This document shows positions 1-64,000 of a stretch of 64,000 nucleotides of DNA, piece by piece. A model generated the notes under the pieces. That model worked only from the letters and a program-made list of their open reading frames with translations. It did not search any database and was not told the DNA's origin. Position 1 is the stretch's first letter; each line of letters begins with the position of its first letter. A program made the translations under genes and the position numbers. The DNA is taken from contig CALFNG010000193.1 of assembly GCA_937902985.1 (NCBI GenBank), positions 1 through 64,000 on the forward strand. The letters run 5' to 3'. The DNA comes from an uncultured Myxococcales bacterium (lineage in GTDB: Bacteria; Myxococcota_A; Polyangia; Polyangiales; Polyangiaceae).

Positions 1-212
1 AAGTTTCCGACGCGACAGACGAGCAAGTAGCCGACGGCCAAGTTGAAGAGGCCCCACAGGACGTTGACTGTCGAGGAGGACAGACCCTCCCCTGGCGGTG
101 ACGCAAACGGACTCTGGAAAGGATGACCGGAGCTCCCATTGCCAAGATGAGGTAGTGTGTTTGCGAGGAAGGCGCCCCCGAAAAAATAGGCCACGTAATG
201 GTACCAGCGCAT
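1..212 (-). CDS. Conserved small membrane protein, N-terminal part (runs off the left edge)
   Basis: This reading frame begins at an ATG at 212 with GAAGG about eight bases upstream and stays open to base 1, so only the first 70 residues are visible. The product starts with a hydrophobic segment (MRWYHYVAYFFGGAFLAN), continues with a polar, Gly/Pro-rich stretch containing SPFASPPG, and enters a second hydrophobic segment (NVLWGLFNLAVGYLL). This resembles, from memory, a short conserved two-to-three-helix inner-membrane protein of unknown function found in several proteobacteria. The stop lies outside the window. The downstream end of the neighbouring gene lies 12 bases away on the same strand, so the two may be co-transcribed. 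Confidence 0.75.
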   Translation of the reverse strand, partial: MRWYHYVAYFFGGAFLANTLPHLGNGSSGHPFQSPFASPPGEGLSSSTVNVLWGLFNLAVGYLLVCRVGN

Positions 213-224
213 CGTTGGTTTCCT

Positions 225-671
225 TCACTTCGCGAAGTAGGTCGTTGCCCGCTTCTGGCCCTTGGTCGAAAGCTTCTTGGTCGCGACGCCTTCCTTCAAG
301 ATGCGCGGCATCTCCTTCGGCAGCATGCCGAGGTTCGCGCGAATCTCCTCGGCGCGGAGGCCACCCTTGTGCTTCTTGACGAGGCCGATGACCTTGCCGA
401 GCATCTCCTGAATCTCGTCGGCGGAACGACGAGGAAGTCGTCCGTTTGCGCGAGCCGCCTTCGGAGCGAGTGTCGGCGTCGCCTTCGAGACTGCCCGACG
501 AGCTGCGCCGGACGAGGCGAACGCCGTCGGCCTATCAGCGCTCCGACCATTGCCGGCGATGGCTCCGCCGCCGGAGGAAAGTTCGTGGATCGATGCGCCG
601 CGGATAGCGTGGATGATTTGCTCGGCGAATGAGCGGGCGAGAGAGTCGAGCTGAGACTGAAGGGTTGACAT
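225..671 (-). CDS. Winged-helix-like DNA-binding protein, 148 aa
   Basis: The frame is open further upstream, but the ATG at 671 (MSTLQSQLDSLARSFAEQI) is preferred because the preceding residues are atypical and arginine-rich. The first ~35 residues form a hydrophilic helix; a low-complexity Ala/Ser/Arg linker follows; the last ~60 residues (around GKVIGLVKKHKGGLRAEEIR to KRATTYFAK) look like a small winged-helix domain, with a basic strand and TTYFAK end. I know similar sequences in myxobacteria annotated only as DNA-binding or hypothetical proteins. Likely a cytoplasmic nucleoid or regulatory factor. The target is unknown. No strong ribosome site is visible. Confidence 0.72.
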   Translation of the reverse strand: MSTLQSQLDSLARSFAEQIIHAIRGASIHELSSGGGAIAGNGRSADRPTAFASSGAARRAVSKATPTLAPKAARANGRLPRRSADEIQEMLGKVIGLVKKHKGGLRAEEIRANLGMLPKEMPRILKEGVATKKLSTKGQKRATTYFAK

Positions 672-1346
672 GGGACGGGATAGTACCCTCGCCGAGAAAC
701 CTCGCAACTCTTCAGCAGCCTGGCGACGCGTGTGTCCAGACGAGAGAAAACTCTCCGAACGCGCCTCGCCGCCAGTCATACCCGAGGCGGCGCGCTGCGC
801 TCGTTCACCGATACTTCTAGCAGACCGATCGGTGGTGGAGCACGCCGCTCAATGCGTCTGAATCGCGAGATTTAGCCTAGATTTCGCTCCGGCCTGGATG
901 AGAGCGGATTTCGACGGGGCGAGGCCCGCTGGGGGCGGCGTAGTGTCGTGGTGCGGGGTGAAACGCCGAGTTCGAGACACGCCTCCCCCTTTCCGCAGCG
1001 GCGATCGACGTATGAGTGGTTCATGTCAGCATGGGTCGCGGGGCCAATCGAAGTTGCCATCGGCCGCAAGCGCGCAAGAGTCGAGCAGGGACTTGGACGC
1101 AGACGCGGCGGATCCACGACACGCGCCAGTGTCGAATGGCGGGCGGCTGCTGTTGCACCCAACGTCGGAGCAAGTTGGGTCGCCCGTGGCCGCCGTTTCG
1201 GCGAGCGCCGCGGCTCCGCGCCCGACATCAACGTGGTCGGCATTCCAGCGCGACGGAAACTGGTTGGGCGTCGGATGGGCGTTACGTGGACTGCTCGCGC
1301 CTTCTTTGCGCACGCGACCGCGCTTCCGCTTCCCACCCGCCGCGGG
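672..1346. other. 675-bp stretch without a supported gene
   Basis: Several long open frames exist on both strands, but their products are arginine- and proline-rich with no recognisable domain, as expected by chance at this GC content. On the minus strand the frame of the upstream lipoprotein stays open past its stop at 1347 to base 1026. The extension has no start signal or family I recognise, though a read-through or ancient stop mutation cannot be excluded. No tRNA, terminator with a T-run or repeat was seen. Confidence 0.5.
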
Positions 1347-1997
1347 CTACTCACACGGCGTGCCTGTGCCGTCGACGCACCCATCGAGCGTTGCGTTCGT
1401 GCCGTCGGCGTCCCCACCCTCGGTCGAGGCTTCGCGGGTCGCTGCCGGCGCGTCTTCGAATCGCGCGTCGAGGCCCCGCTCCTCCACGTAGCCATACCCT
1501 GCGTCGCCGAGCGCGTCGGGCACGGCTGCTTCGTCATCGGTCGCGGCGCTCCCCGCATCGGCCAGTGAACACACCTCCGACGGGAGCCGCGGAGGCGCTC
1601 CGGCCTCCAGCCAGCCGAGAAGGGCCTCCCTGTCCGCCGGATCGAGCTGCACGGGCGGAAGGGGCATGACGCCGCTGGCGAGTACGCTCTGCATGTAGCT
1701 CCAAATGGGTTTGCTACCCGCGAGGACCTGCGTGTCCGCGTATGTAACGAGTGGAAACGGCGCCATGTTCCGAAGGGGCGGGGCATGGCACTGCTGACAC
1801 ACGGCTTCGAGAACCCGTTTGGGCCCACACGGAATCTCGCGTGTATCGGGATCCGTGAGCACCGGAGGCGCACGCTCGGCTTGTGCCGTGCAGCCGCCCA
1901 AATGGACGAATACGCCAATAGTCGCTGCGGCCTCGATGGCGCGAGCGATTCGCGTGCGTGTGCGAGGCGATGAGGGTGTCTTCGTCAAGATGGTCAT
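1347..1997 (-). CDS. Lipoprotein with a single c-type haem motif, 216 aa
   Basis: An N-terminal signal peptide ends in a lipobox (HLGGC, Cys36), so the protein should be lipid-anchored outside the inner membrane. Residues 67-71 are CQQCH, a c-type haem attachment motif, and SGVMPLPP near residue 111 supplies the usual axial methionine. Residues ~45-145 therefore form a small class-I-like cytochrome c domain. The last ~70 residues are Asp/Ala/Thr-rich and probably disordered. The gene lies 18 bp downstream of the kinase gene and close to the large cytochrome lipoprotein, in one leftward operon. Role inferred: electron transfer partner of the upstream di-haem protein. Confidence 0.83.
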   Translation of the reverse strand: MTILTKTPSSPRTRTRIARAIEAAATIGVFVHLGGCTAQAERAPPVLTDPDTREIPCGPKRVLEAVCQQCHAPPLRNMAPFPLVTYADTQVLAGSKPIWSYMQSVLASGVMPLPPVQLDPADREALLGWLEAGAPPRLPSEVCSLADAGSAATDDEAAVPDALGDAGYGYVEERGLDARFEDAPAATREASTEGGDADGTNATLDGCVDGTGTPCE

Positions 1998-2015
1998 TAG
2001 ATCGATGCGTGCATT

Positions 2016-3683
2016 TTAGAGGGAGGTTCTGAACCTTCGACCCTCTTGAGTAGGAGAGGGGGCAGGCGCGGACGGCGGCGGCGACGGCGGACGCACGGTC
2101 GTGGGCTCGGCGGCGGCGTTCGGGAGGGCGGTGCCCATGCTCGGAGCGGAGACCGCGGCCGCAGCAGAAGGCGCCGCGGGTCGCGGCTGCGGCGCCGGTC
2201 GCGGTTCGGCCGGACGTCCGGGCCGCCAAGCAGCCGGAGGCTGCACGGGGCGAACCGCGGGCGCCGGCGCCGCGGGCTCGCCGTGGACGGGCTCTCGCGA
2301 GCGGTCTTGGTCTGTCGCTTCCGCGGTGGGCTGAGGGTCAGGATGGGTGGCCGCTGGCGCAAGGGCGATCGGTATCGGAACAGGCGGCGGCGGCGCCGCG
2401 ACAATCTGTGCCCGCTCCACCAGAGTGAAGATCACGGCGACCGATACTGCGGCGATCGCCGCCACCAGGGCGGACGTGATCCAGACGTTCCGAGATGGCC
2501 GCTCCGCGATGATGATGCCAGTCGTGCCGGAGGGCGCCGCTTGCATTCCGGTGAAGCTCGCGCTCGCCAGAGTGCCAATCACACTCATGCTGGCCGAGTC
2601 GACGGACGGCGGTGCGAGAGCGACCCCTGCGATGGCCATCGTTCCGCTCGACGTCCGCGGAAACTCCGACGCATGCGCCATCTGGGTGCGGATCTCGCGC
2701 TGCAGTTCGGCCCGAGCGTCGCCGAAGGCCTCGCTGACAATGCGACCGATGTCCTCGTGCCGAACCAAGTGATGGCCGTCGAGGAGGTATTGCTCGAGCG
2801 CGTCATGCATCTCGCCGGCCGTCTGGTAGCGCGCGTTGGGGTCGCGTTGGAGTGCGCGAGCCACGATCGCATCGAGCTTCGGGTCGATGTCCGGTACGCT
2901 CGCGGAGACGCGCGGGACCGTCTCCTGCAGCAGCCGCACGAGCGTCTTGGCGGTGGACTCCGCCGCCATGAGCCTCTTTCCGACGAGGAGCTCCCAGAGA
3001 ACGATGCCGGCAGTGAAGACGTCCACGCGCCGGTCGATGGCTCCCCCGTCGAGCTGCTCGGGGGCCATGTACGCGGCCTTCCCCTTGAAGAAGCCGATCT
3101 GCGTCTTGGTGTTGCTGCGCTCCGCCTTTGCGATGCCGAAGTCGACGACTTTGACCTGGCCGTTGTACGTGACGAAGATGTTCTGCGGACTGACGTCGCG
3201 ATGCACGATGTTCAACGGGGTGCCGTCGAAGTCTCGGGCGCAGTGCGCATAGTCCAATCCGCAGAGCACGTCCGAGATGATCCGGGCGTGAATCTGCGCC
3301 TCCAAGCGTATCCCCTCGCGACGGCAAACGCGCGCGATTCGACTGAGCGGCTGCCCCTCGAGATACTCCATCGTGATGAAGAACGCGCCTTCGTGCTCGG
3401 AGACCTCGTACGTCTGCACGATGTTCGGGTGATTCAGGCGCGCGGCGAGGCGCGCCTCGTCGAGGAACATGTCGCAGAACCTGGTGTCCGACGCGACGTT
3501 GTCGCGCAGCCGCTTGATGACCACCAGCTTGTTGAACCCTGCGGGGCCACGGCCGACGGCGAGGAAGACGTCCGCCATCCCTCCCTGCCCGATGCGCCCC
3601 AGGCTTCGGTATTTCCCGAATCGCTCGACGACGCTGACGGGAGCGAACGCCTCCTCGATCTCGGGCGCGTCGTCGCGGGCCAT
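2016..3683 (-). CDS. Membrane-anchored Hanks-type Ser/Thr protein kinase, 555 aa
   Basis: Residues ~25-305 are a complete kinase domain: glycine loop IGQGGMADV (~31-39), ATP-anchoring Lys57 in VIKRL, HRDVSPQN catalytic loop (Asp163), DFG at 181-183 and an APE-type MAPEQ. HRDVSPQN in place of HRDLKPEN is a variant I associate with myxobacterial kinases. A transmembrane helix spans ~400-422 and leads to a ~135-residue Pro/Ala-rich extracytoplasmic tail. The ATG at 3683 was chosen; an in-frame TTG at 3710 would overlap the preceding gene's stop. It lies 11 bp after the cytochrome lipoprotein gene, which suggests a shared transcript and perhaps signal sensing through that protein. Confidence 0.93.
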   Translation of the reverse strand: MARDDAPEIEEAFAPVSVVERFGKYRSLGRIGQGGMADVFLAVGRGPAGFNKLVVIKRLRDNVASDTRFCDMFLDEARLAARLNHPNIVQTYEVSEHEGAFFITMEYLEGQPLSRIARVCRREGIRLEAQIHARIISDVLCGLDYAHCARDFDGTPLNIVHRDVSPQNIFVTYNGQVKVVDFGIAKAERSNTKTQIGFFKGKAAYMAPEQLDGGAIDRRVDVFTAGIVLWELLVGKRLMAAESTAKTLVRLLQETVPRVSASVPDIDPKLDAIVARALQRDPNARYQTAGEMHDALEQYLLDGHHLVRHEDIGRIVSEAFGDARAELQREIRTQMAHASEFPRTSSGTMAIAGVALAPPSVDSASMSVIGTLASASFTGMQAAPSGTTGIIIAERPSRNVWITSALVAAIAAVSVAVIFTLVERAQIVAAPPPPVPIPIALAPAATHPDPQPTAEATDQDRSREPVHGEPAAPAPAVRPVQPPAAWRPGRPAEPRPAPQPRPAAPSAAAAVSAPSMGTALPNAAAEPTTVRPPSPPPSAPAPSPTQEGRRFRTSL

Positions 3684-3694
3684 GGGGTCGTCTT

Positions 3695-6679
3695 TCACTG
3701 CGCGGAGCAAAAGCTGCCTCCCGTGGAGCCGAGCGCTGGAACAGCGATCGTCGATGTATCCCCGTCGATCGAGAGCAGGAACTGGACGAGTGCGGCCACC
3801 TTGCCGGCGCGCGCGGGGTCGCTCGCGTCGAGGAAGCCCGGTGCGAGCGCCTGATAGTGGGTCTGGAACGTCGGGCTGAAGAGCGCCTCTAGCGAGAGCG
3901 CGGCGCCTCCGTGGAGGTACGGTGCGCCCGTCACCGTGTTGAGGAGCGGCGGGACGTTGAATCCCTTCGAGTCGGGATCATTGCCCGATGCGGGGGTGAC
4001 CAGATCGGGCCGCAGCTCGGCGAAGCCGGCTTCGGTCTGGGCGACGGCGTACGTGCCCACGTTGCGGACCCCGCACGTGAGCTGGTCGAACAGGGACGCC
4101 TTGTTGCCGCTGTAGCGCATCGTCTGACCGCTGTAGGTCGTTCCCGTCGGGGGCGTCGGCAACGTGTCGAGAACGGGCAGGAGCGCGCTCGGGAAGCCGG
4201 CCGAATGGACTGCGCTCGACCACGACAGCGTCTTAAGCTTGTTGTTGGTCACGCCGGTCGAGTCCGGCTGGTAGAAGACCTGAGAGACCGTCCACAACGG
4301 ACCGCTGTGGCAGCCCTGGCAGTTGGCTCCCGTGAAAAGGTCCTTGCCGGCAGCGACCTGGGCGGGATCGAGGTTCGAGGGCCTTCGCGGCGAGCGCACG
4401 GTACGGGCCCACGAGACGATCTCCTGCCAGTCGGGGAGCACCGAGGCGGTCGGGAAGTGCCCGGGGTTGGCGGGGTCCGCGACCATGAGCGACGAGCCGT
4501 TGAGCCCCGTCTCGTTCGGGACGTTGAGCTGGCTCGTGAACGCGAGGGCCGGGTCCTTCACGATGGCCCCGACGCCGCCGGAGATTCCACGGATCGCGCC
4601 CTCGTGATCGGCGATCTCGTCTTGCGTGCCTTCCCAGCTGTTGATTCGGTAGTCCGTCTGGTTTCCCGTGGCGGCCAGGCCTTTCACGTAGGACCCGTCG
4701 AGGTTCGGCGACTGGCGCGGGCCGCGTCCGATGTACCAGCTGACGTTGTCGCTCAGCCCATCGCCGTGGCAATTCGAGCACCCTCCCCACGCCTGGCCGT
4801 TCCACGACCACCGGCCGAGGCCGGTGATGAAGAGACGCTTGCCCTCGAGCACGCTGATCGCGGTCGGGTCCGTCTCGGGGTTCGAGGCGGCCGCGGTCGT
4901 CGGCGTCCCCGCCGTCAGGCCCGCGATTTCCTGCGCCGCCAGGTCGAGCACCGTCACGTTTCGCGTGCGGTCGTTGGCGACGAAGGCATACCGCACGGTC
5001 GAGTTCATCGTGTGCGTCGCGTGGGCGATCGTGAGGCCCGACGGCAACTGCCCGTTGTGAGACGGATCGATCGCCGCCGAAAACAGGCTCATGAACGGGT
5101 TCTTCGGGTCACCGACGCTGTCGATCGTGCTCGCCGCGTACGTCGCGTCGAAATCGATGCGGAAGACCGCGTCTGCCCCGTTCGCCGCTACGTATCCCGT
5201 GACGGTCCCGGGAACGAATCCAATGTCCGCCGGCAACATCGGGAAGCGACGAGCTGCATTGTCCGGCAGGCCGAGCGTATCGAAGTACGTGGAGAACGCC
5301 TTGTCGAGATTGACCGTGGCGATCGTCTTGCTGCCGCCGAGGTCAATGACCGAGATGGCCGGTGCCGTCGTCGTCTTGACGTCGGCGGGATTCGGGGCGC
5401 ACGTGCCGCCCACGCTGGGGTCGGTCCCCGTGGTGGGCACGCACTGACCGCCGTTCATGCCGCAAGCTGCGTTCGCGGCGCAGGTCGTCTTGCAAGCTCC
5501 GGCGACGACGCCCGCGCACGACCCGGCCGTCCCGCCGCAATCCGCGTCGGCCTTGCACGACGTACTCGTACCCGAGCACGTGCCCGCGACGACACCCGCA
5601 CACGACCCGACGCCGCCGCCAGGACAGGTCGCATCCGCTTTGCAGGGAGCCGCGGCGGGGCCGTTGAAGATGCCGGTGGGGGACCTGGGCGACGCGCAGG
5701 TCGACGACACGTACCCGAATCCTCCCTGGATGTTGATCGAGCGAAGCTGGTTCGGGAAGCAGCCGGCCGTCCCCCCGTTGTGATCCTGAAAGCCCATGTC
5801 GTTCAAGGGCGGGATCTCGATGATGGCGGGCTGCATCGTGCCGAGCGGAACCTTGTAGACGACTCCGACCCAGTTCGTGTCCGCGTTCGAGGCGTCGCTC
5901 GCGACGGGCGCCTTCTGCTGCGCGAAGTACTCCGTGACGAACAAGCTCTCGTCGGTTTCGATCATGTCGCCGTTGTTCGTGATCGCGATGGCGCGCGGGT
6001 GCGCGAGCGCCGGGCGTGAGCCCAAGCCCGGGCCGAGGTACGGCGCAGCCGCCAACGTGGCGTTCAGGTCAATCGTCTTCAAGACGGTGAGCGTGTCGGT
6101 CTTGATGCCCTCGACCGTGCCGTCGACCCAGTTCGCGACGTAGACCGTGCCGCCCAGTGGGGTCATCGCGAGGCCCGTAGGCTCTGACCCGACCGCAATC
6201 TCTCCTGCCTTGACCGGAGTCGACCGGAGGCCAGTAATCTTGACGAGCTTCTGATCTTTGCGCGACAGAACGAAGGCTGTGTCGCCGTCGGGGTGGATGG
6301 CGACCGCCGACGGCTCGGCGCCGACGGCAATCTCGGCGATCTTCGTCAGGGTGGGAAGCGCGGCGGACGCGTAGTCGATCGAGAAGACGCTGGCCGTGCC
6401 CGTGTCGGTGTTGGCCACGACGAGTCGCGAATCGTCCTCCGAAAGCGCGATCGTCGACCCGTGACTCGGCGTCGACGAGACCTTCGGTTTGCTGCCCTTG
6501 GCATCGGGCGCGGCGTCATCGTCGGCCGATCCGTCGGGAGGGCTCCACGACGGCCCATCGATCGCCGAAGAAGCGTCCGGCGGGGTGCCCGGCGGCGTCC
6601 CTTGATCGTCAGCGCTGCACCCAACCAAGGCGACGAGCGCGACCGAAATTCCCAATGACGTAAACACTTGCATACGCAT
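3695..6679 (-). CDS. Beta-propeller / di-haem cytochrome-c-peroxidase-like lipoprotein, 994 aa
   Basis: The start is the ATG at 6679, preceded by GGGGAGGG at good spacing; it gives a signal peptide ending in the lipobox LVGC. After an Asp/Pro/Ser linker, residues ~60-360 carry YVTN-type propeller repeats (AVGAEPSAVAIHPDG and relatives). A cysteine-rich insertion (~340-420) repeats the pattern CKADAxC...GSCAGVVAGxC. Two haem motifs, CSNCH (~635) and CQGCH (~785), and a C-terminal LHGGAALSLEALF resemble the MauG/cytochrome c peroxidase superfamily. Probably an extracytoplasmic redox protein; its substrate is not evident. It heads the operon with the kinase and the CxxCH lipoprotein. Confidence 0.88.
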   Translation of the reverse strand: MRMQVFTSLGISVALVALVGCSADDQGTPPGTPPDASSAIDGPSWSPPDGSADDDAAPDAKGSKPKVSSTPSHGSTIALSEDDSRLVVANTDTGTASVFSIDYASAALPTLTKIAEIAVGAEPSAVAIHPDGDTAFVLSRKDQKLVKITGLRSTPVKAGEIAVGSEPTGLAMTPLGGTVYVANWVDGTVEGIKTDTLTVLKTIDLNATLAAAPYLGPGLGSRPALAHPRAIAITNNGDMIETDESLFVTEYFAQQKAPVASDASNADTNWVGVVYKVPLGTMQPAIIEIPPLNDMGFQDHNGGTAGCFPNQLRSINIQGGFGYVSSTCASPRSPTGIFNGPAAAPCKADATCPGGGVGSCAGVVAGTCSGTSTSCKADADCGGTAGSCAGVVAGACKTTCAANAACGMNGGQCVPTTGTDPSVGGTCAPNPADVKTTTAPAISVIDLGGSKTIATVNLDKAFSTYFDTLGLPDNAARRFPMLPADIGFVPGTVTGYVAANGADAVFRIDFDATYAASTIDSVGDPKNPFMSLFSAAIDPSHNGQLPSGLTIAHATHTMNSTVRYAFVANDRTRNVTVLDLAAQEIAGLTAGTPTTAAASNPETDPTAISVLEGKRLFITGLGRWSWNGQAWGGCSNCHGDGLSDNVSWYIGRGPRQSPNLDGSYVKGLAATGNQTDYRINSWEGTQDEIADHEGAIRGISGGVGAIVKDPALAFTSQLNVPNETGLNGSSLMVADPANPGHFPTASVLPDWQEIVSWARTVRSPRRPSNLDPAQVAAGKDLFTGANCQGCHSGPLWTVSQVFYQPDSTGVTNNKLKTLSWSSAVHSAGFPSALLPVLDTLPTPPTGTTYSGQTMRYSGNKASLFDQLTCGVRNVGTYAVAQTEAGFAELRPDLVTPASGNDPDSKGFNVPPLLNTVTGAPYLHGGAALSLEALFSPTFQTHYQALAPGFLDASDPARAGKVAALVQFLLSIDGDTSTIAVPALGSTGGSFCSAQ

Positions 6680-7197
6680 ACAGCCCTCCCCAAGACGACA
6701 ACGACTATCGATCCGCAACCGATGACTGCCCCGCGCGACCATCGCTATAGAGCTCCACGCTCTCCCTCCTGCAGGCCTCGTGCTAACCCAAAAGAGCGCG
6801 GCCAAATTTTGGCACGACGAAATTGTCATTGAAGACGAAGACGGTCGTCGTGATGAAAAGCATGGGACAAAAGGCTGCGCTTGCCTCGGGCAGCCTCGTC
6901 CACGTCGGATGGGCTTGGTGATCAATGGGGGCCGCAGGCCCCGAGGTCCGTTCGCCTCATCTGATGCACGCCGTCTGCCGGATGCTTGACTCACCGCCAA
7001 AAGACTGACTGCCGGGACGAGTGGGATCGGACGACGCGCTCCGGTCAGCCGTCCGCTCAGCGGCGCGTGGCCGATTCGATGGGACGGACAATGACCTCCA
7101 CTCGGAGCCCAAGGGAGGGCGGGTACGCAGCATTTGCCGAGCGGGACAACACTTTGTTACTTCGGCTCTACGGGCTTGGCCGTACTCTACGGGAACT
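6680..7197. promoter_or_regulatory. Divergent intergenic region between two operons
   Basis: This 518-bp stretch separates the leftward cytochrome/kinase operon from the rightward TPR/lipoprotein pair, so it should hold at least two promoters. It is less GC-rich than its surroundings, especially 6785-6885, which fits a promoter region. A ribosome site for the left gene is clear at 6683-6692. I could not identify convincing -35/-10 or sigma-54 elements. Confidence 0.45.
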
Positions 7198-8214
7198 TTG
7201 ATCCGATCAATCGCTCGATGTGTCGGCGGGAGTTTCCTCGTAGGTGCGCTACTTGTCAGCTCGCTGGGACGCGCGGCGGACGGACCGATCAGCGACGACG
7301 CGCAGAATCACTTCAAGGCAGGCGTCAGCATGCTGCAAGACCCCGACGGTGCTCGGTACGAAGACGCATACAGAGAATTCGAGTCTGCCTACGCTGCTTC
7401 GAATTCGCCGAAGATTTTGGGCAACATCGGCTATTGCGCCCTCAAGCTCGAACGCGACGGCGAGGCGATTGCGGCGTATACGCGTTACTTGAAGGAGGTC
7501 CCGGAGATCGACCCGGTCGAGGCCACGCAGATCGGGCGGGACGTGGACACGCTCCGCGCGGGGCTTGTGCGCGTCGTCGTGGCGGTCGACACGCCGAATG
7601 CGACGGTCATCGACAAGAGGCTGCCCATTCGCGGCGAATCCATCACGAACCTCTATGGTCCCGTGAACGGGAAGATCGAACTCGGCCTGCGACCCGGTCA
7701 CCACATCATCGAAGTGAAGTCCGCCACCGAGACGCTGGATATCTGGGAGTTTGACGCAAAACCTGCCGCGACGCTGTCGCGCACGGTCTCGCACAAGCCA
7801 TCCGAGGAGCCGCAGCGCCGCGCGCCGACGCGCGTGCTGCCGTGGATCATCGCGGGCGTCGGGGGAGCGACTCTGGCGGCGGGCGGCATTTTCGGTGCCC
7901 TCACACTGGGCAAGGTGAACACGATCGAGAGCCACTGCCCCAACAGCCAGTGTCCGAGCTCGTATGCGCTGGGACCCGCACAAGACGACGCACACCGCTT
8001 CATCCGCATCACGGACGCGCTCCTCATTGGCGGCGCCGCCCTCACGGCGGCCGGCCTGGGGCTTCTGGTCTTTTCGGGTGGCCCGGAGGCTCCCCGCCGC
8101 CCGACGGTGGGCGCATCTCCGCCGGCGGCCCGAAACGAGCTCCGGTCGTCCCTTCGGGGCAGCTTGGCTTGCTCTCCCGGAGCGTACTTCGCCACGATGA
8201 GCGGCGCGTTCTAG
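7198..8214 (+). CDS. Exported TPR protein with PEGA-like domain and two membrane helices, ~338 aa
   Basis: The frame opens at a GTG at 7021, but the first plausible signal peptide follows the TTG at 7198 (LIRSIARCVGGSFLVGALL...AADG), so that start is preferred with moderate certainty. Residues ~30-120 are TPR-like (AYREFESAYAASNSPKILGN, GEAIAAYTRYL). A PEGA-like beta domain with LRPGHHIIEVKS follows. Two hydrophobic helices near the end flank a loop with the pair HCPNSQC. The same layout occurs in the proteins at 12350 and 61967. Probably envelope-located and linked to the divergent kinase operon. Its partner gene starts 13 bp downstream. Confidence 0.82.
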   Translation: MIRSIARCVGGSFLVGALLVSSLGRAADGPISDDAQNHFKAGVSMLQDPDGARYEDAYREFESAYAASNSPKILGNIGYCALKLERDGEAIAAYTRYLKEVPEIDPVEATQIGRDVDTLRAGLVRVVVAVDTPNATVIDKRLPIRGESITNLYGPVNGKIELGLRPGHHIIEVKSATETLDIWEFDAKPAATLSRTVSHKPSEEPQRRAPTRVLPWIIAGVGGATLAAGGIFGALTLGKVNTIESHCPNSQCPSSYALGPAQDDAHRFIRITDALLIGGAALTAAGLGLLVFSGGPEAPRRPTVGASPPAARNELRSSLRGSLACSPGAYFATMSGAF

Positions 8215-8227
8215 GAAGGATCAATTC

Positions 8228-9142
8228 ATGCATTTACTTTGTGGCATTCGCTATGGGGTGGTGGCGATCGCGTCGACCGCGCTGGGTTGCTTCGCGCTGG
8301 TCGATGTCGACCATTTTCATTCGTCGGCGTCTTCAGGTCTGTCTTCGGACTCCGGTCCCTCTTCCGACGCGCCGACGACGAGCGCGCCGGCCGAGTATTT
8401 GAACTTCAAATTCGCGCTCGTCGGAATGACGCCGCACCTGACGCAGCTATTCGAATATCGAATCATCGACGCGAACAACTTCATTCAGTTCCGCGGCGTG
8501 GTGAATCCACTCGGTGCGGCCGACGTTGTCGTCAACGCACCAATGTCGATACCGAACCAAAACGGCCCGTTCCACCTCGACTTCTGGGCCGACGTCGAGG
8601 GCCTCGGAACCTACGACAAGATCGGGCTCGTCGTCTCCAATGACCACGCGTGGCGCATCGAACCGCTCCAGGACTACCCGGCCGATTCAGTCACGCCCGT
8701 GAATGGCCTCGTTCAAGTGACCTTCACGCACAACACCTCGTTTACCGAGATCAATGACTACCCGAGCGGCACGCCGAATCCGTCGAAAGACACGGGCCTC
8801 GGCGCGTCGCTCCACGTCATGAACGCCCAGGGCCTTCAGGGCGATCTCATTCAAATGCGGGTCGTCGACGCCGGAGCGAACCGCGTCGTCGCTCTGTTTC
8901 GCGTGCCGAAGATCTCGGAGCCGGTGTTCGACATGAAGGTGCCCGGCGTCGTGGAAGTCGGGGTCGACTACCATGTCCTCGTGTACGTGGACGCGAACGG
9001 CAACGGCAACTACGACGACCCGGCCACCGGGTCGGGAGATCTCGGATGGAAATTGATCGGCACCGCCGGCACCGCGGGCCTCAACGTGACCCTCGATGCG
9101 GCGCAAGTCGGCGTGGCGAAGGAGGACGTAGGGGCGCCGTGA
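8228..9142 (+). CDS. Lipoprotein of unknown function, 304 aa
   Basis: The ATG at 8228 follows AGGAAGGA closely. A hydrophobic N-terminus ends in a lipobox-like ALGCF (Cys21), followed by a Ser/Asp/Ala-rich linker to ~residue 55. The rest (~57-300) reads as an all-beta globular region and includes an Asp-rich turn, YVDANGNGNYDD, that resembles a calcium-binding loop. I do not recognise the family. It is the second gene of the pair with the TPR protein and probably acts with it at the cell envelope. Confidence 0.82.
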   Translation: MHLLCGIRYGVVAIASTALGCFALVDVDHFHSSASSGLSSDSGPSSDAPTTSAPAEYLNFKFALVGMTPHLTQLFEYRIIDANNFIQFRGVVNPLGAADVVVNAPMSIPNQNGPFHLDFWADVEGLGTYDKIGLVVSNDHAWRIEPLQDYPADSVTPVNGLVQVTFTHNTSFTEINDYPSGTPNPSKDTGLGASLHVMNAQGLQGDLIQMRVVDAGANRVVALFRVPKISEPVFDMKVPGVVEVGVDYHVLVYVDANGNGNYDDPATGSGDLGWKLIGTAGTAGLNVTLDAAQVGVAKEDVGAP

Positions 9143-9163
9143 CGCGGCCTCGTCCGAAGCCCG

Positions 9164-9628
9164 TCAGCGGATCCGCTTCGGTACATCGATCGCACGGCGA
9201 CCGCCGAGCACCTCGATCAGGCCATCGATCGTGAAGTGATCGGGCTCCACGCCGACGCAGGAGGAGCGCGGCGTCGACTCGATGATGTCCTGAGACTCCG
9301 GGGGCACCCGCGCCATCACCCTGGCCCGCGTTCCCGCGTATCCAGGCCCGCACCGAGCAGGACGACCTGGCCGAGGCCGGCCTTCAGGCCTTCGCGCACG
9401 GCATCGTCGATGTACCGCGTACGCAGCCTCACGCCGTCTCGGAAGAACGGGAGGTCGAGGAAGCGCTGCGTCGATTCGGTCGCATGGCTCCCGTCCGCTG
9501 CGAAGAGGGAAGCATACGGATCGTACGAAGTCACGATTCCCCTCGGGCCGGAGCGCCTCCTCGGCACGCACCACGGCGATCAAGAACGCGGTATCCGCGA
9601 CGCTCTGCGCGCGGGCCGCGCTCTTCAT
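9164..9628 (-). pseudogene. Frameshifted remnant of a SAM-dependent O-methyltransferase (TIGR00027-like)
   Basis: The N-terminal part (MKSAARAQSVADTAFLIAVV...RPEG, from the ATG at 9628) is in one minus-strand frame. The continuation (IVTSYDPYASLF, then RTRYIDDAVREGL and VVLLGAGLDTRERG, down to ~9316) is in another. The junction lies near 9540 at a CCCC run. These pieces match, in order, the start and SAM-binding motif of the TIGR00027 methyltransferase family, whose members are ~280 residues. Here the homology stops right after the GAGLDTR motif, and the remaining 150 bases encode nothing I recognise. The gene is thus both frameshifted and truncated. Confidence 0.7.
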
Positions 9629-9763
9629 GTAGGGAGTTTCCGTCGGGGCTGGCGCAGAGGGCGTCCGCTCTTCCTGCGCGCGGACGTGGCGAAGGGCCTG
9701 CTCGTAGCTCTCGCCCGTCTTCTGCATGCGGGCGCGCACGAGTTCCTTGAGATGGCTCGGCAT
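9629..9763 (-). CDS. Short conserved peptide head, fused in frame to the methyltransferase remnant
   Basis: The ATG at 9763 has GGAGA at ideal spacing. The first ~30 residues (MPSHLKELVRARM, KTGESYEQALRHVRAQ) resemble a small basic protein common in actinobacteria and myxobacteria, normally a stand-alone peptide of ~50-60 residues. Here the frame runs on without a stop into the methyltransferase fragment that begins at 9628. Either deletion has fused the two, or the last residues before 9628 are the natural tail and the stop is lost. Function unknown. Confidence 0.5.
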
Positions 9764-10143
9764 GTTCGTCTTCTCCAGCCACGTCCCCGCACCCCCCCTG
9801 CCGGCGAACGTGGACGAAGAGACGCGTCAACCGGCTCCGAGGTGCGGGCGCGATCGAGCCACCGCTCGACGTCCTCATCGCGTTCGCCCTGCCCGAGCGT
9901 GAAGTTCCTCTGCACGCCTGTGAGGATCCCATGGCATGAGCGTGCGCTGCGACCTTTACACGATCCAAGGCAGCTGGTGGTCCCGCCGACGACGCAGCGG
10001 TCACCCCGGCTGCACCGCCGCTACCCGCGACGCTGCCGGCAACCCCGGCGACGCGACAAACGCGCACGCATCTCGCGAAGGCGCAGTCACTGAAATAGTA
10101 GTCACGAAGCACGATCGGCGTGATCGTTGGCGAGGGACGACGT
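9764..10143. other. 380-bp degenerate stretch
   Basis: No intact gene is supported. One minus-strand frame from a GTG at 9915 gives a plausible start (FTLGQGERDEDVERWLDRA) that dissolves into arginine-rich sequence after ~35 residues. Together with the broken methyltransferase next to it, this looks like a decaying region. Confidence 0.45.
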
Positions 10144-11592
10144 TCAAGCGCTGGCCCAGAGGTGCTGCGCCGCATACGCGCGCCAGGGTCGCCAGGGCTT
10201 CGCGCGATCGAGGAGTTCGGACGAGGAGCGTTCGCGGCCCTCGCGAGCGGCCATGGCGCGCAGGAGTCCGACGTCGGCGGCAGGGAACGCGTCGGGCTCG
10301 CGCAGCTGACGGAGAGCGATGTATTGGGCAGTCCATTCTCCGACGCCGCGGATCGCCCGGAGGCGCTCGACGGCATCGTCGAGGTCGCGCGTCGCATCGA
10401 ACAGGTGCGGGTCGGCGAGCGCCGCCGAGGCCACGGCCGATAGCGTGGCGGCGCGGCATTGCGGCATGCCAAGGGCCCTCATGTCGGCGTTCGCCAGCGC
10501 CTCCGGTCGAGGGAACACGTGCGTGAGCTCTCCCTCGGGTTTGGCCAGACGTTCGCCGTGGGCGGCCACGAGCCGGCCCGCGAGGCGCGCGGCCGCCACG
10601 ACCGTGATCTGCTGGCCGAGCACGGCGCGTATCGCGAGCTCGAAGCCGTCCCACGCGCCCGGCACACGCAGCCCGGGCCTGGCCTTCACGAGGGGCGCGA
10701 GGGCCGGGTCGCTCGCGAGATGGGCGGCGATCGCGACCGGATCGGCCGCCAGATCGAACACCCGGCGGAGACGCGCGATGAGTACGGGCAGCGCCGAGAG
10801 CCTGGGGAACCGCACCCTCGCGCGGAGGGCGTTGCCGTCGGTACGCTCGACCGTGACCGTCCCTTTGACGCCGTCGAGCACCACCGTCCGCGCGTACCGG
10901 TCGTCGGTCACGACCTCGATGCCCACAATGGCTCTCCGGCGCAGAAAGCCGATGAGGGTCGGCCAGTCGTAGGGCGGTTGATAGGGCAAAAGAAGGTCGA
11001 TCTCGCCGTGGGGCCCGGCGGGCACGTCGGGTGTGCTCGCGCGTCGCAGCTCCCCGGGAGCGCGACCGAAGAGCGCCAGGAAGGTCTCGTTGAAGCGGCG
11101 AATGCTGCTGAAGCCCGAGGCAAAGGCGATCTCGGACATCGGCAAACGCGTATCGTGGATGAGTTGCTTGGCGAGCAAGACGCGACGCGTCTGCGCGACC
11201 GCGACCGGCGACGCGCCGAGGTGCTGACGAAAGAGCCGTCGGAGCTGGCGCTCGCCGAGCCCGAGGCGGCTCGCGAGCGCGTCGACATCGTCGCCGTCGA
11301 GCGCGCCGAGCTCGATGAGCGCGAGCGCGCGCGATACCGTGTTCGACGTACCCCGCCACGCGCCGAGATCGGGCGCCGTCTCCGGCCGACAGCGCATGCA
11401 CGGGTGGAACCCAGCCTCCTGCGCCGCCGCCGCGGAGGGAAAGAACCGCACGTTCTCGGAGCGCGGCGTGCGCGCCGAACAGACCGGACGGCAGTAGACG
11501 TGCGTCGTCTTCACCGCGGTGACGAACCGACCGTCGAAGCGCGCGTCGCGCTGGCAGATGGCGCGATAGCAGGCGTCGTGATCCAGGTCCAT
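10144..11592 (-). CDS. alkA: Ada-sensor / AraC / AlkA fusion: 3-methyladenine DNA glycosylase II, 482 aa
   Basis: Three modules are visible. Residues ~1-75 are the Ada metal-binding, methyl-phosphotriester-sensing domain with Cys34, Cys38, Cys65 and Cys68, matching the four zinc cysteines of Ada. Residues ~85-180 are an AraC-type double helix-turn-helix (IAFASGFSSIRRFNETF). Residues ~195-475 are AlkA: an N-terminal beta region, the helix-hairpin-helix GVGEWTAQYIAL and the catalytic Asp in FPAADVGL. It should excise alkylated bases and, when methylated at the sensor Cys, activate transcription. The start ATG at 11592 is unambiguous. It is divergent from ogt. Confidence 0.94.
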   Translation of the reverse strand: MDLDHDACYRAICQRDARFDGRFVTAVKTTHVYCRPVCSARTPRSENVRFFPSAAAAQEAGFHPCMRCRPETAPDLGAWRGTSNTVSRALALIELGALDGDDVDALASRLGLGERQLRRLFRQHLGASPVAVAQTRRVLLAKQLIHDTRLPMSEIAFASGFSSIRRFNETFLALFGRAPGELRRASTPDVPAGPHGEIDLLLPYQPPYDWPTLIGFLRRRAIVGIEVVTDDRYARTVVLDGVKGTVTVERTDGNALRARVRFPRLSALPVLIARLRRVFDLAADPVAIAAHLASDPALAPLVKARPGLRVPGAWDGFELAIRAVLGQQITVVAAARLAGRLVAAHGERLAKPEGELTHVFPRPEALANADMRALGMPQCRAATLSAVASAALADPHLFDATRDLDDAVERLRAIRGVGEWTAQYIALRQLREPDAFPAADVGLLRAMAAREGRERSSSELLDRAKPWRPWRAYAAQHLWASA

Positions 11593-11736
11593 GGAGTAAA
11601 GGTGGTGCCTGTCGACGGGCTCGTCTAGCGGTTTTCGGACATGCTCATGGGCGCGACGATCGCGTCCGGAAACCGCCAGCCGGCGTCAGTGGCCGTGGCC
11701 ACAGATGTGGTTTCCATGAGCAAAGGATCAAATTCG
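11593..11736. promoter_or_regulatory. Shared alkA/ogt promoter region with two inverted repeats
   Basis: This 144-bp divergent region contains a 13-bp inverted repeat, GCGGTTTTCGGAC at 11628-11640 and GTCCGGAAACCGC at 11664-11676, fully paired if one T-G is allowed, with a 23-base spacer. A second, shorter palindrome GTGGCC-GT-GGCCAC lies at 11689-11702. Both are good candidates for operator sites, for example for the Ada-like regulator encoded to the left. A ribosome site AAAGGA precedes the ogt start. Core promoter elements were not identified. Confidence 0.6.
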
Positions 11737-12279
11737 ATGAACTACCGAACCTTCACCCTGGAACGACTCGACACGCCCACCGGCCCGATCCTCATCGTCA
11801 CCGACGAGGAGCGCGTCCTTCGGGCGGTGGACTGGGAAGACCACGAGCCGCGCATGCAGCGCCTCTTGCAGAGGCACTACGGGAACGGCGCGATCCGGCT
11901 GAACGAGACCGCTCGGCCCTCTGCGGCTCGGGGCGCGCTCCGGGCTTACTTCGACGGCCACATCGAGGCGCTGAGAGCTTTGCCGACGGCGACCCAGGGC
12001 ACGGACTTTCAGCGCACGGTCTGGAGCGCGCTGCGCGACATTCCGATCGGAGAGACCGTCAGCTACGGCGGTCTCGCGGCGAAGATCGGTCGGCCCACGG
12101 CCGCCCGCGCCGTGGGGCTGGCGAACGGCGCCAACCCGATCGCGATCGTCGTGCCGTGCCACCGCGTCATCGGGGCCGACGCGTCGCTGACCGGTTTCGG
12201 CGGGGGCGTGGAGCGCAAGCACTGGCTCCTGGCGCACGAGGGCAAGCTCCGTGACGTCGCGCTCGCGAGCCACGCGTGA
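11737..12279 (+). CDS. ogt: Methylated-DNA-protein-cysteine S-methyltransferase, 180 aa
   Basis: The ATG at 11737 follows AAAGGATC at normal spacing; an upstream in-frame start would add 32 atypical residues. The protein has the two-domain form of the family: an N-terminal alpha/beta domain and a C-terminal DNA-binding domain (~85-170) with the active site PCHRVIG (Cys141) and the helix AARAVGLANGANP. It directly demethylates O6-methylguanine in a suicide reaction. It has no Ada sensor of its own; that module is on the divergent AlkA protein, so the two genes together rebuild an adaptive-response unit. Confidence 0.95.
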   Translation: MNYRTFTLERLDTPTGPILIVTDEERVLRAVDWEDHEPRMQRLLQRHYGNGAIRLNETARPSAARGALRAYFDGHIEALRALPTATQGTDFQRTVWSALRDIPIGETVSYGGLAAKIGRPTAARAVGLANGANPIAIVVPCHRVIGADASLTGFGGGVERKHWLLAHEGKLRDVALASHA

Positions 12280-12349
12280 GGCGTCTCCCGTTGGCGCAGC
12301 GGAATGCCGAGCGAGGGTGACCGCTACGGCACCACACGGAGCCCGTTGA

Positions 12350-13450
12350 TCACCAGCGGGCGCGAACCGTCACTTCGCCGCGGCCCAGGCCGCCTGACAC
12401 GTCGCAGGTGACGAGAGTCGGCGCCGGCGAGAGCTGGGCCGCGGGGCGCGACTCGTGGGTTGCTCCGCTCATGACGAGGAGAACGGCTCCGACGCCGATG
12501 CCCACGATGCCCACGGCTGCAGCGCCCGTGGCGATATCTGCCGCCCGGATGGCGTCGTGGTTCTGTGAGGCACCGTCGGCGGTGCACGCGTCGTTCGGGC
12601 ATTCCCGATCGGCGTCGTTCTTCAGCGAGATTGCTTGCAACCCGAAATACGTGGACACACCCGCGCCAACGACGCCCAGGCCAAGCGCGACCCAAGCGGT
12701 GGTCGTCAGTCCAGAACCAGCTCGCGCCGGCGGGGCATCGCCGGTCCCTGCGGGGACCGACGCGGCCCTGCTGGGCGCCGGGACCGGCGCGAGAACCGCT
12801 CTCGCGGTCGAGCTGGCCGTTGAGGTCGAGGTGGCCGTTGCGTGAGCCGGCCCATCCAGGAGGGCGGGCACGACGACCGTCTTCGTATCGCCCGCCGGCG
12901 ACACGACCAGGGACTGCTTCCACGAAATCTTTCCGGGTGCGGCAGCCTCGACGACGTGGTCGCCGGGGTCGACGGGCATCGCCGAGCCCCAGGCCGCGCG
13001 CCCGATCACCGTGCCATCGCGCTTGATCTCGAGGTCGGGGACGTCGGACCCGCTGGGGACCTGCACGATCACACGCGAAAGGCTCGGCTCGAGCTGGGCG
13101 ATGTGCGTTTGCGCGAAGGCGACGCGGAGCGGGCGATCGTCGGCCTTGGCGACCCCGCGTGCCTCGACGAACTCGACCCACGCCGTCGCCGTGCGCCCTT
13201 GACGTTCGTGGCAGAGGGCAACATTGAGCAAGGTGCCGCCCCCGGGATCAAGGCGCTGACTCTCTTCGAGTTTCGGACACGCCTGTTCGATTCGACCCTG
13301 CTCGAGGAGCGCGCGTCCCTCTTCGAAGAGCTGCGCCGCGATGGATTTGTCCGTCGCCGATGGCCCGGCCGCGGCCGGCTTCGCGAACAAGTTTCCAAAT
13401 AGACACAAAGCGGTAGTTGCGAGCACGCTTTTGTAGATGATTCTTTTCAT
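12350..13450 (-). CDS. Exported TPR/PEGA-like protein with two membrane helices, 366 aa
   Basis: The ATG at 13450 opens a signal peptide (MKRIIYKSVLATTALCLFG...AKPAAA). Residues ~30-110 are TPR-like and contain DPGGGTLLNVALCHERQG. A PEGA-like domain follows (MPVDPGDHVVEAAAPGK), then a long Ala/Thr/Ser/Pro linker. Two hydrophobic helices (~255-275 and ~310-335) flank a loop with ECPNDAC. The protein is a clear relative of the proteins at 7198 and 61967. It diverges from the kinase gene across only 65 bp, so expression is probably coordinated. Likely periplasmic with a membrane hairpin; molecular role unknown. Confidence 0.86.
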   Translation of the reverse strand: MKRIIYKSVLATTALCLFGNLFAKPAAAGPSATDKSIAAQLFEEGRALLEQGRIEQACPKLEESQRLDPGGGTLLNVALCHERQGRTATAWVEFVEARGVAKADDRPLRVAFAQTHIAQLEPSLSRVIVQVPSGSDVPDLEIKRDGTVIGRAAWGSAMPVDPGDHVVEAAAPGKISWKQSLVVSPAGDTKTVVVPALLDGPAHATATSTSTASSTARAVLAPVPAPSRAASVPAGTGDAPPARAGSGLTTTAWVALGLGVVGAGVSTYFGLQAISLKNDADRECPNDACTADGASQNHDAIRAADIATGAAAVGIVGIGVGAVLLVMSGATHESRPAAQLSPAPTLVTCDVSGGLGRGEVTVRARW

Positions 13451-13515
13451 CCGTGTTTCGGGCGCTCGCGGCCGCTCCGCGGCCATTCCAATGGGGCCGT
13501 CATCGTTGACGAATC

Positions 13516-15009
13516 ATGGCCATGTCCTCTAACATCCCCACACCGATGAATCCAGTGGATAATCCGGTGGACTTACCCGAGATCATTGGGGGGAAATATC
13601 GGCCTCGGAGCGTCCTCGGGTTGGGTGCCACGGGTACCGTCTACTGTGTCGAGCACACGTTCACGGGCGACCTTCTCGCACTCAAGGTGCTCCAGCCGCA
13701 CCTCAGCGCGTCGCCCGAGGCGATCGCGCGGTTCAAGGGCGAGGCGCGCACGGCCGCGAAGCTTCGTAGCCGGCACGTCGTTCGCATCTTCGACGCCGAC
13801 GTCGCGCGCGAGCTCGGGAACGCCCCCTATCTCGTGATGGAACTGCTCGAGGGGAGCAATCTCGAGCATCTGGCAAGCGAAGGGCGCATCGCCCCCGAGG
13901 TCGTTGTCGACTGGCTTCGGCAAGCGGCCGTTCCCCTCGAAAGGGCGCACAAGCTCGGGATCGTCCACCGCGATCTCAAACCAGAGAATCTCTTCCTGAC
14001 AACGCTGGACGACGGATCGCCCCTCCTCAAAATCCTCGATTTTGGGATTGCGCGAATCGCGGAGTCGCCAGGGATGACGAAATCCGGGCAGCTCTTCGGG
14101 ACGCCGCTCTACATGGCTCCAGAGCAAGCGCGGGGCGATCCGAGTCAGATCGGTCCCGCCACCGACGTTTTCGCCCTGGGGCTCATCGCCTACAAACTGC
14201 TCATGAGCTCCGAGTATCGGACCGAGGCGGGCCTCGGGCCCATGCTTCACGAGATTCTGAACGAGCCGCTGCGCCCTCCGTCGCAAAAGGGATGTGCCCT
14301 CGGCGACGGCTTCGATCAGTGGTTTCTGCGATCGTGCGACCCGGATCCGAGCCTCCGCTTCACGTCGGTGCGCGAGCAGGTCGAGGCGCTCGCCGTCGCC
14401 CTCGGGTTTCCCGAGGCATCGAATGCCGGCGGGCCGTCGAGCTCCAGTCGCTCGATCGAACCGGCGCGTTCGTCATGGGTCGGGGTGCCTGGCATGGGAG
14501 ACCCCGCGAGCGGGCCGGGAAGAGGACCGGCGAGCTCACGCGCGACCACGATCCATCGCGCGCGGACGGCGCCCGAGCTCGAGACGATCCCGACGTTGTC
14601 CGGTGCCGACGTCGTGGCCGACGTCGTGGCCGACGTCGAGCGCGAGCCGTCGACGCCGAATGGGTGGCGCCGAGGCTTCTTCGCGGTATGCGCGATCGCC
14701 TTGGTGGCCGTTGGAGCCGCGTGGTTCAGGAGGTCTCCGACCGTGCTGGCCGCCACGCCTCGCGTCGCCGGCTGCCCCACCGACACGGTCGCCCTCGCGA
14801 CCCCGGCGAACGACAATGCACCTGCCTGTCCGATCGGAGCCGGGTCGGCGTCGGCGACTCCTGCGGCCCCCGAGACGACGAAGGCGACCACAACGGCGAT
14901 GCGTCCGATAACTGCCGAAGCGAGCCGCGCTCTCCTCGTGCGTCCCATCGCGGCCCCGCCCGCGCACAAGCGCGCGTCGGACGACGACCCGTTGAGCGAT
15001 CAGAAGTGA
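13516..15009 (+). CDS. Membrane-anchored Ser/Thr protein kinase, 497 aa
   Basis: Residues ~25-300 form a Hanks kinase domain: glycine loop GLGATGTVY (~35-43), Lys57 in LALKVL, HRDLKPEN (Asp153), DFG at 175-177 and MAPEQAR. A transmembrane helix lies at about 386-405 and is followed by a ~90-residue Pro/Ala/Thr-rich extracytoplasmic tail with several cysteines. The lipoprotein gene downstream overlaps its stop as GTGA, so the two are translationally coupled, and the TPR gene is divergent just upstream. This arrangement suggests that the kinase tail and the lipoprotein meet outside the membrane. Confidence 0.93.
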   Translation: MAMSSNIPTPMNPVDNPVDLPEIIGGKYRPRSVLGLGATGTVYCVEHTFTGDLLALKVLQPHLSASPEAIARFKGEARTAAKLRSRHVVRIFDADVARELGNAPYLVMELLEGSNLEHLASEGRIAPEVVVDWLRQAAVPLERAHKLGIVHRDLKPENLFLTTLDDGSPLLKILDFGIARIAESPGMTKSGQLFGTPLYMAPEQARGDPSQIGPATDVFALGLIAYKLLMSSEYRTEAGLGPMLHEILNEPLRPPSQKGCALGDGFDQWFLRSCDPDPSLRFTSVREQVEALAVALGFPEASNAGGPSSSSRSIEPARSSWVGVPGMGDPASGPGRGPASSRATTIHRARTAPELETIPTLSGADVVADVVADVEREPSTPNGWRRGFFAVCAIALVAVGAAWFRRSPTVLAATPRVAGCPTDTVALATPANDNAPACPIGAGSASATPAAPETTKATTTAMRPITAEASRALLVRPIAAPPAHKRASDDDPLSDQK

Positions 15010-16412
15010 GCCGACGCCTGCTCGGTAGCGTCGGTCGCCTTGGCCGCGTCGGGTGGCTCGCGGTCCTCGCCACGGCCGGCTGCGAGCAGATTCTCTCGCT
15101 CCACGAGCGGTCCGAGGCGACCGATGGTGGCGTGTCGGATCTCGCCGTTGCCGCCGGTGGCGAACAGGCCGACGCGAGGGCTCCGGGAACCGGGCATTGC
15201 GGACCTTTGCTCTATACGTCCATGTCCTGCGCCGCTTGCATGGACAAGAGCTGCTGCTCGGAGGCGAAGGCGTGTGCGAACGCTCCAGCCTGCCACGAAG
15301 CGTCGGACTGCCTCGCGTCGTGCGCGGAGACCGACGCGATGTGCCGGGCGCGATGCGCCGAGTTCTACACGCTCCCCGAAACGCTCATGGCTCTACGATC
15401 CTGCCGTCTCGGTCCTTGCGCGGGGGCGTGCAGTAGCTCGTGCGGCGAGTTTGCATCGCCGATCCCTGGCTGCCAGACGTGTCAAGAGGCCACGTGCTGC
15501 GCGCAGTCGACGAGCTGCGCCACCAACACGTCGTGCGCTGACCTCGACCTCTGCGTCTCGAACTGCTTCGGGACGGCGTCGTGTCCCAACGATTGCCAGA
15601 CGCAATACGCGCAGGGCGTGAAGAACTACACGGCGTCGCTCGCGTGCACCAACCAGTGCGCATCGCAATGCGCCGCCGGGCAGGCGTGGTCGTGTCTGGA
15701 CACCCCCGTCGCATGGCCGAAGCCAAATGCCGTGGGAAACGTCGCCTTCGCGGTCACCTTCGTCACCTTCACCTCCGAGGCGCCCTTCGTCGGCGTGATG
15801 GTCAAGGCGTGCGGGAAGTTCGACATCCCCTGCTTGTCTCCCATCGACGCCGCCCAGACGGACGCAACGGGGCGGGTGACGGTGCACGTTCCCGCGGGCC
15901 TGTTGGGGTTCGATGGTTATCTCGATATCACCGGCGGCAGCGTGAGCGGCACGGGTGCGGCGGTATTCCCCACGATCTGGTATCCGATCCCCTATGTCAT
16001 CGCCGACGGCTGGCGCGGCCGGACGCAAATCCTTTCCTCGGACGAGTTTCTCGAGCTGTCGGCGGCCACCGCGACTACCCCGGATCCGGCGCGCGGAAAC
16101 ATCGCGATGAATGCCGCCGACTGCGCCTTCACGCCCGCGGCAGGCGTGCGCTTTGCAGTGGACTCGTCCGATTCGGCGACCGTGAGCTACTACCTCGTGG
16201 GCGGCTTGCCGACGACGACGGCTACCGCGACCGACTCGTCCGGCGTAGCCGCATTCGTGAACCTTCCCACCACGGCGCCGGGCCGGCTCACGCTGGTCAG
16301 CGCAAGCGCGACCAGCGGGCCGGCGCAGGGCAAGACCCTCGGCTCGCTGAGCTTCATCGTTCGTCCCGGCACGCTGACGACATCCGGGTTGTTCCCGCCG
16401 GTGCCGCACTGA
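15006..16412 (+). CDS. Cysteine-rich lipoprotein, 468 aa
   Basis: Translation starts at the GTG at 15006, whose GTGA overlaps the kinase stop. The signal peptide ends in ATAGC (Cys26). Residues ~60-225 contain about 29 cysteines in imperfect repeats (SCAACMDKSCC, TCQEATCCAQSTSCA, CASQCAAGQAWSC), a pattern typical of secreted, disulfide-rich myxobacterial proteins. The C-terminal ~235 residues resemble two Ig-like or carboxypeptidase-regulatory beta domains (DATGRVTVHVPAG, DSSGVAAFVNLP). Probably a surface protein; function unknown. The gene converges on the aminotransferase-fusion gene with 36 bp between the stops. Confidence 0.87.
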   Translation: MSRRLLGSVGRLGRVGWLAVLATAGCEQILSLHERSEATDGGVSDLAVAAGGEQADARAPGTGHCGPLLYTSMSCAACMDKSCCSEAKACANAPACHEASDCLASCAETDAMCRARCAEFYTLPETLMALRSCRLGPCAGACSSSCGEFASPIPGCQTCQEATCCAQSTSCATNTSCADLDLCVSNCFGTASCPNDCQTQYAQGVKNYTASLACTNQCASQCAAGQAWSCLDTPVAWPKPNAVGNVAFAVTFVTFTSEAPFVGVMVKACGKFDIPCLSPIDAAQTDATGRVTVHVPAGLLGFDGYLDITGGSVSGTGAAVFPTIWYPIPYVIADGWRGRTQILSSDEFLELSAATATTPDPARGNIAMNAADCAFTPAAGVRFAVDSSDSATVSYYLVGGLPTTTATATDSSGVAAFVNLPTTAPGRLTLVSASATSGPAQGKTLGSLSFIVRPGTLTTSGLFPPVPH

Positions 16413-16448
16413 GACGCGTCCGTCGCGCGGGGCGTGGGCGCGAGCCGC

Positions 16449-19136
16449 TCAGGTGGCGACTCGCCGCAACCGAACATCGTGCACGCCCGATCGGGCGCGC
16501 CACGCCGAGAGATCGAGCGGCCGTAGCCGCGCTCGGAGTTCCGCCAGCTTGAATCCGTGCCTGGTGGCCAGCACCCGGAGAAAGTCGAGAGTGCGCTCAT
16601 CGAGGTCGCGGCCGAGGCTCGTGTGCTCGTAATGATGCTCCAGGGCCAGCATCATCGTCTCGGCCATGCAGGCATACGCGAGGCCGGGTGCGAGGCCGAA
16701 GTGAAAGCCGAGGTCGCGCCGTCCCGGGACTTCGACGATTCCGCCGTCGATGACGAGGACGTCGGTTCGACGAGAGAGCTCCTCACTCACGTTGGCAGGA
16801 CGTGACAGGTCGCACACCACGGTGCCCGGACGAACCATGTCGGCGCGAAGGAGCTCTTCGGGGGTGCTGGTCGCGAGGAAGATCAAGTCCGACTGGGCGG
16901 CGGTGGCCGCGAGATCCGTCGTCCAACGAACGGGAAGATCACGCACTTCGTGGAGGAGGCGCGATTCGAGGCCGTCGTTCAGCTGTATGCGCCCGTTCGG
17001 CGGGAGCTCGGCACCGCAGGGCAAGAGGCTCAGCCCGTACGCGACGGTGTTCTCCTGAAGGTTAGCGCCCTCACTCGACTGGCGTCGCAGGTAGCGGACC
17101 ATGCGCGCCAGGATCATGGCGTAGCGGCCTCGCATGGAGCCTGCGTCACTCTCGCGAGAGACCAGGACGAGCGAAGCGACGCGCTCGGCGACCAGCGACG
17201 CGAGAGCACTTCCGATGCTGCCGCCGCCGCCCACGATGGCGGCGCGACTGTTCTCGAGCTTCCCGGCGGTGATACGCGAGGCCTCGAGCGCCGCTTCGAT
17301 CGCCGATACGACGGTGTAGCTATTTCCCGTGGTCAGCGAGACGCCGACCTTCAAGAGCGTTCGCAGGTTCTGGGCGACCACCGACGTGTAGCCCCCGAGC
17401 CCGACGATCTTCGCGCCACGCTCCTTGCCCAGGCGCACGGCCGCGGCGACGTCTTCGAGCGCCTCTTCAGGCGAGAGCCGCAGCAGCTGAGCGGTCGACT
17501 TGGGCAGCATGATGAAGTCGCCCCGAGCCGTTCGACCTGTGGCGGATTCGATGAGAACGGTGGAGCCTACGAAAGGCTTCGCCGAATCCTCGAACCGGCC
17601 GGCCAGCTCTTCGAGCTCGGATGGCCGAAAGCGCATGAGCGAACGGTCGAACTCGGCCAGACTCTTCCCGTCGAGCATGTGGACGATGAACGCGAACCGA
17701 CCCGCGTCCGCTTCGCGATCAGGCGTCACCGCGCGGAGCTCGCTCGCGCGATAGATCCCCGAGGTCTTCGGTGGCACGGGTTCGCGCGCCGCGAGAACCG
17801 GCGCGATCAAGCGGTCGGACTGCCCCGAAGCCATCACCGCGGCGAGGCCTCGAAACGCACGGACGATCCAGTCGCATTCATCGCGTGTGACCGTGAGGGG
17901 CGGCTGAACGCGGAGCACGTTGTTGCCGCTCAGGGTCGGCGCGACCCGAAGCCGGCCCAAGTTGAGGAGATAGCTCGCGGCAAAGTGCGCCAGGCCGCCG
18001 CCGAGCAGGGACATGAACGAGCCGACGCCGCGCTCGATCATCGATTTGTCGGTCGCGAGCTCCACGCCGAGCATCAAGCCTCGGCCGCGCACGTCGAGGA
18101 TCACGGACGGATGTTCGCGCCGGATCGATTCGAGGCCAGCCTTCAGGAAGGTGCCCCGCCGCGCGACCTGTTCGACGAGGGCATTGCCGTCGGACGTGAG
18201 ACGCTCGAGGACGCTGAGCCCGACGCGCATCGCGAGCGCGTTCCCGGCGAACGTCGACGAGTGGCGCAGCGCGAAATCGCGCGAACAGGCGCGGGGCCCG
18301 AGCAAGCATGCAGAGACGGGCACGAGGCCGCCACCCAGGGCCTTGGCCAGGGTCATCGCGTCGGGCGTGATTCCCTCGCTCGAGCACGCGAAGAGTTCGC
18401 CGGTTCGGCCGAGGCCGGTCTGGATCTCGTCGACGATGAGCAGCACCCCGTGCCGATCGCACAGCCGTCGCACGCCCCTGAGATACCCGGCTGGCGGCTC
18501 GACGACCCCACCTTCTCCCTGGATCGGCTCGACGAGGAACGCGGCCGTCTCCGCGCCCCTTTCGAGGAGGGCCTGCTCGAGAGCATCGAGGTCGCCGTAG
18601 CGAACGACCCCGAAGCCGTTTGCCGGCGCTCCGGTTCCCTCCTGGAAGTACGCGCGGCCGGTCGCCGATAGCGCGCCGAGGGTCTTGCCGTGGAATCCGT
18701 TCTCCGTCGAGAGGATACCCAACTTTCCCGTGGCCATGCGGCAAGCCTTGATCGCGGCCTCGACGGCCTCCGTGCCACTGTTGCCGAAGGTCACCTGCCG
18801 TAGACCCGGCGGAGCGAGGCGAAGTAGCTCTCTCGCCAGCTCGCCCGCTGCAGGCAGGAGCGACGGCTGAGCCATGCACGGCTCGCGGGCCAGCTCGCAA
18901 TCGCGAATGGCCTGCCAGACGATCTCGGGATTGTGACCGAACGGCAGGGCGCCATAGCCCGACACCGCGTCGAGATACTCATGCCCGTCGGCGTCGACCA
19001 GGCGACTCCCTTCGGCCCAAACGAAACACTTGTCCAGTCTAAGGCGCGCGAGCAGCTCGCCCAGGTGCGGATTCACGAACGAGGTGTAGAGGGGCTCGTT
19101 CTCGCTTTCCGGACTGAATTGGTGCGGTGTTGCCAT
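16449..19136 (-). CDS. Bifunctional class III aminotransferase / acyl-thioester reductase (TamH/AAR-like), 895 aa
   Basis: The ATG at 19136 has GGGAG eight bases upstream. Residues ~15-440 are a class III PLP aminotransferase with GNSGTEAVE, VDEIQTGLGRTG and the Schiff-base Lys265 in TLAKALGGG. Residues ~500-865 match the long-chain acyl-ACP reductase (AAR) fold: VGLGGYTSVV (~580), LTTGNSYTVV, a nucleotide-binding GGGGSIGSA (~640), a PGTVVCDLSRP strand, GGIVEVPG, and Cys823 in ACMAE aligning with the catalytic cysteine of cyanobacterial AAR (FACFAEA). From family knowledge, one protein would reduce an acyl-ACP or acyl-CoA to an aldehyde and transaminate it to an amine, as TamH does in tambjamine synthesis. 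No carrier protein or pathway genes lie beside it. Confidence 0.86.
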   Translation of the reverse strand: MATPHQFSPESENEPLYTSFVNPHLGELLARLRLDKCFVWAEGSRLVDADGHEYLDAVSGYGALPFGHNPEIVWQAIRDCELAREPCMAQPSLLPAAGELARELLRLAPPGLRQVTFGNSGTEAVEAAIKACRMATGKLGILSTENGFHGKTLGALSATGRAYFQEGTGAPANGFGVVRYGDLDALEQALLERGAETAAFLVEPIQGEGGVVEPPAGYLRGVRRLCDRHGVLLIVDEIQTGLGRTGELFACSSEGITPDAMTLAKALGGGLVPVSACLLGPRACSRDFALRHSSTFAGNALAMRVGLSVLERLTSDGNALVEQVARRGTFLKAGLESIRREHPSVILDVRGRGLMLGVELATDKSMIERGVGSFMSLLGGGLAHFAASYLLNLGRLRVAPTLSGNNVLRVQPPLTVTRDECDWIVRAFRGLAAVMASGQSDRLIAPVLAAREPVPPKTSGIYRASELRAVTPDREADAGRFAFIVHMLDGKSLAEFDRSLMRFRPSELEELAGRFEDSAKPFVGSTVLIESATGRTARGDFIMLPKSTAQLLRLSPEEALEDVAAAVRLGKERGAKIVGLGGYTSVVAQNLRTLLKVGVSLTTGNSYTVVSAIEAALEASRITAGKLENSRAAIVGGGGSIGSALASLVAERVASLVLVSRESDAGSMRGRYAMILARMVRYLRRQSSEGANLQENTVAYGLSLLPCGAELPPNGRIQLNDGLESRLLHEVRDLPVRWTTDLAATAAQSDLIFLATSTPEELLRADMVRPGTVVCDLSRPANVSEELSRRTDVLVIDGGIVEVPGRRDLGFHFGLAPGLAYACMAETMMLALEHHYEHTSLGRDLDERTLDFLRVLATRHGFKLAELRARLRPLDLSAWRARSGVHDVRLRRVAT

Positions 19137-19386
19137 GCTGCTCGGCTCCCGCGCTCCGGCGCGCGCCACCTTCACGGTTGGGCTGGTGTGATAGTGTCTC
19201 CGTGTGCGTGACTCTGCCACGTCGTGATGTACCGCGCGCGGGGAATTTGCGAATTTTTTTCGTGCGCAACGAGACGCACGCCGGAAACATCCCCGCCATC
19301 TCGGCCCGAGACGACGTCTGGCTATCGTGACCGGTCGCGATCATCGAACGACCGCGAATCGGAAAATAGCGATCGGCGTCACACTC

Positions 19387-19430
19387 TCAAGGCTGGCTCA
19401 AGGCTGGCTCAAGGCTGGCTCAAGGCTGGC
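19387..19430. repeat. Four perfect 11-bp tandem repeats
   Basis: The unit TCAAGGCTGGC is repeated four times without a mismatch (19387-19397, 19398-19408, 19409-19419, 19420-19430). The last copy supplies the TGA stop and final residues of the DUF1552 gene, so the array is a duplication of that gene's very end into the 3' flank. Confidence 0.95.
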
Positions 19431-20868
19431 GCTGAAGCTCGGTCAGTGGTCCCCGAAGCGACAGCGCCGTCCCGTCGGCGGCCACGGCGTCGGTCATCCC
19501 GAAGGTCGTATCCGGCTGCCCCATCGCCTGCATCAAGCTCACGTGGAGCCGGTTGTGCGCGGGCCCGATGAGCGGTTGGTTGGGGAGGGGGGTGGGGAGT
19601 GTCCGCGGATAACGCACGTAGCGCCCGGTGTTGAAGTAGCCATTGCAGCCTCCAGCGAGGAGAGTGCAAATATCGAAGTGCTGGTGGGTCGGCGTCGCGA
19701 GCTCGGTGACCCAGACGACGACCGTGTGATCGAGCAGCGTCCCCGCGCCTTCGCTCACCGAATCGAGCTGCTGCAGCAGGTACGCGACGTGGCCCGCGTG
19801 CCAGGCGTCGAGGTCGGTCATCGCTTGTTCGGCGAGAGGGCTGTACATCTGCCCGCACGAGGTATTGCCGAGGATCGACTGGTGGGCATATCCGTGAAAC
19901 GTCGCGTCTGCGGGGTACCCGAGCTCGGGGCACTGGGGCACGGGCGCCGAGAACGTCACGACGCGGGTCAGGTCACAGGCCAGCGCCAGCCGGATGAGGC
20001 TCATGAACTGCCTCACCGACGTCGCGGTGTTGTCGAAGGTCGCGTCGCACCTGGCCATCGGCCCGGCCGACCCGAGGCTGACCTCGAGCTCGCGCACCAG
20101 AGCGCGGTGCTGCTCGAGCTTCTGGCGCCCTTCGGCGCCGAGCTTCGGCGCGAGCAGATCGTACTCGCGACCCACCGCGTCGAGCACCGACGGCCGCAGC
20201 GAACGGAGGAGGTCCGCGCGGCTCGTGGTGGCCGGCGCCGGGATGGCATAGCCGAGCAGATCGGAGAAGGCAGCGTTGGGGTCGGAGACCATCGGCGTCG
20301 CCTGACCGGGCCCGAGATACGAGAAGGGCGAGACGACGGAGTTCGGGATGTAGTCGAACCCGTAGACGCGCGAGTCGAAGCGCCCGGGGCCCGCCGTGCG
20401 CATCGCGAGCTCCTGATCGAGCGTCCGCGCGCCGCCGGAGCAATACGTGCCCGTGCGCTGCAGCGCGCGACTGCCCGTCAAGACGTCGGCGACGCCGATT
20501 TGGTGATTGTTCAAGTCGCCCGTGCCCGCCCGGGTGACCGCGGCGATGTCGGCGAGGGCCGACGTGTGCGAGAGGCCTTCGATCGCCAGAAGGCGATCGC
20601 GATACCCGTAGAGGGGCCGCAACGTCGGGCTCAGATCGGCGGCGTCGAGATCCAGGAGGGAACGTTCGGCGAACTGGTCGGCGGGCCCTCCGGGAATGGC
20701 CATGTTCCAGGCGTTCGGAATGTGCCCGTGCGGTTGCACGTAGAAGACGATGCGCGACGGCGCCGCGGGAGCGCCTGCGAGCGCGGAGCGCTCTCGCGAG
20801 AAGACGCCAAGTCCCGCGCCCACGCCGAGTCCGAGCCCCTGGAGCAGCTGCCGCCTCCGGAGGTTCAC
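19420..20868 (-). CDS. Tat-exported DUF1552 family protein, 482 aa
   Basis: The N-terminus MNLRRRQLLQGLGLGVGAG is a twin-arginine signal with a hydrophobic core, so a folded protein is probably exported. The body matches DUF1552 as I know it: FYVQPHGHIPNAW, LLAIEGLSH, LTRVVTFSAP, HGYAHQ and a VVVWVTELATPTHQHFD region close to sulfatase/DUF1501 folds. The start codon is GTG, placed one base after the stop of the partner gene at 20870. DUF1552 and DUF1592-type proteins nearly always occur as such pairs. Biochemical function is unproven; roles in extracellular polymer turnover have been suggested. The stop lies inside a tandem repeat. Confidence 0.9.
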   Translation of the reverse strand: MNLRRRQLLQGLGLGVGAGLGVFSRERSALAGAPAAPSRIVFYVQPHGHIPNAWNMAIPGGPADQFAERSLLDLDAADLSPTLRPLYGYRDRLLAIEGLSHTSALADIAAVTRAGTGDLNNHQIGVADVLTGSRALQRTGTYCSGGARTLDQELAMRTAGPGRFDSRVYGFDYIPNSVVSPFSYLGPGQATPMVSDPNAAFSDLLGYAIPAPATTSRADLLRSLRPSVLDAVGREYDLLAPKLGAEGRQKLEQHRALVRELEVSLGSAGPMARCDATFDNTATSVRQFMSLIRLALACDLTRVVTFSAPVPQCPELGYPADATFHGYAHQSILGNTSCGQMYSPLAEQAMTDLDAWHAGHVAYLLQQLDSVSEGAGTLLDHTVVVWVTELATPTHQHFDICTLLAGGCNGYFNTGRYVRYPRTLPTPLPNQPLIGPAHNRLHVSLMQAMGQPDTTFGMTDAVAADGTALSLRGPLTELQRQP

Positions 20869-20869
20869 G

Positions 20870-22579
20870 TCAGTTCTCCTCGACTACGCGCTGCCGGAAG
20901 GTCGGCGACGCCGCGATGTCGGTCAGGAGGGCGCGGATGTCGCCGCCGCTCCTGGTGAAGTCGCTCGTGAGCGCCGCCACCGTCGGGCGCTCGACGGCGA
21001 CGGGCGCGCGACCGAGCGCGTAGCGAAGGAGCTCCTGGGTGGCGCACCCGTGAACCACGCTGCTGCGCGCGAGCGCGGCCGAGAGCGCGATGCCGCCGTT
21101 GAAGGGGCGGTCGACGTCGGTGCCGGAGATCGTACCCGCGGCGTCGACGGGCAACCCGTCGTCGGTCGTCTGGTATTCGCCGGCCGCGTTGTAGTTCTCG
21201 AGTCCGAAGCCGAAGCCATTCAGCGCCCCGTGACAGCCCTGGCAGGCCGCGGGCTTCGTTCGCGTCTCGAACAGCATGCGGTTGGTCTGCGGCCCCTCGC
21301 CCGGCGCAGCCATAGGCTGCGAGAGATCCACCCCGGGCGGCGGCGAGATCGGCATCTGGCATAGAAGGCGAAGCTGGATGCCGTTGCCTCGCACGGGCGG
21401 CGACGTGGCGCCTCGGTGCGAGAAGGCCGCGAGGAACGACGCCCTCGTCAGTAACCCGGAACGCTCCGCGGGCGGGAGCGACACCTCCGTCCATGCCGTC
21501 GGATCTCCAGGCGCTGGCAGGCCGTAGATGCGCGCCATCTCGCCGTTCACCCACGCGCGGCGGCTCGTGAGGAGATCGCTCAGGTGTCCTCCTTGGGTGA
21601 TCAGGTTCTCGACGAAGAGCTCCGTCTCCTCGCTCGCAGACGCCTGGCTTGCCGCCGTCCAGCCCGGGTCGACCTCGGGCGTTCGAACGCTGTGCTCGTC
21701 GAGCAGGATCCGATCGAGACCGAGCCACTGTCGAGGGAAGCTCCAGAAGACGCGTCGCGCGCGGTCGTCGGCGAGCATCCGCGTCGCCTGCGCGCGAAGC
21801 TGGCCTTCGGTGCGAAGCTCGTCGCGTGACGCGGCCGCGAGGAGCACGTCGTCGGGAACGCTCTCCCACAGGAAGAACGAGAGGCGGGTCGCCATCGCGT
21901 AGGCCTCGACGGAGGCGACGCTCCCGGGCGATCCAGCGGGAACTGGTTCGACGCGGTAGATGAACTGCGGAGACTGGAGCATCGAGCTCAGCGTGAGCTG
22001 AACGGCTCCCTCGAAGTCGACGGCCTGTTGCCACCCCTGAAAACGCGTGACGAAGCGCTCGCGCTCGTCGCCGGTCAGGGTCCGTCGAAAGAGGCGTCCG
22101 CCCGTCTGCGAAACGAACTGCGTCGCGCATGACGTGGCGAGCGCGGGCGACGACCAGTCGGCGCATCCGACGAGCCCGTGCACGGCGTCCGTGTCCGCGG
22201 CGAGGGCCGCCGCGTAGAGGTTCGCGATCGCCTCGTACCGGGCGATGAGCACGTCCGACGGGAGCTGCGCCTCGGCGGCGTTGTCGAACCCCGCCACGGG
22301 CACGTCGGGCGGCAGGTCCGGCAGGAGCGGCAGCACGCCGGGGAAGAGATCATGGAGCGCGTTCAGATATTCACCGTCGCTGAGACGGCGGAGCGGGGCG
22401 GGCCCGACGGCGATCCCCGCGTCGGCCGCCACGGCGTAGGGGGCCGGCGAGCCCGATTCGCCCGCGTCGCATCCCGCGGCCAGCGCGACGACGAGCGACA
22501 CGACCGCGACGCCCACGGTCCTCGCCTGGGAACGTGCGGCGCGAGGAACGGTCGAGCGCTCAGGGTCCGGCGGCCGCAT
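20870..22579 (-). CDS. DUF1592/DUF1588-family lipoprotein with one haem-type CxxCH, 569 aa
   Basis: A signal peptide ends in the lipobox ALAAGC, so the protein is probably a lipoprotein. Domain signatures appear in the usual order: LRRLSDGEYLNALHDLF (DUF1587-like), GGRLFRRTLTGDE (DUF1595), ATRLSFFLWESVPDD (DUF1592), GLLTRASFLAAFS and ACQGCHGALNGFGFGLENY (DUF1588, with a CxxCH motif), and LLRYALGR and FTRSGGDIRALLTDIAASPTFR (DUF1585). It lies immediately upstream of the DUF1552 gene in one transcript. The CxxCH suggests a c-type haem, so the pair may do redox chemistry on an extracellular substrate. That is inference. Confidence 0.9.
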   Translation of the reverse strand: MRPPDPERSTVPRAARSQARTVGVAVVSLVVALAAGCDAGESGSPAPYAVAADAGIAVGPAPLRRLSDGEYLNALHDLFPGVLPLLPDLPPDVPVAGFDNAAEAQLPSDVLIARYEAIANLYAAALAADTDAVHGLVGCADWSSPALATSCATQFVSQTGGRLFRRTLTGDERERFVTRFQGWQQAVDFEGAVQLTLSSMLQSPQFIYRVEPVPAGSPGSVASVEAYAMATRLSFFLWESVPDDVLLAAASRDELRTEGQLRAQATRMLADDRARRVFWSFPRQWLGLDRILLDEHSVRTPEVDPGWTAASQASASEETELFVENLITQGGHLSDLLTSRRAWVNGEMARIYGLPAPGDPTAWTEVSLPPAERSGLLTRASFLAAFSHRGATSPPVRGNGIQLRLLCQMPISPPPGVDLSQPMAAPGEGPQTNRMLFETRTKPAACQGCHGALNGFGFGLENYNAAGEYQTTDDGLPVDAAGTISGTDVDRPFNGGIALSAALARSSVVHGCATQELLRYALGRAPVAVERPTVAALTSDFTRSGGDIRALLTDIAASPTFRQRVVEEN

Positions 22580-22716
22580 CGATGCAGGCTTGATTCTTAC
22601 CAGACCTCATCCGATCGAGCTCGCGCTCGGCGCATTCGATTGAGCCGAAATCGGTCGGTAGGAGGATAACCAACGTCGCTGGCGGCCCTACTACTAGAAA
22701 TAGTGAGGCAACCGTC

Positions 22717-23034
22717 ATGAAACAAAAAACCCTGGTGTACGCCCTTGTCTCCTTGGCCTTCGCAGCGGCAGGTTGCGCCTCGACAGCGGCCTCCGTACCG
22801 CCGGCAGACGCGTCGAACAGCGGCCAGGCCTGCGTCGTAGCGGGCGCCTACGTCGTCACGACCGATACAGTCTCGCGCGCGAGCGCCTCGCGCGGGCCGG
22901 AGACGCAAGTGCGCAACGTGGATTCGCTGGTCTTGCAAGGTCGAGGGGTCCCGCCGACGCTCGTGTCCAGTGCGCCCGCCCGCGCGGTTGCTCGCACCGA
23001 GTTCAGCCGCGGCGGCGGGGTCGCCTGCGACTGA
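22717..23034 (+). CDS. Small lipoprotein, 105 aa
   Basis: The ATG at 22717 follows GTGAGG. MKQKTLVYALVSLAFAAAGC is a clear lipoprotein signal with Cys20 as anchor. The mature part is ~85 residues, rich in Ala, Ser and Val, with two more cysteines (GQACVV and the penultimate residue) that may form a disulfide. No family recognised. It is a single gene divergent from the DUF1592/DUF1552 operon, 137 bp away. Confidence 0.75.
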   Translation: MKQKTLVYALVSLAFAAAGCASTAASVPPADASNSGQACVVAGAYVVTTDTVSRASASRGPETQVRNVDSLVLQGRGVPPTLVSSAPARAVARTEFSRGGGVACD

Positions 23035-23126
23035 GCTCCGCTCGATCGACAGAGGCGCGAGCGCGGCCGTGACGGGTCGTCGCGGGCACGCGTTTGCGCC
23101 TCGCGTTGAGTGCTAACATTCGGAGC

Positions 23127-23753
23127 ATGTGGGTGAGAGGCGCGGCCATACGCCCGGTGCCGCGGTATGCACAGGTCGATGCCGAGACGCTCGAGCTCAT
23201 CGAGCGCGAGCTTGCCAACGATTCACCCGAGTCGCAGGGGGAGCTCGACAGCGCGTTCGTCCGCTTCGAATCGACCCAGCCCCACCTGGCAGACGCCATT
23301 TCCCAGGTGCTCTCGAAGCCGCTCGACGACACTGCGCTCGCCCTCGGTTACTTCCTCTCGATCGCCGTCTGGCTGGCGTTCGAGCGCACCTTCGGCGATG
23401 CGCGGTTGCGGAAGGTCTCCGAAGACGCGCTCGAGGCGACCGAGCAGGCCATCAAGCTGGAAGAAGAGCTCCGCGCCGCCCACGGCGACGAGCCGTTCGA
23501 TCTCGACGACGTGGTTTCGATCGAGCAGCCCAGCGTGCTCGCCTTCGTTCACGAGCACGTCGATGCTGCGCTCGATCCGGCCTTGCATGCGGGCAGCGAG
23601 AGCGAGCCCGGCGACGACGCGGGAGACCAGGATGTCGACGTCGAGGACGTGCACGGCGTCTATCGCGCGATCGTGCTCCTGACTCTGTGCCTTTCGCACG
23701 CCGTGCTCCCGGTCGACGGAGCGACGCGCGGGAGCCGGGAGCTCATCGCGTGA
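23127..23753 (+). CDS. Acidic soluble protein of unknown function, 208 aa
   Basis: The ATG at 23127 (MWVRGAAIRPVPRYAQ) has CGGAG just upstream; an upstream start would add 11 residues. The product is strongly acidic and mostly helical, with YFLSIAVWLAFERTFGD as the most hydrophobic segment and a Glu/Asp-rich stretch near residues 160-180. No signal peptide and no motif I recognise. It stands alone between a lipoprotein and osmC. Coding status is supported by codon bias and the lack of low-complexity arginine sequence. Confidence 0.72.
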   Translation: MWVRGAAIRPVPRYAQVDAETLELIERELANDSPESQGELDSAFVRFESTQPHLADAISQVLSKPLDDTALALGYFLSIAVWLAFERTFGDARLRKVSEDALEATEQAIKLEEELRAAHGDEPFDLDDVVSIEQPSVLAFVHEHVDAALDPALHAGSESEPGDDAGDQDVDVEDVHGVYRAIVLLTLCLSHAVLPVDGATRGSRELIA

Positions 23754-23915
23754 GCGGCCCCGCCAGCGGCCACATCCCTGACGGGCCGGCGGGCCTGAAC
23801 GCGCGCCCGCCGTGGCGACGATTCGAGAAGCGCGCCATGGTGTCGCCGCGCACCGCAATCCGCGGCGAGCGCGCCGACACCGACACCCGACACCGACACC
23901 AAGGAGCGACACACC

Positions 23916-24341
23916 ATGTCCATCAGCAAAGCCAGCGCGCAGTGGACCGGCGGACTCAAAGACGGCAAGGGCGTGATGAAGCCCGCACATGCGCCGGAAG
24001 CCCCTTTTTCCCTGGGCTCACGCTTCGAAGGCCAGCCGGGCAGCAGCCCCGAAGAGCTCATCGGCGCCGCCCTCTCGGGCTGCTTCTCGATGGCGCTCAC
24101 GTTGTCGCTCGAGATGGCGGGCGCAAAGCCGCAGGGCGTGAAGACCGAGGCGGCGGTAAAGCTCGACCGTGACGGCGGCGGCTTCACGATCACGGGCATC
24201 GAGCTCACCACCGAGGCGATGGTGCCCGGCCTCGATAGGGCGAAGTTCCAGCAGATCGCCGATGAGACCAAGAAAGCCTGTCCGGTCTCGAAGGCGCTCG
24301 CGGGCACGAAGATCACTCTGACCGCGAAGCTCTCGTCGTAG
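23916..24341 (+). CDS. osmC: OsmC-family organic hydroperoxide peroxidase, 141 aa
   Basis: A strong ribosome site (AAGGAG) precedes the ATG at 23916. The sequence has the two family cysteines in context: Cys56 in ALSGCFSMAL and Cys121 in KACPVSKAL, and also the N-terminal SASAQW-like strand and GSSPEELIGAA. The enzyme reduces organic hydroperoxides with these two cysteines in the cytoplasm. Length is typical. Four copies of a CCGACA-like hexamer lie just before the ribosome site (23874-23900) and might affect expression, though no operator was recognised. It could equally be assigned to the Ohr/OsmC subgroup more generally. Confidence 0.92.
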   Translation: MSISKASAQWTGGLKDGKGVMKPAHAPEAPFSLGSRFEGQPGSSPEELIGAALSGCFSMALTLSLEMAGAKPQGVKTEAAVKLDRDGGGFTITGIELTTEAMVPGLDRAKFQQIADETKKACPVSKALAGTKITLTAKLSS

Positions 24342-24370
24342 CGTATCCGTCACGTTCGCACCGTTCGCCG

Positions 24371-24389
24371 CCCCCGTCGCCGGCGGGGG
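24371..24389. terminator. GC-rich hairpin, possible weak terminator
   Basis: CCCCCG (24371-24376) and CGGGGG (24384-24389) can pair around a seven-base loop in the 70-bp gap after osmC. There is no T-run, so it could be a rho-assisted pause or merely a product of base composition. Confidence 0.25.
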
Positions 24390-24411
24390 TTCGGTTACAG
24401 TCGCTCCCGCG

Positions 24412-25448
<1,037 letters not shown>

Positions 25449-25449
<1 letters not shown>

Positions 25450-26453
25450 TGGCGATGTTGCGGCCCACGAGCTCGGCGGTCCGGCGGCTCGCGAGCGCGG
25501 CGCGGGATGCCGCGCTCCTCGCGACCGCGATCCTCGCGCTCGTGGGTCTCCTCGCGGGTGCGGTGCGCGTGCTCCCCTGGTTGCTCGACCCCGCTGTTTC
25601 CTGGCGCGTGGCCGCCCCCTTCGCTCGTGGCCTCGCGGCCGTTTCGTTCGAGGCGGCGCTCCTCGTGGGTTGGCCCATCGGCTGGTCGCTCGCGTGCTTC
25701 CGGTTCGTCGAGCGTGGAGAGGCCCGCGTCCTCCAGACCCTCGGGCAGCCGCCGTTCGAGACCGTGGCGCGCCTCATGCCCCGCGGCACTCCGCTCGCGC
25801 TCGTGCTCGCCGCGGTGGCCCTCGTGTATGGGAGCGACGCCAGCGCGCCGGGTCGCGTGGTCACCGAACTCATCGCGCGAGCCGAGGCGTCGTGCGAAGA
25901 CGCACGCGCTCCGGTGACGTACTCGATCCCGTTCACCGACCTCACATGGCTCTGCGCGCCGGGTCGCGCGCCCCGGGTCGTCGGGTCGGGACCGGGACAG
26001 CCCGCCGGCGTGACGCTGACCGCGCGCGCTGCCAAGGTTGCGGGCGACTTCCGCGCCTTCGAGCTCGACGACGCGCAGGTGCTGCTCCCGTCGAGTCCGG
26101 CCGTCCTCGTCCACGTCGGGTCTCTGTCGATGCACGGCATGGCGCCGTGGGCTCGAGCCTCGACCCTCTCGGCGCCGCTGCGCGCGCTCGTCCTCGGGCT
26201 GACCGCCTGGCTCTCCGCGTCCGTCGCCGCGTTCCTCACCTTGCGCCGCACCGCGCAGACGCGCGCGCATGCGCTGGTTCTGGGCGCCGCGGGACCGATT
26301 GCCGCGCTCGGACTCATCCGACTCTTCGAGACCTCCGACGCGCGGCCCTGGGTATTTTCCGTGGTCCCGCTGGCCGGATGCGCCGCGACGCTCGTGGCCG
26401 GCGGGGTGGCCTCACGCTTGCGAGGGCGTCGTCACGCTGCTACCAGTCACTAA
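25449..26453 (+). CDS. Multi-pass membrane protein of unknown function, 334 aa
   Basis: The start ATG overlaps the upstream stop as TGATG. Hydrophobic segments lie near residues 20-45, 55-80, 115-130, 240-260, 270-290 and 300-320. Between the third and fourth is an extracytoplasmic-looking, beta-rich region of ~110 residues (YSIPFTDLTWLCAPG to SSPAVLVHVGSLSMHG). This topology, membrane helices flanking a beta domain, recalls LptF/LptG permeases of lipopolysaccharide export, but the sequence similarity is too weak for me to assign it. The tatA gene follows after 12 bp. Confidence 0.75.
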
Positions 26454-26465
26454 AGGGTGTGAACA

Positions 26466-26693
26466 ATGGGCAACATCGGCCCCATGGAAATCCTGCTCAT
26501 CGCGCTCGTCGCGCTGCTCCTTTTCGGCGCGGGCCGCATTGCCGACATCGGCAAGGGGCTGGGCCAGGGGATCAAGAACTTCAAGCAGGGCTTGAAGGAA
26601 GCCGAAGAGATCGACGCTTCGAAGAAGCCGGAGCAGCTCCCCCCCGCGAGCCCCGCGTCGACCGTGAAAGAAGACGGCGGCGCGAAGGCGTGA
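26466..26693 (+). CDS. tatA: Sec-independent protein translocase subunit TatA/TatE, 75 aa
   Basis: The product has the standard TatA form: a short periplasmic N-terminus, one transmembrane helix (~7-22, EILLIALVALLLFGAGR with the conserved Phe-Gly hinge) and an amphipathic helix (IGKGLGQGIKNFKQGLKEAE), then a charged disordered tail. It builds the pore of the twin-arginine export pathway for folded proteins, such as the Tat-signal DUF1552 protein encoded at 19420-20868. No tatB or tatC is in the window. It is probably co-transcribed with the membrane-protein gene upstream. Confidence 0.95.
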   Translation: MGNIGPMEILLIALVALLLFGAGRIADIGKGLGQGIKNFKQGLKEAEEIDASKKPEQLPPASPASTVKEDGGAKA

Positions 26694-26730
26694 CCTTGCC
26701 GCAGCTCGGGTGACGAGCTAGACGGGGCGC

Positions 26731-27930
26731 GTGCCTCGCAATTTCGCATCTCGGTTGAGCGTGGTGGCCCCGAGCATCACGCTGGCAATGAACTCCAAGG
26801 CTCTCGAGCAGAAGGCCAAGGGCGTCGACGTCTTTGCCTTCGGCGTGGGCGAGCCCGACTTCGAGCCGCCCGAGGCCGTGCGCGAAGCGGCCAAGCGCGC
26901 CATCGACGCCGGCTGCTCGAAGTACACCGCGGTGACCGGGGTCCCGGCGCTCAAAGAAGCGATCTGCGACGCGACGGAGCGCTCGCGCGGCTGGCGCCCG
27001 AAGAACGAGAACGTCTGCGTGAGCGTTGGCGCCAAGCATACGCTCTTCAACCTCGCTCTCGCGCTCTACGAGCCGGGCGACGAGGTGATCATTCCGAAGC
27101 CCTACTGGGTCAGCTACCCCGAGCAGGTGCGCATCGTCGGGGCGACGCCCGTGCTCGTCGACACCCGCGAAGAAGACGGGTGGAAGCTCCCTCCGGCGGC
27201 CCTCGAAAAGGCCCTGACGCCCAAGACCAAGGCCGTCATCCTGTGCACGCCCTGCAACCCGACGGGCCTCGCGTACACCGAAGAAGAGACGAAGGCGTTG
27301 ATCGACGTCGTGCGCAAACACGACTGCTGGCTCATCGTCGACGAGATCTACGCCGAGCTCATTTACGAGGGGCTGAAGTTCGTCTCCGCCGCGAAGATCG
27401 CGCCCGACCTCCGCGATCGCATGATCGTGGTCGACGGCGTGTCGAAGACCTACGCCATGACGGGGTGGCGTATCGGCTGGGCGCTCGCGCCCGCGCCGCT
27501 CGTCAAGGCGCTCGACGTCGTGCAGGGTCAGAGCACCACGAACCCGACGGCGGTGGCGCAGCACGCGGCCATCGCGGCGCTCAAGGGTTCGCCTGATGAT
27601 TTCGCGCGCATCCGGGCCACGTTCGAGAAGCGCCGCAACGCGATGGTCGCGGGCCTCACGTCGATTCCGGGCGTCAAGTGCCGGAAGCCCGACGGCGCGT
27701 TCTACGCCTTCGCCGACGTGCGCGGTCTCTACGGGCTCGACTGGAACGGCAAGAAGGTCGCGACCGACGAAGACGTCGCGTTCTGGATGCTCGAGAAGGC
27801 ACACGTCGCCGCGGTGCCGGGCAGCGGCTTCGGGGCGCCGGGATACGTTCGCTTCAGCTACGCCGCGAGCGAGGAGCGCATCGCGGCCGGTTGCGCGTCC
27901 ATCCGCGCGGCTGCAGCCGCCGCGCGCTGA
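26731..27930 (+). CDS. aspC: Class I aspartate aminotransferase, 399 aa
   Basis: All landmarks of the PLP fold-type I family are present: FGVGEPDFEPPE near the N-terminus, GAKHTLFNLA, the NPTG signature in TPCNPTGLAY, VDEIYAEL, the Schiff-base Lys239 in VSKTYAMTGWRIG, and the substrate-carboxylate Arg in GYVRFSYA. The subgroup is the one typical of bacteria that interconverts aspartate and 2-oxoglutarate with oxaloacetate and glutamate, though arylic or prephenate transaminase activity cannot be excluded. The start is GTG at 26731; the alternative internal ATG would remove the conserved SRLSVVAPS helix. Confidence 0.92.
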   Translation: MPRNFASRLSVVAPSITLAMNSKALEQKAKGVDVFAFGVGEPDFEPPEAVREAAKRAIDAGCSKYTAVTGVPALKEAICDATERSRGWRPKNENVCVSVGAKHTLFNLALALYEPGDEVIIPKPYWVSYPEQVRIVGATPVLVDTREEDGWKLPPAALEKALTPKTKAVILCTPCNPTGLAYTEEETKALIDVVRKHDCWLIVDEIYAELIYEGLKFVSAAKIAPDLRDRMIVVDGVSKTYAMTGWRIGWALAPAPLVKALDVVQGQSTTNPTAVAQHAAIAALKGSPDDFARIRATFEKRRNAMVAGLTSIPGVKCRKPDGAFYAFADVRGLYGLDWNGKKVATDEDVAFWMLEKAHVAAVPGSGFGAPGYVRFSYAASEERIAAGCASIRAAAAAAR

Positions 27931-28060
27931 TTGGTCACGTTCGAAGCGAGCCGGCAGCTCCCCTCGAGCTCCCCATCCGGGAGCACGCGGACTCGCAGAC
28001 GGGCCGCAGAGTTGCTCTAACGACGTTGCTCTCGCCGCCCGACGGGCCTAGACACTCGTC

Positions 28061-29458
28061 ATGCCGATCGCGAGTGTCGACCCCCGGAACGGAGAGACGC
28101 TTCAAACCTTCGCTGCACTGACCGACGCGGAGATTTCCGCGAAGATCGAAGCGGGGCACGGTGCCTTCCTGGGGTGGCGGCGCACGACCTTCGCCGCTCG
28201 GAGCAAGCCGATGCTCCGCGCCGCGGAGATCATGGAGGCCGAGAAGGAGACCCTCGGCCGGACGATGACCGAAGAGATGGGCAAGACGCTCGTCTCGTCG
28301 ATCGCCGAGGCCGAAAAGTGTGCGAGGGCGTGCCGCTACTACGCCGAGCATGCCGAGTCGCTCCTGGCCGATCAGGTCATCGCCACCGAGGCGGAGTCGA
28401 GCTACGCACGGCACCTTCCGCTCGGCGTCGTCCTTGCCGTGATGCCGTGGAACTTTCCCTTCTGGCAGGTGTTCCGCTTCATCGCGCCGACGCTCATGGC
28501 GGGGAACGCGGGCCTGCTGAAGCACGCGTCAAACGTTCCGCGATGCGCGCTGGCCATCGAAGACGTGCTGCTCCGTGCCGGCTTCCCCAGGGGACTCTTC
28601 CAGACGCTCCTCATCGGCGCCGGCGCCGTGCCGCGCGTGCTCGACGACCCGCGCGTGGTCGCGGCCACGCTGACCGGCAGCGAGCCCGCCGGGGCGGCCG
28701 TCGCCTCGCAAACTGGAAGGCTCATCAAGCCCACGGTGCTCGAGCTCGGCGGGAGCGACCCCTTCATCGTGATGCCGTCGGCTGATCTCGAGACGGCCGT
28801 GAAGACGGCGGTCAACGCGCGCACGCTCAACAACGGGCAGTCGTGCATCAACGCGAAGCGCTTCCTGGTGCACCAGGACGTCTACGCGAGGTTCGAGCGC
28901 GACTTCGTCGACGCGTTCGCCAAGCTCCGCATCGGTGACCCGATGAAGGCCGAGACCGAGATCGGACCGCTCGCCCTCGCCTCGGTGCGGAGCGACGTCG
29001 TGTCCCAGGTCGAGCGATCGGTGAAGGCGGGGGCGAAGCTCCTCACCGGTGGGGTCGCGCTGGATCAGAAGGGCTGGTGGTTCCGGCCCGGGATCCTGAG
29101 CGAGATCCCGCAGAGCGCCCCGACGTATCGCGAAGAGGTGTTCGGCCCGGTCGCGCTCCTCTTTCGCGTCGACGGCCTCGACGCCGCGATCGCGCTCGCG
29201 AACGAAAGCGAGTTCGGTCTGGGCAGCAGCGTGTGGACGAACGTCGGCATCGAGCAGCAGCGCTTCATCGACGAGATCGAGGCCGGCCAGACGTTCATCA
29301 ACGCGATGGTCTCGAGCGATCCGCGCCTGCCCTTCGGAGGCGTGAAGCACAGCGGCTACGGCCGCGAGCTCGCGACCGAGGGCATCCGCGCATTCGTGAA
29401 CACCAAGACCGTCTACATCGCCCGCCCGGCGAAGCACACCACGCAGCACAGCGAGTAA
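28061..29458 (+). CDS. NAD(P)-dependent succinate-semialdehyde dehydrogenase-type ALDH, 465 aa
   Basis: The aldehyde dehydrogenase superfamily is clear: PWNFPFWQVFR, TGSEPAGAAVA, catalytic Glu228 in LELGGSDPF, nucleophile Cys262 in GQSCINAKR, and EEVFGPVA plus FGGVKHSGYGREL near the end. The short N-terminus and GQSCI context place it nearest the Sad/YneI-type succinate semialdehyde dehydrogenases, which feed GABA carbon into the TCA cycle. Exact substrate is inferred. Lies 130 bp after the aminotransferase gene on the same strand, possibly its own unit. Confidence 0.9.
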   Translation: MPIASVDPRNGETLQTFAALTDAEISAKIEAGHGAFLGWRRTTFAARSKPMLRAAEIMEAEKETLGRTMTEEMGKTLVSSIAEAEKCARACRYYAEHAESLLADQVIATEAESSYARHLPLGVVLAVMPWNFPFWQVFRFIAPTLMAGNAGLLKHASNVPRCALAIEDVLLRAGFPRGLFQTLLIGAGAVPRVLDDPRVVAATLTGSEPAGAAVASQTGRLIKPTVLELGGSDPFIVMPSADLETAVKTAVNARTLNNGQSCINAKRFLVHQDVYARFERDFVDAFAKLRIGDPMKAETEIGPLALASVRSDVVSQVERSVKAGAKLLTGGVALDQKGWWFRPGILSEIPQSAPTYREEVFGPVALLFRVDGLDAAIALANESEFGLGSSVWTNVGIEQQRFIDEIEAGQTFINAMVSSDPRLPFGGVKHSGYGRELATEGIRAFVNTKTVYIARPAKHTTQHSE

Positions 29459-29513
29459 GGGTCTCCGGACACCTGCTCGTCGGGCCGGCGGCTCCTCCGC
29501 TCACCGCGCGCCA

Positions 29514-29663
29514 CTATCCATGGCTTCGAGAGCGAGGCCACTGCAGCCCGCCGACCGCGCCGTTGATCACGGCGCTGTCGAAGCCGAAGAGAAAGCCGCC
29601 CAGCGCCGCGGTGGTCGCGGGGAATGTGACGTACCTCGTGCCGTGCGCGCCGCTCTCTTTCAT
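29514..29663 (-). pseudogene. N-terminal fragment of a sugar-porter MFS transporter
   Basis: From the ATG at 29663, 49 residues can be read: a short polar start, then TTAALGGFLFGFDSAVINGAVGGLQ, which is the first transmembrane helix and following motif of the sugar-porter branch of the major facilitator superfamily. Immediately after GLQ the similarity ends (WPRSRSHG) and a TAG stop follows at 29514. Full-length members have ~450-500 residues and 12 helices. The missing part is not found nearby, so this is a deletion relic that still keeps its start region. Confidence 0.65.
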
Positions 29664-29735
29664 CGGGGCGCCGGCGAGTTTACACGCTCCGAAGGGGCGT
29701 CGCGCCCGCCTCTCTCCCAGCCCGCGCGCGAGAGG

Positions 29736-29873
29736 CTACTTGCCCTTCCTGGGAGGCGCGTTCGAGTTCGAGTTCGAGTTCGCCTTTGCGGTCGCGGCGG
29801 CCTTCTTCTGGTCCTTGCCCGCCGCGTCTTGTTTCTTGGATTTGTCTTTGGCCTTCGGTGATTTGTCGCCCAT
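29736..29873 (-). CDS. 45-residue lysine-rich protein
   Basis: This short gene starts at the ATG at 29873 and ends with TAG at 29736. The product begins MGDKSPKAKDKSKKQD, continues with DQKKAAATAKA and an Asn-Ser triplet repeat, and ends PPRKGK. About a third of the residues are lysine or arginine, so it is strongly basic and probably unstructured. I recall near-identical starts (MGDKSPKAKDKSKKQ) in many bacteria, always as small hypothetical proteins, which supports a real gene. Nucleic-acid binding is a reasonable guess, without direct evidence. The DNA of the Asn-Ser part is a (AACTCG)n hexamer. Confidence 0.72.
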   Translation of the reverse strand: MGDKSPKAKDKSKKQDAAGKDQKKAAATAKANSNSNSNAPPRKGK

Positions 29874-30133
29874 CGAACCAGCGTACGCTCATTCGACCCC
29901 CGCGACGCGCCGTTCCTTCGCGGGCGGGCCGCCGCCTCGCCTCGCTTCGGCGCCGCGCCGCGTTCATTGCGCCGCGAGGGCGCGGAGCAGCTCGGGGCGG
30001 CCTTCGTACGCCGCCGTGCACGGCTGGCCCTCGGCCCAGTAGAGCCGGCTCTCTTACGACGCGCTCGGTGCAGAAAGCACCGCCGACGAGCTATGCTTCG
30101 CCGGAGAGCCGAAGAGAGAGCTGGAGTCCCGCC

Positions 30134-30694
30134 ATGCCCGAAGACCGCGCGTCGTTCTCGCGAATGGACCAGAGCACCCGAGCCGAGTGGATGACCATCG
30201 GCCGCGCGACGGCCGAGCTCCAGTCTAGCGTCGCCGATCGAGTTGTCTCGATGCTGCGGGGCTTCGATCAGCTCTATGCCGGCTTCGCCGTGAGTCAGCT
30301 CCATCATGCCCTGCAAACGGCGACCATGGCGCGCCGCGCCAACGCATCCGACGAGATGGTGCTCTGCGCGCTTTGCCACGACATCGGCAAGCACGTATCG
30401 ATCGCCAACCACGCGGCGATCGCGGCCGAGATCCTGCGCCCGTACGTCTCGGACGACGCCTACAAGATCGTCCTGACGCATCAGCAGTTCCAGGGGCGGC
30501 ACTACTACGAGCACTTCGGCAAGAGCAGCACCCTTCGCGAGCGCCACCGCGCCGAGCCATGGTTCGCGCTCGCGGAGCGATTCACCGAAGAGTGGGATCA
30601 GGCCGCGTTCGACCCGGCGTATCGCGTCTTGCCCCTCGCGGAGTTCGAGCCCCTCGTGCGCGCGACGTTCGCGAACTATCCAACGGGGTATTGA
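30134..30694 (+). CDS. HD-domain phosphohydrolase/oxygenase-like protein, 186 aa
   Basis: The ATG at 30134 has GGAG upstream. The metal-binding HD pattern is present: a first His in QLHHALQTATMARR, then CALCHDIGKHVS, and a later His in VLTHQQFQGRHYYEHFG. The short single-domain form with HSLQTA-like and CHDIGK motifs is closest, from memory, to PhnZ-type di-iron oxygenases and small HD hydrolases. A conserved aromatic C-terminus (FALAERFTEEWDQAAFD) also fits that group. Soluble, no signal. The substrate cannot be told from sequence. Confidence 0.8.
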   Translation: MPEDRASFSRMDQSTRAEWMTIGRATAELQSSVADRVVSMLRGFDQLYAGFAVSQLHHALQTATMARRANASDEMVLCALCHDIGKHVSIANHAAIAAEILRPYVSDDAYKIVLTHQQFQGRHYYEHFGKSSTLRERHRAEPWFALAERFTEEWDQAAFDPAYRVLPLAEFEPLVRATFANYPTGY

Positions 30695-30868
30695 CGCGGT
30701 AAGAGCTCGGCTAGACTCGACGCGTCACCATCGCCAGGTCATGTCGACGGAGCCGCCGCCCGCGCTCGGCGAGAAGGCCACCTTGGCGGGGGTGTCTTTC
30801 GGCGCCGTCACGTACCGACGGGCGACGCTCCGCTCAGCCTCCACGCGCTCGACACGGTCGACGTGCTT

Positions 30869-31543
30869 TCAGGAGCCGCCGCGTTCGAGCCGGAGCGCGT
30901 CGCGAACGAGGCGGTCGACGTCTTTCGGGTCGTCGGTCGTGTAGTACCCGCGGATGTCGCCGCGCGGGTCGACGAGAACGAACCAGTCGCCGTGCGTCAC
31001 GTCGTAGTCGCGAGTCCCGTCGTTCGTGGTCGGCAGCTTCTCGAGCGCCACCTTGAAGCCTGTGACGACGGTGGCTTTCACGCTGTCGACGGGGCCGGTG
31101 ACGAAGGACCAGTGCGCGGGATCGGCGTCGGCGTGGGCCGCGTAGGCAGCGAGAACCGCGGGCGTGTCGTTCTCTGGATCGACCGAGAAGGAGACGAGCC
31201 GCGCGTTGCTCCCTTCGCGCGGGAGGCGCCCCTGCAGATCGGCCATGCGCGCCGTGAGGCGAGGGCATGATGCGGCGCACCGCGTGAAGATGAAGTCGAC
31301 CACGCTCACGTGGGCGAGCATCGACGCATCGGTGAACGGCGCCCCGATCTGGTCGACGAGCTTGAAGGCCGGCACGTGGCCATACGACGCGAGCGGCGGA
31401 AGCGGCCTGTAGTGCCGCGCGTAGTACGCGAGGCCCATCACGACCACCAGGCCCATGACGAGGACGATCGCGCGCGCCCGCAAGCGCCGGCCCCAGTACC
31501 CGGGCGACTCCTCGTCGTACTTGCCGCCGCCTTTGCCCGTCAC
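30869..31543 (-). CDS. SCO1/SenC copper chaperone, 224 aa
   Basis: Translation starts at the GTG at 31543, overlapping the cyoE stop as GTGA. One N-terminal transmembrane helix (IVLVMGLVVVMGLAYYA) anchors a thioredoxin-like domain with the copper-binding pair FTRCAASCP and the distal His in DVTHGDWFVLVDPRG. SCO proteins deliver copper to the CuA centre of cytochrome c oxidase at the outer face of the inner membrane. The coupling with cyoE, haem O synthase, fits oxidase assembly. The oxidase subunit genes themselves are not in the window. The 3' end faces the HD gene across 174 bp with nothing recognisable. Confidence 0.92.
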   Translation of the reverse strand: MTGKGGGKYDEESPGYWGRRLRARAIVLVMGLVVVMGLAYYARHYRPLPPLASYGHVPAFKLVDQIGAPFTDASMLAHVSVVDFIFTRCAASCPRLTARMADLQGRLPREGSNARLVSFSVDPENDTPAVLAAYAAHADADPAHWSFVTGPVDSVKATVVTGFKVALEKLPTTNDGTRDYDVTHGDWFVLVDPRGDIRGYYTTDDPKDVDRLVRDALRLERGGS

Positions 31544-32529
31544 GCCCGAGCGACCAGGAGGGCGACGAGCAGCGCCGGGAGGTAGATGACCGAGAACGCG
31601 AAGACCCCCTTGGCCCAGCGGCGCACGTCGAGCCGAGCCGTGCCCCGGACGCCGCGGAGGGCGAGCGCGAGGAACGCTGCGCCGAGCACGGTCGCTGCGG
31701 GGAGGTAGTACGCCCCCGCGAGACCGAACGGTACGAAGAGGAGAGACATCGCCACGAGCAGGACGGCGTAGAGCGCGACCGTGTGGCGCGCGGCCCGCTC
31801 GCCGTGCTGCACGCTGACGACCTGAAGGCCCGCGCGCGCATAGTCTTCGGCGCGGAAGATCGTGATCGCGGCGAAGTGCGGGATCTGCCAGAGAAAGAGG
31901 ACCCCGAAGAGGAGCAGGCCGCCGAGGCCGATCCCGCCCGTGACCGTGGCCCAACCGAGGAGCGGGGGGATCGCCCCGGGCACGGCGCCGACCAGCAACG
32001 CGAGGTGGGTGTGTCGCTTGAGCGGCGTGTAGATCGCGACGTAGCTGACGAGCGAGGCAAGCCCGAGGAGCGCCGTCGCGATGTTCACCATGAAGAGCAT
32101 CGGTACGGCGACGACGGCAAGCGTCAGACCGAAACCGAGCGCGACGTCGGGCGAGAGGCGGCCGGCAGGCAGCGGCCGGTTGCGCGTGCGGGCCATGAGG
32201 CCGTCGGTGTCGCGCTCCCACCACATGTTCAGGCTGTTGGCGGAGCCCACGATGAGAGCCGTTCCGACGAGCGAGAGGAGCTGCGTTCGGGCTGCGACGT
32301 GGCCTGGCGCGAGGGTGGCGCCGGCCGCTTCGGTCGCGAGGACCATCGCCGTGATGCGCGGCTTGGTGAGCGCGACGAGGTCGCGGCCGACAGCGAGAGT
32401 CCCCTGCGAGCGCGCCGGCGCCTCGGGCGCCACGACAGACGGCGTCTGCGCCGCAGCAACGCCGCTGGCGCCAGTACCGGACGCGGCGCGGTCGAAGCCC
32501 GTCGAGAGAATCAGCTCGGTATTCGCCAC
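31540..32529 (-). CDS. cyoE: Protoheme IX farnesyltransferase (haem O synthase), 329 aa
   Basis: This UbiA-superfamily membrane prenyltransferase has the two Asp-rich signatures: NMWWERDTDGLMARTRNRPLP for farnesyl diphosphate and magnesium, and YTPLKRHTHLALLVGAVPGAIPP. About nine transmembrane helices follow a ~45-residue Ala/Pro-rich N-terminal extension that is longer than usual. It adds farnesyl to haem B to give haem O for terminal oxidases. The ATG at 32529 is used; a later start at ~residue 45 is possible because the extension is not part of the fold. Downstream gene: SCO1, coupled by GTGA. Confidence 0.95.
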   Translation of the reverse strand: MANTELILSTGFDRAASGTGASGVAAAQTPSVVAPEAPARSQGTLAVGRDLVALTKPRITAMVLATEAAGATLAPGHVAARTQLLSLVGTALIVGSANSLNMWWERDTDGLMARTRNRPLPAGRLSPDVALGFGLTLAVVAVPMLFMVNIATALLGLASLVSYVAIYTPLKRHTHLALLVGAVPGAIPPLLGWATVTGGIGLGGLLLFGVLFLWQIPHFAAITIFRAEDYARAGLQVVSVQHGERAARHTVALYAVLLVAMSLLFVPFGLAGAYYLPAATVLGAAFLALALRGVRGTARLDVRRWAKGVFAFSVIYLPALLVALLVARA

Positions 32530-32698
32530 GCTCGCAGGACCTCGTTCTCGAAGAGCCTCGGGAGAGCCGGAGTTTTAGGGCTCGGCGCTCATCTCAGCAA
32601 GCGGTGTGCGACAGACCGCGACGATCGGTCACGGGACCGGATCAGCGATGGAAGGCGCCCAAGTCGACGCGCGACCTACCAGGCGAGGGCGCCCACTG

Positions 32699-32746
32699 TC
32701 AAGAGCCGGTTCAAGAGCCGGTTCAAGAGCCGGTTCGAGAGCCGTG
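32699..32746. repeat. 12-bp tandem repeat, three perfect copies plus one variant
   Basis: The unit TCAAGAGCCGGT occurs at 32699-32710, 32711-32722 and 32723-32734, with a fourth, altered copy (TCGAGAGCCGTG) to 32746. It lies seven bases downstream of the stop of the minus-strand membrane-protein gene. Unit length and position recall the array at 19387. Confidence 0.93.
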
Positions 32747-32752
32747 TGCAGG

Positions 32753-34012
32753 TCATGTCTCGCCCGGCGGGTCGCTGCCCTTGCCCGTCTCGACGCGCAT
32801 CGCGCTACGGATCGGGGGCGCGGGATCGGTGGACGGCGGGGGCGCCGCGGCTCCGTTCGCCGACCGGACGGGCGCCTTGGCCACGCCGCCGGCATCTTCG
32901 ATGCGGACCTCGCGCTCACGGATGAGCGCGCGCCACATGGCCTGCTCGTCGCCGCGAGCGAGGACCGCCCAGAACGACGCAACGACGGCGCACAGGGCGC
33001 GGAGGGGGGCGTCGAACGCTCCGCGCGAGACCAGGGCGAGAGCCAGTGCCGCCAGCACCCCGGCGCCGTGGCGCGGCTGAACGGCGACGGCCAACGCCAG
33101 CAGCAGCGACGCCGGCACGAGGAACGTGGCCAGCGCGTCGAGCCCGAATGGCGGCGGGACGCCCGGAGCGTCGGCGAGGGCGGTGTGCAAGACGGACTGC
33201 CAGAGCTCGGCGTCGGAGTGGACCCCGCGCGCCACGCCCCAGGTGAGCGCGACGGCGCCGCCGAGGGCCAGAGTCGAGCCCAGCTGCCCCGGGCCGCCGC
33301 CGCGGCTCCGGGTGCCGAGCCAGACGACCGCGAGCAGCTGGCCCGCGGCCTCGAAGAGGACGCCGGCGGTCGCGAGTCCGCGGCTCATCGAGAAGAGGCG
33401 CACGCTCGCCGTGTCGCCGGCGTGGATCGCGAGCGACCACGCGCCGAGCCGTGAGATGGCCGCGAAGGCGAGCACGAAGAGCAGCGCCGCCGAGACCCGC
33501 GTGTGTGGCGCGCCTGCGGACGCGTACGCCGCGGCGATCGACGTGACCACCGCGCCGATCGTGATGATGCCCGCGAAGAAGGGCGGGACCCGGTCGCGGA
33601 GCCCGTACGACGACACCGCCACGACGAGGGCCCCGCCGAAGATGAGCGTCGTGCGCGTGGCGACCGAGACGGTGTGGGCTCGCAGCAGCTCGATCGCTCC
33701 CCAGATGCCCAGCGCGAGCAGCAAGAGCAAGAGGAACACGGCGAACGCGCCCGACGCCCAGTCGAGCGCGACGACAATCGACTCGCTCGCGTTGCCGCGA
33801 ACGCCGGGCGCAACGATGACCCCGATGAGACCGGCCATGCCTGCCGCGATCGCGGCAGCTCGAAGCAGCCACCCGGCCGACGGGACAGACGACGAGGGCC
33901 CCGGCAGGCGCGATGACGGCGGCGGTCGCTCGTCGATTTTCGCGGGCGGCGTCGCGTCGTCTTCCGCCGAGGCGTCCCCGCGCATCGCGTCGGTCGCGTC
34001 GGCCATGCTCAT
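32753..34012 (-). CDS. Polytopic membrane protein of unknown function, 419 aa
   Basis: After a ~45-residue Pro/Ser/Asp-rich cytoplasmic start come about nine hydrophobic helices (first at ~48-68; later ones include FAVFLLLLLLALGIWGAIELL and GVLAALALALVSRGAF). The tail is Pro/Ala-rich. Charged residues within helices are few and no transporter or enzyme motif is evident. It follows the TonB-like gene at 25 bp and precedes cyoE, so it may share their transcript. Function unknown. Confidence 0.78.
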   Translation of the reverse strand: MSMADATDAMRGDASAEDDATPPAKIDERPPPSSRLPGPSSSVPSAGWLLRAAAIAAGMAGLIGVIVAPGVRGNASESIVVALDWASGAFAVFLLLLLLALGIWGAIELLRAHTVSVATRTTLIFGGALVVAVSSYGLRDRVPPFFAGIITIGAVVTSIAAAYASAGAPHTRVSAALLFVLAFAAISRLGAWSLAIHAGDTASVRLFSMSRGLATAGVLFEAAGQLLAVVWLGTRSRGGGPGQLGSTLALGGAVALTWGVARGVHSDAELWQSVLHTALADAPGVPPPFGLDALATFLVPASLLLALAVAVQPRHGAGVLAALALALVSRGAFDAPLRALCAVVASFWAVLARGDEQAMWRALIREREVRIEDAGGVAKAPVRSANGAAAPPPSTDPAPPIRSAMRVETGKGSDPPGET

Positions 34013-34036
34013 CCCGTACTCATGCGTGCGGAGAGC

Positions 34037-35791
34037 CTAGTACAACGAAGGGCCGTGATAGAGCGCCGAATGGCCCATCATGGCCCTGGCCCCGCGGGGC
34101 GTCGGGATCAGCCACCCTTCGCGCGCGTCGTTCGGGCTCGACGGAGGGGCACCGCGCTCTCGCGCCGGGCCCGCCGGGGGCAGCGCAGGCGGCTGCGTCT
34201 CTTCTTTGGTGGGCGGGGGGCTGTTCAAGATGAACGGGGACGCGCCCTGCGTGGAGCACGCGAAGACCTCGTCGCGATGGAACTCCCAGTGGAGGTACAC
34301 GTTTCCGTCGGGCGAGATGATCGCGCTAGGTGCGGGACCGAAGGGCTGGGCGCGATCGATGGCGTCGAGCGCCGCGATGTCGAACGCCGTGAGGCCGCTG
34401 GTCTTGACGATGCCCATGCGACGGAGGTGCCCTTCCTTCGTGAGCACGATCTCGAGGCGCGTCACGAGGTGCTGGTCGTTCATCGGGTGGCTCGGAGGGA
34501 GGCTGTCGAGCGACTCGAGGAACCCGTCGGCGAAGATCGGGTGGATGCGGTTGTGCATCCCGTTGAGATACGACGCGAACGGGACGCGAGCGGTGTTGAG
34601 CGAGGTCTGGTTCCCCGGCTTCACGCTCGATACGTAGTTCTCGATCGCGCTGCGCCAGCGGTCGAAGTTGGACGCGACCCACGAGCCGCGGTGCTCGCTC
34701 TTTCTGCGCTCGCCGTCGGCCTCGCGCAGCTTTCGGAGGTTGTCGAGCCCGACGATCGACGCGACCTGCACCTGGGTGAGGTTGGCGTTGAGCGAGCCCG
34801 GCGCCGCGCTCTGGCCGAGGCCAGGGGTCGACCACATCTTGCCGCCCGGCAGGCTGGGCATCGATGACCCCGCAGTCGGCTGCGGCGTCGAGCCCTGGGG
34901 ACCACCCGGCCGAGCAGGGTTGAAGCTCCAGTTCCCGTCGGCCCCGCTCTCGACCTCGGGCGAGGGCGGAGTCGCTCCTCCCGGAGTGGCCTGCGGCGCC
35001 TGCGCAGACGAGGGCTGGGAGTCGTTGCTGGGCGCGCGCTGCCCGCCCTGCGCCGGAGGAGCCGCCGCAGCGGTTCGGCCGACCTGAACGTCGACCTTCG
35101 GGATCTTCGGCTCGTGCACGACGTCGAAGTCGGTCCCATGCTCGCCGGGCGCACGGTTCTTCTCGCCCTTGTGCGCCTCGCTCTCGGCGATGCGCGTCGT
35201 CTCGCTGTCACCCGGGGCCTGTTCGGCGCTCTTGTGGCTGCCGCCCGGGTTCGGCTCGGCGTCGTCGCGGTCGTGCGACGTCTGCGTCGCGCGCGTCTCT
35301 TTGTCGACGTGGTTGGCCTCGTCGGCGATGAACTTCGCCGTCGGGTTGTCTTCCTGATCCGCCTTGGCGTGCTGGCGCACGGCGATCCGCCGGTCCTTCA
35401 GCGGCTCGTCGGGGAGAGCCTTCGTCTCGGCCTTCTTCTCGACCACGACGACTTTTTCTTCCTTCTTCTTCTCCTCGGGCTTCGGCTTCTCGAGCGGCTT
35501 CTCGGTCGCCACGGGCTTGGGCTTGGGCTGCTGCTCCTCGGGCGGGGGCGGTGGAGGGGGCGGCGGCGGCGCTTCTTCTTTGGTCTCTTCGCCCGGTTCG
35601 CCCAGCGAGACCTCGAATGTCTGATCCTCGCGCTTCGCCAGGTTGCTCGCCGCGTGCGACAGCCGGAGCAGCTCCGAGCGGTCGTCGTGGACCTGCGCGA
35701 CGACCAGACCGCCCGTGCCGAAGAGGAAGTGCGCGCAGATCGCCGCGCAGATCCACAGAGCAAGGGGGATGGTGACGTCGCGCGTCCGCAT
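34037..35791 (-). CDS. TonB/AgmX-like energy-transducing protein, 584 aa
   Basis: Residues ~9-30 form one N-terminal transmembrane helix. A long periplasm-spanning linker follows: ten or so consecutive prolines near residue 75, then Lys/Pro/Glu repeats (KPKPVATEKPLEKPKPEEKKKEEK), the usual TonB signature but unusually long (~400 residues). Residues ~437-507 (HLVTRLEIVLTKEGHLRRMG to VYLHWEFHRDE) are a TonB-type C-terminal domain. It should couple the proton motive force through ExbB/ExbD to an outer-membrane machine; AgmX-type proteins have this plan in gliding myxobacteria. No exbB/exbD lies nearby. Confidence 0.83.
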   Translation of the reverse strand: MRTRDVTIPLALWICAAICAHFLFGTGGLVVAQVHDDRSELLRLSHAASNLAKREDQTFEVSLGEPGEETKEEAPPPPPPPPPPEEQQPKPKPVATEKPLEKPKPEEKKKEEKVVVVEKKAETKALPDEPLKDRRIAVRQHAKADQEDNPTAKFIADEANHVDKETRATQTSHDRDDAEPNPGGSHKSAEQAPGDSETTRIAESEAHKGEKNRAPGEHGTDFDVVHEPKIPKVDVQVGRTAAAAPPAQGGQRAPSNDSQPSSAQAPQATPGGATPPSPEVESGADGNWSFNPARPGGPQGSTPQPTAGSSMPSLPGGKMWSTPGLGQSAAPGSLNANLTQVQVASIVGLDNLRKLREADGERRKSEHRGSWVASNFDRWRSAIENYVSSVKPGNQTSLNTARVPFASYLNGMHNRIHPIFADGFLESLDSLPPSHPMNDQHLVTRLEIVLTKEGHLRRMGIVKTSGLTAFDIAALDAIDRAQPFGPAPSAIISPDGNVYLHWEFHRDEVFACSTQGASPFILNSPPPTKEETQPPALPPAGPARERGAPPSSPNDAREGWLIPTPRGARAMMGHSALYHGPSLY

Positions 35792-36177
35792 TGCCGTGGT
35801 CGGCGCCTCTCGAGTGCGAGACAGTTCGAGTACCAGCGCGGCCGTCGTGAGACAGCCGCCGTTCCCTACAAGTTACGTACCTGAAGCCAGGGCGTCGAGG
35901 CGCGCCCAGGAAGTTAACACGTCCCCCCGACCGGCGCTGGCCCCAGGAGTCACCCCAGCCGCAGAATACGGCCGCGCCGAGGCGCTGACTCCGCGGATCC
36001 CCCCGTCGCGGAGGGCGAGCGGGCGCCAGGGGACGCCGCCGGACAATGTGTCCCACCACCACCACCTCGAGTCGCGAGCTCGCGTCGCGTATCGCACGCC
36101 AGCGCTGCCCGGCTCACCCGGCGCCTGCGGGCCGCGCGACCGGGCGCGAAGCGCCGTGTGGTAAACCTCCGGGGGGC
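35792..36177. other. 386-bp divergent intergenic region
   Basis: It separates the TonB-like gene from the AstA-like gene and should hold a promoter for each. Open frames here give only arginine-rich products. The stretch just before 36178 ends in GGGGGG, which serves as ribosome site. No repeat or hairpin with a T-run was found. Confidence 0.45.
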
Positions 36178-37218
36178 ATGCCCGGCGCTTACGAGATTCG
36201 CGGCGCGGTCGCGGCCGATGAAGATCAGCTCCTCGAGGTGGCCCACCACCTGAACACGGTGAACCTGCCGGCCGACCGCGACGAGATCCGCGGGATCCTC
36301 GATCTCTCACAAAAGAGCTTCAACGGCGCCGTCAAGGATCCTCGCCGCCGCGAGTACGTCTTCGTGCTGGTCGATCTCGATGCGCAGCGCATCGTCGGAA
36401 CGTCGATGATCATCGGCCAGCTGGGGCGCCGCGACGCGCCCTACGTCTACGTCGACGTCTCCGAAGAAGAGCGGTACTCAGCCACGCTCGACCGGCATTT
36501 CCGGCATGTCGTCTTGAAGATTGGATACTCGTACAACGGCCCGACCGAGATCGGAGGCCTCATCGTGAGCCCCATGTACCGGTCGAAGCCCGAGCGGCTG
36601 GGGCTTCTCGTCTCGTACGTACGTTTTCTCTACATCGCGATGCACCGCGATTGGTTTCGCGACGAGCTCCTCGCCGAGCTCTTGCCGCCGCTCGAGCCCG
36701 ACGGCACGTCGCACCTGTGGAACGCCGTCGGCCGGAAGTTTACCGAGATGACGTACGCCGAGGCCGACCGGCTCTCGAAGAAGAACAAGGAGTTCGTCAA
36801 AGGCCTCTTCCCGGAGGGGCCCGTCTACGCGTCGCTCTTGCCGGACGATGCGCAGAGCGTCATCGGAAAAGTGGGGGCGCAGACGCGCGGGGTCGAGAAG
36901 TTGCTCGAACGGATCGGCTTTCGGTACGCCTGGCGCGTCGATCCCTTCGACGGGGGTCCGCACTTCACGGCGCCGACCGACGAGGTGTCGCTGGTCCGCG
37001 CGTCGCACGCGGCCCGCCTCACGCGCCTGCTGCCCGCGGGCGAGCACGTGAAGACGCGCGCACTCGTGGCCGTGGAGCACGCAGAGCCGCCGTTCTTTCG
37101 CGCAGTGGCTGCGCCCTGGCGCCGCGACGCAGCGGGCGGCGCCGAGCTTGGCGCCGCCGCCGTCAAGGTTCTCCGTGTCAGCGAAAACGACAGCGTCTGG
37201 GTCTTGCCGCTGGAGTAG
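36178..37218 (+). CDS. Arginine N-succinyltransferase (AstA) family protein, 346 aa
   Basis: The ATG at 36178 follows a G-rich ribosome site. The protein covers the AstA family: an N-terminal GNAT-like half with IGTSMIIGQL-like sequence (RIVGTSMIIGQLG), the motif GGLIVSPMYRSKPERLG with LVSYVRFLYIA, then SHLWNAVGRKFTEMTYAEADRLSKKNKEF and FPEGPVYASLLP. AstA transfers succinyl from CoA to arginine to start the ammonia-producing catabolic route. The other steps (astB to astE) are absent from the window, so a different acyl acceptor is possible. Confidence 0.9.
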   Translation: MPGAYEIRGAVAADEDQLLEVAHHLNTVNLPADRDEIRGILDLSQKSFNGAVKDPRRREYVFVLVDLDAQRIVGTSMIIGQLGRRDAPYVYVDVSEEERYSATLDRHFRHVVLKIGYSYNGPTEIGGLIVSPMYRSKPERLGLLVSYVRFLYIAMHRDWFRDELLAELLPPLEPDGTSHLWNAVGRKFTEMTYAEADRLSKKNKEFVKGLFPEGPVYASLLPDDAQSVIGKVGAQTRGVEKLLERIGFRYAWRVDPFDGGPHFTAPTDEVSLVRASHAARLTRLLPAGEHVKTRALVAVEHAEPPFFRAVAAPWRRDAAGGAELGAAAVKVLRVSENDSVWVLPLE

Positions 37219-37238
37219 CCTTCGACGTTCGCGACGCG

Positions 37239-38243
37239 ATGCCGCGTGGAATGAAATCGACCGTTCGATCGCTCGCTCGAATTGCGGTGTTCGTCGCGGG
37301 GGTGGCGCTGCCGACCGTCGCGTCTCGCCGTGCCTCCGCCGCGAGCATCGGGGTTCGCTTGTCGGTCAACCGCGCGCCCGACGCCGGCGATTGCCCCGAC
37401 GCGGGGCGCCTCGCGGCTGGCATCGCGCGCGCGGGAGACCGGTCGCTTCCGAGCATCGCCCCGAACGCGGAGGCCCGACTGCGCTTCGAAGTCGACATGG
37501 CGCGGAGCGCCACCGGCTACGCCGCGACCGTTCGCATTCTGGGCGCGCGCATCGGCGTGCGCCAGATCGAGCACACCGGCGGCACGTGCGCGCCGCTCGC
37601 CGACGCGCTGGCCGTCGCGCTCGTCGTGGTGATCGACGACGTCGAGCAAGCCGACGCGACAGTCACGGAGGCGACGACGCCCTCGCCGTCCACGCAACCC
37701 GCGCAATCCGCCGAGGCGCCGGCGCCGCCCCCCCCTCCGCCGCCCCCGCCCGCGCCGCCCGACAAAATCGAGAGGCGGGACAACCCGACGCCCGACCTCG
37801 TGCTGGTGCCGTCGCGAACGGCCGACAACAGCGCCTTCTTCGAGCTCGGCGGGAGCGGCCTCTTTTACACCTTCAACTTCGAGCACATCTTCGGCGATTC
37901 GAACGTGAGCCTGCGCATCGGCTTCGGATACATCCATCTCGACGCGGACCTCGCCGGCAACACCTTCAACGAAGAAGACATCAGCGTGCCGATGGTGGCG
38001 AGCTACTACGTCGGCAAGAGCAGTCACAAGCTGCAGCTCGGCGCGGGCATGCTGCTCCTCTACCGGCAGGGCGATCAGGGCAGCAGCGATGGGACGACCA
38101 CGTCGCTGCTCGCCACCGCCATCATCGGGTACCGGTACATCCCCGAAAACGGCGGCATCAACTTCGGAGTCGCGTTCACGCCGTGTTTCGGCCAGGGCAT
38201 CGCGCTCCCCTGGGGCGGCGTCGACTTCGGCGTCGGCTTCTAG
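37239..38243 (+). CDS. Putative outer-membrane beta-barrel protein, 334 aa
   Basis: A signal peptide spans the first ~33 residues (ending RRASAAS). Residues ~35-130 form a soluble domain with a cysteine pair (AGDCPDAG, GGTCAPL). A linker with ten prolines in a row follows near 165. The last ~140 residues alternate polar and apolar positions and end in ...VDFGVGF, with a C-terminal Phe as in outer-membrane barrels. The start at 37239 is favoured; a second ATG at 37251 is possible. No family recognised. Likely the second gene of a unit with the AstA-like gene, 20 bp away. Confidence 0.78.
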   Translation: MPRGMKSTVRSLARIAVFVAGVALPTVASRRASAASIGVRLSVNRAPDAGDCPDAGRLAAGIARAGDRSLPSIAPNAEARLRFEVDMARSATGYAATVRILGARIGVRQIEHTGGTCAPLADALAVALVVVIDDVEQADATVTEATTPSPSTQPAQSAEAPAPPPPPPPPPAPPDKIERRDNPTPDLVLVPSRTADNSAFFELGGSGLFYTFNFEHIFGDSNVSLRIGFGYIHLDADLAGNTFNEEDISVPMVASYYVGKSSHKLQLGAGMLLLYRQGDQGSSDGTTTSLLATAIIGYRYIPENGGINFGVAFTPCFGQGIALPWGGVDFGVGF

Positions 38244-38270
38244 GCCCTCGATGTGCCAGACTCGCGGCCG

Positions 38271-39272
38271 ATGACGCGCGCGAGCGAACACTCCAACGGG
38301 GCTTCCACACGGGAGCGCCTTGCTCCGGCGGCGGACGTCGAGGCGATCGATCTGCGAACGCGCGACGGCTGGTCGCTGCGCGCCGAGGTGCATACTCCGT
38401 CCCGAGAATCCGTGGGTGTCGCCGTCCTGGCGCACGCGCTCATGGCGCGGCGATCGGAGTTCGCGCGCCCCGCCTCGGGAGGGGTCGCTGCCTTCCTCGT
38501 CCGGCGAGGATGGCGCGTCGTCGCGTTCGACTTCCGCGGGCACGGCGACAGCCATCCGCCCCCGCAGAGGCGCGCCGCCTACGGGTACGACGAGCTCGTG
38601 GCCGGCGATCTCGCCGCCGTCTGCGCGTTCGCACGCGAGCAGGCGAACGGCGATCCCGTGGTCGTCGTGGGGCACTCGCTCGGCGGTCACGCGGCGCTCG
38701 TCGCCCACGGCTCTGGCGCCGCCGAGGTCGACGGCATCGCCGGTATCGCCTCTGCGCCGCCCTTCTTGCGAGACCACGAGCCCTCGCGGGCGCGCTGGCT
38801 GCTCAAGCGCGCGGCCTTCGCGTCGATGCTCGCGATCTCCCGGCGAGCGCACCGCTTTCCCGCGCGCGCGTTGCGCCTCGGCAGCGACGACGAGACGCTC
38901 GAGTCGTGCGAAGACTTCGAGCGCTTCGCGCGTACGGGGCGGTGGGTGAGTCGCGACGGCCGCGTCGACTACCTCGAGGCGCTCGGAAGCGTTCGCATCC
39001 CCGTGCTTCAGGTCGTCAGCGTGGCGGACCGGTTCGAGTGCGTCCCCGAGTGCGGCGAGCGCTTCGTCGCGTGTTGCCGCGGCCCGCGCGAGGTCATGCG
39101 AGTCACGAGCACCCACGGCGGGGGACCCCCCCCGAGCCACATGGGGCTCGTGACCAGCGGGCGCGTGGGCGCCGTCTGGGAGAGCGTCGAGAGGTGGATG
39201 CGGCGCGTCCCCCTCAACACGACCGATGCCGACCGTCGCTCCCCTCGGCTGGGAAGATCTTCCCTGGGTTGA
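38271..39272 (+). CDS. Alpha/beta hydrolase, 333 aa
   Basis: The serine-hydrolase fold is evident: VAVLAHALMARRSEF near the first strand, VVAFDFRGHGDSHPP, the nucleophile elbow GHSLGG, and the late motif DRFECVP with a following HGG..SHMG that provides acid and histidine. It resembles COG4757-type predicted hydrolases. A GTG at 38253 would add six residues. The substrate is unknown. Its 3' end overlaps the convergent GlcD-like gene by 59 bp, so one of the two stops may be a recent change. Confidence 0.82.
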   Translation: MTRASEHSNGASTRERLAPAADVEAIDLRTRDGWSLRAEVHTPSRESVGVAVLAHALMARRSEFARPASGGVAAFLVRRGWRVVAFDFRGHGDSHPPPQRRAAYGYDELVAGDLAAVCAFAREQANGDPVVVVGHSLGGHAALVAHGSGAAEVDGIAGIASAPPFLRDHEPSRARWLLKRAAFASMLAISRRAHRFPARALRLGSDDETLESCEDFERFARTGRWVSRDGRVDYLEALGSVRIPVLQVVSVADRFECVPECGERFVACCRGPREVMRVTSTHGGGPPPSHMGLVTSGRVGAVWESVERWMRRVPLNTTDADRRSPRLGRSSLG

Positions 39273-40653
39273 GCAGGTCCTTCGGGTCGAAGGCGCGCTT
39301 GATGTCGCGCTGGAGCGCGATGAGGTCGTCGCTCTGCTCGAGGCGCAGGTACTTCGCCTTCGATACGCCGATCCCGTGCTCGCCGCTCAGTGTCCCCCCG
39401 AGCTCCACGGTGGCGCGCATCAGCATCTCGATCGCTCGGTCGACGGCGGGGCGCTCGGCATCGTCATTCCAGAGGAAGTTCACGTGCAAGTTCCCGTCGC
39501 CGGCGTGTCCGTAGGCCAGGTGTCGCACGCCCGTCGCGGCGCCGATGTCGTCTGCGCGATCGAGCAACTCGACGATGCGCGTCCGTGGCACGACGATGTC
39601 TTCGCTCAGCTTGTGGCGGGCGAGCTTGCGCGTCGCCCTCGAGAGCATGCGCCGTGCGGCCCAGAGGCGATCGCGCTGTGTCGCGTCCTGCGCCACCACG
39701 ACGTCGATGCAGCCGGGGCGCTCGGCGGCCACGCCGCCGAGGCGCTCGAGCACGGCCTCCGCCCCTTCGCCGTCGACCTCGACGAGAAGCATCGCGCCGG
39801 CCCGCGGATCGATCGAGACGCCCGCCGAACGCACGGCGTCGAGCGTCGAGGCGTCGAGCATCTCGAGGCACCTCGGCACGATGCCCGCGGCGACGATGTC
39901 CTCGACGGCGCCCGCGGCGGCCCGAACGTCGGAGAAGAGCGCGAGCGCGGTCGCGACGGTCGGAGGCTTGGGCACGAGGCGCAGCGTGACCTCGGTGAAC
40001 ACGCCCAGCGTCCCCTCGCTGCCGACGAGGAGCGCGGTCACGTCGTAGCCCGTGACGCCCTTGACCGTACGCTTGCCGGTGCGCACGACGCGCCCGCCGA
40101 CGAGGCAGGCCTCGAGCCCGAGCACCCAGTCGCGCGTCACGCCGTACTTGAACGCGCGCGGACCGCCTGCGTTCTCGGCCACGTTGCCGCCGATGCAGCA
40201 GGTGTCGAGCGAGCTCGGGTCGGGCGCATAGAAGAGCCCTTCGCGCTCGACGGCCTCGTGGAGGACCGCCGTGATCACGCCGGGCTCGACCACCGCGACG
40301 AGGTTTGCGCGGTCGATCTCCTTGATGCGCGCGAGCGCGTGCGTCGCCAGGACGATCCCTCCCGCCACGGGCACGGCGCCTCCGGTGCGCCCCGTTCCGC
40401 CGGCCCGTGGGGTGACCGGCACCTCGCACGCGTCGGCGATGGCGAGGGTTGCGGCCACGTCGCCGGCCGACGCCGCGATGACGACTACGTCGGGCGGGCG
40501 TCCGCCCACGTCGCTGTCGTCGCTCGCGTAGGGAGCGCACGCGTCGGTCGACGTGAGCACCTTCGAGGGGCCGAGGCGCCTCTCGAGCTCGATCTTCGCC
40601 CGGTCGACGGCGGCGCGGCCGGGAATGCGAACGGAGGGCGCTTCGAGGAGCAC
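39214..40653 (-). CDS. FAD-linked oxidase of the GlcD/D-lactate dehydrogenase family, 479 aa
   Basis: Residues ~50-225 are a FAD-binding PCMH domain with PRAGGTGRTGGAVP (82-95), SSLDTCCIGGNVAENAGG and VKGVTGYDVTALLVGSEGTLG. The C-terminal oxidase domain ends with the flavin/metal motifs GHAGDGNLHVNF and SGEHGIGVSKAKYL. It oxidises a 2-hydroxy acid such as glycolate or D-lactate. As a stand-alone gene without glcE/glcF it resembles single-subunit D-lactate dehydrogenases, but a different hydroxy acid is possible. It converges with and overlaps the hydrolase gene. Confidence 0.92.
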   Translation of the reverse strand: MLLEAPSVRIPGRAAVDRAKIELERRLGPSKVLTSTDACAPYASDDSDVGGRPPDVVVIAASAGDVAATLAIADACEVPVTPRAGGTGRTGGAVPVAGGIVLATHALARIKEIDRANLVAVVEPGVITAVLHEAVEREGLFYAPDPSSLDTCCIGGNVAENAGGPRAFKYGVTRDWVLGLEACLVGGRVVRTGKRTVKGVTGYDVTALLVGSEGTLGVFTEVTLRLVPKPPTVATALALFSDVRAAAGAVEDIVAAGIVPRCLEMLDASTLDAVRSAGVSIDPRAGAMLLVEVDGEGAEAVLERLGGVAAERPGCIDVVVAQDATQRDRLWAARRMLSRATRKLARHKLSEDIVVPRTRIVELLDRADDIGAATGVRHLAYGHAGDGNLHVNFLWNDDAERPAVDRAIEMLMRATVELGGTLSGEHGIGVSKAKYLRLEQSDDLIALQRDIKRAFDPKDLLNPGKIFPAEGSDGRHRSC

Positions 40654-40708
40654 GACGATCCCGAGCGTAGCTCCCCCTGGCCGAGAACGCCGGCCGGGCC
40701 CCCGCCAT

Positions 40709-40918
40709 CTATTTATCCTCGGTGTCCTTCTTGACGTCGTGCGCCGAGTCCTTCACGGCGTCCTTCGCGTTGCGGGCGGCGTTATCGACCTTCTCGCCGG
40801 CCCTCTGTGCGGGGCCTTCATCGGTGTGATGGCACGCCGACGTGGCCAGCATGAAGCTGAGACTCGCGAGGGTCGCTGCCGAGATGGCCGGCCTCACGAG
40901 TCCATCCCCGCCCAGCAT
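40709..40918 (-). CDS. Small lipoprotein, 69 aa
   Basis: The N-terminus ends in a lipobox (ATSAC, Cys29). The mature ~40 residues are charged (KVDNAARNAKDAVKDSAHDVKKDTEDK) and should form one helix, similar to entericidin-like and other small stress lipoproteins. Function unknown. Its start overlaps the end of the small upstream frame by 25 bp. Confidence 0.68.
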   Translation of the reverse strand: MLGGDGLVRPAISAATLASLSFMLATSACHHTDEGPAQRAGEKVDNAARNAKDAVKDSAHDVKKDTEDK

Positions 40919-41070
40919 GCCTCGGGGTCCTCGAGTAACGCGCGAACCCCACCCTCGTCTTCGAGCGGCTCGCGGCGCACGAGCGTCGAAAACTCGGCCG
41001 TAACCGTCCAGTCAGAGGGCTCGTCGAGCGAATGAAGGTCTTCCAGAAGCCAGCTGTCTCGAACTCGCAT
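40894..41070 (-). CDS. Small acidic protein, 58 aa (tentative)
   Basis: From the ATG at 41070 the frame reads MRVRDSWLLEDLHSL, DWTVTAEFSTLVRREPLE and ends WAGMDS. The composition is that of a real protein, unlike the arginine-rich part of the same frame upstream. No family recognised and no clear ribosome site. It might be the C-terminal piece of a larger lost gene. Confidence 0.4.
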   Translation of the reverse strand: MRVRDSWLLEDLHSLDEPSDWTVTAEFSTLVRREPLEDEGGVRALLEDPEACWAGMDS

Positions 41071-41245
41071 GATGAGACAGGACCTATCCAAGATGCATTC
41101 CAACGCGCCGACGGGCGCGAAAGCTCGCTTTTGGCGAAAAAGCGACGCTCGACGCCCCGCCGTGTGGCGCCAATCACCTCTCGGCGTCGTGCCGTTCACG
41201 ATCGCCGCCGCCGCGGCTTCCGGGCTCGTCCGCGCGATCTTGTCG

Positions 41246-41359
41246 ACCATAAACCACGCCCCACATGTTGACGCCGATGACGAGCTCGAAATCGTCGTAG
41301 GTCACGGCCTCGAGCTTGGCGTGAACGGTGACGCAGGCTGCGTCTCCGCGGCCAATCTC
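41246..41359 (-). pseudogene. Fragment of a short-chain dehydrogenase/reductase
   Basis: Thirty-eight codons on the minus strand read like the middle of an SDR: VHAKLEAVTYDDFELVIGVN, then MWGVVYG, where the Asn of the catalytic tetrad would be in VIGVN. Neither the N-terminal nucleotide-binding part nor the YxxxK region is found on either side. It overlaps no supported gene. A relic of a deleted dehydrogenase is the simplest reading. Confidence 0.5.
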
Positions 41360-41423
41360 CCTCTCGCTCTGGACGTGGTATGGCCTCGCCGATTCGCCGC
41401 GCTATGCTCCCGCGGCCCATCCG

Positions 41424-42614
41424 ATGTTCGTTCCGTTCCTCTTCGAGCTGCGCAAGCGCAAGGTGAAGGTGGGCCTCCAGGAGGCCATGGCGCTCGCGCA
41501 GGCGCTCAAGATGGGCCTTCACGACAGCTCGCTCGACGGCTTCTACCACGTGGCCCGCGCGGTCTGCGTGCACTCCGAGACCGATCTCGACGCGTTCGAC
41601 GAGGCGTACCTCTCCTGCTTCAAGGGCATCGCGTCGAAGTCGGCCGCGCTGGCGAACGAGCTCGAAAAGTGGCTGCGCGACCCGAAGATGCGCAAGACGC
41701 TGACGGACGACGAGCTCGCGATGCTGGAGCACCTCGACCCCGAGGCGCTGCGGAAGCTCTTCGAGGAGCGCCTCAAGGAACAGAAAGAGCGCCACGACGG
41801 CGGCAACCGCTGGATCGGCACCGGCGGAACGAGCCCCTTCGGCGCGAACGGGGCGCATCCGACGGGCATGCGCGTCGGGGCCCAGGGTGGCGGCAAGAGC
41901 GCGATGAACGTGGCCGATGCGCGCCAGTACCGTGCGTACCGGTCGGACCTCGTGCTCGACGTGCGCCAGATCGAGGTCGCCCTTCGCAAGCTCCGCGCGT
42001 TCTCGCGCGAAGGTTTCGAGCTCGAGCTGGACCTCGACGCGACCATCGACGAGACGGCGCGCAACGCGGGTGAGCTCGAGGTGGTCCTCCGCGCGCCGAA
42101 GAAGCCGAACGTTCGCGTCCTCTTGCTCATGGACGTGGGCGGGTCGATGGACCCGCACGCCGAGGTGGTGAGCCAGGTCTTCTCGGCGGCGAAGCGCGCG
42201 TCGAACTTTCGAGAGCTCAAGACGTACTACTTTCACAACTGCATCTACGGGAAAGTCTACGAGACCGACACCTTCCGCGAGGGCATCTCGCTCCACGATC
42301 TCACGCAGCACTGCACGCGCGAGTGGAAGCTCGTGCTCGTGGGCGACGGGGCGATGCACCCGGCGGAGCTCATGGGCGGCGGCGGATGGTACGGATCGAG
42401 CGACGACGGCGAGCGCATGTCGGGCGTCCGATGGATGCAAGCGCTCGCCGATCATTTCGACCGGAGCGCCTGGCTCAACCCCGACTCGCCGAGCTACTGG
42501 AAGGGGGGGACCGCCGAGATGCTGGCCGGTCTCTTTCCGATGTTCCACCTGACGCTCGAGGGCCTCGGCGAAGCGATGGCCCACCTGTCGAAGGGCGCCG
42601 TTCGCAAGCGGTGA
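41424..42614 (+). CDS. VWA-domain protein of the CoxE-like family, 396 aa
   Basis: The ATG at 41424 begins the conserved MFVPFLFELRKRKVKVGLQE, a start seen in this family. The N-terminal half is helical (ARAVCVHSETDLDAFDEAY); the C-terminal half is a von Willebrand A domain with a MIDAS motif LLMDVGGSMDPH (~233-244) and later LVLVGDGAMHP. Such proteins usually work with MoxR-type AAA ATPases in metalloenzyme or complex maturation; no moxR gene lies beside it here. Probably cytoplasmic. It converges on the SurA-like gene, 16 bp away. Confidence 0.88.
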   Translation: MFVPFLFELRKRKVKVGLQEAMALAQALKMGLHDSSLDGFYHVARAVCVHSETDLDAFDEAYLSCFKGIASKSAALANELEKWLRDPKMRKTLTDDELAMLEHLDPEALRKLFEERLKEQKERHDGGNRWIGTGGTSPFGANGAHPTGMRVGAQGGGKSAMNVADARQYRAYRSDLVLDVRQIEVALRKLRAFSREGFELELDLDATIDETARNAGELEVVLRAPKKPNVRVLLLMDVGGSMDPHAEVVSQVFSAAKRASNFRELKTYYFHNCIYGKVYETDTFREGISLHDLTQHCTREWKLVLVGDGAMHPAELMGGGGWYGSSDDGERMSGVRWMQALADHFDRSAWLNPDSPSYWKGGTAEMLAGLFPMFHLTLEGLGEAMAHLSKGAVRKR

Positions 42615-42630
42615 TCCGCGAGGACGCCCG

Positions 42631-43632
42631 TCAGAGCCTGACGTCGATGTACACGTTGCGGCGTAGCTCGCTGAGCCACTGCTTGCGGGCGCGCTCGAGG
42701 CCTTCGATGAGGGCCTTCTGCATCATGTCGTCTTTGACTTCGGTGTACGCGGGCACGCGCGCCGTGCCGAGCGGCATGAGGAGCACGATGGCCTCGTCTT
42801 GACCGAGGTTGACTGGGATCGGGTCGGACACGGTGCCCGACTTGGTCGCGCGCACGCCGTCTTGAATCGGGGGCAAGAGCGACGCGAAGGGCTGCGGGCC
42901 GCGCGAGCCGCACGACGGTTTGGTGGACACGTCGTCGCTGTACTGCGTGACTAGCTTGCAGAAATCTTCGCCGCCGCGCGCTCGCTTCGAGAGCTCTTGC
43001 GCCAGCGCCATGCGCGCGTCGAGCTGCTGCTGCGAGCCGGTCGCCGGCACCCGGAGAGCGAGGACGCGCACGTCGATCGTCTCCTGGTCGCGGACCTCTT
43101 TGATCCAGTGCTGGTACGCGGAGAGCGCGTCTTGATCGGTGACGTGAACGCGCGGCCGGACGCGTAGCTCGATGAGCTTGCCCTCGAGGATCTGGCGCTT
43201 GATCTCGTCGCGAAAATCTTGCTCGGTGAGCCCGCGCCGGAGCACCTCGCCCATGACGTCAGCCGTGGTCACCGGCCGCCCCTGCTGGGCCTGCGCCTGC
43301 GCGGCGATGTTCGCGATGCCGCGATCGATCTCTTCGGAGGCGACGGTGATGTGCGCCTTGTCGGCCTGCTGCTCTTCGAGGCGATCGTCGATCATGCGAT
43401 CGAGCAGCTCTTTGTACATCTCCTGCTCCTGGACGCTGATGACGTTCGCGTCGCGCGTCTGGAGCCGGATCTGCACGCGCCCGGACGCGGCGCGGTGGAG
43501 CAGCTCGGTCCAGAGGACCGGGCGCTCCCCGATCACAGCGACGACGCGCTCGACGATCGTGGCCCGCGCCGGGACGACCGCCGCCACGATTGCCAGCGCC
43601 CAGGCGGCGAGGAGGAGTCTCGGGAACTTCAC
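42631..43632 (-). CDS. SurA-like periplasmic peptidyl-prolyl isomerase/chaperone, 333 aa
   Basis: A signal peptide (FPRLLLAAWALAIVAAVVPARA) precedes a SurA N-terminal-type chaperone domain (VERVVAVIGERPVLWTEL to RRGLTEQDFRDEIKRQILEGKLIELRV) and a parvulin-like region (QETIDVRVLALRVP, DFCKLVTQYSDD, GTVSDPIPVNLGQDEAIVLLM). It should assist outer-membrane protein folding. The GTG at 43632 is used; a GTG at 43650 is also possible. The gene follows rpsI at 25 bp, so it may be transcribed with the ribosomal pair. A short inverted repeat (TTCTAA/TTAGAA) sits at the rpsI stop. Confidence 0.85.
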   Translation of the reverse strand: MKFPRLLLAAWALAIVAAVVPARATIVERVVAVIGERPVLWTELLHRAASGRVQIRLQTRDANVISVQEQEMYKELLDRMIDDRLEEQQADKAHITVASEEIDRGIANIAAQAQAQQGRPVTTADVMGEVLRRGLTEQDFRDEIKRQILEGKLIELRVRPRVHVTDQDALSAYQHWIKEVRDQETIDVRVLALRVPATGSQQQLDARMALAQELSKRARGGEDFCKLVTQYSDDVSTKPSCGSRGPQPFASLLPPIQDGVRATKSGTVSDPIPVNLGQDEAIVLLMPLGTARVPAYTEVKDDMMQKALIEGLERARKQWLSELRRNVYIDVRL

Positions 43633-43657
43633 GTCCCCACGCCTTAGCACGGGGCTT

Positions 43658-44056
43658 CTAACGTTTAGAATACTGGAAGCGCTTGCGGGCGCCGGGCTGG
43701 CCGTACTTCTTGCGCTCCTTCTTGCGCGCGTCGCGCGTCAAGAAGCCCGCTCGCTTGACCACGCCGCGCTTCTCCGGATCGAGCGTGATGAGCGCCCGCG
43801 AGATGCCGTGCCGCATGGCCTCGGCCTGCGCGCTCTTGCCGCCGCCGGTGCACGTGGCCCACACGTCGAACTGATCCTGCGCTTCAATGAGCTCGAACGG
43901 CTGCCGCAGCACCATGCGCGACGTCTCGCGCTCGAAGTAGTCGTCGACCGGCTTGCCGTTGACGACAATGGTTCCAGTGCCCGGCTTGAGCCAGATGCGC
44001 GCGATCGCGGTCTTGCGTTTGCCAGTGGCGTACGTACGAGTGTCGGCTGTGGGCAT
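43658..44056 (-). CDS. rpsI: 30S ribosomal protein S9, 132 aa
   Basis: The full family is present, from [20 protein letters not shown] through [10 protein letters not shown] and [19 protein letters not shown] to the basic C-terminus [17 protein letters not shown] that reaches the decoding site tRNA. It is directly downstream of rplM, the standard order. Confidence 0.97.
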
Positions 44057-44072
44057 GGTGAGCGTCGTGGCC

Positions 44073-44582
44073 TTACGGTGCTTGTCGGGTGGAAGGCGAA
44101 GTCAAAACTTGCGGCTTCTGCGCGCCGTGCGGGTGATCCGGCGTCACGTAGATCTTCAGCTTGGTGATCATCTGGCGCCCGAGGACGCCCTTGGGGAGCA
44201 TGCCGCGCACGGCCTTCTCGACCGGGAACGTGCCGTCCCGCGCGAGCAGGTGCCGGTAGCTTTCCGCCTTGAAACCGCCGGGGATGCCGGAGTGCCGGTA
44301 GTAGAACTTCTTGTCGAGCTTCTCGCCCGTCAGGAGGATCTTGTCGGCGTTCACGACGACGACGAAGTCGCCCGTGTCTTCGTGGGGGGTGTATTCGGGC
44401 TTGTGCTTGCCGCGCAGCACGTGCGCGACCTGGCTGGCGAGGCGGCCGAGAGGCCTTCCCGTTGCGTCGATCACCCACCACGCCCGCGAGCCCTGGGCTT
44501 GCGCCTTGGTCATCACGAAGGACTTGTTGGGGGCGCGCGCCGAAAGCGTCGGCACGCGGGACTGCAACTCCGTCGAAGGCAT
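44073..44582 (-). CDS. rplM: 50S ribosomal protein L13, ~169 aa
   Basis: The core ([70 protein letters not shown]) is unmistakable. The start is uncertain. The ATG at 44582 has AAAGG about 11 bases upstream and gives a 23-residue N-terminal extension. The ATG at 44513 would give the usual length of ~146 residues but lacks a ribosome site. Confidence 0.95.
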
Positions 44583-45080
44583 TTCGAGAACGAACCTTTC
44601 AGCGCGAGCGACGCGCCAGCCACCGGGGACAGCGCCGGCGAGAAGGCGCGGGAACCTAGGTGGGCACGCGCCGCCTGTCAAGCGATGGCCGACGAAGGGG
44701 GCGCGCGCCGGCGTGTACTCGGGCGTGTACTCGGGCGTGTGCTCGGGCGTGTGCTCGATTGTAGTCGAAGCGCCTGAAGTCCGTCACGGAGTCACGCCCT
44801 CACGCCGCGGACCCTTCCCGGCGTGGCGCGTGGCGCGTGGCGCGTGGCTCCGGCGTGGCCAGGGCGGGGTCCACGGCGCCGCACGCGAGCCACGACAGAG
44901 GCATGATGCCACACGTCAGAAGCTCGAGCGAGGATGACCGCCATGGCACGGCTGGCGCACCCTGCGTAACGGAATACGCAAGAAAGAGCGACGATCGGGG
45001 CCTCGGCGGTCCGGATGGGTTCACTAACCCCTGCGCCGCCACGGGATTTGCCTTGTGGTTCGCGAGGTAACGCCTCCATC
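44583..45080. promoter_or_regulatory. Divergent region between rplM and the histidine kinase, with repeats
   Basis: This ~500-bp region should hold the promoter of the rplM-rpsI(-surA) unit and that of the kinase gene. It contains the 12-bp array at 44711-44758 and, at about 44821-44848, a 7-bp GTGGCGC unit repeated about four times. No L13 leader structure or promoter core was identified, and open frames here have no recognisable product. Confidence 0.45.
44711..44758. repeat. Four 12-bp tandem repeats
   Basis: GCGTGTACTCGG is repeated at 44711 and 44723; copies at 44735 and 44747 read GCGTGTGCTCGG and GCGTGTGCTCGA. It lies about 130 bp upstream of the rplM start. The A-to-G change shared by the last two copies shows stepwise duplication. 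Confidence 0.93.
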
Positions 45081-46736
45081 ATGCAGCGCTCGTCCCAACG
45101 AAACCCACCCCTACGCACCTCTCCGCAACCCTCGCAGCCTGCGTCGGGGGAGCCGATCGCGGAGACGTCGGCCGTGCACCTTCTGGACGAGCCGGAGGTC
45201 GATCCAGTGCTCAATCGCCTGCACGCGAACTTCCGGGCGGTGCTCGAGCTCTCGTCGGAGTTCGCGATGGTTCACCGCCACGGGCGGATCGTGTTCGCCA
45301 ACGCGGCGCTCGTCCGGGCCCTCGGGCTGGGCACCCGCGACGACTTGATCGGGACGCCCGTGGTCGATCTGTACGACGACGAGAATCTGGAGGTCGTCGA
45401 GGCTCGGGTGCTCGCGCCGCCGGACAGCACGAGTCTCCCGAGCTTCGGCCTGCGCTGGCGCGCGAAGGGCGGCGCCTTCAGGACGACGGAGGCCACGGCC
45501 GCGCGCATCGAGATGGACGGCGCGCCGGCGGTCATCGTGCTCGCGCGCGACGTGACCGAGCGCGCGGAGTTCCAGGACCGGCTCCTCGAGCGCGATCGCA
45601 TGGCGGCTATCGGCACGCTCTCGGCGGGGGTGGCCCACGAGATCAACAACCCCCTCACGTACCTGCTCGTGAACCTCGAGCACGTGCTTCGCAGACTCCG
45701 CGCCGCGAGCGCCAGCGACGACCCCATCGCCGAGCTTGACGACGTCGCGGGTGACGGCATGCCCGTCCTCGTTCAGGCGCTGCAGCAGGCGGTCGACGGC
45801 GCGAACAAGGTGCGCCAGATCGTTCGCGACCTCCTGACCTTCTCGCAGGGGAGCGTCGAGCAGCGCGGCGGCGTCGACGTGCGCGGGATCGTCGAGAGCG
45901 CGACGCAGATGGCCTGGCACGAGATCCGGCACCGGGCGCGCCTGGTGAAGAGCCTCTCCGAGGTGCCCCCCGTCGACGCCAACGAAGCGCGACTCGGGCA
46001 GGTGTTCCTGAACCTGCTCGTCAACGCCGCCCAGGCGATCCCCGAGGGCCGGGCCGACCAGCACGAGGTCCGCGTGATCACGCGCACCAACGAGCACGGC
46101 AGCGTCGTGGTCGAAGTGAGCGACACCGGAATGGGCATCCCGCCCGAGAACCTGAGCCGCATCTTCGATCCGTTCTTCACGACCAAAGGCGCGACTGGGA
46201 CGGGGCTCGGGCTCGCGATCTCGCACGGAGCCATCCGCAGCCTCGGCGGTGACATCAAGGTGACGAGCGTGCCCGGGCGCGGGACGACCTTCCAGGTCAC
46301 CTTGCCTCCGTCGAAGTCGTGGCGGCGCGCGGCCCCGTCGAGCTCGCACGACCTCCGCACGCAGGTGCGCCGGCGGGTGCTCATCGTCGACGACGAGCCT
46401 CTCGTCGGCGAGGCCATCGCCCGCGCGCTCTCCGAGGAGAACGACGTCGAGGTCGTCACCGAGGCCAAGCAGGCTCTCGCGCGCGTGCAGAAGGGGGCCG
46501 TCTACGACATCGTGCTCTGCGATCTGATGATGCCCGTCATGACCGGCATGGACCTCTACGCCGAGCTCGTTCGCGCCGCCCCGAAGCTCGCGGGTCGCCT
46601 GGTGTTCATGACCGGGGGCGCGTTCACGCCGCGTGCGCGCGCGTTCCTCGAGAACGTGGTCAACCCGTGCCTCGAGAAGCCCCTCGACACGAGCAAGCTG
46701 AGGAGCATCGTCGCGCGGGCCGCGAGCAAGGACTGA
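45081..46736 (+). CDS. PAS sensor histidine kinase with C-terminal receiver, 551 aa
   Basis: The ATG at 45081 is used. Residues ~45-165 are a PAS domain (FAMVHRHGRIVFANAALVRALG). The HisKA box AGVAHEINNPLTYLL has the phospho-acceptor His186. The catalytic domain shows FLNLLVNAAQAI (N box), DTGMGIPP, FDPFFTTKG and GTGLGLAIS (G boxes). A receiver domain fills the last ~125 residues, with acidic pocket VDDEP and phospho-Asp481 in LCDLMMP. There is no membrane segment, so it is cytoplasmic. The receiver makes it a hybrid kinase needing a separate phosphotransfer or response regulator. It is followed by another hybrid kinase. Confidence 0.93.
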   Translation: MQRSSQRNPPLRTSPQPSQPASGEPIAETSAVHLLDEPEVDPVLNRLHANFRAVLELSSEFAMVHRHGRIVFANAALVRALGLGTRDDLIGTPVVDLYDDENLEVVEARVLAPPDSTSLPSFGLRWRAKGGAFRTTEATAARIEMDGAPAVIVLARDVTERAEFQDRLLERDRMAAIGTLSAGVAHEINNPLTYLLVNLEHVLRRLRAASASDDPIAELDDVAGDGMPVLVQALQQAVDGANKVRQIVRDLLTFSQGSVEQRGGVDVRGIVESATQMAWHEIRHRARLVKSLSEVPPVDANEARLGQVFLNLLVNAAQAIPEGRADQHEVRVITRTNEHGSVVVEVSDTGMGIPPENLSRIFDPFFTTKGATGTGLGLAISHGAIRSLGGDIKVTSVPGRGTTFQVTLPPSKSWRRAAPSSSHDLRTQVRRRVLIVDDEPLVGEAIARALSEENDVEVVTEAKQALARVQKGAVYDIVLCDLMMPVMTGMDLYAELVRAAPKLAGRLVFMTGGAFTPRARAFLENVVNPCLEKPLDTSKLRSIVARAASKD

Positions 46737-46874
46737 AGCGTCCGGTCCCGCGTATACCTCGGAGTTTCATGCAGCCTTTCGGTCACGTCGGGTCTACCCT
46801 GGCGGTCCGTCTCGCACGCTCAGGGGGTCCTGAGGTCGCGGGAGCCAACGAGACTCGAGCCCGGGGGGGGACCG

Positions 46875-49800
46875 ATGAAACCAAACACCGGCGTCGCTAC
46901 GCAGCCAAATCGTGGCCAGCGAGCCGACGACTGGCTCGTGGGCGGCGGGGAGATGGGAGAGGTCGTCCGGGCGATGGACTGGGCCGCAACGCCCTTGGGA
47001 GCCATCGCTTCGTGGCCCCAGAGCCTGCGCACGACCGTCAGCCTTTGCCTGGCCTCCAACTTTCCCATCTCGCTCGCCTGGGGGCCGAAGCACGTCCAGA
47101 TCTACAACGACGGCTACTGGCCGATCTGCGGGAAGAAGCACCCCGGTTCGATGGGGCAGGACTTCAGCGAATGCTGGGCCTCGGCTTGGCCGGTCATCGG
47201 AGACGCGTTCGAGCGCGCGCTCCTGGGCGAGACGTCCTTTCTCGAGGATCAGCGGATGTTCGTGGACCGCAACGGCTATCTCGAAGAGACCTTCTTCACC
47301 TTCTCGTTCAGCCCGATCCGCGACGAGAGCGGGGGCGTCGGGGGGCTCTTCCATCCGGTCACCGAAACGACGAGCCGCATGCTCGCCGAACGACGCACAC
47401 GGGCGCTGCGCGACCTCGCCGCGCGCGCGGGGAAGGCGCAGTCGGTCGACGAAGCCCTGACTTCGGCCGCCTATAGCCTCGACGCTTGCAGCCTCGACCT
47501 TCCGTTCACTCTCTTCTACGTGCTCGATCAAGACGGCAGCGGAGCCCGGCTGGTGGCGAGCTCCGGCATGGCACCCGGCCTGCCGACGAGCCCCGTCGCC
47601 GTGGACCTTGCCGGCTACGACGCTGTCTGGCCGCTCTCCGAGGTCGCGACCACCGGCCAGGGCGAGGTCGTCTCCGACTTGCGGATGCGGTTCGGATGCG
47701 TCACGTGCGATCCGTACCCCGAGCCCCTGCACATCGCGCTCGCGTTGCCCGTCACTCCCCCGGGCCACGAGCGTCCTCTGGCGATCCTGATCGCGGGAGT
47801 GAGCCCTCGATCGCCTCTGAACGACGCGTACAGCGCATTCTACGATCTGCTCGCCGCGGGGGTCACCGCCGCGGTGGCGAACGCTCTCGCGCACGAAGAC
47901 GAGCGGCGACGCGCGGAGGCTCTCGCCGAGATCGATCTCGCGAAGACCGCGTTCTTCTCGAACGTGAGCCACGAGTTTCGTACGCCGCTCACCCTCATGC
48001 TCGGACCGCTGGAAGACGAGCTGGCCGAACGCGACGAGCCCCTGCCGAAGGCCCGCCACGAGCGGCTCGCCACCGCTCACCGCAACAGCCTCCGTCTCTT
48101 GAAGCTCGTGAACTCGCTGCTCAACTTCTCCCGGGTCGAAGCAGGTCGGGTCCACGCTCACTTCGAGCCCAGCGACCTCGCGATGGAGACCGCGGAGCTT
48201 GCGAGCGTGTTCCGGTCGGCGATCGAGAAGGCAGGCCTCACGTTCACCGTGGACTGCGCGCCGTTGCCCGAGCCCGTCTTCGTCGATCACGACATGTGGG
48301 AGAAGGTCGTGCTCAACCTGATCTCCAACGCCCTCAAGCACACGTTCACGGGCGGCATCGGCGTCGGCCTTCGCTGGTTGAACGGCGCAGCGGAGCTGAC
48401 GGTCACCGACTCGGGCGTCGGGATCCCGAAGGCAGAATTGCCTCGCCTCTTCGAGCGCTTTCATCGCGTGAAAGAGACCAAGTCGCGCACCCATGAGGGC
48501 ACCGGGATCGGCCTCGCGCTGGTGCATCAGCTCGTCGATATGCACGGTGGCATCGTGCACGTGGAGAGCCAGGAGGGCGTGGGAAGCACCTTCCGAGTCA
48601 CGGTCAAAGGCGGCTCCGACCACCTGCCGCAGGAGCGCATCGCGACCCGAGTCGGACGGCCCTCCATGCCGCCTCAGGTGCCGGCGTTCATCAACGAGTC
48701 GTTGAGCTGGCTACGCAGCGCTCGGTCTTCCAGTGCTCCTCCGCCGGGAGACCCGACGCGGCCGCGTGTCCTCGTGGCCGACGACAACGCGGACATGCGC
48801 GACTACGTCCGCCGCCTCCTGGCCGCGCAGTACGACGTCGTTGCCGTGGCCGACGGCGTGAGCGCCCTCGCGGCGGCGCTCGAGCGTCCACCGGATCTCG
48901 TCGTGACCGACGTGATGATGCCGGGGCTCGACGGCTTCGGCCTGCTCCGCGAACTTCGGAAGAACGACGCCACGCGCGCCGTCCCCGTGCTCATCCTGTC
49001 CGCCCGAGCGGGGGAAGACGCGTCGGTCGAAGGTCTGGACGCCGGCGCCGACGACTATCTCGTGAAGCCCTTCTCGGCTCGCGATCTCCTGGCGCGCGTG
49101 CGAACCCATCTGGAGCTCGCGCGAATCCGGCGGGATTGGGCGAGCGAGGTGAAGGCTCGCGAGGCGAGTCAGGCGGCCGAGGAGGCGCTTCGTTCGAGCG
49201 AGGGGCGGCTCCGCAGGGTGATCGACTCGGCCATCATCGGGATGACGATCATCAACCTCGACGACGGCACCCTCACCCAGGCCAACGACGCCTTCCTGCA
49301 GATGACCGGCTATTCGCGCGAGGAGGTCTTGGAGGGGCGAGTGCAGATCGCGACCATCACTCCACCCGAGTGGCAGGCGCAAGACCGGGAGGCGGCGCGC
49401 CGGCTCCGAACCACCGGCGTCCTGCCGCTTCGCGAGAAGGAGTACATCCACAAGAGCGGCCGGCGGGTGCCCGTTCTGGTGGGGGGCGCCATGCTCGAAG
49501 GGAGCGAGTGCGTCGGTTTCGCCGCCGACATCTCCGATCGAAAAGAGGCGGAAGTGTCTGCGCGGAGCGAGTTGGCCGCCCGCGAGCGAGCCGAACGAGC
49601 GCTCCGCGAGAAGGAGGAGCAGCTCCGCCAGGCGCAAAAGATGGAAGCGGTGGGGCGGCTCGCGGGCGGCGTCGCCCACGACTTCAACAACATCCTCTCG
49701 GTCGTTCTCAGCTACGCGGAGATGATCGTCGTCGAGGGTGACCCCACGGAGCGGGTACGCGAGGACATCGAGGAGATCCGCAAGGCGGGCATGCGGGGCG

Positions 49801-50792
49801 CGGACCTGACGCGGCAGCTCCTGATGTTCAGCCGCCAGCAGGTGCTCGAGCCGCGGCTCCTGGACCTGAATCAATTGCTCGCGGGGATGGAGAAGATGCT
49901 CGCCCGCCTGGTCGGCGAAGACGTCGAGCTGGTCTGCGTGTCCGCCCCGCTCCGCGCCACGGTCCGCGCCGATCCCGGCTCGATCGAGCAGGTGATCATG
50001 AACCTCGTGGTGAACGCGCGCGACGCCATGCCGATCGGCGGCCTACTCACGATCGAGACCCGCGACGTGATCCTCGACGACGCGTACGCCGGGGAGCACC
50101 TCGGCGTCACGCCAGGCCGCTACGTCCTCCTCGCCGTCACCGACAGCGGGACGGGGATGGACAAGGCCACGCAGGCTCGGATCTTCGAGCCGTTCTTCAC
50201 CACAAAGGAAAAAGGCAAAGGGACCGGCCTCGGTCTCTCGACGGTCTTCGGGATCGTCCAGCAAAGCGACGGGAACATCCAGGTCCGCAGCGAGCTCGGG
50301 AGAGGGACGACGTTCGAGGCGTACTTTCCTCTGATCGACGCCGAGGTCGACGAGGTTCGGCCGTTCGCCCCGCGGTCGACGTCTCGCGGCACCGAGACGA
50401 TCTTGCTGGTCGAAGACGAAGAGCAAGTACGCACGGTCGCCTCTCAAATCCTCAGGCAACTCGGGTATCACGTGATCGAGGCGTCGAGCGGGATCGACGC
50501 GCTCCGGCTCACCGAGGAGCACGCGTCGAACATCGACCTCTTGCTCAGCGACGTCGTGATGCCGCATATGAGCGGGCCGGAGCTGGCCAGGCGGCTCATC
50601 GCCGCAAGGCCCGCGGTGAAGACCCTCTTCATGTCTGGCTACACGGGCGACGCCATGGATCGTCACGGCGCGCTCGATTCTCCCCTCGCGTTCGTGCAAA
50701 AGCCGTTCACTCCGGAGACTCTGGAGAGGAAGGTCCGAGACGCTCTGGAGAGCCGCGAACGCAACGTGGACCATCACATCCGCGGGCCTTGA
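46875..50792 (+). CDS. Double-module hybrid histidine kinase (PAS-GAF-HK-REC-PAS-HK-REC), 1305 aa
   Basis: A G-rich ribosome site precedes the ATG at 46875. Domains in order: N-terminal PAS-like (~30-165), GAF-like (~175-340), HisKA with His366 ([13 protein letters not shown]), HATPase (~470-585), receiver with Asp679 ([11 protein letters not shown]), PAS (~775-890), a coiled coil, second HisKA with His935 ([14 protein letters not shown]), second HATPase (~1035-1153), and second receiver with Asp1226 ([11 protein letters not shown]). Both kinase modules keep their N and G boxes, so both could be active. No transmembrane helix is seen. The output is not encoded in the protein; the receiver-EAL gene that follows convergently is a candidate partner. 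Confidence 0.95.
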
Positions 50793-50855
50793 TCGCGGAC
50801 CCGAGATGCGAGCACGATGCGTTGCCCCGACGGGCGGGCCGCCCGCTTTCGCCTC

Positions 50856-52016
50856 TCAGAAGACCGGCTCCGGGAACGCAGGGCCCGGCCTCGCGAACAG
50901 AAACCCCTGGAGCAGGTCGCACCCGCCGCCCGACAGCTCGTCGCGCTCCCCGTGGGTTTCGATCCCTTCTCCAGTGACGACGATGCCCAGCTCCTTGCAC
51001 ATGGCGATCATCGTCCGCACGAGGGTCCGCTTCGTCGGCTCGACGTCGACGCCGCGAACCAGCCCCATGTCGAGCTTGACGACGTCGGGCTCGAGGAGCG
51101 CGAAGCTGCTGAGGCCCGCGTAGCCGGCGCCCAGATCGTCGATCGCGATCCGGAACCCGAGCCTGCGGAGCTCGGCGACCCGCGCCCGAACGTCGCCGAT
51201 GCCATCCAGCGACGCCCGTTCAGTGATTTCGAGCACGACGCGGCTCGCCACCGCCGCGAGGGGCCCTCGAGCGGCGAAGAGGTGATCGTCGTGCAAGTCG
51301 CTGGGATGGAGGTTGATGAAGAGAGCCACGTCGGGCGGCAACCGTTCGATGCCCACGATGGCCGTCGCCCGGATCTTCCGGCCGAGATCGTGCACCCGGC
51401 CGAGCCGCTCCGCCGCGTCGAGGATGGGGCCAGGGTGGGGAAGGCTCTGTTCGCGCGAGCGGAGGAGGGCCTCGTACGCGTAGACGCGCCGGTTCGACCA
51501 CGAGACGATCGGCTGGTAGACGACGTAAAGGGCGTCCATCGCGCGCGCGAAGCTCGCGGAGAGCCCGGCTCGGTCGCCGATGAAGCGCTCGACGCCGCCC
51601 GCGAGGTCGAGCGCCTGCCTCTTGGCCTTCGCGAGGCGATGGAGCCGAACGGCGTCCCCCGCAACCTTCACGAGCGTCTGGAGCTCGATCGGCTTCACCA
51701 GGTAGCGGAGGACCCCCCGCTCCACGGCCTTGATAGCCGTCTCTACCGAGGGGTTCCCCGTGATGAGGACGACCGGGACGTCGAGATCGTGCGTCCGCAC
51801 CCGCTCGAGGAGCTCGATGCCGGTCATCGTCGGCATATCGATGTCGCTCAGGATGACATCGAACGAGGCCGCCTGGAGCGCGCGCTCGGCGGCCGAGCCA
51901 TCGTGCGCCGTTTCGACCCGGTAGCCGTGGCTGGTCAGCACCCTCGCATGAACCCGGAGGAGCGCGTCGTCGTCGTCGACGACCAGGGCCCGTGGTGCGT
52001 CTTCCCGATTCTGCAT
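50856..52016 (-). CDS. Receiver-EAL cyclic-di-GMP phosphodiesterase, 386 aa
   Basis: Residues 1-125 are a receiver domain (VVDDDDALLR, phospho-Asp58 in LSDIDMPTMTG, Lys in YLVKPIEL). Residues ~145-385 are an EAL domain: YEALLRS (the EAL motif), ALFINLHPSDL, VVLEITERAS, AIDDLGAGYAGLSSF with the paired metal aspartates, and VVTGEGIETHGERDEL. Metal-binding Glu, Asn and Asp residues are present, so hydrolysis of cyclic di-GMP is likely, under phosphorylation control. The ATG at 52016 is preferred to upstream ATG/TTG starts. It converges on the large hybrid kinase gene 63 bp away. Confidence 0.92.
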   Translation of the reverse strand: MQNREDAPRALVVDDDDALLRVHARVLTSHGYRVETAHDGSAAERALQAASFDVILSDIDMPTMTGIELLERVRTHDLDVPVVLITGNPSVETAIKAVERGVLRYLVKPIELQTLVKVAGDAVRLHRLAKAKRQALDLAGGVERFIGDRAGLSASFARAMDALYVVYQPIVSWSNRRVYAYEALLRSREQSLPHPGPILDAAERLGRVHDLGRKIRATAIVGIERLPPDVALFINLHPSDLHDDHLFAARGPLAAVASRVVLEITERASLDGIGDVRARVAELRRLGFRIAIDDLGAGYAGLSSFALLEPDVVKLDMGLVRGVDVEPTKRTLVRTMIAMCKELGIVVTGEGIETHGERDELSGGGCDLLQGFLFARPGPAFPEPVF

Positions 52017-52115
52017 GCAATCACTCGAACGGCACATCCGTCGAGAGTTCAAGGCTCTCGCCCATCGAGGCCGAAGCGGGTTGGGCAGTATGAATTGCCG
52101 TGCTCTACGCTCCGG

Positions 52116-52883
52116 TCACGGGGTTCGTTCCGGGATGCCGAGGTCCGTTCGGCCGCTCCGCGCCCACGGCGCCACGTCTTCGAGCGAGAGAGGCCGATCC
52201 CGCAAGAGCTCGTGGGGCTTGAACGCCGCCTTGTAGCGAAGGGACGCGCACCCTTCGACCCGGTAGCCGAGATACACGAAAGGCCGCTCGTCGCGCTTCG
52301 CGTCGTCGACGAGCGAGAGCACGTTGGCCGTGCCCAGCGAGAGGCGGGCGTACTCCGGGTCGTGGAAGAAGAAGGCCGCCGACAGAGCGCGGGGCGTCGC
52401 GTCGAAGAGCCCAACGCCGACGAGCCGCCCGTCGCGCGAGTCGTCGTAGAAGGCCGCCTCCCGCGCGCAAGGGTGGGGGAACGCGAACTCGAGGCCGTAG
52501 CGCTCGCGGGTCTGCGCGTTGGGCTCCCACCCGCGGTTGTCTTCGCGGCCGGCGTGCCACTTCGCGTAGAGCTCGAGCCGCTCGCCGTCGACGCGCGGGG
52601 CGCCGACGACCCGCCGCAACCCGGAGCAGGCCCGCGAGGCGCGCCGCTGGCTCTTCGAGGGCGCGAACTCCGCCGTCAGGACCCTGACACTCACGCACTC
52701 GGTGCACGAGGCGCAGGCGGGCCGGAAGTAGATGGGCCCGAAGCGGCGCCACCCCTTTTCGAGCAGGGAATCCATCTCGTCGACCGTCACGTCGAGCATC
52801 ACGCGCACCTCGAGGCTGGCGCGCTGATCGGCCAGATAGGGGCAGGGATGGGGCTTCTCGACGATCCGTTCGAGGAGTCGCAT
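52116..52883 (-). CDS. bpt: Aspartate/glutamate leucyltransferase, 255 aa
   Basis: The family (bacterial Ate1-like R-transferase) is recognised from HPCPYL near the N-terminus, RFGPIYFRPACASCTECVSVRV, and the C-terminal acyltransferase part VGVGLFDATPRALSAAFFFHDPEYA, YVYLGYRVEGC-like (FVYLGYRVEGCASLRYKAAF) and KPHELL. Bpt adds leucine from Leu-tRNA to N-terminal Asp or Glu, sending proteins to ClpAP/ClpS degradation. Start at the ATG at 52883; a TTG further upstream is unlikely. Length is typical (~240-260). Divergent from the glycosyltransferase operon. Confidence 0.93.
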   Translation of the reverse strand: MRLLERIVEKPHPCPYLADQRASLEVRVMLDVTVDEMDSLLEKGWRRFGPIYFRPACASCTECVSVRVLTAEFAPSKSQRRASRACSGLRRVVGAPRVDGERLELYAKWHAGREDNRGWEPNAQTRERYGLEFAFPHPCAREAAFYDDSRDGRLVGVGLFDATPRALSAAFFFHDPEYARLSLGTANVLSLVDDAKRDERPFVYLGYRVEGCASLRYKAAFKPHELLRDRPLSLEDVAPWARSGRTDLGIPERTP

Positions 52884-52990
52884 GCTGGCCAAGGGTCTGC
52901 CATGGGGCGGCAAAGCGCGCTACGGTCTCGCGCCGCTCTTTCTGGCGGATCCGGAGCGCTCGACGCGCTTTTGAAGGACGCGCTCGTCTC

Positions 52991-54151
52991 ATGGCCACGT
53001 TCCCAGCCCATCCTCCCGAGCTCTCGCCCGACTCGTCGCGCCAGGCCTCTTTGCCGGAGCCGGGGGGCCACGAGTCCGACACCGCCCGCGCGACCCGGCC
53101 CCGCCTCGCGTACAGCGTCGTCGTTCCGGTCTTCAACGAAGAGGGGAACGTCGAGGCCCTCGTGGCGCGCGTGGTCGCCGCGATGGAGACCGTCGGCGCT
53201 CCCTTCGAGGTCCTCTTCGTCGACGACGGGTCGAGCGACCGCACCCCGGAGCTCCTGCGCGGGCTCGCGGCGCGCGACGCGCGGGTGCGCGTCGTCCGCT
53301 TCACGCGAAACTACGGGCAAGAGGCGGCCGTCGAAGCCCTCTACCTGAACGCGCGCGGCGGTTGGCTCATCCAGATGGATGGCGATCTCCAGCACCCGCC
53401 CGAGGAGATCCCGCGCCTCATCGCCAAGAAAGACGAGGGATACGACGTCGTCTACGGCGTTCGCCAGAAGAGGCAAGACGCGATGTTCCGCGTGGCCGCG
53501 TCGCGTGTCATGCAGTGGACGATGCGCTCGATGATGGAGATCGAGCTCCCGGACGACGTGTCCACGTTTCGTCTGATGAGCGCGCCGATTGCCCGCCTGG
53601 TCGCCGCGTTGCCAGAGCGCCGCAAGTTCTTCAGCGCGCTGCTCGTATGGAGCGGCGCCCGGATCGGGACCGTGAACGTGAGCCATGCGCCGCGCCATAC
53701 CGGCGCGACCCACTACGGGTTCACCAAGCTCTTGAACCACACCTTCGATCTCATCGTCGGGTTCTCGAGCAAGCCGCTCCGCTACATCGGGACGCTCGGC
53801 TTCGTGTTCGCGCTGGTCGGGCTCGCCCTGGGCCTCTGGGTCATCGCGCGCAAGCTGCTCTGGGACTACGGCATGATGGGCTGGCCGTCGCTCTTCGCGG
53901 CCGTCGTCATCCTGGGCGGAATGCAGCTCATCGCGACCAGCGTCATCGGCGAGTACATCGCGCGCATCTACGTGCAAGCCCAGGCCCGGCCGCTCTACAA
54001 CGTGGCCGAGCGCCTGAACTTCGATCCGATCCAGGCGCCCGACGAGCTGCGCCGGATCTCGCTCGGTCCGGTGCCCGTGCCCGCGAAGGCGCCGCCGTCC
54101 GCGCCGGCGCACGCGCCCGCCGGCGCGCCGGCGAAGGGGGTCACGTCGTGA
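52991..54151 (+). CDS. Family 2 polyprenyl-phosphate glycosyltransferase, 386 aa
   Basis: After a ~40-residue disordered start, residues ~42-250 are a GT2 catalytic domain: VVVPVFNEEGNV, LFVDDGSSD, the DxD-type motif QMDGDLQHPPEE (~128-139) and TFRLMSAPIAR. Two C-terminal transmembrane helices (~260-285, ~300-325) end with GEYIARIYVQAQARPLYNV, the hallmark of the GtrB/ArnC/DPM-like group that loads a sugar onto undecaprenyl phosphate. It is the first gene of a coupled operon: its stop overlaps the next start as GTGA. A Pro/Ala-rich tail is unusual. Confidence 0.92.
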   Translation: MATFPAHPPELSPDSSRQASLPEPGGHESDTARATRPRLAYSVVVPVFNEEGNVEALVARVVAAMETVGAPFEVLFVDDGSSDRTPELLRGLAARDARVRVVRFTRNYGQEAAVEALYLNARGGWLIQMDGDLQHPPEEIPRLIAKKDEGYDVVYGVRQKRQDAMFRVAASRVMQWTMRSMMEIELPDDVSTFRLMSAPIARLVAALPERRKFFSALLVWSGARIGTVNVSHAPRHTGATHYGFTKLLNHTFDLIVGFSSKPLRYIGTLGFVFALVGLALGLWVIARKLLWDYGMMGWPSLFAAVVILGGMQLIATSVIGEYIARIYVQAQARPLYNVAERLNFDPIQAPDELRRISLGPVPVPAKAPPSAPAHAPAGAPAKGVTS

Positions 54152-55395
54152 AACGAATCCTCGTCGTCGGCTGCGGCTTCCCGCAGCTCTCGCTCGTGCG
54201 CGCGGCGAAGCGTCACGGCCTCTTCGTCGTGGGCGCCGACGCGAACCCGCGGGCCATCGCCGTGCAGCACTGCGACGCGTTCGTCGCGGTCTCGACCGAC
54301 GACGTCGACGGCCTGAGCGGGGCGGTCCGGCGCCTCGGCGTCTCGGCCGTGACCACCACGGGCAGCGAAGTGTCGCTCAAGGCGACGGCCGATCTCGCCC
54401 TCCGCCTCGAGCAGCCGTTCTACGCCGACCCCGAGACGGTGCGCCGCTGCCAGGACAAGGACGCGATGCGCGCGGGCTATCGTGCCGGGGGCCTCGCGGT
54501 CCCCGGCTTCGCGCGGTGCGATCGCGACGGCGACGCGCTCGCGTTCGCGCACGAGCGCGGGTTCCCGCTGGTCGTGAAGCCCGCGCGGGGGTGGGGCCAG
54601 CGCGGCGTCGCCCGCGTCGAGAACGAGAGCGAGCTGACCCGCGCGTTCGAAGAGGCGCGCGCGTTCTCCGCGAGCGCGGGCCTGCCCTCGGCGATCGTCG
54701 AAGAGTGGCTCGACGGGCGCGAGTACTCGGTCAACGGCTGGATCGAAGACGGCACGCTGGTCGGCTATTGCGTCACCGAGCGCCTGACGGTGGCCGGCCG
54801 CAGGCCGCTCGGCGTGATGGTCGCCGAAGTGTATCCGTCGGGGCTGTCCCCGGAAGACGAGGCCCGCGTCGTGCAAGAAGCCCGTCGGGGTGCGGCCGCG
54901 CTCGGGCACACGCGAGGGCCCTGTTATTCGCAGGTGGCGCTCGGGCCACGAGGTTGTTTCCTCTTCGAGACCGCGGCTCGACTCGGCGGCGGGTTCGACG
55001 CCGACGTAACCCTCCTCGCGAGCGGGGTCGACCTCTACGATCGGCTCCTCGGCGTGGCGCTGCGCGACGCGGCGCTCGAACGGCAGGGCATCGTCGGGCC
55101 CCTCCATGGCGGTGCGATCGCCAAGTTCCTGGTGGCGTCTCCTGGCGCCGTGCGCGCGGTGAACGGACTCGCCGCCGCGCGGGCGCTGCCTGGGGTGGTC
55201 GACGCCGAGGTGTTCGTGCCCGTCGGCGGGCGCGTCCTTCCGCTGACCGACAGCGCGAAGCGCGCCGCCTATGTGCTCGCCCACGGCGCCGCGCGCGACG
55301 AGGCCACGGCCCGCGCCGACGCGGCGCTCGCGGCAATCGCGATCGAGACCAGCCTCGAGGCGGGCGACGAGGCACGCACGGAGGTCAACGCGTGA
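54148..55395 (+). CDS. ATP-grasp superfamily ligase, 415 aa
   Basis: The GTG at 54148 overlaps the preceding stop. N-terminal pre-ATP-grasp Rossmann domain: RILVVGCGFPQLSLVRAAKRHG with GADANP. The ATP-grasp part shows LVVKPARGWGQRGVARV, IVEEWLDGREYSVNGW, and the magnesium-binding FETAARLGGGFDADV. Family enzymes join a carboxylate to an amine or thiol through an acyl phosphate. The sequence is nearest carbamoyl-phosphate-synthase-like and PurK-like ligases of secondary pathways; no specific substrate can be named. Its own stop again overlaps the next start as GTGA, tying it to the methyltransferase. Confidence 0.87.
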   Translation: MKRILVVGCGFPQLSLVRAAKRHGLFVVGADANPRAIAVQHCDAFVAVSTDDVDGLSGAVRRLGVSAVTTTGSEVSLKATADLALRLEQPFYADPETVRRCQDKDAMRAGYRAGGLAVPGFARCDRDGDALAFAHERGFPLVVKPARGWGQRGVARVENESELTRAFEEARAFSASAGLPSAIVEEWLDGREYSVNGWIEDGTLVGYCVTERLTVAGRRPLGVMVAEVYPSGLSPEDEARVVQEARRGAAALGHTRGPCYSQVALGPRGCFLFETAARLGGGFDADVTLLASGVDLYDRLLGVALRDAALERQGIVGPLHGGAIAKFLVASPGAVRAVNGLAAARALPGVVDAEVFVPVGGRVLPLTDSAKRAAYVLAHGAARDEATARADAALAAIAIETSLEAGDEARTEVNA

Positions 55396-56261
55396 CGCAG
55401 TCGAATCAGGCGCACACCAACGGCACGGGATCGTCGGGCGTGTTTCAGCTGTTCCGCGAGCGCCTCTCGCGCGACGCGATGTACGGCGTCGCCTCGTACT
55501 GGGATGCGCGCGCCGGCGCCCGCAGTGGGATGGCCCGCTCGCTCTGGCCGTCCAACGCGTTCAACGTCCTGTGGGACGAGCGACAGCGCGCGATTGTCGG
55601 CCGCGTCCTGGGCGACCTCACCGGTCACCGCGTCGCCGACGTCGGCTGCGGCACCGGCCGCATCACTCGCTGGCTCGCCGAAGAGCGCGGCGCGCGCCAC
55701 GTCCTCGGGATTGACTTCTCGCAGGCCACGGTCGAGGCCGCGCGCAACGAGTCGGCCGCGCTGGTGTCCTCGGGCCTCGTTCGCTTCGAGCAGGGCGACG
55801 TGGTCGCGGGGCTGGGATCGGTGGGCGCGGTGGGGTTCGACGACGCCATCGTCCTCGGGTGCCTGTCGGTCGCGTGCAGCGATCGGCCGTCGCTCGAGCG
55901 GGCCATGCTCCACGTCGCGAAGCTGGTCCGCCGGGGCGGGCGCGTACTCGTCCTCGAGCCGATCCATCGCTCGCCTCTCCTGCGGCGCGTGCTCGACCTG
56001 GGCCTCGAAGAGTGGATCGCCGCGGCGAACCGCGCGGGGCTCGAGCTCGTCGCGGCCGATCGCATGGGGTTCGTTCCCGTCCGCCTCGTCTTCAGCGTGC
56101 GCGACTTGCCGGGCGCGATCGTCGGCCCCATCTTCCGCGCGGGCGAGCGCCTCCTCGACGCCGCGCCCTGGCTGTACGCCCTCTCCGACTACAAGCTCTT
56201 GATGTTCACTCGCTCTTCGCGCCCGATCGAAGACGCGTCGGGCCCGGCAAGCGTCCCCTAG
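55392..56261 (+). CDS. Class I SAM-dependent methyltransferase, 289 aa
   Basis: The GTG at 55392 overlaps the ATP-grasp stop. The SAM-binding motif VADVGCGTGRITRWLAE and following acidic strand VLGIDFS are clear, with post-motifs VRFEQGDVV and RRGGRVLVLEPIH. The C-terminal ~90 residues (RMGFVPVRLVFSVRDLPG, ALSDYKLLMFTR) are a less common extension, with a hydrophobic segment that could touch the membrane. As the third gene of a coupled operon with a lipid-linked glycosyltransferase and a ligase, it probably decorates the same product. Acceptor unknown. Confidence 0.88.
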   Translation: MTQSNQAHTNGTGSSGVFQLFRERLSRDAMYGVASYWDARAGARSGMARSLWPSNAFNVLWDERQRAIVGRVLGDLTGHRVADVGCGTGRITRWLAEERGARHVLGIDFSQATVEAARNESAALVSSGLVRFEQGDVVAGLGSVGAVGFDDAIVLGCLSVACSDRPSLERAMLHVAKLVRRGGRVLVLEPIHRSPLLRRVLDLGLEEWIAAANRAGLELVAADRMGFVPVRLVFSVRDLPGAIVGPIFRAGERLLDAAPWLYALSDYKLLMFTRSSRPIEDASGPASVP

Positions 56262-56291
56262 GCTCATCGCAAGCGTCCCCCTCATCGCTCC

Positions 56292-57044
56292 GTGTCGGTC
56301 GCCACCTACGCGCTCCTCTTCTTCGCCGCCGTCGTCGGTGGCGCCATCAACTCGGTCGCCGGCGGCGGGAGCTTCGTCGCGTTTCCGGCGCTCCTCTTCG
56401 CCGGCGTCTCGCCGGTCGCCGCGAACGCCACGAACACCATCGCGCTCTGGCCGGGCAGCGTCGCCAGCGCCGTGGCCTACCGGCGAGAGCTCGGCGACGT
56501 GAAGCGCGAGCTCGTTCCCCTCGGTACGGCGAGCCTGGTGGGCGGGATCGTCGGCTCCGTTCTCTTGCTTCGCACGTCGGACCACACGTTCGTCCTCCTC
56601 ATCCCGTGGCTGTTGCTCTTCGCGACTCTCCTCTTCTCGTTCGGCGGGGCGGTGACGGGCAAGATCACGGGCGGCAAGCAGGCGTCACTCGGTGTGGCCG
56701 TTGGCGCGCAGCTGTTCATCGGCCTCTACGGCGGGTACTTCGGCGGGGGCATCGGGATCATGATGCTGGCGGTCCTCTCGCTGCTGGGAATGACCGACAT
56801 CCACCGAATGAACTCGCTCAAGGCCGTTCTCGGGACGCTGGTCAACGGGGTCGCGGTGGTCACGTTCGTCGCGGCCGGGGCTGTAGCGTGGGCACCCGGG
56901 AGCGTCATGATCCTGGGCGGGATCGCCGGCGGCTACGCGGGGGCCGCCATCGCGCGGCGCGTCGAACCGAGGACGGTCCGTCGGTTGGTGCTCGCCGTCG
57001 CCTGGATCATGACAGGATATTTCTTCTTGCGCACCTATGCGTGA
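56292..57044 (+). CDS. TSUP/TauE-SafE family transporter, 250 aa
   Basis: Seven to eight transmembrane helices and the family signatures near both repeats: GGAINSVAGGGSFVAFPALLFAGVSPVAANATNT and YGGYFGGGIGIMMLAVLSLLG. These proteins export small organosulfur or sulfite-like anions and others. The start is GTG at 56292, 30 bp after the methyltransferase gene, so it may be the last gene of that operon and could export a product or by-product. Confidence 0.92.
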   Translation: MSVATYALLFFAAVVGGAINSVAGGGSFVAFPALLFAGVSPVAANATNTIALWPGSVASAVAYRRELGDVKRELVPLGTASLVGGIVGSVLLLRTSDHTFVLLIPWLLLFATLLFSFGGAVTGKITGGKQASLGVAVGAQLFIGLYGGYFGGGIGIMMLAVLSLLGMTDIHRMNSLKAVLGTLVNGVAVVTFVAAGAVAWAPGSVMILGGIAGGYAGAAIARRVEPRTVRRLVLAVAWIMTGYFFLRTYA

Positions 57045-57118
57045 GAGGCTCTCCCCGTAGGATTGGATGAACCGGTGGACGACCATGGTCGCCCCCGGGC
57101 AAGCTGCACGTGGCGGAC

Positions 57119-58771
<1,653 letters not shown>

Positions 58772-59045
58772 GCAGAGTCGCCGCTCTTCGAAGAGAGGAG
58801 GGAGGGCGCAGAGAGCTGGGTTTCGCACGTCGTGCCCATCGGCACCGCGCTGCAGACCGATCGGATGCGGGTGGCCAAGCGGCGAATCCCGCACACGGTG
58901 TGTGGGGGAACGCGCGCATTCACGGAGCGACCGTCGACGCGGTAACCCGAACGGCTCCCTCGAGGAACCCATCGATCACCGAAGCTGCCCGACCGCCTCA
59001 CCCGAGGAACCACTCTCTCGGCGAAGCGGGCCAACCGGCTTCGGT
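58772..59045. other. Spacer between the tail-anchored protein and the minisatellite
   Basis: No gene is supported. A GTG overlapping the upstream stop opens a frame that runs into the repeats, but the first ~75 codons are arginine-rich and unlike the real genes here. Degenerate copies of the 42-bp unit begin near 59009. Confidence 0.45.
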
Positions 59046-59380
59046 GGGAGAGGCGTCGGCGAGCGAAGGGGGTCAATCGGCTTGGCTGGGAGAGGCGTCG
59101 GCGAGCGAAGGGGGTCAATCGGCTTCGGTGGGAGAGGCGTCGGCGAGCGAAGGGGGTCAATCGGCTTGGCTGGGAGAGGCGTCGGCGAGCGAAGGGGGTC
59201 AATCGGCTTCGGTGGGAGAGGCGTCGGCGAGCGAAGGGGGTCAATCGGCTTCGGTGGGAGAGGCGTCGGCGAGCGAAGGGGGTCAATCGGCTTGGCTGGG
59301 AGAGGCGTCGGCGAGCGAAGCGGGTCAATCGCTTGGCTGGGAGACGCATCGGCAAGCGAAGCCGGTCAATCGGCTTGGCT
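59046..59380. repeat. 42-bp minisatellite, eight units
   Basis: Units start at 59046, 59088, 59130, 59172, 59214, 59256, 59298 and 59339. The first six are identical except for a final hexamer that is either TTGGCT or TTCGGT, in the order GGCT, CGGT, GGCT, CGGT, CGGT, GGCT. The seventh is 41 bp (one base lost), and the eighth has several changes. Degenerate half-units flank the array on both sides (from ~59009, and from 59381). Since 42 is a multiple of three and the unit has no stop, several frames are open, but the 41-bp unit breaks phase, so it is probably not coding. Confidence 0.95.
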
Positions 59381-59382
59381 AG

Positions 59383-59436
59383 GAGACTCGTCGGTCAGCC
59401 AAGCAGCCGGATCGGCTCAGCTGACCGACGAGTCTC
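59383..59436. other. Perfect 16-bp inverted repeat closing the minisatellite
   Basis: GAGACTCGTCGGTCAG (59383-59398) and CTGACCGACGAGTCTC (59421-59436) are exact reverse complements with a 22-base loop. The left arm lies within a degenerate ninth unit. The hairpin lies between two convergent genes, so it may act as a bidirectional terminator, although no T-run follows. Confidence 0.85.
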
Positions 59437-59531
59437 TCGACCAGGGGACCCCGCGCCTCAGCGAGGCCGTGCGATGGGGGAGGGGCCACCTGCCGCCGGG
59501 TTCGTGAGCGAACCCACGTGCAGGGGGCGTG

Positions 59532-60902
59532 TCAGAACCGGCCGTCGAGCGGGCTTGGCGACGATTTCGGCGTCAGCGCGGGCGCAGGCGTGGGCGCGGA
59601 GGCCGCCGGAACCGGGGCGTGCCTCGGCCCCGTCGCCGCGTGTCTGGGGGTCGCGGACTGCATCGTCGAAACCGAGGCCAGAGGCACCAGGCTGGGGATC
59701 GGCTCCGCGAGCGCCGGGCCTCTCCCGTCGGTGTCTTGCGGTGGGGGCAGCGCGGGACCGGCGGGCGCCGGCGGCGCGGACAAAGCGTCGCCATCCGCGT
59801 GACGATCGGCTCCGGGCGGTGCGCGCGACGGTCCGCGGAGGAAGACCCACGACGCCAGGCCGGCCATCAGGGCGAATCCCGCGACGAGGCCCCACAAGCC
59901 ACGCGAGCGGCTGCCGCGCGCGGAGGTGCGGCCCCAGTCCGTGGTCATGGTCCGCTCGAGAAACGGCCCGCGCTCCGATGCGCGGTGGCCGGGCTTCAAC
60001 GAACTGCCCGAGATCCTCAAGATGCGCTCGATCGATCGCGCAGCGCCCGCGGGCGCGAACTCCGCGAGCGCCAGCGCGAGGTCTGCCACGCTCTGGAAGC
60101 GCATCCCGGGTTCCTTCTCGAGGCAGTGCGAGACGAGCTCTTGAAACCGGGGCGGAATGTCGGCTCTCCATTGATCGAGCGCCGGGGGAGGGTCGCTCAG
60201 GACCATCCCGCAGAGCTGCGGCAGGGTGGTCGCGTCGAAGGGGACACGGCCCGAGACGAGCTCGTACAGGATGACGCCCAGCGACCAGACGTCGGCCCGC
60301 GCGTCGATCGTGCGGGACGATCGCATCTGCTCGGGAGCCATGTAGTAAGGCGAGCCCACGATGGCTCCCGTTTGCGTCATGTGGAACTCCGGCTCGTCGG
60401 GCGAGATGATCTTCGAGATCCCGAAGTCGAGGATCTTGAGGCACTCCGTGCCGTCCGGAGATCGCGCGAGAAAGAGGTTGGCCGGCTTGAGATCGCGATG
60501 CACGACGCCGAGCGAATGCGCCTCGGCCAGGCCTTCGCACGCCTCGAGAATGAGCTCGACGGCATGCTCGATCGGGAGCGGCCCTCGCTTCGCCACGTAG
60601 TCGGCGAGGTCGCCGCCCTCGAGGTATTCCATGACGATGTACGGGACGCCCGTTTCGAGGCTGCCCACGTCGACCACGCGCGCGACGTGCTCGCTCCGGA
60701 TCCTGGCCGCGGCGCGGGCTTCATGCGCGAAGCGCGCGAGCATCTCCGGGCTCTTCAGCGCCTGGGGCAACAAGAACTTCAGGGCGACACGCTGCCGGAG
60801 CTGCAGATGAACCGCGGCGACGACGATTCCCATGCCGCCCTGGCCGAGCACTCTCTCGACGCGATACTTCCCTGCGAGAACGTCGCCTTCTTTGACGTCC
60901 AT
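59532..60902 (-). CDS. Membrane-anchored Ser/Thr protein kinase, 456 aa
   Basis: Residues ~10-280 form a full Hanks kinase domain: GQGGMGIV (20-27), Lys42 in ALKFL, HRDLKPAN (Asp137), DFG at 159-161, GSPYYMAPEQM. A transmembrane helix spans ~336-355 and is followed by a ~100-residue Pro/Ala-rich extracytoplasmic tail, shorter than in the two other kinases of the window. It is the last gene of an operon after the TPR and FGE-like genes (9-bp gap), so its tail may contact them. Confidence 0.94.
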   Translation of the reverse strand: MDVKEGDVLAGKYRVERVLGQGGMGIVVAAVHLQLRQRVALKFLLPQALKSPEMLARFAHEARAAARIRSEHVARVVDVGSLETGVPYIVMEYLEGGDLADYVAKRGPLPIEHAVELILEACEGLAEAHSLGVVHRDLKPANLFLARSPDGTECLKILDFGISKIISPDEPEFHMTQTGAIVGSPYYMAPEQMRSSRTIDARADVWSLGVILYELVSGRVPFDATTLPQLCGMVLSDPPPALDQWRADIPPRFQELVSHCLEKEPGMRFQSVADLALALAEFAPAGAARSIERILRISGSSLKPGHRASERGPFLERTMTTDWGRTSARGSRSRGLWGLVAGFALMAGLASWVFLRGPSRAPPGADRHADGDALSAPPAPAGPALPPPQDTDGRGPALAEPIPSLVPLASVSTMQSATPRHAATGPRHAPVPAASAPTPAPALTPKSSPSPLDGRF

Positions 60903-60911
60903 GAGCCGGGC

Positions 60912-61970
60912 TCAGCCCCCGCAGCAGCGAAACCCGAATGGGTAGGCGGTCTCGTTTCGGGGATAGTCGAACGACTCGGTGCAATACGACTGGTTGTCGA
61001 TGTACGAGCCGCCGAGGAGGTGGCACGTATCCGTCGCGCCCGCGTCGGTGCTGTCGCAGCTATCGACCCACTCGGCCGCGTTGCCCTCCATGTCGAAGAT
61101 GCCCGGGTAGAACCCCTGGCATCCGGCGGTGCTCCCGACCGGGGCCAGATCGCCCGTTCCCCCCGACGAGTTGCACTTGGAGCTCGAGTTCGGGTGGCTC
61201 GAGCCGCCCGGGCCGCCGCAGGCGAGGAACCACTGGCTCTTGGTCTCGACGAGGACGTCCGCGCCCGCCAGGGGACCGCCGCCGATCTTTCCACACAGGT
61301 GTTCGCCGGCCCAGGCGCAGTACGCGAACGCGTCGCACCAGTCGATGTTCGTGATCGGCCAGGTTGCGGGATTCAACGCCGCGGCGGAATCGTAGCTCTT
61401 GTTCCACGCGCAGACGCTGGGCTGCCCGGAGGTGTCGGAGCCCTTGGCGTTCAGGAATTGCTGATACTGGGCGACCGTGACCTCGGTGCCGTCGATGGTG
61501 AACCCGCTGACCTGCACCAGAGGTGGCCCTTGCAGCGCGCACTGACCCGCCGCGCACGCGGGCTGCGTGACTGGACACGCACTGCTCGCCCATTGACCCG
61601 CCGTGCAGACCTCGCGGCCCGTGGCTCCGCACCGCGTGGCGCTCGGGCTGCAGGCCGCATCGGGGCTGCTCGCGTTTCCGGTGTCCGCGGCCCCATCGGC
61701 GGGCGCCGGACCTGCATCGCCTCCAGGATTGGCGTCCGGAGGCAACGTACCGTCGGGCCCCGCCTCGCCGCTGGGCGGTACCGCGACGTCATCGCCGCCT
61801 TCGCCCGTGACGGGGGCAGGGCTGCCGTCGGAAGTTCCTGCGTCCTGGCTGCGCGTCCCGTCGGTGTCGACGATGCCCACGAGCTTGGCACACGCCACGA
61901 GCATCCCCAGGCCGAGCCCCAGAGCGGGAAGCGCCAGGGCGAGCGATCGGCGTCGACCGGGGCCGCTCAC
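60912..61970 (-). CDS. FGE-sulfatase (SUMF1)-domain lipoprotein, 352 aa
   Basis: The GTG start overlaps the stop of the TPR gene. A signal peptide ends in LVACA (Cys27), followed by a ~110-residue Asp/Gly/Pro linker and a small Cys-rich patch. Residues ~155-350 are the formylglycine-generating-enzyme fold: FTIDGTEVTVAQYQQFL, PITNIDWCDAFAYCAWAGEHLC, MEGNAAEWVDS, GGSYIDNQSYC and FGFRCC. Of the two copper-binding cysteines in true FGE (GGSYxC...SYC), the first is Asp here and the second is kept, so the copper-dependent oxidase activity is unlikely. Probably a binding or sensor domain beside the kinase. Confidence 0.87.
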   Translation of the reverse strand: MSGPGRRRSLALALPALGLGLGMLVACAKLVGIVDTDGTRSQDAGTSDGSPAPVTGEGGDDVAVPPSGEAGPDGTLPPDANPGGDAGPAPADGAADTGNASSPDAACSPSATRCGATGREVCTAGQWASSACPVTQPACAAGQCALQGPPLVQVSGFTIDGTEVTVAQYQQFLNAKGSDTSGQPSVCAWNKSYDSAAALNPATWPITNIDWCDAFAYCAWAGEHLCGKIGGGPLAGADVLVETKSQWFLACGGPGGSSHPNSSSKCNSSGGTGDLAPVGSTAGCQGFYPGIFDMEGNAAEWVDSCDSTDAGATDTCHLLGGSYIDNQSYCTESFDYPRNETAYPFGFRCCGG

Positions 61971-62995
61971 CAGGCACCTCCGACCACGACGCCGCCGCCG
62001 CGCGAACCGACGCTCGGCGCCACGCGAAGCGAATGGACGTCGGTCGACGAGGAGTGCCTGTCATGCTCCGAGCGGCCGGACAGGACGAGGTAGGTCCCCA
62101 CGGCGAGCGCCGCGAGGCCCACCCCGAACCCTATATCCGAGATCGTCGCGGCCTGAGTGGCGTCGTGGCCGGCGCTCTGGGCGTCTGCCGTGCAGCCGCC
62201 GACGCAAGCGGCGTTGCGGTCGCTCCAGCGCGAGAACGCGTGGAGCCCGAAATAGCTCGCCACGCCGATCGAGGCGACGCCCACGCCTCCGACGACCCAC
62301 CCCACGGTGGTGCGCGTGCTGGTGGTTCCGGTCGTATCGGTCTCGGCCGGGGCGGTCGCCGTGGCGACGGCGCCGGCGGGATGATCGGCCGCCTCGTCTT
62401 CGAGGGGCGGCACGTCGACCGCGACGCGCGCGGCGCTCGCGGAGGATACCTCGATCGAGGTCTCGAAGGGGCGCTTGCCCGGCGCTTCGGCTCGCACGAC
62501 GTGCGTCCCGGGATCCACCGGCACCGCGACGCCCCACGCGACGTCGGCGAGGGGCGCTCCGTCGACCGCGATGGAGAGGCCGGGCACCCGCGCGGCGCGG
62601 GCGACCTGGACGGTCAGGCGCGCGAGCCGGCTCTCGAGCAGCCCGATATGCTGGTTGGCGAATGCCACGCGGTCGCTGCGGTTGTCGCGCTGCGCGACGA
62701 CCAGCGCCTCCTTGAACGTCGTCCAGGCGAGCGCGGTCTCGCCGGCCTTCTCGTAGCAGTCGGCGAGGTTGAGCAAGGTGCCCCCGCCGGGGTCGAGCTC
62801 GTAGCTCGCCTTGAACTTCGGGCACGCCTCGGCGTATTTGCCGGCCTGAACGAGTTGCCGCGCGTCGTCGTACAGCACCTGAGCCGCGGCCGGGTTTCGC
62901 CCCGGGGTCTGCGCCGCGACCACGCGCGAGACCGATGGGACGAGCAACCCCGCGGTCACGAAAATCAAGGCGATTGTCGCGGACGGTGCGCGCAT
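61967..62995 (-). CDS. Exported TPR/PEGA-like protein with two membrane helices, 342 aa
   Basis: Signal peptide up to SRVVAA. TPR region with YDDARQLVQAGKYAEACPKF and DPGGGTLLNLADCYEKAG, PEGA-like domain with PVDPGTHVVRAEAPGK, an Ala/Thr linker, and two hydrophobic helices flanking a loop with ACVGGC (YFGLHAF before it). It is clearly related to the protein at 12350 and more loosely to the one at 7198. It heads the operon with the FGE-like lipoprotein and the kinase. Role inferred: envelope component of the kinase cassette. Confidence 0.88.
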   Translation of the reverse strand: MRAPSATIALIFVTAGLLVPSVSRVVAAQTPGRNPAAAQVLYDDARQLVQAGKYAEACPKFKASYELDPGGGTLLNLADCYEKAGETALAWTTFKEALVVAQRDNRSDRVAFANQHIGLLESRLARLTVQVARAARVPGLSIAVDGAPLADVAWGVAVPVDPGTHVVRAEAPGKRPFETSIEVSSASAARVAVDVPPLEDEAADHPAGAVATATAPAETDTTGTTSTRTTVGWVVGGVGVASIGVASYFGLHAFSRWSDRNAACVGGCTADAQSAGHDATQAATISDIGFGVGLAALAVGTYLVLSGRSEHDRHSSSTDVHSLRVAPSVGSRGGGVVVGGAW

Positions 62996-63084
62996 CGGGC
63001 CCGTCGCCTACCGTACACGATGTGCGCGCGAGAAGCATTGGCCGCTCTCGGGCCCAAATGCCGCTCGATCCGAGAGAGAGACGG

Positions 63085-63110
63085 GCCGCAGAGGCGCAGA
63101 GGGCGCAGAG
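63085..63110. repeat. Short GCAGAG-rich direct repeat
   Basis: Three overlapping copies of an 8-9 bp unit (GCCGCAGAG, GCGCAGAG, GGCGCAGAG) lie between the TPR gene and the last gene. A similar GGGCGCAGAGAG occurs at ~58805 after another gene. I recall such GCAGAGG-type motifs as dispersed intergenic elements in other genomes. Confidence 0.6.
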
Positions 63111-63208
63111 CCGTGAGATGGGTTGGTACCGAGCGAATCGCGCGCGAGACGGATGGCGTCGTACGACGCCTCGAACGACGTGACGTGGGACCCTCGCGTA
63201 CGCGCCGG

Positions 63209-64000
63209 CTACCGGCCGTGCATCGTCGCGATCGCGATGCCCAGAGCGACCGCGATGGCGACGACCCCGAGGTTCATCATCCACGTGAACCGCTGCCGTC
63301 GCGACCGTGCTTGGTGCAGCGCGGCGAGCTCGCTCGCGTCCCGCGGGGATCGCTCGAGCGCGCGCATCGCGCCGGGCGAGGCGCCCCGGTAGCCGTCGGG
63401 TTCGCTCTCGCGGCGCTCGGCGAGCCGCTGCTCCAGCACCAGCGCGGGCAAGGCGCCCAGCCGCGAGGCGACGTCGGCGCAGAGCGCGAGGACTCGGGCG
63501 ATCTCGGCGTGCTCGTCGAGCCAGCCCGTCTTCACGAAGCGCAGCTCCGTCCCGCTCAGTGTCAGTACACACGGGTGAAAGGCCAGGAGCGCCGTTCGCG
63601 TGTTCCGGTCGAGCAGCGCGCGCGCCATGTCGGACGGCGCTGCTTCGACGATGAACGAGTCGTCGAACGCGTCGTCGCCGAGCACGAGGTCGATGGCGCG
63701 CCCGTGCTCGAGGTTGCGCAGCTCGCGCGCCGTCTCGGGCCGGAGCTCCATCTCGAGCGCGGTCGCTGCGGGCACCGACGCCACGCAGACGGTTCGCTTC
63801 GGAGTGTTCTTGCCTCCCGCGCGGAGGCCGTAGCGAACCGTCTGTCCATGAAGGCGCCCTTCGATGGCCCAGAGGCCGACGCCCTGGATGGACGCGGCTT
63901 CGATCACCCGCCGAGGCTCGGCCCCGAGGGTGCGAAACGTCTCTTCGATCGCTCGCTTGCGCGCCTGCTGCGAAGCGTAGCTCGTGGCGGCGATGACACC
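63209..64000 (-). CDS. Tail-anchored protein of unknown function, C-terminal 263 aa (runs off the right edge)
   Basis: The frame is open from 63209 (stop TAG) to the window end, and the extra upstream codons (ASQQARKRAIEETFRTLGAEP) read as real protein, so the start lies outside. The visible part holds a mixed alpha/beta region (GVGLWAIEGRLHGQTVRYGL, IDLVLGDDAFDDSFIVEAAP), then a helical, Arg/Glu-rich segment and one C-terminal transmembrane helix (LGVVAIAVALGIAIATM). The first visible residues could follow an N-terminal helix. No family recognised. Same strand as the TPR/kinase operon but 213 bp upstream of it. Confidence 0.75.
   Translation of the reverse strand, partial: GVIAATSYASQQARKRAIEETFRTLGAEPRRVIEAASIQGVGLWAIEGRLHGQTVRYGLRAGGKNTPKRTVCVASVPAATALEMELRPETARELRNLEHGRAIDLVLGDDAFDDSFIVEAAPSDMARALLDRNTRTALLAFHPCVLTLSGTELRFVKTGWLDEHAEIARVLALCADVASRLGALPALVLEQRLAERRESEPDGYRGASPGAMRALERSPRDASELAALHQARSRRQRFTWMMNLGVVAIAVALGIAIATMHGR

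Follow-up and report, generated by a model that had tools for sequence, protein, structure and literature searches.

A stand-alone transaminase–thioester reductase fusion from a myxobacterium is a probable TamH-type alkyl amine synthase

Can a single gene of a myxobacterium, standing apart from any recognisable pathway, make an alkyl amine from an acyl thioester? The question arises from a 64,000-nucleotide stretch of DNA from an uncultured Myxococcales bacterium (contig CALFNG010000193.1), hereafter the window, which carries a gene for a transaminase fused to a thioester reductase (TA-TR). Domain content, structural models and the analogy to characterised enzymes suggest that the product is, with good probability, a stand-alone fusion of the TamH type that would reduce a carrier-bound acyl chain to an aldehyde and aminate this to a primary alkyl amine.

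The TA-TR gene reads on the minus strand, where translation from an ATG gives 895 uninterrupted residues; the plus strand of the same interval contains stops. The sequence-only reading had placed the gene at 16449-19136, where the frame is indeed found, and left the strand unsaid. An alternative GTG start at 19220 gives 923 residues. The codon bias matches that of the host (GC3 of 0.81 and a codon-usage distance of 0.17, within the range of neighbouring genes) and gives no hint of a recent foreign source, and about 50 full-length relatives from other phyla align over about residues 17-880 with 37-49% identity. The host-like codon usage and these relatives together mark the frame as a real gene and not a chance ORF, and the 895-residue fusion is thus confirmed at these coordinates (Table 1). 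Even the nearest relatives are only about 48% identical to the window protein. Its own genome holds one full-length copy only; six further matches are confined to residues 40-476.

Table 1. Window coordinates of the TA-TR gene, its predicted domains and residues, and its flanking features
Feature	Position	Strand	Basis or remark
Whole gene, 895-aa TA-TR fusion	16449..19136	minus	ATG at 19136, stop 16449-16451; translation
Class III PLP aminotransferase domain, residues 40-428	17853..19019	minus	PF00202 (Aminotran_3), E 2e-86
Lys265, predicted PLP-binding lysine	18342..18344	minus	K in 59/59 aligned rows
AAR-type thioester reductase domain, about residues 479-880	16497..17702	minus	Profile and fold matches
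GxxGxxG nucleotide-binding motif, residues 636-642	17211..17231	minus	G636/G639/G642 in 59/59 rows
Cys823, predicted acyl-accepting cysteine	16668..16670	minus	C in 58/58 covering rows; aligned with AAR Cys
Upstream gap of 283 bp to DUF1552 gene	19137..19419	minus	One promoter-like match, 19390-19363; consensus match only
DUF1552 gene, upstream neighbour	19420-20868	minus	Same strand as TA-TR gene
Cys-rich frame, GTG start	about 15006-16412	plus	Downstream of and convergent with TA-TR gene

The N-terminal half is a complete class III PLP aminotransferase, as the sequence-only reading had proposed, and its Lys265 is invariant (the conservation counts in Table 1 cover 59 aligned rows, the window protein among them). 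PigE, the prodigiosin enzyme (PDB 4ppm), is the best PDB match of the window protein by sequence and also by fold, where a full-length predicted model (pLDDT 84, pTM 0.75) places it first among class III transaminases. The top NCBIfam model is again PigE, with 523.4 bits (E 1.2e-156) against a cut-off of 850.

The C-terminal half belongs to the acyl-ACP reductase (AAR) type. Searched alone by sequence, it matches the N-terminal domain of PigE (E 5.5e-21) and AAR (6jzq, 4.5e-12). A profile built from 26 C-terminal halves together with stand-alone relatives improves these values to 3e-54 and 1e-41, respectively; an adenylation-domain protein (9e4x, 9e4s) follows at about 1e-12, and other dehydrogenases appear from about 1e-6. 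The AlphaFold2 model of this half (pLDDT 87, pTM 0.88) finds its best fold match in AAR (6jzu/6jzy, E about 1e-20, TMt 0.78-0.80), ahead of the carmabin TAD structures and of others at about 1e-6 or weaker. Cys823, in the motif ACMAET, aligns with the catalytic cysteine of AAR in ACFAEA; in AAR, this residue (Cys294) carries the acyl group (PMC9594044). The one row left out of the Cys823 count is L103, whose frame as used does not include that end. The AAR landmarks named at the outset therefore stand: two outcomes had been set beforehand as grounds for giving up the assignment, non-conservation of Lys265 or Cys823 and a better match to another dehydrogenase family, and neither was found. Shikimate, FolD and other dehydrogenases were considered for this half and rejected, as they give weak matches only and AAR matches far better.

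A protein of this build is not without precedent. PtTamH of tambjamine YP1 biosynthesis (WP_009837236.1), 941 residues long, consists of a transaminase followed by an AAR-like reductase with a GxxGxxG motif and C887 (PMC9594044). The window protein likewise has an N-terminal class III transaminase with its lysine and a C-terminal AAR-like reductase with GxxGxxG and the cysteine, so the TamH-like order holds; the likeness rests on architecture and on the residues named for PtTamH (PMC9594044). PigE, for which there is evidence of both thioester reduction and aldehyde transamination, has the same two domains, and its Cys296 is the counterpart of AAR Cys294 (PMC8341465); it differs in having the reductase first and the transaminase second. 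The cyanobacterial AAR structures (6jzq/6jzu/6jzy) share the C-terminal fold, with a TMt of about 0.8, and the aligned catalytic cysteine, whereas AAR stands by itself as a protein and carries no transaminase domain. The window protein scores 66.9 bits with the long-chain acyl-ACP reductase equivalog (TIGR04058), below its cut-off of 449.7. The carmabin TAD structures (PDB 9e4s, 9e4u, 9e50, 9e56), whose entry titles name an amino acid adenylation domain protein, rank second among the fold groups matched by the C-terminal half, at 15-16% identity and E about 1e-17 to 1e-16. The transaminase/AAR fusion is thus an already published kind of enzyme, and because its domain order and landmarks match PtTamH (reversed in PigE), the window protein is an added member of that kind. 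That distant relatives exist in Chitinimonas, Paucibacter and Streptomyces had already been pointed out in the PtTamH study (PMC9594044).

The biochemistry of PtTamH also qualifies the sequence-only reading in one respect. PtTamH produced a C12 amine in vitro with TamA (a ligase-ACP), L-Glu and NADH, and no amine from free C12-CoA (PMC9594044), so the one-protein route depends, in the characterised case, on an acyl carrier. We infer every catalytic step of the window fusion, as well as its dependence on ACP, its cofactor, the channelling, the amino donor, the chain length and the product, along the following lines. An acyl group borne by a phosphopantetheine carrier, most likely ACP, would be transferred to Cys823 of the C-terminal domain, and NAD(P)H would reduce the bound thioester to an aldehyde. 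The aldehyde would pass to the N-terminal domain, where Lys265 and PLP would aminate it with an amino acid donor to give a primary alkyl amine. The acyl carrier would have to be supplied by fatty acid synthesis, or else by a ligase/carrier or PKS encoded at some unlinked site of the genome.

Within the window, no such partner was found near the gene. PtTamH is encoded in a 19-gene tam cluster with TamA, in contrast to the window, where no such genes were found. FAAL/AMP-ligase, ACP and desaturase queries gave no BLAST match among window ORFs of at least 80 residues, so that a linked TamA-like ligase-ACP, the mark of a tambjamine pathway, is missing from the window by BLAST; Pfam likewise revealed no ligase, carrier or desaturase among 30 predicted window proteins besides TA-TR (2.0 to 54 kb; the 54-64 kb segment and the remaining ORFs were covered by BLAST). 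No PKS was found in the window, and no pyrrole or PigD/PigB-type gene was seen among its Pfam-annotated genes. The other Pfam-annotated genes include those for Ser/Thr kinases, Ada/AlkA, O6-methylguanine methyltransferase, DUF1592, OsmC, zinc alcohol dehydrogenase, class I/II aminotransferase, aldehyde dehydrogenase, UbiA, AstA and two-component proteins. The upstream gap and its promoter-like match suggest that the TA-TR gene is its own transcription unit, and it looks monocistronic and orphan, in agreement with the earlier statement that none of the expected partners is nearby. Two side features flank the gene. A perfect 11-bp tandem repeat of 4.1 copies (CTCAAGGCTGG) occupies positions 19386-19430, lying partly in the 3' end of the DUF1552 gene and partly in the upstream gap of the TA-TR gene. 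The Cys-rich frame on the other side overlaps the stop of a kinase gene (13516-15009), and the longer frame that holds it has no Pfam match.

The gene settings of some relatives place them close to acyl activation. We clustered 59 loci, applied Pfam to chosen members and searched for ligase, ACP and desaturase by BLAST. Ten Pseudomonas/Chromobacterium loci have the TA-TR gene in one conserved cluster that also encodes a FAAL-type ligase and a desaturase, and in the Acidobacteria locus L050 a FAAL-ACP gene adjoins it. Two Chloroflexi proteins (L026:7901-12517, 1538 residues, assigned by Pfam; L027:706-5376, 1556 residues, assigned by BLAST to the ligase and ACP of L026) are single FAAL-ACP-TA-TR chains with TA-TR at the C-terminus; each is possibly a free-acid-to-amine enzyme in one protein. 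A Lysobacterales protein (L060:6911-11212, 1433 residues) runs transaminase-reductase-AMP ligase, with the ligase at the opposite end from the Chloroflexi chains, and is followed by an MMPL transporter. In genome G104, from the same order as the window genome, a ligase-ACP, a PKS (KS-AT-DH-ER-KR-ACP) and a TA-TR fusion 43% identical to the window protein stand in a row (L101:406-11403), with gaps of 9 and 51 bp. Fusion or operon linkage of such relatives to FAAL, ACP, desaturase or PKS supports acyl-thioester-to-amine chemistry as the predicted function of the family.

The Pseudomonas/Chromobacterium cluster (L036:5918-22568 and nine similar loci) contains, beside the FAAL-type ligase, desaturase and TA-TR fusion, a GNAT-like protein, a MacB-like ABC transporter, a LolA-like protein, an epimerase and an acyl-CoA dehydrogenase; a literature search for a Pseudomonas FAAL-desaturase-transaminase cluster found no paper. 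Stand-alone reductase relatives (L066-L087), mostly from Firmicutes, have conserved neighbourhoods with genes for pantothenate kinase, Dus, MFS, LigB/AMMECR1 and tRNA synthetase, which gave no pathway clue. Among the 38 relatives whose flanks reach 4.5 kb or more in each direction, 25 have no linked ligase by BLAST. Orphan status is therefore common, and the window copy is less exceptional in this respect than the sequence-only reading had taken it to be.

What the orphan acts on is where the readings diverge. Two points weigh against the TamH-type reading: the window has no linked acyl-ACP source, and at about 48% identity to the nearest relatives the substrate may differ. The fusion could instead release, in trans, the product of an unlinked FAAL/PKS/NRPS assembly line in its own genome, yielding an amine-terminated secondary metabolite and not a free fatty amine; the G104 homologue, directly after a ligase-ACP and a PKS, speaks for this. 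Elsewhere in the window genome, contigs C398 (two), C466 and C530 carry four strong FAAL-type matches (three of the four were scanned against NCBIfam), and there are frames of 4697 and 6146 residues on C398 and C329 with repeated weak ligase matches. None of these assembly lines is linked to the TA-TR gene, and we regard trans-acting release as a somewhat unlikely alternative. In a literature search on myxobacterial fatty amines, the titles listed were off-topic chemistry.

It is less probable still that the protein acts like PigE on a short or branched beta-keto-type thioester to give a small or cyclising amine. PigE is both its best NCBIfam family and its best PDB match, but the score stays well under the equivalog cut-off (NF053554), the domain order is reversed, and the annotated window genes include no PigD/PigB-type or pyrrole gene; on score and order the window protein was rejected as a PigE ortholog. 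Loss of one domain's activity, leaving transamination alone or aldehyde formation alone, is conceivable for an orphan on a long tree branch, where constraint may be relaxed, but the frame is uninterrupted and neither domain has lost a landmark residue, making this very improbable. The stand-alone TamH-type fusion thus remains our preferred reading.

The distribution of the TA-TR fusion bears on its role. Only 3 of 184 genomes in the order of the window genome, itself counted, match at E 1e-100, and two congeners give no match at E 1e-60; the distribution in this order is patchy. A Firmicutes family, that of L008 (its records are titled Syntrophomonadaceae), has matches in 35 of 43 genomes, 34 of them with one match each, some partial. 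In the remaining genome, G520, residues 17-346 match on one contig and residues 349-880 on another, perhaps a single gene split by contig ends. The fusion is apparently near-core and single copy in this family; in the family of L031, a Firmicutes copy from the named strain Sporotomaculum syntrophicum, only 2 of 16 genomes match. We place no trust in where the window protein falls in the tree, as long branches meet there. A gene that is near-core in one Firmicutes family or more, and scattered among other genomes such as that of the window, leaves room for a further idea, which we consider doubtful: stand-alone TA-TR would be a housekeeping fatty-amine synthase making amine-headed lipids of an unrecognised class from ordinary acyl-ACP, and TamH and PigE would be its specialised relatives.

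Taken alone, the window gene is a small step forward. The family as a whole raises the question of what is produced by the orphan copies and by those that are near-core in Firmicutes, and offers further candidates for the enzymatic production of fatty amines. TA-TR fusions often occur without a linked pathway, and a known type of biocatalyst, which turns a carrier-bound acyl chain into an amine within one protein, occurs more widely than in the antibiotic pathways from which it was published.
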